Shown in pieces: positions 1-26,188 of a stretch of 26,188 bases of DNA. This stretch comes from a virus. The stretch lies in IMG/VR virus record IMGVR_UViG_3300045996_001330, positions 1 to 26,188 of that record. One strand, given 5' to 3'. The notes below the pieces were generated by a model. The model searched no databases and had not been told where the DNA came from. It worked only from the letters and a program-made list of their open reading frames with translations. Position numbers and translations under genes: made by a program. Each line of letters begins with the position of its first letter. The stretch's first letter is position 1.

Positions 1-1
1 C

Positions 2-496
2 GGTGACGTCCCCAATTTCGGTGGGGGCGAGCGCTCCGAGGTGCGGGCGGGCGGATCGTTCGACGTCCGCTCGGGCCAGGAGACTTGGTACTCGTGGTCG
101 ATGCGTCTCGGCGACGCAGGCAAGGGTTTCAACCCCACCACGGGGTGGGGCCTGATCGTCATGCAGTGGCACAGCGACGAGGGCTCGCCCCCGTTGTCGG
201 TGCACGCCGAGGGCGGCCAGATTTCGCTCCAGAATGACCGCAAGGGCGGCTACGTCAAGAACGTGTGCCCGATCGACGCGGGCGTGTGGCACAACTACGT
301 GCTGCACGTGAAGTGGTCGAACACCAACAGCGGTCTCGTGGAGATGTGGCGCGACGGCCAGAAGCTGGCCAGCTACAACGCCTGGAACTGCGTGGGCAGC
401 GAGTCCAACTACCTCAAGATGGGCATTTATCGCGACCAGGCCCATACCAACGAACACATCGTCTGGCACGACAGCGTCAGGCAGTACCGGGTGTAG
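2..496 (+). CDS. Polysaccharide-lyase-like virion protein, 3' part
   Basis: Partial: the reading frame is open to the left edge of the window, so the true start lies upstream, and the GTG at 41 is only an internal codon. The visible 164 residues look like a concanavalin-type jelly roll of the heparin-lyase-I/polysaccharide-lyase kind: a GGGERSE loop, WYSWSMRL, QWHSDEG, DAGVWHNYVLHVKW, an EMWRDGQKL hairpin and LKMGIYR. Known members cut acidic glycans by beta-elimination. In phages such domains are usually tail-fibre or minor-tail depolymerases that open the host surface, which I infer here. It ends in TAG and is followed by a 65-base gap. Fold assignment is by motif pattern only. Confidence 0.7.
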   Translation, partial: GDVPNFGGGERSEVRAGGSFDVRSGQETWYSWSMRLGDAGKGFNPTTGWGLIVMQWHSDEGSPPLSVHAEGGQISLQNDRKGGYVKNVCPIDAGVWHNYVLHVKWSNTNSGLVEMWRDGQKLASYNAWNCVGSESNYLKMGIYRDQAHTNEHIVWHDSVRQYRV

Positions 497-509
497 TCGG
501 CAACGGAAA

Positions 510-539
510 TTGCTGATCAGTGCGACACTCCGGTAGGTC
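510..539 (+). promoter_or_regulatory. Possible promoter for the Ser-rich protein
   Basis: TTGCTG and TAGGTC are separated by 18 bases in the gap before the gene at 562. The -35 is good and the -10 fits only the TA of TAnnnT. It would give a leader of about 15 nt containing the strong ribosome site. Confidence 0.35.
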
Positions 540-561
540 GTAAGGAAAGGGAGGCCCATCA

Positions 562-1065
562 ATGGCCGAGACCAGCAAGGCAGCACGCAGCGCCTCGACC
601 TCTGAGGCCTCGACTGCGTCCACCACCCCCAGCTCCAGCAGCTCCAGCAGCTCGCAGGCGGACACCGTCCAGGGCGGCAGCTCGCAGACCGCCACCGCCA
701 CCGGCAGCGACCGCGAGGTGCTGTCGCCGATCGGTGTCAAGTCCTCCGAGGAGGACTGGGCCCTCGACGTTGACGGTGCCCGCGAGATCGCGACCGCCGG
801 TGGTCGTGTTCGTCCGGGAATGTCGATGATGGATGTCCAGGGCTCGGCCTACGACATTCCTGAGGTCTTCGACGAGTACCAGTATTACGAGAACGAGCGC
901 GTGAACAACGCTGCTCACCTGCGTCACCGTTTCGACGAGCGTCAGATCGACTGGGACCTGACGTCCCGCAAGGACCTCGCCGACGACGGCGTGACCTCCG
1001 AGGGTGTGAAGATTCGGGAGCGCTCGAACTTCACCCGCTCGCGGAAGTCCGACCAGGACCGCTAG
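562..1065 (+). CDS. Ser/Thr-rich hypothetical protein
   Basis: The 167-residue product is unrecognised. Residues 1-50 are low-complexity Ser/Thr/Ala with a run of eight serines, probably a flexible or surface-exposed segment. Residues 50-167 are charged and predicted soluble, with an SAYDIPEVFDEYQYYENERVN region and a basic C-terminus. There is no membrane segment or signal peptide. An AAAGGGAGG ribosome site lies 6-7 nt before the ATG, a possible promoter lies upstream and a strong hairpin terminator lies directly downstream, so it may be a well-expressed single gene. Placement beside a virion glycan-lyase makes a structural or decoration role possible, but nothing in the sequence proves it. 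Confidence 0.8.
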   Translation: MAETSKAARSASTSEASTASTTPSSSSSSSSQADTVQGGSSQTATATGSDREVLSPIGVKSSEEDWALDVDGAREIATAGGRVRPGMSMMDVQGSAYDIPEVFDEYQYYENERVNNAAHLRHRFDERQIDWDLTSRKDLADDGVTSEGVKIRERSNFTRSRKSDQDR

Positions 1066-1085
1066 TCCGCAGCGAACTACACGAA

Positions 1086-1115
1086 CGGCCCGGCCGCCCC
1101 CCGGTGGCCGGGCCG
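1086..1115. terminator. Bidirectional hairpin terminator
   Basis: A perfect 10-bp stem (CGGCCCGGCC with GGCCGGGCCG) and a 10-base loop lie between convergent genes ending at 1065 (+) and 1123 (-). There is no T-run, which is common in actinobacterial terminators. It would stop transcription from both sides. Confidence 0.7.
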
Positions 1116-1122
1116 TCGTGCG

Positions 1123-1335
1123 TCACGAGGAGTTTCGCTGGTTCCGGTCGGCAGCGACCTGAGCAATGTCGAAGAGTCCACCGTCGAGCAGGAACTGCTC
1201 GAACGCCTGGGCCGTGACCACAATGGTCTTGGCGGCGGCCGGGGTGGTGCCCTGGGAATGGTGCTGGAGCGCCATCTGGAGGGCGGTCTTGCGGACCTCC
1301 TGGCCCGGGTTCTCTGGCTTCGCAGCTTCGGTCAC
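1123..1335 (-). CDS. Small hypothetical protein
   Basis: A 70-residue unrecognised protein with a GTG start overlapping the stop of the upstream HTH gene by 4 bases (GTGA), so the two are translationally coupled. The sequence has an acidic-polar N-terminus followed by an Ala-rich helical segment (TIVVTAQAFEQFLLDGGLFDIAQVAADR) and no Cys or membrane segment. Its only context is the two-gene leftward unit with the excisionase-like protein; it could be a partner of that DNA-binding protein. The downstream end lies just past the shared hairpin at 1086-1115. Confidence 0.65.
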   Translation of the reverse strand: MTEAAKPENPGQEVRKTALQMALQHHSQGTTPAAAKTIVVTAQAFEQFLLDGGLFDIAQVAADRNQRNSS

Positions 1336-1511
1336 TTCTTCACCAGCGATTCTCCGCAGTGCGGGCAGTGGTTGTCGCGGACGTGAATCAGGATGGTTCC
1401 GGTGGCCAGCTTCTCCCCGGAAACGCCTTCGGGGAGGGTGCCTGCGTGGTACCAGTTGTAGATCGTTCGCCGGTACTTGCCGACTTCCTTGGCGTACTCG
1501 GTGACACTCAT
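1332..1511 (-). CDS. Excisionase/MerR-like HTH protein with C-terminal CxxC
   Basis: A 59-residue protein starting at ATG 1511. Residues 1-35 (VTEYAKEVGKYRRTIYNWYHAGTLP) match the winged-HTH of excisionase, MerR and IS607-type N-termini, where an aromatic-rich recognition helix is followed by GxLP. Residues 49-52 form CPHC, followed by a Gly, as in half of a zinc ribbon. Family members act as recombination directionality factors or small transcription regulators. No integrase is visible in the window, so a control role is equally likely. Longer in-frame starts exist upstream but leave the conserved domain. A TTGACC box lies about 60 bases upstream on this strand. It is divergent from the membrane cassette at 1644. 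Confidence 0.7.
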   Translation of the reverse strand: MSVTEYAKEVGKYRRTIYNWYHAGTLPEGVSGEKLATGTILIHVRDNHCPHCGESLVKK

Positions 1512-1643
1512 GGTCCGCACGGGCGACATTGCATCACATAGCTGAGATTCACACATTTTGCTCTGTTTTAGCAGGTCAAACGCGATATTAGGCCAGATGC
1601 GATGATCGGGCGGTCTCGACATGCGATAGACGGAGGACCCCCC

Positions 1644-2021
1644 ATGGCTGCTGTTAGTTGTGCGCCGGGGTTGTGTGCGCCCGACGGACCCGACATCCCG
1701 TTCGGGCCGTGGCCGATCGTTCTGTACGACTTGGTGCGACTGTTTCTCGCGTTGAGCTGCGTCGGCATCTTCACGCTGTCGCTGCTGTCGGCGGTCCAGG
1801 CCGAGCTGCTGACGCAGCGGGCGCGTTACGTGGCGCTGATGCTGTTCGCTTCGGTCGTGTTGGGTACCGAGATCGGCCACCTGGGCGACGACGCGCACTA
1901 TCGGCTGTGGATGGCGGCGGTGGCCGTGCTCATGGCCCTGTGGGGCCTGCTGGGGTACTTCCTCCAGAACGAGGCTCCTGCGCGCCAGCATGATGACCCA
2001 CGATTTTACCGGGGCTGGTGA
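1644..2021 (+). CDS. Membrane protein, three TM segments (holin candidate)
   Basis: A 125-residue protein with ATG at 1644 preceded by GGAGG at 1632-1636. Three hydrophobic helices are visible at about residues 22-47, 61-80 and 89-108, with a short charged C-terminal tail. Size and topology fit class-I-type phage holins, and the two following genes overlap it and also encode membrane proteins, as in actinophage lysis cassettes. No endolysin is present nearby, so the holin role is inferred from topology and context only. Its stop overlaps the next start (GTGA). Confidence 0.75.
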   Translation: MAAVSCAPGLCAPDGPDIPFGPWPIVLYDLVRLFLALSCVGIFTLSLLSAVQAELLTQRARYVALMLFASVVLGTEIGHLGDDAHYRLWMAAVAVLMALWGLLGYFLQNEAPARQHDDPRFYRGW

Positions 2022-2542
2022 AATACCGCCGCCTGGTGGAGCGGGCGTACCGGAGGCGCGCAGAACGGCGCGCCAAACTTCTGTTGATTTTTGCCGAGCG
2101 TGGGTGGAACCGGCCCCACGAAATGGGGCTACTGATTGTCTGCATTCTAGGTGGGTTCCTGGGATTGATTTTTGGTGGTGGCACCAGCTCAGTTGTCCAG
2201 CAGGCATTTCCCTATCCGCTGAATCTCGTGTGGTTTCTCGGAATCGGATTGGGCAGCGCCGTGGCCTACGGCGGCATTCTGTCGCGCACCTCGCTGGGCC
2301 TGGAGGTCGAGCGTGCGGGCCTGCTTGCCCTCACCGGCTGGCTGCTGGCCTTCCCGGTCATGGGCCTGGGGATTCTCGCCATTCCTGGGTCACTCAACGT
2401 GTCGGTCTTCATCGGGTCATTCGGCCTGTGCAACATCGTCCGCGCGTTCTGGATCAGCGTGGACCTGCACGAATTGGACGTGCTGATCACGACCGCTGAG
2501 CGGCAACGCCTCAAGGATGACGAGAATGGCGGCGCCGAATGA
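2018..2542 (+). CDS. Membrane protein, about four TM segments
   Basis: A 174-residue protein whose GTG start overlaps the previous stop by 4 bases. A strongly basic N-terminus (KYRRLVERAYRRRAERRAK) precedes hydrophobic segments near residues 36-55, 68-90, 101-122 and 127-143. The C-terminus is charged and cytosolic-looking. The positive-inside rule places the N-terminus in the cytoplasm. The family is not recognised. Close coupling with the flanking membrane genes suggests one complex, possibly holin or anti-holin. Base composition is less GC-rich here (attgatttttggtgg stretch) than in the replication genes. Confidence 0.75.
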   Translation: MKYRRLVERAYRRRAERRAKLLLIFAERGWNRPHEMGLLIVCILGGFLGLIFGGGTSSVVQQAFPYPLNLVWFLGIGLGSAVAYGGILSRTSLGLEVERAGLLALTGWLLAFPVMGLGILAIPGSLNVSVFIGSFGLCNIVRAFWISVDLHELDVLITTAERQRLKDDENGGAE

Positions 2543-3177
2543 TGCTCCTGCTGTGGCTCGATCAAGCCGTGCACCTGGTGAACCTCCGTCCACCGGTGCC
2601 GCCGACACCGGCCCCGGCCGCCGGACAGGGCGTGGTCGCGGCCGGGACGAACTGGTTCCAGTGGGTCGCGCTGCTCCTGGGCGCGGGCGGCCTGGTCACG
2701 GGTGTCGGCGCATTCCTGCTCACGCCAGCGAACCGCCGCAAGATTCAGGCGGAGACGGCCGAGAAGCTGTCACTGAACGCGCTCAAGCAAGCCGAGATGT
2801 CCGAGGCGGCCCGCAAGGAAATGCTTTCGGAAGTGGCGGTGGTCAAGAAGGACTCGGCCGCTGCCGAAAAGCGGGCAGAGACGGCGGAGAAACGCGCCCG
2901 CAAGGCCGAGGACGACACGTGGAAGATCACCCGGCGCGCGGAGCGCGCCGAGGTGGAGCTGACCGAGCTGCGGGTCGAGGCCACCGAGGCAACAAGGGCA
3001 TCTCAGGTGGCTGTGGAGGCGGCCAACGCCCTGCGCGCGGAGGTCCGAGAGGTCCGCGCGGAGCTGACTCGCAAGGAAACTGAGTGGACCGAGCTGTTGG
3101 GGCTGGTCCGTTCGTCGTGCGACAACCCGCCGGTCTGTCTGGCGTTCCGGCAGGCGCGAACCGCGGCGCGCGACTAA
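2539..3177 (+). CDS. Membrane-anchored coiled-coil protein
   Basis: A 212-residue protein starting at ATG 2539 (or 2542), overlapping the previous stop. A short hydrophobic start and a Pro-rich stretch precede one clear TM helix at about residues 38-62. From about 66 to 180 the sequence is a long charged heptad-like helix (repeated AEKRAETAEKRA, RAERAEVELTELR) ending in a CDNPPVCLAF pair of cysteines. The shape resembles spanin- or Rz-like or holin-associated proteins, but it could also be a structural tether. It is the last gene of the cassette, and its TAA overlaps the TAG of the opposing gene at 3174. Confidence 0.7.
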   Translation: MMLLLWLDQAVHLVNLRPPVPPTPAPAAGQGVVAAGTNWFQWVALLLGAGGLVTGVGAFLLTPANRRKIQAETAEKLSLNALKQAEMSEAARKEMLSEVAVVKKDSAAAEKRAETAEKRARKAEDDTWKITRRAERAEVELTELRVEATEATRASQVAVEAANALRAEVREVRAELTRKETEWTELLGLVRSSCDNPPVCLAFRQARTAARD

Positions 3178-3608
3178 CTGGCGACCTGGCGCATTTCCTT
3201 GGGGGTGTCCTCCACGACGGTGGTGGGCACGTCGTGCAGGGTGGTCTCGGTGGCCAGGATCGGCTTGTTGTCGGCGTCCCACTGGCGCACGAGGGCGTCC
3301 CAGAACGCGGCGGCGTACAGCATCGTGGTCGCGGAGCTGGTGTAGTTGCCGTTGAGGTAGCGCTTGGCGGCGGTGCGCGCCTCCGCGGCGTTCTTGACGG
3401 CCTGGGCCCGGTAGTTGACGGGGCGTGGCTTGGGTTTTTCGTTGGATCGCTCATGCATCCACCCGAAGCTCACGTAGTACACGAGGGTCAATGGCCAGAA
3501 CCAGGCCAGACGTCTCGTCATCTTGTCTTCGTCTTTGTCGGTGGCCCCGCACAAGAGCGCGACCATGAACCAGATACCGAGATAGAGGAGGATCGCGGAC
3601 CAGTGCAT
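3174..3608 (-). CDS. Small membrane protein with soluble C-terminal domain
   Basis: 144 residues from ATG 3608, preceded by GGAAGGA. Two adjacent hydrophobic helices (about residues 4-17 and 29-43, with HWSAILLYLGIWFMVALLCG first) are followed by a basic linker (ERSNEKPKPRPVNYR) and an Ala-rich soluble tail. The family is not recognised. It stands alone on the leftward strand with a clear promoter, between the lysis-like cassette and the repressor-like gene, which is where lysogeny-associated or superinfection-exclusion membrane proteins often sit. That role is a guess from position. Confidence 0.75.
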   Translation of the reverse strand: MHWSAILLYLGIWFMVALLCGATDKDEDKMTRRLAWFWPLTLVYYVSFGWMHERSNEKPKPRPVNYRAQAVKNAAEARTAAKRYLNGNYTSSATTMLYAAAFWDALVRQWDADNKPILATETTLHDVPTTVVEDTPKEMRQVAS

Positions 3609-3641
3609 CGGGTTCCTTCCACGGGGCGACGGGGCGGTACG

Positions 3642-3670
3642 AACATACCCCTTGGGGGACCCGGTAACAA
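3642..3670 (-). promoter_or_regulatory. Promoter for the leftward membrane protein
   Basis: On the reverse strand TTGTTA and TATGTT are exactly 17 bases apart, about 34 bases before the ATG at 3608. The spacer contains a CCCC-TT-GGGG inverted repeat that could hold a regulator. Confidence 0.65.
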
Positions 3671-3750
3671 GTCGGTCTAGGGCGGCGATAGTCTCGTAGC
3701 CACCCGCTCCCGCGACGAACCCCCGCATCTCGCGGGGCGGGTGGGTCCAG

Positions 3751-4212
3751 CTACACCCGCAGCGAGTCCGGGTCCGAGGACACCGCTCCCCCGGCCTGGG
3801 CCCGCAGCCCCTCGGCGTACCCGGCATCCCACCCGGTCTGACGTGCGGTTTCCACCGCCTCGGCTGACGCCCGGATGATCTCGGTCCAGGCGTTCTGGAG
3901 CCGTGGGGTGATCAGCGGACCGTGCGCCTCGGGCGGAGGCCGGAACTCCGAGACCTGATCGCGGGAGCGGTCCTCGGCCGCTGCTCGCAGCTCCACCGGT
4001 GGTACTTCGAGAGCCAGGGCCAGCAGGTGCAGCGTGCGCTCGTGGATGGAGCGGCGCTCTCCCCGCACGATGCGGCGCACGGTGTCGGCGTCGAGCCCGG
4101 TGCCCTTCCCGCGCATTCCCCTGTCCCAGGTGGCAGTACGCGCAGAAACTTCTTCGTAGTTGAGGTCTAGGGCGTGCATGCGGTTCTGGACATACCTGGA
4201 GAGTGCGGTCAT
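3751..4212 (-). CDS. XRE-family HTH protein, repressor-like
   Basis: A 153-residue protein. Residues 4-75 form a Cro/CI-type HTH: LSRYVQNRMHALDLNYEEVSART, then DADTVRRIVRGERRSIHERTLHLLALALEVPPVEL, with the typical helix 2-turn-helix 3 and closing leucine-rich helices. The C-terminal half is Ala-rich and helical with no protease or kinase motif, so it may be a dimerisation region. It is read away from the recombination operon, a classic position for an immunity or early-gene repressor. A TTGACACGG-TTT-GGCACG stretch in the gap upstream (4222-4237) is a possible operator, though it is not a clean palindrome. Confidence 0.75.
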   Translation of the reverse strand: MTALSRYVQNRMHALDLNYEEVSARTATWDRGMRGKGTGLDADTVRRIVRGERRSIHERTLHLLALALEVPPVELRAAAEDRSRDQVSEFRPPPEAHGPLITPRLQNAWTEIIRASAEAVETARQTGWDAGYAEGLRAQAGGAVSSDPDSLRV

Positions 4213-4329
4213 GAGCCCATCTTGACACGGTTTGGCACGTAGTCGGGAATCGGCGCGTTACCTGAGCCTGTCAGCGGCGGCCATCTGGCCTGCTGGAGGA
4301 TCACCGGATGCGCTCGGTGGAGCAGGGGG

Positions 4330-4359
4330 TTGCGCGGCGTCACCACCATCAGGTACAAA
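4330..4359 (+). promoter_or_regulatory. Possible promoter of the recombination operon
   Basis: TTGCGC and TACAAA are 18 bases apart. The ATG at 4367 is 7 bases beyond the -10, the spacing seen at the leaderless starts in this window. The -10 lacks the final T, so the call is moderate. Confidence 0.45.
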
Positions 4360-4366
4360 CGTCCCC

Positions 4367-4492
4367 ATGAACTTCAGTGTCGGTGTCCGGACCTACGGTC
4401 CAGACGTACCCGGGAAAGACGAGAGCCCGCTGTCCCCATGGGAGACAACGGGCCCTCGTACCCCAGCCGTCACTGAGTTGGAGACCCCATGA
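4367..4492 (+). CDS. Possible leader peptide before the exonuclease gene
   Basis: A 41-codon frame (MNFSVGVRTYGPDV...) starts at the expected +1 of the promoter above and ends in ELETP-stop, with its TGA overlapping the ATG of the exonuclease gene. It contains a large hairpin (4420-4458), so ribosome movement on it could open or close the structure. Composition is not strikingly coding. It may simply be an untranslated leader. No homology is recognised. Confidence 0.3.
   Translation: MNFSVGVRTYGPDVPGKDESPLSPWETTGPRTPAVTELETP
4420..4458 (+). promoter_or_regulatory. Leader hairpin before the recombination operon
   Basis: CGAGAGCCCG pairs with CGGGCCCTCG (one mismatch), and inside it TGTC pairs with GACA around CCATGG. 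No T-run follows. It is an attenuator or mRNA-stability candidate in the leader. Confidence 0.5.
4480..4488 (+). promoter_or_regulatory. Start-associated ribosome site GGAGACCCC
   Basis: GGAGACCCC abuts the ATG at 4489. The surrounding 18 bases (TGGAGACCCCATGACAGC) are identical at 6699-6716. Confidence 0.7.
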
Positions 4493-5553
4493 CAGCGTCG
4501 CAACCCTACACCGAAGGGTGGGCAGTGCCCGGTATCGATCCGGCCGTCGCCCTCTGCATCCTCGACCGGGACGCCCCCGTGGAGGACTGGTACCGCTGCC
4601 GTCGCACCGGCATCGGCGGCTCCGACGTCTCCGCTGTCTTCGGACTGTCGGCCTACCGCTCCCGCTTCGACGTGTGGGTGGAGAAGACCGACACCGCGCC
4701 CCCGGAGATCGAGGACGACGACAACACCGCCCCCTACTGGGGCAAGCGCCTGGAGCCCCTGCTGCGCGAGGAGTTCGCCGCCCGCACCGGGGTCACCGTC
4801 ACCCTGCCCGGCACCCTGCGCTCGGTGCAGTGGCCGTGGATGACCACCAACCTCGACGGGCTGTGCTCCGACGGGGCGATCTACGAGGGCAAGACGGCCT
4901 CCAGCTACGCCAAGTCCGACTGGGAGGACGACCAGGTCGCCGACCACGCCGAGCTTCAGGCCCAGCACAACATGGCCGTCACCGGCGCGCACGGCTGCTG
5001 GGTGTCCTGCCTGCTCGGGGGGCAGAAGCTGGAGATTCGTTTCGTCGAACGCGACGACTCGATCATCGAAAGCCTGGTCGCGGTCGAGCGCGCGTTCTGG
5101 CACGACTACGTGCTGACCAACCAGATGCCACCGGCGGACGCCACCACCGCGTTCGGGGACGCGCTGAGCAAGCGCTTCCCGGTGGCCGACGAGGACACCG
5201 TGGCCATCGACCCGGCCGAGCGGGACCGACTGGCGGCGCTGATGGCCCAGGCCGAGGCGGCGAAGTCCTACCTGGTGGCCGAGGACGAGGCCAAGAACGT
5301 CACCAAGCAGACGCTGGGGGCCCGCACCCACCTGGAGTGCTACGACGCCCAGGGGCGCCGCCAGGAGCTGGCCACCTGGAAGCAGACCGGCAACCTCGAC
5401 CTCAAGCGGCTCACCGCCGAACAGCCCGATGTGGTCGAAGAATTCAAGATCAAGGTCGAGGGTTTCGACCTGCCCGCCTTCAAGGCTGCTCACCCTGACC
5501 TCTACACCCAATACCGAGGACGCAAGCTACTGATGAAGAAGGTGGAATCCTGA
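4489..5553 (+). CDS. YqaJ/lambda-exonuclease-type recombination nuclease
   Basis: A 354-residue PD-(D/E)XK exonuclease of the lambda Exo/YqaJ viral recombinase class, which resects double-stranded ends 5' to 3' for a partner annealing protein. Visible motifs are RRTGIGGSDVSAVFG (GGSD at 43-46), WGKRLEP with E89, TTNLDG with D123, YEGK with E133 and K135, then AELQAQHNM (Q157, Q159). These fit the conserved core order. The length is typical. The start is set by GGAGACCCC directly before the ATG. Its TGA overlaps the ATG of the RecT gene, so the pair is translationally coupled, matching known exonuclease-annealase pairs. Catalytic residues all appear present. Confidence 0.92.
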   Translation: MTASQPYTEGWAVPGIDPAVALCILDRDAPVEDWYRCRRTGIGGSDVSAVFGLSAYRSRFDVWVEKTDTAPPEIEDDDNTAPYWGKRLEPLLREEFAARTGVTVTLPGTLRSVQWPWMTTNLDGLCSDGAIYEGKTASSYAKSDWEDDQVADHAELQAQHNMAVTGAHGCWVSCLLGGQKLEIRFVERDDSIIESLVAVERAFWHDYVLTNQMPPADATTAFGDALSKRFPVADEDTVAIDPAERDRLAALMAQAEAAKSYLVAEDEAKNVTKQTLGARTHLECYDAQGRRQELATWKQTGNLDLKRLTAEQPDVVEEFKIKVEGFDLPAFKAAHPDLYTQYRGRKLLMKKVES

Positions 5554-6455
5554 TGGCCAGGGGCCTCGCAGACCGAGTCAAGCAGCAGGAGCAGCAGACC
5601 ACGGGCACCGGCGCAGAAGTCGCCCGCCAGCCCAGTACGCTCCAGCAGCGCATCGAGCGGATGGCACCCGAACTACAGCGGGCCATGCCCCGTGGTGCCG
5701 AGGCCACCCAGCTCGTCCGGGACGCGCTCACCGTGGTCCGCATGACACCGAAGCTGGCGGAATGTTCCCCGGACTCGGTGCTCGGCGGTCTCATGACGAT
5801 CGCCCAGCTCGGGCTGCGTCCCGGGGTGCTCGGCCACGCCTGGCTGCTGCCGCTGTGGTCCAGTCGTAACAGCCGCCTGGAAGCCCAACTCATCATCGGC
5901 TATCAGGGCATGGTCGAGCTGGCCTACCGCACCGGCCAGATCAAGTCGCTGATGGCGCACACGGTGTACGAGAACGACGACTTCCACGTGGCCTACGGCA
6001 TCGAGGACACCATCATCCACCGCCCCAATTTCAACGGGGACCGGGGCGCTCCGGTGGCCTACTACGCGGTGGCCAAGTTCTATCCACCGAAGCCTGGTGT
6101 CGACGCTGGACACGCGTTCTGGGTGATGACCCAGGCGGAGATGGAAGCCCATCGGGACAAGTTCGCGATGGCCAAGAACCGCAAGACCCAGGAAATCACT
6201 GGGCCCTGGCGGGATCACTTCGAGTCGATGGCCCACAAGACTGTGGTCCGGATGCTCGCCAAGTGGATGCCCAAGGCCACCGAGTTCGCGACCGCGCTCA
6301 GCGCTGACGAGACGGTGCGACTCGACCCCAACCCCGAGTCGGACCCGGCCGTGGTCAGCAAGGCCATCGAGGCCAGCAGCGGCGACTACACCGTGCCGGA
6401 CGAAGCCCCCGCTAACCCTGAGCAGCCGCCTCCGCCGGAGGAGCCTGCTGGATGA
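5553..6455 (+). CDS. recT: RecT-family single-strand annealing protein
   Basis: A 300-residue protein of the RecT family, which binds the single strands made by the partner exonuclease and anneals them to homologous DNA. Recognisable segments include LQRAMPRGAEATQLVRDALTVVR, CSPDSVLGGLMTIAQLGLRPG, the QLIIGYQGMVELAYRTGQI block and the MAHKTVVRMLAKWMPKA segment near the C-terminus. The first 30 residues are Gln/Thr-rich and the last 25 are Pro/Glu-rich, probably disordered tails. The start overlaps the exonuclease stop by one base (TGATG). It is co-transcribed with the next two genes. Confidence 0.93.
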   Translation: MARGLADRVKQQEQQTTGTGAEVARQPSTLQQRIERMAPELQRAMPRGAEATQLVRDALTVVRMTPKLAECSPDSVLGGLMTIAQLGLRPGVLGHAWLLPLWSSRNSRLEAQLIIGYQGMVELAYRTGQIKSLMAHTVYENDDFHVAYGIEDTIIHRPNFNGDRGAPVAYYAVAKFYPPKPGVDAGHAFWVMTQAEMEAHRDKFAMAKNRKTQEITGPWRDHFESMAHKTVVRMLAKWMPKATEFATALSADETVRLDPNPESDPAVVSKAIEASSGDYTVPDEAPANPEQPPPPEEPAG

Positions 6456-6712
6456 CCGCTGACCTGCAATGTCGGTCCATCTACATGGTCGACCTTGGCG
6501 ATCGTGTCAATCCGTGCTATTACAGGTGTGTGCATACAGCCGGGCACTCCGGCCTCCACCGTGGGCACGAGATCGACGAACTAGGCTTCCCCGCCCTCGG
6601 CGGGGATGAGGCGCTGTGGCCTGACCGTCGCGCCTTGAACGGTGACACCGCCCCTGAGCGGCTTCACCCGCAGGACCCCAACCAAATCCCGTTCGAACTG
6701 GAGACCCCATGA
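6452..6712 (+). CDS. Small Cys/His protein
   Basis: An 86-residue unrecognised protein overlapping the RecT stop (ATGA). Its one clear motif is CYYRCVHTAGHSGLHRGH at about residues 22-39, a CxxxCxH...GHxGxH pattern that could bind one zinc ion. A related Cys/His layout occurs in the product at 11305. The rest is polar, ending in ELETP encoded by the start-associated element of the next gene. Its place inside the exonuclease-RecT-ParB operon suggests a DNA-related accessory role, but no function is known to me. Confidence 0.75.
   Translation: MTADLQCRSIYMVDLGDRVNPCYYRCVHTAGHSGLHRGHEIDELGFPALGGDEALWPDRRALNGDTAPERLHPQDPNQIPFELETP
6700..6708 (+). promoter_or_regulatory. Start-associated ribosome site GGAGACCCC
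   Basis: This exact element lies directly against the ATG at 6709 and is also the last codons of the upstream gene. Confidence 0.7.
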
Positions 6713-7659
6713 CAGCCCCCGCAATCCCCCACGCGGCCCCCACGGTGCCGTCCCCGTTGGACATGGCACGAGATGCCGCTGCCCGTCGTAGTGCCCCGCC
6801 GCCTCCGGCGCCGGTCGCGGCCGACAAGCCGGACCCGTCCATCGACTGGATGGACATCACCCCGGCGATGGCCGAGGCGTGGCTGCGCGACTACAACGCG
6901 GTCGACCCCACCACCGGCAAGCGCAACCGGAACATCCGTCCCCAGGACGTGGCCAAGTGGGTCCGGATCATGCGTCGCGGTCAGTGGAAGAAGACCGTGG
7001 AGCCGATCAAGTTCAGCGAGCCCCGCGCCGACGGGTCGGTGACCCTGCTCGACGGCCAGCACCGGCTCGCGGCCATCCGCGACTCCCGGATGACGGTGCG
7101 CCTGCCCGTGGCCACCAACGTCCCCGAGGACGCCCAGGACAGCATGGACTCGGGCGTCAAGCGCACCGTGGGCGACAAGCTGGGCATGCGCGGGGTGCGG
7201 AACTCCAACAACGCCGCCGGTATCGCCCGGCTGGTGTGGGACACCCAGGACGGCACCTCGAACAAGCCGCCCCGTCCGTCGGACAACGAGCTGCTGGAGA
7301 TCGTGGACAGCGACCCCGATCTGCTGTGGGTGGCCGAGGACGTCATGACCGAGCTGCCCAAGATCCTGTCGCAGACCATCGCCGGGTACTGCTACCTCCA
7401 GATGCACAAGGTCAACGCGGACGCGACCCTGGAGTTCTTCACGCGGCTCAAGACGCTGACCGAGCTGCCCGAGGGCTCCCCGATCGCGGCGCTCGCCCGG
7501 CGCACCGGGCAGTTCAAGAAGTACACGCACAAGGACCGCATCCAGGTCATCTGCATGGTCTTCAACGCCTGGAACGCGTGGCGCCAGGGGGAGACCCGCG
7601 AGCGGATCATGGCCAAGCAGTTCAAGGACGGTCACTACGAGATCCCCAAGCTCGTCTGA
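6709..7659 (+). CDS. ParB-like nuclease-domain protein
   Basis: A 316-residue protein with the ParB/sulfiredoxin-fold signature LLDGQHRLAAI at about residues 113-123, preceded by IRPQDVAKWVRIMRRGQW. A Pro/Ala-rich N-terminal tail (1-45) and a helical C-terminal half follow the layout of phage proteins annotated as ParB-like nuclease domain. Known relatives bind or nick DNA or use CTP; there is no ParA partner here, so plasmid-type partition is unlikely. It is the last gene of the exonuclease-RecT operon and ends 20 bases before a strong terminator. A role in DNA processing with the recombinase is inferred. Confidence 0.8.
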   Translation: MTAPAIPHAAPTVPSPLDMARDAAARRSAPPPPAPVAADKPDPSIDWMDITPAMAEAWLRDYNAVDPTTGKRNRNIRPQDVAKWVRIMRRGQWKKTVEPIKFSEPRADGSVTLLDGQHRLAAIRDSRMTVRLPVATNVPEDAQDSMDSGVKRTVGDKLGMRGVRNSNNAAGIARLVWDTQDGTSNKPPRPSDNELLEIVDSDPDLLWVAEDVMTELPKILSQTIAGYCYLQMHKVNADATLEFFTRLKTLTELPEGSPIAALARRTGQFKKYTHKDRIQVICMVFNAWNAWRQGETRERIMAKQFKDGHYEIPKLV

Positions 7660-7679
7660 CGCCCGTCTGACGCCTGCCT

Positions 7680-7728
7680 GAACGCAGACCGCCCGCCGTG
7701 CTACCCCTACGGCGGGCGGTTTGCGTTC
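7680..7728 (+). terminator. Strong hairpin terminator of the recombination operon
   Basis: A 19-bp stem (7680-7698 with 7710-7728, one G-T wobble) with an 11-base loop. The core is ACCGCCCGCCG with CGGCGGGCGGT. It lies directly after the ParB-like gene and before the WhiB gene. Confidence 0.85.
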
Positions 7729-7765
7729 TGGGCTAAGTTCCCGACACCCCCAGCCTCGAAGACCC

Positions 7766-7774
7766 GGAGACCCC
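7766..7774 (+). promoter_or_regulatory. Start-associated ribosome site GGAGACCCC
   Basis: GGAGACCCC directly abuts ATG 7775 and decides the start of the WhiB gene against longer in-frame options. Confidence 0.7.
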
Positions 7775-8179
7775 ATGTCCAGCACTTCCCGCTTCCCGAA
7801 ATCGGTCAGCCCAGTGCTAACCCATTCGGGTGATTGGCGGTGGGATGCCCTCTGCGCGCAGGTGGCCCCAGAAGAGTGGTTCTATACCCACCGAGAGCGT
7901 GGCCCGGAGGACGGTGGCCTCACTGACAGTGAGGTTGTGGGCATCTGCCGCCGCTGCCCCGCGCTGCGCTTCTGCCTGGAAACCGCCCTGCGCGACCGCG
8001 AGCCGTTCGGCATCTGGGCCGCCACGTACCCCAAGCACCGCCGGGCGATGGCCGTCGCCATCGACCGCGGCGTCACCACGGTCGACGACCTCGCCGACCA
8101 CCTGCGTATCGCCCCCGCCCATGACGTGATCCGGGGCCTGACGGTCACGGACACCCACTCCCCGAGGACCGCCGCGTGA
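7775..8179 (+). CDS. WhiB-family Fe-S transcription factor (copy 1)
   Basis: 134 residues. Four cysteines in WhiB order (C27, C58, C61, C67 in CRRCPALRFC) should hold a [4Fe-4S] cluster. The family tryptophan (WRWDALC) and the turn GIWAATYPKHRR follow. The usual GVWGG turn is altered to GIWAA, so DNA or sigma-factor contact may differ. WhiB proteins are confined to actinobacteria and their phages, where they bind the housekeeping sigma factor and tune promoters or block superinfection. Its stop overlaps the GTG of the next WhiB-like gene (GTGA), so the two are made together. Confidence 0.88.
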   Translation: MSSTSRFPKSVSPVLTHSGDWRWDALCAQVAPEEWFYTHRERGPEDGGLTDSEVVGICRRCPALRFCLETALRDREPFGIWAATYPKHRRAMAVAIDRGVTTVDDLADHLRIAPAHDVIRGLTVTDTHSPRTAA

Positions 8180-8700
8180 CCGCCCCCGCCGACATCGACA
8201 CCGACATCGACACCGAGACCGACGCCGACGGACTGGCCCCTCAGAGCCTCGTACGCGACGACTGCCCCTCCCCCCAGCACAACACCCTGGCCGTCGCCCG
8301 CCGGGAGGCTCAGCGCTGCATCTGCCCCCGCGCGACCCAGCTCCGTGACCGCTACCTCGCCCGCCGCCGCGAGCACCGCCGCAGCCCCGACCTGACGCCC
8401 GCGCCGCGCCCCTCCGGGCCGATCATCCCGCCCGAGATGTTCAGGGTGCGGGGCGACGCCGCACAGGCCCTCCTGGCCCCCTACGACGCCCCTCCGCACG
8501 CCTGCGTGGGCGAGGACCCCGAGCTGTGGTTCTCCCCGATCCCCGAGGACCAGGCCCTCGCACGGTCCATCTGCTTCGACTGCCCCCTGACCTCGACGTG
8601 CGCGCAGGCAGCCACGGCCAACGGATGGGAAGGCGTGTGGGGCGGCGTGGACGAGGACGAACGACGCAATATCCGTCGCTCGCGGATTCAGGTGTCCTGA
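8176..8700 (+). CDS. WhiB-family protein with extra N-terminal Cys/His domain
   Basis: 174 residues. The C-terminal half is a canonical WhiB domain: C110 (ACVGEDPELWF), C133, C136 and C142 (SICFDCPLTSTC) and GVWGG at 153-157. The first 90 residues are an extension with CPSPQHNT and CICPRA (C30, H35, C48, C50), which could form a separate metal site, plus a basic Arg-rich segment (RDRYLARRREHRR) suited to nucleic acid. Ordinary WhiB proteins are 80-120 residues, so this is an enlarged form. The GTG start is translationally coupled to WhiB copy 1. The role is regulation of host or phage transcription, by family. Confidence 0.87.
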   Translation: MTAPADIDTDIDTETDADGLAPQSLVRDDCPSPQHNTLAVARREAQRCICPRATQLRDRYLARRREHRRSPDLTPAPRPSGPIIPPEMFRVRGDAAQALLAPYDAPPHACVGEDPELWFSPIPEDQALARSICFDCPLTSTCAQAATANGWEGVWGGVDEDERRNIRRSRIQVS

Positions 8701-8701
8701 A

Positions 8702-9694
8702 ATGCCGGGGCCCAATTTCCAGGTCGAGCCCGGGATGCCGGAGCACGCCAAAGTTCGCCGTCTAGGAAACGAGCGAATTCCTGCGATGGGTCTGTGGACC
8801 ATGTGCGGGGCGTGGGCCGTCGGCAATTCTTCGAACGGTTTCGTGCCCCGTGAAATTGTGGCTCGGTTCAGCACCGACGGGTGTAACGCGTTACAGCTTG
8901 CGGATCTTCTGGTGGGGGTCGGACTGTGGGTTGAGAAGGAGGTTCTTGGTGAGGACGGCTACGTCTTCCACGACTGGGACGACCGCAACGACCCGCTCGG
9001 CGCCGACGAACGCCGCCGTAACGCTACTCGGAAGCGGGTTCAGCGTTACAGGGAGCGTAAGCGAGCCGCTGACCAGCAACAACAGGCTGACGCTGTAACG
9101 CCTGGTAACGCGTTACATGGCGTTACAGAGAGCGTTACTGTAACGCGTTACGGTAACGCGTTACAGCCTTCCCCCCCTGCCTCTCCCCCCCAGACCCCCC
9201 CTCTCCTGACCCCCCCTACGGGGGGGTCCGTAGCTACTCACCATGGATCTCGGGGTGCGACACAGGAGGGGGTTGCAGGGGGGGAGCCGTCGCGCAAGCG
9301 CTCCGGGGGAGGTCCACGGGGAACGCGAATTCCCGAGGACTGGAAGCCGACCGAAGCGGATATCAACTGGTTCCGCGAGAATTGCCCCCACCTCCGTGGC
9401 CGTGGTCGAGAGTTGACCGACGAATTCCGGGACTATTGGTTGGCGCGGGCCGGAAAAGATGCCACGAAGATTGATTGGTCGAAGACCTGGAAAAACCGGA
9501 TGCGGGATCGAGAGGAGCGCGAGCGCAACCGCCAACAGGATCTTGCCGTCCGAGCTACGGCCCGGGGCGGGGGCGCGGTAGGTTCCCCGCCTCGCTCGAC
9601 GACCGACGTGCGCGCCGAAGCTCTCGACCAGTTCCGCTCCCGCCCCTCCGACCCCGACCAAATGATCATCGAGCAGCCCCAGCTCGGTGATTGA
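8702..9694 (+). CDS. Replisome organiser / replication initiation protein
   Basis: 330 residues. The N-terminal 110 residues (PNFQVEPGMPEHAKVRRLG ... AMGLWTMCGAWA ... DRNDPL) have the form of the winged-helix domain of phage replication initiators that bind origin DNA. A basic stretch (RKRVQRYRERKRA) and a Pro/Gly-rich linker (about 125-215) follow. The C-terminal block (RIPEDWKPTEADINWFREN ... FRDYWLAR ... DWSKTWKNRM) matches the C-terminus of such proteins, which usually recruits the helicase loader. The linker DNA carries the palindromic iterons (8883-9164), so the gene contains its own binding sites, as lambda O does. Helicase loader and helicase follow. No clear ribosome site precedes the ATG. 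Confidence 0.8.
   Translation: MPGPNFQVEPGMPEHAKVRRLGNERIPAMGLWTMCGAWAVGNSSNGFVPREIVARFSTDGCNALQLADLLVGVGLWVEKEVLGEDGYVFHDWDDRNDPLGADERRRNATRKRVQRYRERKRAADQQQQADAVTPGNALHGVTESVTVTRYGNALQPSPPASPPQTPPLLTPPTGGSVATHHGSRGATQEGVAGGEPSRKRSGGGPRGTRIPEDWKPTEADINWFRENCPHLRGRGRELTDEFRDYWLARAGKDATKIDWSKTWKNRMRDREERERNRQQDLAVRATARGGGAVGSPPRSTTDVRAEALDQFRSRPSDPDQMIIEQPQLGD
8883..9164. repeat. Iteron array, candidate replication origin
   Basis: Four perfect copies of the 12-base palindrome GTAACGCGTTAC lie at 8883-8894, 9105-9116, 9140-9151 and 9153-9164. Five half-sites lie at 9018-9024, 9043-9049, 9095-9101, 9120-9126 and 9132-9138. The last cluster spans only 70 bases. The repeats lie within the replisome-organiser gene, mostly in its linker region. 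Iterons inside an initiator gene are the lambda O/ori arrangement. Confidence 0.75.
9167..9228. other. Homopyrimidine tract ending in a G/C hairpin
   Basis: Next to the iterons lie about 50 nearly pure pyrimidines with several runs of six or seven C. They end in GACCCCCCC-TAC-GGGGGGGTC (9208-9228), a perfect 9-bp stem with a 3-base loop. Further G-runs follow to about 9290. It could form triplex, G-quadruplex or hairpin DNA near the origin. Confidence 0.7.
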
Positions 9695-9701
9695 TCAACT
9701 T

Positions 9702-9710
9702 GGAGACCCC
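9702..9710 (+). promoter_or_regulatory. Start-associated ribosome site, spaced form
   Basis: GGAGACCCC followed by ACCC and then ATG 9715; the extra four bases make this copy different from the four that abut their start codon. Confidence 0.6.
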
Positions 9711-9714
9711 ACCC

Positions 9715-10113
9715 ATGGCTTTCACCTGGGACGACACGATCGACCTACTCAAGATCATCACTGCGAAGGACCGGCGGACCAGCGGCGAGAGCGACATCCG
9801 GTTCTGGCTCGCCGCCGCCACCGAGGCGGGCTGGCCCAGCCTGGCGTTCGCCGTGGCAGCGGTGATCAAGTTCGCCAACGACAACCCCGGCGTGTGGATC
9901 GAGCCCGGCCACATCACCGCCTACCACCGCAAGATCAAGTCCGAGGTGTTCCAGGCCTGGAACCCCCCGGCCCCGCCCCGGGAGCTGATCGACGACCCCG
10001 AGGGCGCCCAGCGCTGGGCCAACGAGCGCTTCGAGGCCTCGCTGGCCGCCGCTGTTGATCAGTTCACCGGCATCGGCCAGGGCACCGCGCGTCGTCTGGA
10101 GCAGCGCCGATGA
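9715..10113 (+). CDS. Probable helicase loader (G39P-like)
   Basis: 132 residues from ATG 9715, chosen because the start-associated site precedes it; a TTG at 9691 is the alternative. The N-terminal helical layout (WDDTIDLLKIITAKDRR ... IRFWLAAATEAGW ... AFAVAAVIKFANDNPGVWIEPGHITAYHRK) resembles SPP1 G39P-type loaders, in which a work-out aromatic motif and a final IxPxHI segment recur. G39P binds the replicative helicase and keeps it inactive until delivered to the origin. The gene lies between the organiser and the helicase and overlaps the helicase start (ATGA), which is the expected order. The assignment is by pattern and context. Confidence 0.6.
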   Translation: MAFTWDDTIDLLKIITAKDRRTSGESDIRFWLAAATEAGWPSLAFAVAAVIKFANDNPGVWIEPGHITAYHRKIKSEVFQAWNPPAPPRELIDDPEGAQRWANERFEASLAAAVDQFTGIGQGTARRLEQRR

Positions 10114-11042
10114 CCGTGACCGACGAGGAAATCCCGCCGCCGCCCGAGCCCGACCTGCCCCCCGACGAGGAGCCCGAGGACGAGGGCGAAGACCGGGCCA
10201 TCGACCTCGGCCCCCTGCTGGCCAGCCGGTTGCTGGACTACGACCAGCCCATCGAGGTCGGGGCCACCTCCGGGTGGCGCGAGCTGGACGACGTGCTCAA
10301 CGGTGGCCGGGGCCTGCTCGACGGCCAGTACGTCGTCGTGGCCGGTCGGCCCGGCTCCGGAAAGTCGATGTTCATGGTCGAGTGGCTGCGTCGGCTGGCC
10401 GCCTCCGGCGTGGCGTGCATGCTCAACTCGCTGGAGATGTCCCGCGACGAGATCGGCGACCGCATCCTGTCGTCGTCGGCGGGGGTCCGGCTCTCGGCGA
10501 TCACCGGCCACGCGCTGGAGGACTACGAGCGCCAGCGTCTGGCTCAGCACGCCCGGACGCTGGGCGATCTGCCGTTCCGGGTGTCCGACCACCCGATGGT
10601 CGGCCTGAACCGTCTGCGGAGCGATCTGAGGGCGTTCCGGGCCACCCAGGGCGAGGGCATGGCCGTCCTCGCGGTCGACTACGTGCAGTTGATGCTCGCC
10701 TCGGACCCGCGGATGGTCCGTCGGGAGCAGGTGGACGAGTTCTCCCGGGGGTTGAAGATCCTCGCGAAGTCAGAGCGACTTCCCGTGATCGCGAACGCTC
10801 AGCTCAACCGTGGTCCCGAACAGCGGCCGGACGGCAAGCCCGAGGTGTCCGATCTGCGGGAGTCCGGCTCGTTGGAACAGGACCCGGACATCATCCTGCT
10901 GCTGTGGCGCCCGAAAGAGCACCCGAACGAGCTGTGGGTGCAGGTGGCCAAGAACCGAAACGGTCCGGCGAACATCACGGTGCGCCTGTCGTGGCAGCCC
11001 GCGCTGAGTCGGATCGGCAACCTCGACTACATCCATCAGTAG
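10110..11042 (+). CDS. DnaB-type replicative helicase, RecA-like domain only
   Basis: 310 residues. After an acidic, Pro-rich head (1-30) comes the DnaB C-terminal motor: Walker A GRPGSGKS (79-86), NSLEMS with E109, Walker B VLAVDY with D190, sensor ANAQLNRG (Q231) and SDLRESGSLEQDPDIILLLWR. Known DnaB unwinds DNA as a 5'-3' hexamer. Cellular DnaB is about 450 residues with an N-terminal primase-binding domain that is absent here, so primase recruitment must differ or use a host or other phage factor. It is co-translated with the presumed loader. Confidence 0.9.
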   Translation: MTVTDEEIPPPPEPDLPPDEEPEDEGEDRAIDLGPLLASRLLDYDQPIEVGATSGWRELDDVLNGGRGLLDGQYVVVAGRPGSGKSMFMVEWLRRLAASGVACMLNSLEMSRDEIGDRILSSSAGVRLSAITGHALEDYERQRLAQHARTLGDLPFRVSDHPMVGLNRLRSDLRAFRATQGEGMAVLAVDYVQLMLASDPRMVRREQVDEFSRGLKILAKSERLPVIANAQLNRGPEQRPDGKPEVSDLRESGSLEQDPDIILLLWRPKEHPNELWVQVAKNRNGPANITVRLSWQPALSRIGNLDYIHQ

Positions 11043-11047
11043 GAGCT

Positions 11048-11239
11048 ATGGACCCCGTTACCCGTTATCAAGACGCTCTCGATGAATTAGTCGAGGCGGC
11101 AGAGGGACTGCTGGTCCCGTCGGTTCTCCAGAAACTGGCCCCGGACCTCGATCGGTGGGCGCGCGCGGGGCATGTGCCCCCGCCGGTGTTCGTATTCCAC
11201 GAGGAACCGGACCCCGCTGGAGATCCCCTCGTGCCCTGA
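11048..11239 (+). CDS. Small hypothetical protein after the helicase
   Basis: 63 residues (MDPVTRYQDALDELVEAAEGLL ...), acidic, with one predicted helix in the first 30 residues and a Pro-rich tail. AGGAG lies 2-3 bases before the ATG, unusually close. It follows the helicase by 5 bases and is likely the end of the replication operon. The family is not recognised; a small helicase or primase accessory is possible. Confidence 0.65.
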   Translation: MDPVTRYQDALDELVEAAEGLLVPSVLQKLAPDLDRWARAGHVPPPVFVFHEEPDPAGDPLVP

Positions 11240-11243
11240 GGTG

Positions 11244-11272
11244 TTCCGTACCGGATGGGCATCCGGTAGGGT
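11244..11272 (+). promoter_or_regulatory. Promoter with palindromic spacer
   Basis: TTCCGT and TAGGGT are 17 bases apart, about 33 bases before the GTG at 11305. The spacer holds an inverted repeat (next entry). Confidence 0.6.
11249..11268. promoter_or_regulatory. Candidate operator inside the promoter
   Basis: TACCGGAT-GGGC-ATCCGGTA is a perfect 8-bp inverted repeat that fills the space between the -35 and -10 boxes. A bound dimer would block RNA polymerase. The HTH product at 11874 in the same unit is one possible ligand. Confidence 0.55.
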
Positions 11273-11304
11273 GAATGTGTACCTGATGGAGAGAGGAGGA
11301 CCAC

Positions 11305-11877
11305 GTGGGTCGCCAGGTCACAGTCCCGGAGCTGTTCGAGGAGCTGCTGGGCGCGTGCGGGGAGATTCCTGCTGACGCCGCCCTGAAGATCATCGTTCAG
11401 CACGTCATGGACGGTGACCGCATCAAGATCGACGATCACGTGATCCCCGCGACCATCTCCACCCAGGACGTCAGCTACCAGGTGGGGGACCCCGACCCCA
11501 CACCCAGCGAGCCCCCGTGGTGCGGCGCCCGCCCCACCACCGGTGGGCCGTGGTGCACGTGGCGCCCCGACCACGACGGCCCCCACGTCTCCGCGGACGA
11601 GATGGGTGTCCTGGCGGTCTTCGAGCACGTCGCCGAGTTCCACGAGAACGCGGGCAAGACTCGCGAGGAAATCCAGGCCCAGGCGGTGGCAGAGCTGCCC
11701 GCCGAGCCTGCCCCACCGCCCACCACTGAGACGATGCTGTGGCGGTGGAAGGAAGACCTGCGCGAGCGCGTCGAGGAACTGGCGAAGGCCGACAAAGTCG
11801 GTAAGCGTGACCTGCTGGAAGTCGTGCAGGCCATGGCCGTATTGCTGGGGGCAGTTGCAGAGAGGGTAGAGGGGTGA
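11305..11877 (+). CDS. Hypothetical protein with Cys/His motif
   Basis: 190 residues with a GTG start preceded by GAGAGGAGG. The N-terminal part (1-65) is mixed helical/strand. At about residues 72-93 lies CGARPTTGGPWCTWRPDHDGPHVS, a C...C...H...GPH cluster similar in layout to the CxxxCxH motif of the product at 6452 and possibly a zinc site. A Pro-rich linker and a charged C-terminal helix (WRWKEDLRERVEELAKADKVGKRDLLEVVQAM) follow. No known family is recognised. Its stop overlaps the GTG of the LexA-like HTH gene, so the two may act together. Confidence 0.75.
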   Translation: MGRQVTVPELFEELLGACGEIPADAALKIIVQHVMDGDRIKIDDHVIPATISTQDVSYQVGDPDPTPSEPPWCGARPTTGGPWCTWRPDHDGPHVSADEMGVLAVFEHVAEFHENAGKTREEIQAQAVAELPAEPAPPPTTETMLWRWKEDLRERVEELAKADKVGKRDLLEVVQAMAVLLGAVAERVEG

Positions 11878-12122
11878 ACAAGAACTACAACTTGAGCCCG
11901 AAGCAATTCGAGTGCTGGGTTGCCATCGCGAAGTACATGCGCGAGAACGATGGGCTTTCGCCTGCGGTCGATGACCTGCTGGAGGCCGCGAACGCGCACT
12001 CCCGTTCCACGATGCAGTCGCGTATCGACAAGCTCAAGGAATGCGGACTGATCAAGGCACGACGCAATGTTCCGCGCAGCATCGTGCTGCTTCAGCAACC
12101 GCCCGAGGAGGCCATGCGATGA
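11874..12122 (+). CDS. LexA-type winged-helix DNA-binding protein
   Basis: 82 residues that correspond to the DNA-binding half of LexA: LSPKQFECWVAIAKYM, DGLSPAVDDLLEAAN, HSRSTMQSRIDKLKECGLI, then RSIVL. The self-cleaving Ser/Lys peptidase half is absent, so it cannot be inactivated by RecA in the LexA manner. A role as a small repressor or activator is likely, perhaps at the palindrome in its own promoter. The GTG start is coupled to the upstream gene and the TGA overlaps the next ATG. Confidence 0.75.
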   Translation: MNKNYNLSPKQFECWVAIAKYMRENDGLSPAVDDLLEAANAHSRSTMQSRIDKLKECGLIKARRNVPRSIVLLQQPPEEAMR

Positions 12123-12376
12123 TGACCGGTTCGCCGAACGCCCGCGACGAGATGGTGAACGTGCTGGTGCGTCACCGTATCGATGCGACGGGGGTGGAGC
12201 GGCGTGTCGCCAAGCCTCAGGCGGAGCTGACCGAGGCCCAGGTGGCGCAGTACGCGTCCTGTGCTTGCGAGGGGCGCCCCGAGGTGAAGGCGTACACGTT
12301 CTTCGCCCGTTACGGCTGCGAGTGTCGGCGCCGCTGGGAGTACCGCGCTGATTCAGGTTGGGTGCGCGTCGCTTGA
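12119..12376 (+). CDS. Small CxC-pair protein, zinc-ribbon-like
   Basis: 85 residues from ATG 12119 (a second ATG follows directly), with AGGAG 8 bases upstream. The C-terminal half has two CxC pairs, CACEGRPEVKAYTFF and GCECRRRWEYR, spaced about 19 residues apart like a small zinc ribbon. The N-terminal half has a basic segment (RHRIDATGVERRV). No family is recognised. It sits in a run of small overlapping genes expressed from the 11244 promoter. Confidence 0.7.
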   Translation: MMTGSPNARDEMVNVLVRHRIDATGVERRVAKPQAELTEAQVAQYASCACEGRPEVKAYTFFARYGCECRRRWEYRADSGWVRVA

Positions 12377-12687
12377 GCGACACCTTCTGGGTCGACGACA
12401 CCATCCTGGTCACCCGGGACGGTGTGGTGGGAGTCGACGCGGAAGAGCAGTGGACGTGGTCGTGGACGCGTGCGTCGGCGCCCGACGTCGAGCATCTGGT
12501 GCGCTACCTTCCACGGCCAACAGGCCGGTGGCTGCGGGGCATTCGTGTCGTGGGCGCGGGCTGGACCGACTACCCGATGACGTACTACGACCCGGACGCT
12601 GACATGGGTAAGCCATGGCCGGTGCCCCGGGATCGTGAGCAGGCCGAGCAGTGGGTCACCGACTTGATCACGAAGGAACCTAAGTGA
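12373..12687 (+). CDS. Hypothetical protein
   Basis: 104 residues. The TTG at 12373 overlaps the previous stop (TTGA); TTG 12358 is an alternative adding five residues. Strand-rich and aromatic (FWVDDTILVTRDGVVGVDAEEQWTWSWTRA), with no Cys motif or membrane segment. The family is not recognised. Its TGA overlaps the next GTG. Confidence 0.65.
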   Translation: MSDTFWVDDTILVTRDGVVGVDAEEQWTWSWTRASAPDVEHLVRYLPRPTGRWLRGIRVVGAGWTDYPMTYYDPDADMGKPWPVPRDREQAEQWVTDLITKEPK

Positions 12688-12872
12688 GCAGCGACGACAC
12701 CGACTACAACGGCGGCAAGCTCTATCTGTGCACGCCGGAGCAGGAGCAAAAGGCTCGTCGGGCCGCTGCCAGAAATGCTGGGAATGCCGACGAACTGATC
12801 ATGTTCCTCAACATGCTGGGCGTTTTCCCTGGGCAAGAGCACGCGTTGCGCACCACTGTTCGACCCCGCTGA
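12684..12872 (+). CDS. Small hypothetical protein
   Basis: 62 residues with a GTG start coupled to the previous gene. It contains CTPEQEQKARRAAARNAGNADELIMFLNMLG, a single charged-to-hydrophobic helix, and a basic tail. No function can be assigned. It is the last gene of the 11305 unit; a 104-base gap with a possible new promoter follows. Confidence 0.6.
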   Translation: MSSDDTDYNGGKLYLCTPEQEQKARRAAARNAGNADELIMFLNMLGVFPGQEHALRTTVRPR

Positions 12873-12902
12873 TTCCAGATTGCTGCGTTTGGCCGCTACT
12901 CT
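12873..12902 (+). promoter_or_regulatory. Possible promoter before WhiB copy 3
   Basis: TTCCAG and TACTCT are 18 bases apart. The -10 fits TAnnnT and the -35 is weak. It would give a leader of roughly 70 bases before ATG 12977. Confidence 0.35.
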
Positions 12903-12976
12903 CCCCGTGTGCGAGCGAGCCGACAAACGACAACGGCAAAACGGTTCAGCCTGTGGTGAGGCGCTGGGAACGTCCC

Positions 12977-13246
12977 ATGAGCGCCGCCTGGCGCGACGAC
13001 GCTGCCTGTGCCAAGTCCGGTGACGCCGAGCTGTTCGACCCCCTCGGCGAAAAAGAACCCCTCGATCAGATGATCCACCGGGCCCGCCTGGCCGTGGCTC
13101 GTTACTGCGTCAACTGCCCAGTGGTCGGACCCTGCCACCAGGAAGCGGAGGTACATGAGTACCTTGGTGTCTGGGGCGGCTCCCTCCGCGAACGCCGGTA
13201 CACCAAGAACCTGCTCGCGGTGATCGCCCCCAAACCACGACGCTGA
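12977..13246 (+). CDS. WhiB-family Fe-S transcription factor (copy 3)
   Basis: 89 residues, the usual WhiB size. C11 (DDAACAKSG), C44, C47 and C53 (YCVNCPVVGPC) are the four cluster ligands, and EYLGVWGG (64-68) is the standard turn, followed by a basic tail (LRERRYTKN) for DNA or sigma contact. A GTG at 12956 would add seven residues; ATG 12977 was chosen because family members begin at the Trp-Arg-Asp-Asp segment. It has its own gap upstream and heads the RusA-SLOG-HNH gene run. Confidence 0.88.
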   Translation: MSAAWRDDAACAKSGDAELFDPLGEKEPLDQMIHRARLAVARYCVNCPVVGPCHQEAEVHEYLGVWGGSLRERRYTKNLLAVIAPKPRR

Positions 13247-13263
13247 CCCCTCAGGAGGTGCCA

Positions 13264-13758
13264 ATGCCCAGTCAGTGGTACCAACTGCACCTCCCCCGCT
13301 GGGACACCGACTGGCGCATCACCCGGCCCATGGTGGACGGGAAAACGGGTCGTCCCCTGCTCAACAAAAAGACCGGCAAGCCCCGGTTCCACAAGGTCCG
13401 CGACGTGTGGGACCCGTTGCAGGCCAACGCCCGCGGCAACCACTGGGGTGGCAAGGCGAAGGCCACCAGCGAGGTCATCCAGGCGGTGGCGTGGGCCGCA
13501 GCGGCCCAGAAGATTCCCCAGTGCAACCACCTCATCGTGCAGTTGCACTGGGCGCCCGGCGACAACCGCCGCGCCGATTCCGACAACCTCTACCCGCTGA
13601 TGAAAGCGTGCTGCGACGGCCTGGCCCGGGGCCGCAAAGACCTTCCTGGTCTGCACCTGGTCCCCGATGACTCCGACGAGTACATGACCAAGGAACGCCC
13701 CAAGATCGTGCGTAGCCACCCCGGCGGGCTGTGGCTCAACGTGGTGGCGTCCTGGTGA
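13264..13758 (+). CDS. RusA-like Holliday-junction resolvase
   Basis: 164 residues with AGGAGG before ATG 13264. RusA features include the early NARGNHWGGKAKATSEV strand-helix, the acidic catalytic segment RRADSDNLYPLMKACCDGL (D105, D107, D118) and the later LVPDDSDEYM (D135, D136). RusA enzymes cut four-way junctions made in recombination and replication, so it fits with the exonuclease-RecT pair upstream. An insert-rich N-terminus makes it somewhat longer than E. coli RusA (120 residues). Its stop overlaps the next GTG. Confidence 0.82.
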   Translation: MPSQWYQLHLPRWDTDWRITRPMVDGKTGRPLLNKKTGKPRFHKVRDVWDPLQANARGNHWGGKAKATSEVIQAVAWAAAAQKIPQCNHLIVQLHWAPGDNRRADSDNLYPLMKACCDGLARGRKDLPGLHLVPDDSDEYMTKERPKIVRSHPGGLWLNVVASW

Positions 13759-14192
13759 GCCCCGTGCTGCTCGTGACCGGCTCCCGCACGTGGGAAGACA
13801 AGGTCATCGTCGAGCATGTGCTCAAGCGCTGGCTCCGGGAGCGCTTCCCGTCCCGCCCGGCCGAGCTGCCGGTGCTGCGCCACGGGGGAGCCGACGGGCT
13901 CGACACCATCGCCGCCACCCTGTGGAAAAGCTGGGGACTACCCCTGGACCTGATGCGTCCCCGGTGGACCGAGTGCGGGGACCTGTGCCCCGGCGACGGT
14001 TCCTGCCGCCGCACCCGCAACGGCCGCGACTACTGCTCGAACGCCGGGTTCCAGCGCAACCACGACATGGTGGATAAGCAGCCGTTTCCCGACATGTGTT
14101 TGGCTTTCATCCGCGAAGGCTCCAAAGGGGCCACCGACTGTGCCGACTACGCCGAAGAGCGCGGCCTGCCCACCCGGAGGTACCTGGCCTGA
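13755..14192 (+). CDS. SLOG/DUF2493 nucleotide-binding protein
   Basis: 145 residues. The N-terminus LLVTGSRTWEDKVIVEHVL and the HGGADGLDTIAATLWKSWG block are the glycine-rich Rossmann signature of the YspA/DUF2493 branch of the SLOG superfamily. FQRNHDMVDKQPFPDMCLAFIREGSKGATDCADYAEERGLPTRRY completes the fold. SLOG proteins bind nucleotides or nucleic-acid-derived ligands and include DprA; the phage family function is unknown. A Cys-rich loop (CGDLCPGDGSCRRTRNGRDYC) interrupts the usual fold and may bind metal. Coupled to RusA before and HNH after. Confidence 0.8.
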   Translation: MSPVLLVTGSRTWEDKVIVEHVLKRWLRERFPSRPAELPVLRHGGADGLDTIAATLWKSWGLPLDLMRPRWTECGDLCPGDGSCRRTRNGRDYCSNAGFQRNHDMVDKQPFPDMCLAFIREGSKGATDCADYAEERGLPTRRYLA

Positions 14193-14653
14193 TGCCTATT
14201 GGGATCACGGACAAGCTGGCCAAGCTGGTCTACGAGCGGGACAGCTATCACTGCGCGCGGTGCGGGAAACCGGCCCCGGCGTACAAGCGCCAGCTCCACC
14301 ACCGCAAGCCCCGAGGCATGGGTGGGCGCAACAACAACAGCGTGGACTTCCCCGAGAACATCGTGCTGTTGTGCGGGTCCAGCTCCACCGACCCGCAGTC
14401 GTGCCACTACCAGATCGAGAGCTACCGGAACATGGCCCTGACCGAGGGCTGGCTGTGCAAGGAAGACGAAGACCCCCGCGAGAAGCTGATCCTGGCCCGG
14501 GACGGGGAGTGGCACCGCCTGATCGACGACCAGTGGGACCCGATGCTGCTCCCGGTCACCAGCAAGATCCCTCGCCCCAAGCGGTGGTCCCGCGGGCCGG
14601 AGCGCAACGCCCGCAACCCCCAGTGGCTGGCCGTCCATGGGGACGAGAAGTGA
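14192..14653 (+). CDS. HNH endonuclease
   Basis: 153 residues with a compact HNH domain in the first 80: C21xxC24, QLHHRKPRGMGG (H36, H37), ENIVLLCG (N56, C61) and the closing CHYQIE with H72. This is the beta-beta-alpha metal nuclease core. The C-terminal half is phage-specific and basic at the end. HNH enzymes in phages nick or cut DNA in packaging, recombination or homing; the neighbours (RusA, SLOG) favour DNA processing. ATG overlaps the previous stop by one base. Confidence 0.85.
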   Translation: MPIGITDKLAKLVYERDSYHCARCGKPAPAYKRQLHHRKPRGMGGRNNNSVDFPENIVLLCGSSSTDPQSCHYQIESYRNMALTEGWLCKEDEDPREKLILARDGEWHRLIDDQWDPMLLPVTSKIPRPKRWSRGPERNARNPQWLAVHGDEK

Positions 14654-14895
14654 GCGGCTACAGCTACTACGAGCAGATGAAGGCCCTGGGGGCCTCCGAC
14701 GCCATGATCGCCGGGGTCGATATCCTCGGCGACGCCGGGCTGCTCAACGAGCAACGCCTGACCACCCTCGTGGCCGTGGAGCGCCAGGGCATGGACCCGG
14801 AGGCAGCGGCCCGCAAGCTGGTCAAGTTGTGCCGTCAGGCCGAGCGCATCCAGGCCGAGGCGGAGGCCAAGAGGGCGTCTGACCAGGAGCGATAG
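14650..14895 (+). CDS. Small helical hypothetical protein
   Basis: 81 residues with a GTG start coupled to the HNH gene. Predicted all-helical (YYEQMKALGASDAMIAGVDILGDAG ... RKLVKLCRQAERIQAEAEAKRA) with a charged coiled-coil-like tail. The family is not recognised. It closes the operon, with a small hairpin overlapping its end. Confidence 0.65.
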   Translation: MSGYSYYEQMKALGASDAMIAGVDILGDAGLLNEQRLTTLVAVERQGMDPEAAARKLVKLCRQAERIQAEAEAKRASDQER

Positions 14896-14912
14896 GGGTC
14901 AGTACAGACCCT
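14895..14912 (+). terminator. Weak hairpin terminator
   Basis: GGGGTC and GACCCT pair across the 6-base loop AGTACA, followed by TTGTGGATT. A short stem, but placed directly after the last gene of the unit and before the tRNA promoter. Confidence 0.35.
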
Positions 14913-14925
14913 TGTGGATTACCTG

Positions 14926-14954
14926 TTGCGTACCTACACGCCCCTGTGTATGGT
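14926..14954 (+). promoter_or_regulatory. Promoter of the tRNA region
   Basis: TTGCGT and TATGGT with a 17-base spacer, about 90 bases before the first tRNA. No start codon lies at the +1, so the product is likely the tRNA precursor. A GC hairpin (CGCTGG with CCAGCG, 15014-15038) lies in its leader. Confidence 0.6.
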
Positions 14955-15044
14955 GTACCTACCAGCTCCTCACGGGGTTGGCAGGATGTGGATCGAGAAG
15001 GCCAGCACGACCTCGCTGGGGGCTTCCACCCTCCAGCGGGGCAA

Positions 15045-15117
15045 GCCGACTTAGCTCAACGGATAGAGCATCTGACTACGGATCAGAAGGTTGGGGGTTC
15101 GAATCCCTCAGTTGGCG
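15045..15117 (+). tRNA. tRNA-Arg(ACG)
   Basis: Full cloverleaf: acceptor GCCGACT with AGTTGGC, anticodon loop CTACGGA with ACG at 15078-15080, T-loop TTCGAAT. It reads CGU and, after A34 deamination by host TadA, CGC/CGA. 3' CCA is not encoded. Confidence 0.93.
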
Positions 15118-15122
15118 CGCAA

Positions 15123-15195
15123 GCCGGTGTAGCTCAACGGACAGAGCAGCAGCTTCCGAAGCTGAAGGTTCGGGGTTCGAGTCCCTGTGCTGGCG
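15123..15195 (+). tRNA. tRNA-Arg(CCG)
   Basis: Acceptor GCCGGTG with TGCTGGC (wobbles), loop TTCCGAA with CCG at 15156-15158, T-loop TTCGAGT. It reads CGG. G27-A43 is mismatched at the top of the anticodon stem. It starts 5 bases after the previous tRNA. Confidence 0.92.
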
Positions 15196-15396
15196 CGTCA
15201 GGCACCCACGGGTGTCACATGATCAATGACAACTCCATGACATGCTTGCCCCCGGGCCACAGCGCAGCCTTTTCGCCGAGTTCTGCCTGTGGATACGGTT
15301 ATGCCGAACGACCAAGACGAACGTTGCTCCCCTGTGACGTCGGCGGCCGGGGTCCAAGTGTCCACGACCCGTTGAGGTGACTCCGGGATCGTGCAA

Positions 15397-15470
15397 GGCC
15401 CTGTAGCTCAGTAGGTCAGAGCGCCGCCCTGTCACGGCGGAGGCCGCCGGTTCGAGACCGGTCAGGGTCG
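15397..15470 (+). tRNA. tRNA-Asp(GTC)
   Basis: Acceptor GGCCCTG with CAGGGTC, anticodon stem CCGCC/GGCGG, loop CTGTCAC with GTC at 15431-15433. It reads GAC/GAU, which are frequent codons in this acidic-rich proteome. CCA is not encoded. Confidence 0.93.
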
Positions 15471-15566
15471 CAAGGCAACCCCGAACGATGGGGAAGCCTA
15501 GGTTCCACGGTGGGAGTCCGTGCTGGCCGCTGGAGGGGAGACGTCCCCCTGTCGGCCGACCGCCTG

Positions 15567-15639
15567 GTGGACGTAGCTCAGTAGGTAGAGCACCGGGTTG
15601 TGATCCCGGGCGTCGCGGGTTCGATCCCCGTCGTTCACC
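15567..15639 (+). tRNA. tRNA-His(GTG)
   Basis: Acceptor GTGGACG with CGTTCAC, loop TTGTGAT with GTG at 15600-15602. A genomic G at 15566 and discriminator C supply the G-1:C73 pair needed by histidyl-tRNA synthetase, so the mature end is probably 15566. Confidence 0.93.
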
Positions 15640-15707
15640 CGAGGGTTGTCGGTGACTGGCCTGGCCGTGTTCGCACGGTGCGAGGAGAGACTTAGGAACC
15701 GTCATAT

Positions 15708-15782
15708 TGCCGCGTAGCTCAGCCCGGTGAGAGCATTCGCCTGATACGCGAAGGGTCCTTGGTTCAAATCCAAGTGCGGCAA
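15708..15782 (+). tRNA. tRNA-Ile(GAT)
   Basis: Acceptor TGCCGCG with TGCGGCA, anticodon stem TTCGC/GCGAA, loop CTGATAC with GAT at 15743-15745, T-stem CTTGG/CCAAG. It reads AUC/AUU. A CCGTG-TTCG-CACGG hairpin lies upstream at 15665-15678. Confidence 0.92.
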
Positions 15783-15860
15783 CGAGTTCGGGATAGCTAA
15801 GGCGCCAGCGATAAGGGAATCAAGTAGTACCCGGCCGATCCCTTCCCGATAGGCCGGACT

Positions 15861-15932
15861 GGGCGTGTGGCGCAGCGGAAGCGCAGCACTATGACACGGT
15901 GAAGGTCGGTGGTTCGATCCCATCCACGCCCA
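15861..15932 (+). tRNA. tRNA-Val(GAC)
   Basis: Perfect acceptor GGGCGTG/CACGCCC, loop ATGACAC with GAC at 15893-15895. G27-A43 mismatch and a U31-G39 pair weaken the anticodon stem. It reads GUC/GUU. CCA is not encoded. Confidence 0.88.
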
Positions 15933-16029
15933 CGCACCGGCTCACGCGGCAGCGGGGATATGGCTGGACCTGCACCGCACCGAGCCTTTGGATCGCCCGG
16001 CTCCGTGGCGTGTGCACACGGGCACCTCA

Positions 16030-16099
16030 GCCGCATAGCTCAGTGGCAGAGCACTGCCTTCACACGGCAGGTGTCCAAGGTCCGATTCCTTGTGCGGCT
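16030..16099 (+). tRNA. tRNA-Val(CAC)
   Basis: Acceptor GCCGCAT with GTGCGGC, loop TTCACAC with CAC at 16061-16063. The T-loop is TCCGATT, with C in place of the usual T55. The dCTP deaminase GTG follows 11 bases after its 3' end. Confidence 0.88.
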
Positions 16100-16110
16100 A
16101 CGCTCGGCGC

Positions 16111-16677
16111 GTGCTCAGCGACAGCGACATCCTGGACGCGATGGAAGACGGCGACATTGAGATATCGCCGTACGACAAATCGTTGTTGCAGCCCGCATCT
16201 CTTGATGTCCGACTGGGAAAGTCGCTGCGACTTTTCGAGCACAACGATTTCATTGACCCGCAGAACGAAACGAATACGAGGCTGCTGAACTTCGGGGATT
16301 ACTACTACCTCCAGCCCCGGTCGTTCGTGCTGGCCTCCACCTACGAGCGGGTCGCGTTGTCGCCCGGGGTGTCGGCCCGATTCGAAGGCAAGAGTTCGAT
16401 CGGACGGCTAGGCCTGTTCACCCACGTCACCGCCGGGTTCATCGACCCCGGCTTCAAGGGCACCGTGACCCTGGAGCTGTACAACGCCAACAGCAGGCCG
16501 TTCGTGCTGTACGCGGGCATGAAGATCGGGCAGCTCTGCTTCTTCCGGATGGACAGCCAGCCCCGGTACTCCTACGGCGAGAGCCCCTACGGCTCCAGCT
16601 ACCAGGACCAGAGCGGTCCCACCCCGTCGGCCTCTTATCGGAACTTCATCAAGGGGCTGCCGGACACGGCGGCGTAG
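16111..16677 (+). CDS. dcd: dCTP deaminase (DCD/dUTPase superfamily)
   Basis: 188 residues. The Dcd signature is intact: KSSIGRLGL (94-102), THVTAGFIDPGFKGTVTLELYN (104-125) with the catalytic Glu at 122, and a Tyr/Gln C-terminal segment for the triphosphate. Dcd converts dCTP to dUTP, feeding dTTP synthesis. The GTG start lies 11 bases after tRNA-Val with no clear ribosome site, and the TAG stop is bases 8-10 of tRNA-Met, so the gene is wedged into the tRNA transcript and processing at the tRNA end would cut its last codons. Whether the product is mono- or bifunctional (Dcd-Dut) cannot be told here. Confidence 0.9.
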   Translation: MLSDSDILDAMEDGDIEISPYDKSLLQPASLDVRLGKSLRLFEHNDFIDPQNETNTRLLNFGDYYYLQPRSFVLASTYERVALSPGVSARFEGKSSIGRLGLFTHVTAGFIDPGFKGTVTLELYNANSRPFVLYAGMKIGQLCFFRMDSQPRYSYGESPYGSSYQDQSGPTPSASYRNFIKGLPDTAA

Positions 16678-16739
16678 CTCAGTGGCAGAGCGCTCCACTC
16701 ATAATGGAGTCGTCGGTGGTCCGATTCCACCCGTCGCTA
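16668..16739 (+). tRNA. tRNA-Met(CAT), overlapping the dcd gene
   Basis: Acceptor GGCGGCG with CGTCGCT (G-U at 1:72 and 5:68), loop CTCATAA with CAT at 16700-16702, T-loop TCCGATT. The first 10 bases are also the end of dcd. An elongator shape, but Ile2 (lysidine-modified) cannot be excluded from sequence alone. Confidence 0.88.
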
Positions 16740-16833
16740 CCCATCCCCGGAGGTGTCGGTCCGGGGCCCCGCAGTGGAACGCGGGGGTGCGAGACCGGCC
16801 GGTGAGCACGCGCCTGCTCCCGGCTGGTCACCT

Positions 16834-16906
16834 GCCGGTGTCATCTAGTGGCCCAGGATGCCAGCCCCTCAAGCTGGTCACGGGGGTTCGAGTCCCCTCG
16901 CCGGTA
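16834..16906 (+). tRNA. tRNA-Glu(CTC)
   Basis: Acceptor GCCGGTG with CGCCGGT, anticodon stem CCAGC/GCTGG, loop CCCTCAA with CTC at 16868-16870. Position 33 is C instead of the near-universal U. It reads GAG. The whole spacer before it (16745-16829) is three consecutive hairpins. Confidence 0.87.
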
Positions 16907-16910
16907 CTTT

Positions 16911-16983
16911 GGCCCTCTCCTCCAGCGGCCTAGGAGACCGGGTTTTCACCCCGGCAACGCGGGTTCGAATCCCGTGGGGGCTA
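16911..16983 (+). tRNA. tRNA-Glu(TTC)
   Basis: Acceptor GGCCCTC with GGGGGCT, stem CCGGG/CCCGG, loop TTTTCAC with TTC at 16945-16947. It reads GAA/GAG. It starts four bases after tRNA-Glu(CTC), so the pair is likely processed from one precursor. Confidence 0.92.
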
Positions 16984-17007
16984 CGTCGTAAAGGTGCTTG
17001 GAGGGTA

Positions 17008-17036
17008 TTGACCACGTCTTACCCACCAGGTACAGT
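17008..17036 (+). promoter_or_regulatory. Leaderless-type promoter
   Basis: TTGACC and TACAGT with a 17-base spacer; ATG 17044 lies exactly 7 bases after the -10, so transcription should start at or one base before the start codon. Confidence 0.75.
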
Positions 17037-17043
17037 CTCACCC

Positions 17044-17409
17044 ATGGGACGGCCAAAAGGAAGCACCACCAAGACCCCCGAAATCCTCGCCTGGGAGAAG
17101 CCCTACAAGTTGACCAACGCAACCGACTGGACCCAGGTCGCTCAAGACCTCCGCGACGAGCCCGGCCAGTGGGCCGTCGTCCGCACCGCCATCAGCGTGG
17201 GCGCTCTATCCAGCGTCCGGTCCAGCCTCAAGAAGGGCAAGTACCGGGGCTTCGAGGCCAACCAGGGACGCGACTACAACGACCTGGAGTTCGAGGTCGA
17301 CGTCAGCAAGCGCGTGGTCGACGGCAAGTTCGGCCTGTACGTGCGCTGGGTCGGCCCCAACGGCGAGCACCGCAAGGTCGAGCAGAAGCCCCAGAAGGCC
17401 AGCGCGTGA
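17044..17409 (+). CDS. Small DNA-binding-like protein with N-terminal GRPKGS
   Basis: 121 residues. It opens MGRPKGSTTKT, an AT-hook-like minor-groove motif, then a helical middle (WTQVAQDLRDEPGQWAVVRTAISVGALSSVRSSLKKGKYRGF) and a strand-rich acidic-basic end (DLEFEVDVSKRVVDGKFGLYVRWVG). No family is recognised, and DNA binding is inferred from the first residues only. No ribosome site precedes it; the promoter spacing implies a leaderless mRNA. A CCCTC/GAGGG hairpin at 17420-17434 follows. Confidence 0.78.
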   Translation: MGRPKGSTTKTPEILAWEKPYKLTNATDWTQVAQDLRDEPGQWAVVRTAISVGALSSVRSSLKKGKYRGFEANQGRDYNDLEFEVDVSKRVVDGKFGLYVRWVGPNGEHRKVEQKPQKASA

Positions 17410-17449
17410 GCGACTGGAACCCTCGGCCCGAGGGGAGCGTTGTGTAGGT

Positions 17450-17722
17450 ATGACGACCATGGAGACCCCCACCCGTCAGCGCAACGACCGCCCGGCCTAC
17501 AAGCTCACCCTGATCGGGGTCGGCAAGTTCCTCGGCTGGCTCACCCTCGGCATCGTGCTCCACATGGTGATCCGCCTGCTCCTGCCCGGGGCGTTCGCAG
17601 ACGGCGACGTCGGCGAGTTCAACGCGTATGTCGTGACCGGCTTCTACGTGATCCTCACGTGGAACTGGCACCTGGGCGGCAAGGAGATCGCGGCTGCGTG
17701 GCGGAAGGCCAAACGCGGTTGA
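17450..17722 (+). CDS. Small membrane protein
   Basis: 90 residues from ATG 17450 (ATG 17459 is an alternative). Two hydrophobic helices near residues 21-45 and 58-75 with a charged loop between, and a basic C-terminus (AAAWRKAKRG): an in-in hairpin topology. The start region also contains the GGAGACCCC element (17461-17469), here in the coding sequence rather than before a start. Function unknown. tRNA-Lys(TTT) begins 6 bases after its stop. Confidence 0.72.
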   Translation: MTTMETPTRQRNDRPAYKLTLIGVGKFLGWLTLGIVLHMVIRLLLPGAFADGDVGEFNAYVVTGFYVILTWNWHLGGKEIAAAWRKAKRG

Positions 17723-17728
17723 GCGAGG

Positions 17729-17801
17729 GGGCCCGTAGCTCAGTTGGCAGAGCAGCGGACTTTTAATCCGAAGCGCGCGAGATCGAGACTCGCCGGGCCC
17801 A
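17729..17801 (+). tRNA. tRNA-Lys(TTT)
   Basis: Perfect acceptor GGGCCCG/CGGGCCC, loop CTTTTAA with TTT at 17762-17764; G27-A43 mismatch. The T-loop is ATCGAGA (A54). CCA follows the discriminator at 17802-17804, so the 3' end is encoded. Confidence 0.9.
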
Positions 17802-17825
17802 CCACCTGCACAAACGTGGTAGACT
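17797..17825 (+). promoter_or_regulatory. Probable leaderless promoter, weak -35
   Basis: TAGACT at 17820-17825 is 7 bases before ATG 17833. No good -35 is present (GCCCAC at the 17-base position), and it falls on the end of tRNA-Lys. Confidence 0.45.
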
Positions 17826-17832
17826 TTGACTC

Positions 17833-18315
17833 ATGGACACCAAGTGGTGCGGTGGGTGCCAGCGAGATCGCTCAACGGCGGACTTCGCCCGCCGCGCCCG
17901 GTCAAAGGATGGCTTGCAGACCAGGTGTGTGCACTGCACGAAGGATTACAACGCTGCGTATTACCAGCGCACCAAGGATGACCAAGCCGGTAAGCGAAAG
18001 GACATCAAGCAGAAGTCCAGGGAGGCCGCCCGAACCAGGCTGTGGGAGGTGCTGGTTGCATCTCAATGTGCGGACTGCGGGGAGGGCGACCCGCAGGTGT
18101 TGGAGTTCGATCACCAGCACAGCAAGCGAAAGTCGATCTCTCACCTGGTCTACACCGGCCATACCTGGTCAACGATCGAGCGAGAGATCGCAAAGTGCGA
18201 GGTTGTCTGTGCCAACTGTCATCGGCGCAGGACGATCAAGCAGTTTGGGTTCTGGCGAGCAACCATGGACCCGATAAGCGCCGTTAGCTCAGTGGGTAGA
18301 GCAGTTGACTCTTAA
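17833..18315 (+). CDS. HNH-type endonuclease running into tRNA-Lys(CTT)
   Basis: 160 codons. Zinc and catalytic residues: C6xxC9, C32xxC35, C79xxC82, the LEFDH pair (D93, H94) and CANCHRRRT (C126, C129, H130). This is the Cys-rich HNH group found in actinobacterial phages and often mobile. The natural domain ends near residue 140; the frame then continues through the first half of the next tRNA, giving a VSSVGRAVDS tail and using TAA in the tRNA anticodon loop as its stop. The C-terminus therefore looks replaced by, or inserted against, the tRNA. Leaderless-type ATG start. Confidence 0.82.
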   Translation: MDTKWCGGCQRDRSTADFARRARSKDGLQTRCVHCTKDYNAAYYQRTKDDQAGKRKDIKQKSREAARTRLWEVLVASQCADCGEGDPQVLEFDHQHSKRKSISHLVYTGHTWSTIEREIAKCEVVCANCHRRRTIKQFGFWRATMDPISAVSSVGRAVDS

Positions 18316-18350
18316 TCAATTGGTCCGGGGTTCGAATCCCTGACGGCGTA
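18278..18350 (+). tRNA. tRNA-Lys(CTT), overlapping the HNH gene
   Basis: Acceptor GCGCCGT with ACGGCGT, stem GTTGA/TCAAT, loop CTCTTAA with CTT at 18311-18313, T-loop TTCGAAT. Its first 38 bases are also coding, and loop bases 36-38 are the stop codon of the HNH gene. Confidence 0.92.
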
Positions 18351-18352
18351 CT

Positions 18353-18403
18353 CCCCCACGACTCCGTCGGGGTCACGCCCGCGAGACAGCGGGGTCGTGG
18401 GGG
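18353..18403 (+). other. Spacer hairpin between tRNA-Lys and tRNA-Asn
   Basis: CCCCCACGAC pairs perfectly with GTCGTGGGGG (10 bp) and encloses 31 bases with smaller pairings. It fills nearly the whole spacer and may guide precursor processing or be a stable by-product. Confidence 0.65.
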
Positions 18404-18410
18404 CCTGTAA

Positions 18411-18482
18411 TCCCTCGTAGTTCAGCGGCAGAACAATCGGCTGTTAACCGACACGTCCCTGGTTCGATCCCAGGCGAGGGAG
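18411..18482 (+). tRNA. tRNA-Asn(GTT)
   Basis: Perfect acceptor TCCCTCG/CGAGGGA, D-stem GTTC/GAAC, loop CTGTTAA with GTT at 18443-18445, T-stem CCTGG/CCAGG. A27-C43 mismatch. It reads AAC/AAU. Confidence 0.93.
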
Positions 18483-18494
18483 CTGCAAGATCAA

Positions 18495-18568
18495 TGCCGT
18501 CTGGCGCAATTTGGCAGCGCATCTGCGTCTGGTGCAGAGGGTTACAGGTTCGAATCCTGTGGCGGCAG
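18495..18568 (+). tRNA. tRNA-Gln(CTG)
   Basis: Acceptor TGCCGTC with GGCGGCA, D-stem GCGC/GCGC, stem TCTGC/GCAGA, loop GTCTGGT with CTG at 18529-18531. It reads CAG. The stop codon of the opposing gene begins at the next base. Confidence 0.92.
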
Positions 18569-18796
18569 CTATCGCCCTACCTGGGCGGTGACCATCCCGT
18601 GGCGCAGCACCAGCCGCGCCTGGGCGTCCCCGAGGACCCTGGCCAGGCCGTTGTCGTCGGCTACGGGGCCCCGGACGCGCACGCTGATGTACTGGGCTCC
18701 GCAGTCGATGAAGTTGTCGATGGCGAGCCGGAGGCGACGGAGGTCATCACCCTCCAGTGAGTCCACGGTGATGGTGATCGAGATGTTGTGAAGCAT
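18569..18796 (-). CDS. Small protein on the opposite strand within the tRNA region
   Basis: 75 residues (MLHNISITITVDSLEGDDLRRLRLAIDNFIDCGAQYISVRVRG ...). Third codon positions are strongly G/C on this strand only, and GGGGGAAG lies before the ATG, so it is a real gene despite its orientation. Predicted alternating strand-helix-strand, small and soluble; no family recognised. It faces the tRNA transcription, ending at the tRNA-Gln(CTG) boundary. Its transcript would be antisense to the tRNA precursor if it read through. Confidence 0.72.
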   Translation of the reverse strand: MLHNISITITVDSLEGDDLRRLRLAIDNFIDCGAQYISVRVRGPVADDNGLARVLGDAQARLVLRHGMVTAQVGR

Positions 18797-18891
18797 GGGC
18801 TTCCCCCGACCGTGACGATGGTCGCGCCCAAGGGCTAGGGGTGCGGTGGTGCGGCGATGCTAGGGGTCGACCAGGGCTGTGTCGACCTGGA

Positions 18892-18965
18892 TCTCCCGTG
18901 GTGGTAATTAGGCAACCCAACGGGTTTTGGTCCCGTGGTTCTAGGTTCGAATCCTGGCGGGAGAA
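18892..18965 (+). tRNA. tRNA-Gln(TTG)
   Basis: Perfect acceptor TCTCCCG/CGGGAGA, stem ACGGG/CCCGT, loop TTTTGGT with TTG at 18927-18929. The D-stem is weak (3 bp at best). It reads CAA/CAG. A GGTCGAC/GTCGACC hairpin (18865-18887) precedes it. Confidence 0.88.
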
Positions 18966-18984
18966 CGGAAAACGGGGACAAACA

Positions 18985-19290
18985 ATGATCGACATTGCTG
19001 TAGAGGCCATGCGTGCCCGGGTCGAGACCGGCATGGGTCGGCCGCTGATGCGCGAGTGCTACCACGACCGGGACAAGCACCGGATCGCGACGTACAACTA
19101 CGACATCGCTGCCCGCGAGGCAGGCTGGGGCTTCCCCCGCTGGCTGAGCTGGGTGCCGATGCCGTGCGTGCGGTGCTGGCGGTGGCGCCCCGAGGGGCTG
19201 ATGTACCGGGTGAGCGCCGTGGCCCACGACCATGACCACAACCAGTGGCCGCTGCCGCTGTGCAGTGTGTGCTGGCGGGAAGGGAAGTGA
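18985..19290 (+). CDS. Hypothetical protein with two CxxC pairs
   Basis: 101 residues from ATG 18985, 19 bases after tRNA-Gln. A helical N-terminal half is followed by PCVRCWRWRPEGLMYRVSAVAHDHDHNQWPLPLCSVCWREGK: two CxxCW pairs 29 residues apart form a likely zinc ribbon, with a His/Asp-rich loop between. Function unknown. It begins a run of four overlapping small genes to 19888; its TGA overlaps the next GTG. Confidence 0.75.
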   Translation: MIDIAVEAMRARVETGMGRPLMRECYHDRDKHRIATYNYDIAAREAGWGFPRWLSWVPMPCVRCWRWRPEGLMYRVSAVAHDHDHNQWPLPLCSVCWREGK

Positions 19291-19547
19291 CAGGCGTGGA
19301 CGGACGAGGTTTCACTGAGCAGGCTCGCCGTGGCAAGGAAATCGACGCTGCGCTCAATCGGTTGATCTATACCGACCCTGATCAGTGGGCGCGCGAAGAC
19401 ATCATCACGGTGGTGATGGCAGCCGCTGCTCACCGCAGTGTGTTGACGTCGATCAGCGTCGACCCGTACGTAGCCGATCCGGACGAGCCGCCGTGGGTGG
19501 CTCGTTACCGTCAGGCGCTGGCCGACTTCGAGGACGACGATGGGTAA
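19287..19547 (+). CDS. Small acidic hypothetical protein
   Basis: 86 residues, GTG start coupled to the previous stop. Helical, with QARRGKEIDAALNRLIYTDPDQWAREDIITVVMAAAAHRSVL and an acidic tail ending FEDDDG. The layout, repeated short helices with WAxED, resembles small phage proteins of unknown role. No Cys or membrane segment. It overlaps the next gene by 8 bases. Confidence 0.7.
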   Translation: MTGVDGRGFTEQARRGKEIDAALNRLIYTDPDQWAREDIITVVMAAAAHRSVLTSISVDPYVADPDEPPWVARYRQALADFEDDDG

Positions 19548-19713
19548 CGAATTCAAGCGTGTGTGCACCAATGGTGACGAAGAATTGGTGCACACCAGCG
19601 AGCGTCACATCGTGATCATGCAGCGTGGTGAATCCGCCGAGTTGAAGCGACGCACCAACCGGCGCGAGCGACGTGAAGCTCGCGCCGAAGTGCGATCCTC
19701 GGAGGATGTTTGA
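19540..19713 (+). CDS. Small basic hypothetical protein
   Basis: 57 residues (MGNEFKRVCTNGDEELVHTSERHIVIMQRGE ...) ending in a very basic stretch, LKRRTNRRERREARAEV, that could bind RNA or DNA. The ATG lies inside the end of the upstream gene. Codon use is less GC-rich than in neighbours (GAATTC, GAATTG). Function unknown; short, so confidence is moderate. Confidence 0.6.
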   Translation: MGNEFKRVCTNGDEELVHTSERHIVIMQRGESAELKRRTNRRERREARAEVRSSEDV

Positions 19714-19888
19714 GCACAAGTGCGGCTGGCCTTTTCGGTTGCCGCGCTCGTCCACGATCGTCCATTGCAATCTCCCGCTGTGTCACGCGGGGCCGTATTG
19801 CAAGGTCATGACGATGGAGGGTGAGGAGGCGACACGGGCCCCGAGATTTGGGGTGTGTCCCTTGACATCCGACGTCGAAGAGGGTTAG
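19706..19888 (+). CDS. Small Cys-rich hypothetical protein
   Basis: 60 residues. KCGWPFRLPRSSTIVHCNLPLCHAGPYC gives C, C, CH and C ligands spaced like a small zinc fold, similar in style to other Cys/His mini-proteins in this window. GGAGG directly abuts the ATG, which is closer than usual, so the start is uncertain. The stop TAG overlaps the -10 of the next tRNA promoter. Confidence 0.55.
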   Translation: MFEHKCGWPFRLPRSSTIVHCNLPLCHAGPYCKVMTMEGEEATRAPRFGVCPLTSDVEEG

Positions 19889-19891
19889 TCT
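19862..19891 (+). promoter_or_regulatory. Promoter of the second tRNA block
   Basis: TTGACA and TAGTCT with an 18-base spacer. No start codon is at +1. Two strong hairpins (19898-19930 and 19934-19965) lie between it and tRNA-Ala. Confidence 0.6.
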
Positions 19892-19897
19892 GTACCT

Positions 19898-19965
19898 GCT
19901 CCGGTCAACCAGCGCGCGGATCGCCGGAGCACCCCCACCGGGCTCTGCCCCCCAGGCCCGGTGGG
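19898..19965 (+). other. Tandem leader hairpins before tRNA-Ala
   Basis: GCTCCGG/CCGGAGC (7 bp, 19898-19904 with 19924-19930) and CCCACCGGGC/GCCCGGTGGG (10 bp, 19934-19943 with 19956-19965) lie back to back in the 5' leader. Confidence 0.7.
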
Positions 19966-19970
19966 ATTTA

Positions 19971-20039
19971 GGGGGTACCGATTGGTACGGACGGCTGATT
20001 TGCAATCAGCTAGGCGGAGTTCGATTCTCCGTACCTCCA
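19971..20039 (+). tRNA. tRNA-Ala(TGC), shortened D-arm
   Basis: Acceptor GGGGGTA with TACCTCC gives the G3-U70 pair that identifies alanine tRNAs. Anticodon stem GCTGA/TCAGC, loop TTTGCAA with TGC at 20001-20003, T-loop TTCGATT. Only 69 bases: the D-arm is reduced to about CCG/CGG. Reading it as Cys(GCA) breaks the anticodon stem, and a separate Cys tRNA exists at 22838. Confidence 0.82.
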
Positions 20040-20040
20040 C

Positions 20041-20100
20041 TTCCCCCGCACGGGGTTGTTCGGTGTGTGTTGTGTGTTGGTGTGTTCCCGTGCGGGGGAA
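20041..20100 (+). other. Long spacer hairpin with GU-rich loop
   Basis: TTCCCCCGCACGGG pairs perfectly with CCCGTGCGGGGGAA (14 bp). The 32-base loop is almost purely G and T. It fills the spacer from tRNA-Ala to tRNA-Gly. Confidence 0.75.
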
Positions 20101-20105
20101 CCTAA

Positions 20106-20178
20106 GCGGACGTAGCTCAGTTGGTAGAGCACCGGCCTTCCAAGTCGGGTGTCGCGAGTTCGAGACTCGTCGTCCGTT
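20106..20178 (+). tRNA. tRNA-Gly(TCC)
   Basis: Acceptor GCGGACG with CGTCCGT, stem CCGGC/GTCGG, loop CTTCCAA with TCC at 20139-20141, T-loop TTCGAGA. It reads GGA/GGG. Confidence 0.92.
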
Positions 20179-20188
20179 CTGAGACGTT

Positions 20189-20401
20189 GGTGGGGTGCGT
20201 GAACGCGGGTTTTTGCACCTCCTTACCGCCAAGGACTGCCATGACGACGAACCCGGTGGTTGCTCCTTCCCCCACCGGGGAAGCGAGGTGCTGCCTGTCG
20301 CACCTCGGCCAAGGCCCAGTGCTTCCCGTGCTGCAACACGGGGACGCACGCTGTTGCCGCAGCAGTGGTCGTGGTTCCGAGCAGTACCTGCGCACCCCAC
20401 C
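20189..20401 (+). ncRNA. Candidate structured RNA A (multi-hairpin spacer)
   Basis: The 232-base spacer between tRNA-Gly(TCC) and tRNA-Thr(CGT) is closed by an 11-bp perfect stem: GGTGGGGTGCG (20189-20199) with CGCACCCCACC (20391-20401). Inside lie CCCGGTGG/CCACCGGG (20252-20279), CGAGGTGC/GCACCTCG (20284-20307) and CCCGTG/CACGGG (20325-20342). No open frame here looks coding. Likely a stably folded RNA; function unknown. Confidence 0.5.
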
Positions 20402-20410
20402 TACCCCCTC

Positions 20411-20482
20411 GCCCGCTTAGCTCAGAGGTAGAGCACCGCTCTCGTAAAGCGAAGGTCGAGCGTTCGAATCGCTCAGTGGGCT
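20411..20482 (+). tRNA. tRNA-Thr(CGT)
   Basis: Acceptor GCCCGCT with AGTGGGC, loop CTCGTAA with CGT at 20443-20445, T-stem GAGCG/CGCTC. C27-A43 mismatch. It reads ACG. Confidence 0.91.
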
Positions 20483-20497
20483 CCCTGGGAATGTCAG

Positions 20498-20571
20498 GCC
20501 GTGCTGGTCTAATTGGATAAGGCAGCGTCCTTGTAAGGCGCACGATCGGGGTTCGAGCCCCCGGCGCGGCT
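20498..20571 (+). tRNA. tRNA-Thr(TGT)
   Basis: Acceptor GCCGTGC with GCGCGGC, stem GCGTC/GGCGC, loop CTTGTAA with TGT at 20532-20534. It reads ACA/ACG. The next gene starts 20 bases after its end. Confidence 0.92.
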
Positions 20572-20590
20572 CATAGAGAAAGGTCAAGAC

Positions 20591-21025
20591 TTGAAGTCAT
20601 ACGGACACGGATGGGTGTCCCCGTCGGGGGCCGCCGTCGCCGAGCGCAAGCCCTACACGGGCCCGCACCGGCGCTCCGTGGTGCCCATCCGGGATGCTAA
20701 GACTGTGGTCGTGGAGCCACCTGCGCGCACCGTCGCACCCGAGCCGCCGATGGTCCGCACCCCGGACTACGACACCTCCCACGAGGGGGCGGCGAAGGCC
20801 AGCCAGAGCAAGGAGACGGTGCAGCGCAAGCTGCGGGCCGCGTTCTACGGGGCCGGGCCGAAGGGCTTCACCGACGAGGAGGCCGCCGAGGCCGCTGGCC
20901 TGGAGGACACCTGCTACTGGAAGCGCTGCGGTGAGCTGCGCACGGTCGGGGCCATCCAGTACAACGGCGAGAAGAGGAAGGGCCGTAAGGGCGTGGACCG
21001 CAAGGTCAGCGTGTTCGTCTCGTAG
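20591..21025 (+). CDS. Winged-helix DNA-binding protein
   Basis: 144 residues with a TTG start (AAAGG 8 bases upstream); GTG 20615 is an alternative. The first 70 residues are basic and Pro-rich, probably disordered. Residues 78-140 (ETVQRKLRAAF ... GFTDEEAAEAAGLEDTCYWKRCGELRTVGAIQYNGEKRKGRKG) form an HTH with the L-T-D-E-E-A-A helix and an exposed beta wing, common in actinophages. The usual Arg pair in the recognition helix appears as YWKR. It lies between tRNA-Thr(TGT) and tRNA-Thr(GGT), 8 bases before the latter. Likely a regulator; target unknown. Confidence 0.75.
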   Translation: MKSYGHGWVSPSGAAVAERKPYTGPHRRSVVPIRDAKTVVVEPPARTVAPEPPMVRTPDYDTSHEGAAKASQSKETVQRKLRAAFYGAGPKGFTDEEAAEAAGLEDTCYWKRCGELRTVGAIQYNGEKRKGRKGVDRKVSVFVS

Positions 21026-21033
21026 CTAGACCT

Positions 21034-21105
21034 GCCGATGTAGCTCAGTGGTAGAGCACCTACTTGGTAAGTAGGAGGTCCGGGGATCGTTCCCCCGCTT
21101 CGGCT
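21034..21105 (+). tRNA. tRNA-Thr(GGT)
   Basis: Acceptor GCCGATG with CTTCGGC (one U-U mismatch at 6:67), stem CCTAC/GTAGG, loop TTGGTAA with GGT at 21066-21068. The T-loop is ATCGTTC, atypical (A54 and shifted GTT). It reads ACC/ACU. Confidence 0.85.
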
Positions 21106-21106
21106 C

Positions 21107-21231
21107 GGTGAGTGGGTCGCGTTAAAGCGTCTAAGTATCCGTCCCTGGTCGGATCGGTCATGCTGAATTGCGCCAAGGACCACACCATGGGTGACTCCAA
21201 GGCACCCGTGGTCCTGCGCGACCCACTCACT
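21107..21231 (+). ncRNA. Candidate structured RNA B (three-way junction)
   Basis: A 14-bp perfect closing stem, GTGAGTGGGTCGCG (21108-21121) with CGCGACCCACTCAC (21217-21230), encloses two arms: ATCCG/CGGAT (21137-21154, 8-base loop) and GGACCAC/GTGGTCC (21177-21214), which carries an inner GGGTG/CACCC helix and a 5-base bulge. It begins directly after tRNA-Thr(GGT) and ends before the -35 of the next promoter. No coding frame or T-loop is present, so it is not a tRNA or tmRNA. Confidence 0.6.
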
Positions 21232-21235
21232 ACCC

Positions 21236-21265
21236 TTGTGGGGCAGGCCACGCTAGAGGTACAGT
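21236..21265 (+). promoter_or_regulatory. Leaderless-type promoter
   Basis: TTGTGG and TACAGT with an 18-base spacer; ATG 21273 is exactly 7 bases after the -10. Confidence 0.68.
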
Positions 21266-21272
21266 CGTACCC

Positions 21273-21770
21273 ATGACAGCCATCCTGGAGCCCACCGTCG
21301 AGGCCGTGGTGCTCCCCGCCCCGTACGGCCCGTCGGGCTACGTCATCCGTGGTCACACCCAGAGCGGCTACAACGCCGAGCTGTTCTACCGGGTCGCCCA
21401 CCAGATCATGATCGACCCCGAGCGGTGGGACCAGACGTCGTGGGCCGCCCGCACCCCCGACTGCGGCACCACGCACTGCTTCGCAGGCTGGACCGCCGTG
21501 CTCACCGGCCACCAGTTCGAGTGGGCGTACGAGCAGGACGACGACGACTGGGAGGAGTCCGACATCCTGGTCGGCAACGGGCACGTGGCCCAGGTCGCGG
21601 CTCGTCTCCTCGGGCTCAACGACGACGAGGCCAGCGAGCTGTTCGAGCACACCATGGGCCACGGCGCCGAGCAGACCGACCACCTGTGGGACTCCATCGA
21701 GTGGGTCACCGGCGGCGAGGTCACCTACCTCGGCTACCGGGACTGGCTGGCTGTGCATGAGCTGCACTGA
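21273..21770 (+). CDS. Hypothetical protein with CGTTHCFAGW motif
   Basis: 165 residues, leaderless-type start. The centre has TPDCGTTHCFAGWTAVLTG, a Cys/His motif seen in small uncharacterised phage and actinobacterial proteins, flanked by Tyr/Trp-rich segments (ELFYRVAHQIMIDPERWDQTSWAA) and an acidic patch (EQDDDDWEESD). The C-terminal half is helical (AQVAARLLGLNDDEASELFEHTMGHG). I know of no assigned function. It overlaps the next gene by 14 bases. Confidence 0.75.
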   Translation: MTAILEPTVEAVVLPAPYGPSGYVIRGHTQSGYNAELFYRVAHQIMIDPERWDQTSWAARTPDCGTTHCFAGWTAVLTGHQFEWAYEQDDDDWEESDILVGNGHVAQVAARLLGLNDDEASELFEHTMGHGAEQTDHLWDSIEWVTGGEVTYLGYRDWLAVHELH

Positions 21771-22392
21771 GTACATCACCGAGTTCATCCTGATCGACGG
21801 CCAGCGCTACCCAATCTGCGTGCCGAAGCGTTCGGACATCACCCCCAAGAAGGGGGGTGGTGTCTCCCAGGAGGCCAAGGACAAGCAGAAGCAGCAGCAG
21901 CGCGACGAGCGGAAGCAGCAGAAGCAGCAAGCGGCCACGGCGCGCCAGAGACCGGGGGGCCGGGCCACCACGTGCACTGTCACGGAGCCCGCGCCCCCAG
22001 TCTCGAAGGCGCCTCGTGCACCGATCAACCTGCGCTGGGTGGCAGCCGCCGTCGCCGCGATCTTCGTGGTCACCGTGGTTACGACCTACGCCGCCGCCAT
22101 CGCCACGGCCCTCACCTACCTGCTGCTCGCCGCCGTCGTCCTGGGTGGACTGCGGCTGCTGTGGTCCCTGCGGGACGCCCTGCCGGAGATCAACTGGAGC
22201 TACATCCACACCTGGCTCGACCACCGACGCCAGATCAACCACAAGCGGGCCCAGTGGCTCGCCAGAGTCGAGGAGGACAAGCAGCCCATCGCGCTGCCCC
22301 CGCCCCGGCCGTCGCACATGCACGACACGCTCATGCAGGGCTGGGTCCACGGGCCCAGCCACTGGGATGAGCGCGAGCACCAGAAGCGGTAG
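21757..22392 (+). CDS. Membrane protein with Lys/Gln-rich N-terminal region
   Basis: 211 residues. After a 30-residue folded-looking head (TEYITEFILIDGQRYPICVPKR) comes a charged stretch (KDKQKQQQRDERKQQKQQAA), then two hydrophobic helices at about 94-113 and 117-132 (WVAAAVAAIFVVTVVTTYAAA first), then a cytosolic tail with His and Pro. No family recognised. A CCTCGG/CCGAGG hairpin follows the stop, before tRNA-Gly(GCC). Confidence 0.75.
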   Translation: MSCTEYITEFILIDGQRYPICVPKRSDITPKKGGGVSQEAKDKQKQQQRDERKQQKQQAATARQRPGGRATTCTVTEPAPPVSKAPRAPINLRWVAAAVAAIFVVTVVTTYAAAIATALTYLLLAAVVLGGLRLLWSLRDALPEINWSYIHTWLDHRRQINHKRAQWLARVEEDKQPIALPPPRPSHMHDTLMQGWVHGPSHWDEREHQKR

Positions 22393-22398
22393 CAGTAC

Positions 22399-22416
22399 CC
22401 TCGGCTCCGGCCGAGG
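22399..22416 (+). terminator. Short hairpin after the membrane gene
   Basis: CCTCGG and CCGAGG pair across CTCCGG. No T-run; tRNA-Gly(GCC) starts four bases later, so this may be a processing boundary instead of a terminator. Confidence 0.35.
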
Positions 22417-22419
22417 CCT

Positions 22420-22491
22420 GTCCTCGTAGTTGAATGGCTACAACGACACCTTGCCAAGGTGTAGGTGCGGGTTCGATTCCCGCCGGGGGCT
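22420..22491 (+). tRNA. tRNA-Gly(GCC)
   Basis: Acceptor GTCCTCG with CGGGGGC, D-stem GTTG/CAAC, stem ACACC/GGTGT, loop TTGCCAA with GCC at 22453-22455. CCA is encoded at 22492-22494. tRNA-Tyr starts one base after that. Confidence 0.92.
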
Positions 22492-22495
22492 CCAC

Positions 22496-22576
22496 GCGTC
22501 GGACGTGCCGGGTGGCACAGGGCGGCTGTAACCCGCCTCCTCTTGGGGATGCCAGGTTCGAGTCCTGGTCGGCGCA
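22496..22576 (+). tRNA. tRNA-Tyr(GTA), long variable arm
   Basis: Class II tRNA, 81 bases: acceptor GCGTCGG with TCGGCGC, D-arm GTGCC/GGCAC, anticodon stem GGCGG/CCGCC, loop CTGTAAC with GTA at 22528-22530, then a 14-base variable arm and T-stem CCAGG/CCTGG. It reads UAC/UAU. Confidence 0.88.
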
Positions 22577-22583
22577 CGTGACA

Positions 22584-22832
22584 ATGTCCGATATGAGGAC
22601 GATTGCCGACGTTCTGAACAGTCACCCACGCAATGACGTGGATGCGTTCTGGCTGGTCCTGGCCGGTTTTTTCCTGATCGCGCTCCCGGCTGACGTCGCC
22701 GACATCTGGGCGATCTACGCGGGTTATGTGATCTGGGCGGGCTACACGTTCCACCGGTGGTACGCCCGGCTGCGCAGCATCGAGGCGTGGCCTCCGCAGG
22801 CGGAGAGCACCAGCGAGTGGCCCAGCAGGTAG
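22584..22832 (+). CDS. Small membrane protein
   Basis: 82 residues from ATG 22584 (GTG 22578 would add two). Two hydrophobic segments, about residues 19-36 and 40-57 (FWLVLAGFFLIALPADVADIW first), with polar ends. No ribosome site, and it starts 8 bases after tRNA-Tyr, like other protein genes here. Function unknown. tRNA-Cys follows its stop by 6 bases. Confidence 0.65.
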   Translation: MSDMRTIADVLNSHPRNDVDAFWLVLAGFFLIALPADVADIWAIYAGYVIWAGYTFHRWYARLRSIEAWPPQAESTSEWPSR

Positions 22833-22837
22833 GACAT

Positions 22838-22911
22838 GGCCGGTTGGCCGAGTGGCGAAGGCACACGCCTGCAAAGCGTGACAACCACGGGTTCGAGTCC
22901 CGTACCGGCCT
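22838..22911 (+). tRNA. tRNA-Cys(GCA)
   Basis: Perfect acceptor GGCCGGT/ACCGGCC, stem CACGC/GCGTG, loop CTGCAAA with GCA at 22871-22873, discriminator T as expected for cysteine. CCA is encoded at 22912-22914. Last tRNA in the window. Confidence 0.93.
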
Positions 22912-22927
22912 CCACGAGGAGATGATC

Positions 22928-23050
22928 ATGGGTCTGCTGCGGCGGTACCAGGTGTGGCGGGACAACAGCTATTGGCACCACCGGCTGGTGGCCAACGGCC
23001 CGTTCTGGTGGGTGTGCGGGGACTGTCGGGCGCTTCGTCGTCTCCCCTAA
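22928..23050 (+). CDS. Very small Trp/Arg-rich protein
   Basis: 40 residues (MGLLRRYQVWRDNSYWHHRLVANG ...) with GAGGAG 6 bases before the ATG and a CGDC pair near the end. Basic and aromatic; could sit on a membrane surface or bind nucleic acid. Too short for family assignment. It is followed by about 60 AT-richer bases carrying the next promoter region. Confidence 0.5.
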   Translation: MGLLRRYQVWRDNSYWHHRLVANGPFWWVCGDCRALRRLP

Positions 23051-23087
23051 ATATTCTCGTCAGCTCAAAAGCGCTATGTATTCGCGA

Positions 23088-23102
23088 GGTGCACTTTGCA
23101 CC
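23088..23102. promoter_or_regulatory. Candidate operator upstream of the exported-protein operon
   Basis: GGTGCA-CTT-TGCACC is a perfect 6-bp inverted repeat 11 bases before the -35 box, in the AT-richest spot of the right half. Confidence 0.45.
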
Positions 23103-23113
23103 AGCGTGGGGGG

Positions 23114-23142
23114 TTGACACGTCCCTGCGCTGTGGGTACGTT
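23114..23142 (+). promoter_or_regulatory. Leaderless-type promoter, near consensus
   Basis: TTGACA and TACGTT with a 17-base spacer; ATG 23150 is exactly 7 bases after the -10. The best-matching promoter in the window. Confidence 0.8.
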
Positions 23143-23149
23143 CTAACCC

Positions 23150-23353
23150 ATGGACGCCAAGGGAAGGTACGGCCGAGAGATCGGCAAGGGGGCCGCGCGT
23201 GGTGCAGGCTCCGCGGTCGCGAAGTGGGTCGTCGGGGGCCTGCTGGTCCTGCTGTTCGGCGGCGGCATCACGGCATTCGCGGTCAGCGACGACGACGACG
23301 ACGACCAGGGCGGTGGCCCCTGGACCTCCCAGCAGGTCGAGGAGGACGACTGA
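23150..23353 (+). CDS. Small single-pass membrane protein
   Basis: 67 residues. Basic N-terminus (KGRYGREIGKGAARGAG), one TM helix at about residues 24-45 (AKWVVGGLLVLLFGGGITAF first), then a run of six aspartates and a polar tail, giving N-in/C-out topology. First gene of a seven-gene overlapping unit, with a leaderless-type start. Its TGA overlaps the next ATG by one base. Function unknown; small membrane proteins expressed early from strong promoters can act in exclusion of other phages, which is speculation here. Confidence 0.78.
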   Translation: MDAKGRYGREIGKGAARGAGSAVAKWVVGGLLVLLFGGGITAFAVSDDDDDDQGGGPWTSQQVEEDD

Positions 23354-23652
23354 TGCGCATCATCCTCGCGGCGCTGGCCGTGGCGTCCCTCCTGGTCCTC
23401 GGAGCCTGCGGCCAGGACCCCTGCCCCACCCTTCCGCGTGGCGGCCCGGAGCTGACCTCGCAGGTCGCCAACGGCGTCGAGATCGAGCGCGAGGTCCGGG
23501 GCTACGAGTGCGAGCTGGAGCCCGACGGGAGCTGGACCCTGGACGACGAGGACGAGGCCCACGTCGGCACCACCCACCGCACGACCACCAAGGCCAGCCC
23601 GGCCCGCAGCACCACCAAGGCCCCCAAGACGAGCACGTCGAGGTCGCGCTGA
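23353..23652 (+). CDS. Predicted lipoprotein
   Basis: 99 residues. A signal peptide (MRIILAALAVASLLVLG) ends in the lipobox LGAC with the lipidated Cys at 19, so the mature protein would be anchored outside the membrane. Mature part: CGQDPCPTLPRGGPELTSQV, a Glu-rich strand region, then a Thr/Lys/Pro/Ser-rich tail (TTHRTTTKASPARSTTKAPK) that looks wall-spanning. Phage lipoproteins often block superinfection or receptor use. That role is inferred. Confidence 0.78.
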   Translation: MRIILAALAVASLLVLGACGQDPCPTLPRGGPELTSQVANGVEIEREVRGYECELEPDGSWTLDDEDEAHVGTTHRTTTKASPARSTTKAPKTSTSRSR

Positions 23653-23879
23653 TGCCCCGCCAGCTCAAGATCATCATGGGCTTGGTGGTCGCCAACATGG
23701 TCATTGGCATCGCCGTGACCCTGGCCGGGGGCTACTGGCCCCAGTGGTCGACCCTGCTGGTCATGCTCGGCGGGGCGCTCTACGTCGTGATCTTCGACCC
23801 CATGAACCGCTGGCCCGACAGCTCCTGGCACCGGCGCATCGGGCGCCTCCTGACCTTCGACCGAGGAGAAGGCAAGTGA
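23652..23879 (+). CDS. Small membrane protein, two TM segments
   Basis: 75 residues overlapping the previous stop by one base. Two hydrophobic helices at about 7-27 and 33-49 (IIMGLVVANMVIGIAVTLAG first), joined by a short Trp loop, with a basic cytosolic tail (SSWHRRIGRLLTFDRGEGK). Likely a helical hairpin in the inner membrane. Function unknown; part of the exported-protein operon. Confidence 0.75.
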   Translation: MPRQLKIIMGLVVANMVIGIAVTLAGGYWPQWSTLLVMLGGALYVVIFDPMNRWPDSSWHRRIGRLLTFDRGEGK

Positions 23880-24106
23880 TCGCCGAACTAGCCCTCACGG
23901 CCGCCCTGCTCGTGCCCCCGCCCAGCCCGTTCGTGCCCAACGACGGGTGGATTGCCCTCCCGCAGGGCCAAGCAGCCACCGTGGGGTTCTTCACCGCCTG
24001 CGACCACGGTGTGCGGCTGTGGATGGTGCACGCCCCCACCCCCGGCTACGCAGGCATCACCTCGCAGCCCGACCCCACCTGCCTCAACCCGGGAGTCCCA
24101 CGATGA
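23876..24106 (+). CDS. Small exported protein
   Basis: 76 residues, GTG start overlapping the previous stop (GTGA) with GAGGAG nearby. Short signal-like hydrophobic N-terminus (VIAELALTAALLVPPPSPF) and a mature part with two Cys (FTACDHG, DPTCLN) that could form a disulfide outside the cell. No family recognised. Confidence 0.7.
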   Translation: MIAELALTAALLVPPPSPFVPNDGWIALPQGQAATVGFFTACDHGVRLWMVHAPTPGYAGITSQPDPTCLNPGVPR

Positions 24107-24339
24107 TCGGCACCGCGCTGGCCCTGGTGCTGGCGTTCGCCGCCCCCCAGGCTCAGGTCGACGACCCACCGCCGATCGGCCAGGCGTACATCTTCACCGG
24201 CGGCGGCTCCAAGTACGACTCCTGGTGCATCTCGCCGTCGCTGCGGCTGGTCTGGGACCCCCGCAACGGGCCGTGGGTCATCCGTACCGACGGCATGCCC
24301 CTCGACGACCCCTACGAATGCTCGCACTACTACCGGTAG
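24103..24339 (+). CDS. Small exported protein with two cysteines
   Basis: 78 residues, ATG overlapping the previous stop. Signal peptide MIGTALALVLAFAAPQAQA-like (cleavage likely after AQ near residue 18), mature domain of about 60 residues with SWCISPSLRLVWD and YECSHYY, probably one disulfide. It resembles the preceding gene in size and Cys layout, so the two may be paralogous or partner proteins. Confidence 0.72.
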   Translation: MIGTALALVLAFAAPQAQVDDPPPIGQAYIFTGGGSKYDSWCISPSLRLVWDPRNGPWVIRTDGMPLDDPYECSHYYR

Positions 24340-24340
24340 A

Positions 24341-24349
24341 GGAGACCCC
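24341..24349 (+). promoter_or_regulatory. Start-associated ribosome site GGAGACCCC
   Basis: This exact element abuts the GTG at 24350, showing the element is also used with GTG starts. Confidence 0.65.
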
Positions 24350-24502
24350 GTGACCGTGGAAAACCCCTGGGGACCGCCACCCCCACCGATCCCGCACGAG
24401 ACGCCTCGGTACGAGGACGGCGAGCCCCTGGAGGACTACGAGATCGACGTCATCGAGACCCGCTACGAGCACGGCGTCGCGGGGACCAAGGACTGGTCAT
24501 GA
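24350..24502 (+). CDS. Very small acidic protein
   Basis: 50 residues (MTVENPWGPPPPPIPHETPRYEDG ...): a Pro-rich head and an acidic tail (EPLEDYEIDVIETRYEHG). Start fixed by GGAGACCCC directly before the GTG, and the TGA overlaps the next ATG. Soluble, no motif recognised. Confidence 0.65.
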   Translation: MTVENPWGPPPPPIPHETPRYEDGEPLEDYEIDVIETRYEHGVAGTKDWS

Positions 24503-24780
24503 CCGAGCCCAGCGTCGAGAGGGCGCTGGCGTTCATGCGCCAGGAACGCCCCGAGCCGCCCGCTCCGGCGGTGGAGGCCCCACCGGAGCCCCCGAAGGCC
24601 CCGAAGGCCCCGAAGGCCCCGAAGGCCCCCACACGAGAGGAGAAGGCCGCTGCGCGGGAGGCGGAGCGCAAGGCCGACCTGGAGCGCCACATCCAGGAAC
24701 TGGTGGACGCTGCGCCCCCGCTCACCTCCGAGCAGCGCGACCGGATCGTGGCGCTCATGCGCCCGATCAGGAGGATCTAG
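24499..24780 (+). CDS. Pro/Ala/Lys-repeat protein
   Basis: 93 residues. N-terminal helix, then EPPKAPKAPKAPKAPT from a perfect DNA tandem repeat (24592-24627), then a charged helix (EEKAAAREAERKADLERHIQELV) and a C-terminal helix with LTSEQRDRIVALM. Likely a linker-plus-coiled-coil protein; function unknown. It ends head-to-head with the leftward gene, stop codons overlapping. Confidence 0.7.
   Translation: MTEPSVERALAFMRQERPEPPAPAVEAPPEPPKAPKAPKAPKAPTREEKAAAREAERKADLERHIQELVDAAPPLTSEQRDRIVALMRPIRRI
24592..24627 (+). repeat. Tandem 9-base repeat, four copies
   Basis: CCGAAGGCC occurs four times without change, encoding the PKA repeats. A likely slippage-prone site that may vary in copy number between related phages. 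Confidence 0.85.
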
Positions 24781-25109
24781 AGCGTCATCGGCCGCGGGTA
24801 GGGGATCGGGTCGTGGGGGTCGCGGTACATCTTCCCGTCGACCTTGAACCACTCCAACGCCTCGTGGGTCTCGATGACGATCAACCGGCACAGCACCCAC
24901 GTCTTGAGCGCGTCCGCGTCGGTCATCGCGGGCAGCGGTGACTCGATGTGCAGCGGCACCGTCTCGTCGGGCTTGTACGAATTCGGCATGTCGATGTCGA
25001 CCGCGAAATACAGGCCCTGGAACTCATCGGGGTAAAACACCGACATGGCCCAGCCGTCCTTGTAGGACATGCGACGGACCTCGTCGGCGATCTGCTGGTC
25101 AGTGAGCAT
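24777..25109 (-). CDS. Hypothetical protein beside the terminase
   Basis: 110 residues from ATG 25109; longer in-frame starts would extend across the terminase stop and are rejected. A mixed alpha/beta protein (QQIADEVRRMSYKDGWAMSVFYPDEFQGLYFAVDIDMPNSY ...) with TWVLCRLIVIETHEALEWFKVDG near the end. Not recognised. Its start overlaps the terminase TGA by one base, so it is co-translated with the packaging gene and may be a packaging or head-completion accessory. Confidence 0.7.
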   Translation of the reverse strand: MLTDQQIADEVRRMSYKDGWAMSVFYPDEFQGLYFAVDIDMPNSYKPDETVPLHIESPLPAMTDADALKTWVLCRLIVIETHEALEWFKVDGKMYRDPHDPIPYPRPMTL

Positions 25110-26188
25110 CAGACGATGATTCCTCCGCGCGACCCGAAATGGTTGACCACAAGCGAGAGCACGTCGAGACGGTTCGGTGACGGCATTCCGGCCTGCCAGT
25201 GCGTCGCCTCGTGCTCCAGCTTCGACATGCGCCCCACGATGTGCGCCCGGCCGGTCTCGAACGGCTGCGTGGCCGATTCCGCGCGCACCGTCTTCGACTG
25301 CTTCGGGTTCAGCGTGATCATGCGTGGGCCGTGGCTCCCGGCCTGGATGATGTCCTCGACGATGGGCTGGATGTCGCGCAGCTCCTCGTGGCGGGCCGCT
25401 GCGGTGTCCCCGCGCTTCTCCAGCTCCTCGGCGGCGTCCACCACGCCCCCGAACGCCTTGAGGGCGGCGGCCTGACGCCGCAGCACGCTCCAGGCCTGCG
25501 GGATGCTGTTCTGCTGGCCCAGGGTGCGCTCCTGGACCACCCGGTGGGCCCCGTAGCGAATCCAGGCCAGGCAGGCCTGCCGCGCCCACTGGTACTGGGT
25601 GAGCATCCCGCTCAGGTCGTCGAGCAGGTACAGGTGGTTGTCGATGCCGCGTCCGACGACGAGGATTCCGGCTTCGTCGCCGAGTCCGGTTTCGGCGGGG
25701 TCGATGCCGATGACGATTTCGCGCAGGTGGGGTGGCTCGGACACCCGGTGCTGGTCAAACCAGGCACGCAGGAAAATGCCACCTTCAGGAGGTGTTGGAT
25801 TGCCCTGGAAAAGGGCGTTCCAGGTGCGTTCTCCGGATTCTTTCCGGATGACGTCCCAGTCCTCCGGTGTCGTGCCCCGAGTCGAAACCAGATAGGTGCC
25901 AACAGGGCGACCCAAAGAGTCAAGAGTTTCCTCATCCGCAACAGCCGGGATGTTGAGGCGGTTCCAGCCTTCCTCGATGAACCGGCTCAGAATGTCGTCC
26001 TCGGCCCACCGCGTACCAATCGCCACCGCAGGCGTCCCGGGCGCCATACGGGTGCGGGCCACCGACTCCCACCACTCGCTCACCGCGGTCTTGGTGACCT
26101 CGGAGTTGGCCTCGGCCTGCCCGGCCAGCAGGTCGTCGAGCACCATCAGGTCCGACGGGCGCCCGGTCAGCGAGGACCCCACACCGGC
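25109..26188 (-). CDS. Terminase large subunit, C-terminal part
   Basis: Partial: the frame is open at the right edge, so the N-terminal Walker A region is off the window. Visible: SLTGRPSDLMVLDDLLAG (Walker B with the Asp pair), WWESVARTRMAPGTPAVAIGTRW (coupling motif), then the RNase-H-like nuclease with EIVIGIDPAETG, VVQERTLGQQ and PNRLDVLSLVVNHF supplying acidic metal ligands. It packages DNA by ATP-driven translocation and cuts concatemers. The order ATPase then nuclease is normal. About 360 residues remain of a usual 450-550. Confidence 0.93.
   Translation of the reverse strand, partial: AGVGSSLTGRPSDLMVLDDLLAGQAEANSEVTKTAVSEWWESVARTRMAPGTPAVAIGTRWAEDDILSRFIEEGWNRLNIPAVADEETLDSLGRPVGTYLVSTRGTTPEDWDVIRKESGERTWNALFQGNPTPPEGGIFLRAWFDQHRVSEPPHLREIVIGIDPAETGLGDEAGILVVGRGIDNHLYLLDDLSGMLTQYQWARQACLAWIRYGAHRVVQERTLGQQNSIPQAWSVLRRQAAALKAFGGVVDAAEELEKRGDTAAARHEELRDIQPIVEDIIQAGSHGPRMITLNPKQSKTVRAESATQPFETGRAHIVGRMSKLEHEATHWQAGMPSPNRLDVLSLVVNHFGSRGGIIV

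Follow-up and report, generated by a model that had tools for sequence, protein, structure and literature searches.

A palindromic repeat array inside a phage replication initiator gene and the bZIP-like basic helix proposed to read it

The window analysed here is the whole of IMG/VR virus record IMGVR_UViG_3300045996_001330, a stretch of 26,188 bases. It contains on its plus strand a replication initiator gene (8702-9694, 330 amino acids), identified as an open reading frame with a match to phrog_2447, whose 'replication initiation protein' profile fits residues 5-285 with an E-value of 3.3e-31. The gene is preceded by a WhiB-like gene and followed, again on the plus strand, by a small open reading frame (9691-10113) and then by the gene of a DnaB_C-type replicative helicase (10110-11042; PF03796, E 1.5e-58). 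The small open reading frame had been taken for a helicase loader; this function is suggested by its position alone, and its PHROG matches are all to families of unknown function. For the helicase, the C-terminal ATPase domain (PF03796) alone was detected, with no N-terminal domain found. Elsewhere in the window, 23 tRNA genes serving many amino acids are clustered at 15045-22914, and the overlapping open reading frames of the '..STDRASDYGSEGWGFESL..' type in this region are artefacts of the tRNA genes.

An AlphaFold2 model of the initiator, built with 32 sequences, predicts in this order a winged-helix-like domain, a long helix (residues 99-131, encoded on the plus strand at 8996-9094; pLDDT about 88-97 over most of the helix), a disordered linker (residues 139-201, plus strand, 9116-9304; mostly pLDDT under 50) and a folded C-terminal domain (residues 207-289, plus strand, 9320-9568). 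The long helix carries a basic segment, RKRVQRYRERKR (residues 110-121), which we refer to as the reader and number from its invariant arginine, such that in the window protein R117 is position 0, Y116 position -1 and V113 position -4. Foldseek searches with the window protein returned weak matches only, of the winged-helix/ArsR type, and there are no solved structures similar by sequence to this protein or to a MazE-like protein of the family discussed further below.

The initiator gene contains a dense array of short repeats at 8883-9164. The four perfect GTAACGCGTTAC palindromes and five GCGTTAC half-sites described there by the sequence-only reading are confirmed, as is the crowding of three of the four palindromes into 60 bases. 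In 5' to 3' direction the array consists of palindrome 1 (8883-8894), single half-sites GTAACGC at 9018-9024 (minus strand), GCGTTAC at 9043-9049 (plus strand; R115-Y116 of the reader are specified by the codons CGT-TAC in it) and GTAACGC at 9095-9101 (minus strand), palindrome 2 (9105-9116), two further single GCGTTAC half-sites at 9120-9126 and 9132-9138 (both plus strand), palindrome 3 (9140-9151) and palindrome 4 (9153-9164). The half-site at 9132 and palindrome 3 together give GTTAC-T-GTAAC, and palindromes 3 and 4 give GTTAC-G-GTAAC. All 13 GTTAC/GTAAC pentamers of the initiator gene, as compared to about 0.5 expected from the surrounding density, belong to the 13 copies of the 7-mer GCGTTAC/GTAACGC, and outside the array no place in the 26,188-base record matches GTAACGCGTTAC with fewer than three mismatches. 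When the codons of the gene were shuffled synonymously 3000 times, the palindrome turned up 0.05 times on average and at most twice, against the four copies observed, and the pentamer at most 11 times, against 13. The array is not due to chance.

The sites occupy all three reading frames and are accordingly written as VTRY, GNAL, AVT and so forth in the protein, from which it follows that the repeated unit is the DNA and not one peptide. It is true that V-T, N-A and R-Y words are common to linkers of this kind, as would be expected if selection acting on the linker peptide, or codon bias, had produced the repeats incidentally. However, one DNA motif yields these words in different frames and in both orientations, the synonymous shuffles of the window gene fail to recreate the array, and AlphaFold2 shows no fold in the linker; we consider the probability of such a by-product to be negligible. 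The array had been assigned to the linker of the initiator gene, and for most sites this is correct. Palindrome 1, which on the AlphaFold2 model lies in the coding part of the winged-helix domain (residues 61-64), is the exception. The half-sites at 9018 and 9045 (the latter counted from its GTTAC) fall within the DNA coding for the basic helix, and all remaining sites are inside or bordering the DNA of the disordered linker.

Directly after the array the plus strand continues into a C-rich, strand-asymmetric tract (9165-9219; GC skew of -0.77 at 9160-9219, 72% GC). This tract forms the flank of the window iterons, and an AT-rich unwinding element adjoining them is absent. A C-rich tract was likewise located 3' of the iterons in 13 of 13 related GTTAC genes having both, strong tracts of this kind being present in only a minority of all genes. 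In the GTTAC-class genes, the half-site is directly preceded by C in 88%, and gaps between neighbours are 6-7 for direct, 2-3 for everted and 0-1 or 10-11 for convergent sites, so that neighbouring sites are often about one turn apart. The initial 200 bases of the linker in these genes contain 18.4 half-sites per kb, which fall in several reading frames, as against 1.1 per kb in the N-terminal and 0.4 per kb in the C-terminal part.

A repeat cluster in the middle of an initiator gene and over a disordered linker, here with one palindrome outside the linker, is the layout of an intragenic origin, and we think it likely that a phage replication origin resides inside the initiator gene and that the array is the part of it to which the initiator binds. 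The placement had been compared to that in phage lambda, and the comparison is borne out by the initiator gene itself, by repeats that lie mostly over its variable linker and by the DnaB-type helicase gene downstream. Intragenic origins have been proven for lambda O, SPP1 gene 38 and pSK41 rep. The iterons of lambda O are longer, are read by the N-terminal domain of O and have an AT-rich tract after them. The window differs in each of these respects, with short GTTAC half-sites, a bZIP-like helix as their likely reader and a C-rich tract. Shared by both are iterons in mid-initiator gene and helicase-loading genes downstream (PMC6022878). Similarly, gp38 of SPP1 binds direct repeats in its own gene 38 (oriL), beside a DNA-unwinding element, and works together with a helicase loader and a helicase (PMC6316719). 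SPP1 differs from the window by its AT-rich element and by oriR, a further origin. In pSK41 the Rep boxes are central in the rep gene and the linker encoded there is dispensable (PMC5703833). The pSK41 Rep protein, however, binds via an N-terminal RepA_N domain, whereas the Pfam RepA_N model (PF06970) has no match in the window initiator at E 0.1. Since it is the AT-rich element more than the layout that defines the lambda and SPP1 origins, our claim is limited to the window array working like them.

Could the repeats instead be operators, through which the initiator blocks or tunes transcription of its own gene or the helicase genes, with the origin elsewhere? The same half-sites are found before MazE-like antitoxin genes and near small genes with the same basic motif, and there repression would be natural. 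The window array, in contrast, is spread over 280 bases in the middle of the gene and is followed by the skewed tract, no copy is present in front of the gene, and comparable linker arrays, of the density given above, recur in initiators of several PHROG families. We therefore regard operators as an unlikely explanation, and the autoregulation by the encoded protein that had been proposed earlier is left without direct support by the lack of array copies in front of the gene.

If the array is part of an origin, which element of the initiator would read it? We compared reader residues and repeat in about 160 related genes. The phrog_9474-type set comprises 65 genes, of which 61 were collected by N-terminal patterns alone in order to avoid picking genes by their repeat, and four came from the query alignment. 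In this set the repeat follows the residue at position -1, with means per linker of 3.9 GTTAC for aromatic residues, 4.5 GTGAC for Ser, 5.3 GACGTCC for acidic residues and 2.4 CACGTGC for Ala, and each of these four classes beat 5000 label permutations (p below 1/5000 each). The rules were then carried over without change to a replication set of 76 unselected genes from the window's own family. Aromatic residues again went with GTTAC (2.6 versus 0.25-0.57 in the other classes) and Ser again with GTGAC (4.3 versus 0.25-2.0); the Ala rule (CACGTGC) showed no replication among these 76 genes. The acid and Ala rules derive from few genes, some of them related to one another, and the classes beyond aromatic and Ser are leads.

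Exceptions to the aromatic rule suggested that a second position, -4, be brought in. With this refinement, which was devised after the data had been seen, three or more GTTAC are present in 26 of the 35 pooled genes that combine an aromatic residue at -1 with Q, V or A at -4, as compared to none of six with an aromatic and another residue at -4 and one of 100 without an aromatic (Fisher 4e-19). Pooled genes with Ser at -1 have three or more GTGAC in 16 of 19 cases versus 16 of 122 others (8e-10), GTGAC not being exclusive to Ser as Q and R at -1 also accompany it. The window, with V at -4, Y at -1 and GTTAC repeats, obeys the rule. Some genes have no GTTAC in the linker despite the right residues (among them L084, L129, L143, L153 and L295) or a single one (L135, L201 and L229), suggesting that their origin lies elsewhere or that further residues matter. 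On the best trees, 18 phylogenetically independent pairs (8 + 10) were concordant for aromatic residue and GTTAC and none was opposite, these pairs being drawn over all branches by our own greedy pairing on N-terminal-domain trees that have short alignments and weak support and whose starred branches leave 2-3 pairs, too few to test.

The cleanest single case is provided by the staphylococcal-type initiators, in which reader and sites switch together: 17 with the segment NxLRQQRYRE have 4-6 GTTAC each, and five with NRLRKxxQR have 4 GTGAC at the same place. Moreover, relatives that are devoid of GTTAC mostly have a changed basic helix, rather than the conserved protein lacking its repeats that had been named as the adverse finding for the origin, and many of them hold another repeat at the same place. 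This covariation of basic helix and repeat sequence strongly supports the notion that the encoded protein would bind the repeats. Sequence alone leaves room for a second binder, and a host protein or another phage DNA-binding protein might in principle read the repeats in place of the initiator. This is very unlikely though, because in two families, and again in the staphylococcal-type set, the repeat changes along with a pair of initiator residues, and because phages whose hosts are as different as actinobacteria, proteobacteria, firmicutes and spirochaetes, with no obvious common factor, have the same repeat together with the same reader motif.

The same sites were found in other genomes by a search for two GTAACGCGTTAC within 30 bases, which was carried out on viral contigs and on one genome per bacterial or archaeal species and gave 29 and 40 stretches, respectively. 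The palindrome is scarce, with 2-6 copies per genome in eight bacterial genomes of 1.8-7.7 Mb. A first group of the paired stretches lies in the linkers of initiators whose phages or prophages have widely differing hosts, including actinobacteria (L020/L066), proteobacteria, firmicutes, Chthonomonadales (L051) and Treponema (L069), and the N-terminal domains of these initiators belong to phrog_2447, 9474, 2509, 3926, PF09681, PF14297 or none of these. The second group is located beside small genes and includes a GRPRK..SNAEKQ..YRKRR family as well as MazE-like antitoxins, along with some unassigned stretches. Many of the proteins at these sites have in common a basic segment that can be written [N/T/D]-x2-R-[Q/V]-x2-[Y/H/F/W]-R-x-[R/K]. 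Most initiators bind through winged helices, and linked residues could hitch-hike; it is thus conceivable that the winged-helix domain reads the iterons while the basic helix adds non-specific affinity and both merely travel together. Yet the pairing of motif and site recurs behind phrog_2447, 9474, 2509, PF09681, PF14297 and unclassified N-terminal domains, it switches within a family of otherwise alike N-terminal domains, and it is also seen in MazE-like antitoxins, which are without that domain. We hold reading by the winged helix to be quite improbable and favour the basic helix as the reader.

As a probe of viral contigs the QRYRERK motif alone was rejected, its 21 matches being mostly to unrelated proteins. 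Three of the matched proteins are initiator-like, and an array accompanies L088 alone, so that the short motif by itself is insufficient. Searches of whole genomes for phrog_2447 and PF09681 gave few usable loci, and a small Pseudomonas protein used as query had no match in 185 genomes except in its genome of origin. Literature matches for GTAACGCGTTAC were to the 3'-5' strand of an NFIL3 test oligonucleotide and to a paper on taxol regulation.

In the MazE-like antitoxins (PF11455), segments of the type RVxxHRxRLR occur, in which position -4 is V and position -1 is mostly H or Y. Their genes were gathered via the Pfam model and not via the site, and were scored where the motif was located. 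A perfect GTTACATGTAAC is situated 14-41 bases before the likely start in 10 of 13 genes with V at -4, in two phyla, the 13 including two copies from one genome; one of the remaining genes has the site with one mismatch and two have none. Both MazE-like genes with a residue other than V at -4 lack GTTACATGTAAC upstream. R occupies -1 in two of the 13, and of these one has the site and the other does not. As the family was first noticed through GTAACGCGTTAC pairs, this test is independent in genes and site form and not in family. Literature matches for GTTACATGTAAC were to tobacco small-RNA papers only.

The choice of residues recalls that of eukaryotic bZIP factors. The half-site of AP-1 is TGAC. 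AP-1 proteins use the signature NxxAAxxCR, and Yap1, with NxxAQxxFR, prefers TT at the ends of TTAC half-sites (PMC8450079). In the phage proteins TTAC accompanies R..[QV]..[YHFW]R and TGAC accompanies ..SR, the same bases as for the equivalent residues of Yap1 and AP-1; the xxAC half-site follows the residue before the conserved arginine, TTAC for aromatic and TGAC for Ser, in covariation only, and this was replicated. When isolated phage basic segments were compared with Pfam, bZIP_1 or bZIP_2 was the best match in three of six, below the curated cut-off (E 0.0018-0.45). With the bZIP signature N-x2-[SAQ]2-x2-[CSFY]-R-x-[RK] many members agree in register and key residues and deviate at -5, and the window has T at -8. 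Unlike bZIP proteins, the phage readers have Arg at -5 in place of the first signature Ala, a winged-helix domain in front and no zipper, and their half-sites are also everted and arranged as direct repeats. No leucine heptad follows the window helix, which is predicted to end at residue 131 in ...KRAADQQQQADA, and for lack of a zipper we do not file the initiator as a bZIP protein. Nevertheless, its reader may read DNA like one.

We found no description of bZIP-like phage initiators in the open-access literature, and as far as this literature was searched the correspondence between reader and site is new. Another bacterial protein that has been likened to bZIP factors, by its authors, is the repressor RptR, which reads a short palindrome with paired helices (PMC12255303). 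RptR differs in its site, TAGCTA, and in having no role in replication, and no correspondence between residue and site class was apparent there (PMC12255303). Taken together, we somewhat favour the view that phages and bacteria have a widespread, zipper-less bZIP-like helix with a residue-to-base correspondence (TTAC where Q/V is combined with an aromatic residue, TGAC where Ser is present, and probably more), which is used in initiators as a mobile cassette with its own sites and in MazE-like antitoxins and other small proteins with promoter sites, and that bZIP-type reading either arose twice with the same residue choices or predates eukaryotes.

How, then, might the window origin work? We propose that GTTAC half-sites, usually as CGTTAC, are read by the basic α-helix that immediately follows the winged-helix domain, and that several initiator molecules would load side by side on half-sites of mixed orientation about one helical turn apart. 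The C-rich strand-asymmetric tract would then be opened or kept single-stranded, and the C-terminal domain together with the products of the next two genes would recruit the DnaB-type helicase. That the protein physically binds, that the strands open at the C-rich tract, that the helicase is loaded there and that replication starts at the array are all inferred. Reader and sites would move and change together as one cassette because they adjoin on the same DNA.

By writing their own binding sites into their genes, phage initiators can make thousands of genomes a natural archive of protein-DNA specificity. Should the correspondence hold, it could become possible to predict origins and initiator-site pairs from sequence in many phages, and the compact DNA-reading helix familiar from eukaryotic bZIP factors would be seen to operate in phages and bacteria. 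The correspondence also predicts operators for a toxin-antitoxin family, and it could account simply for the otherwise puzzling V-T, N-A and R-Y words in the linkers of phage initiators.

Several other combinations of linker module and repeat were observed among the initiators. Those with Met at -4 (RERMR..; L233, L248, L261, L271, L282, L283, L294 and L304) have GCGAAC/CCGAAC repeats in the linker, and phrog_9474-type members with RSRRRRAAA basic regions (L122, L123, L174, L175, L191 and L207) have GACCAGA/AGAGTAG linker repeats; each may represent a further class. Four phrog_9474-type initiators (L136, L162, L166 and L187) contain in their linker, along with few or no iterons, an HNH-like zinc module (CRYCGKTVNWKDRRGPDGGTYDH), which is possibly another kind of reader or a captured piece of an endonuclease. 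In L165, L272, L274, L290 and L298, where the GTTAC array is absent, the N-terminal domain is followed by a GNHxRWH...C..C module that is a candidate reader. Finally, the initiator-like gene of Saccharomonospora phage PIS 136 (L010, 1451-2863) carries in its linker eight CCGGAATTC half-sites, a palindromic array that is quite unlike GTTAC in sequence and is written as TRNSG peptide repeats.
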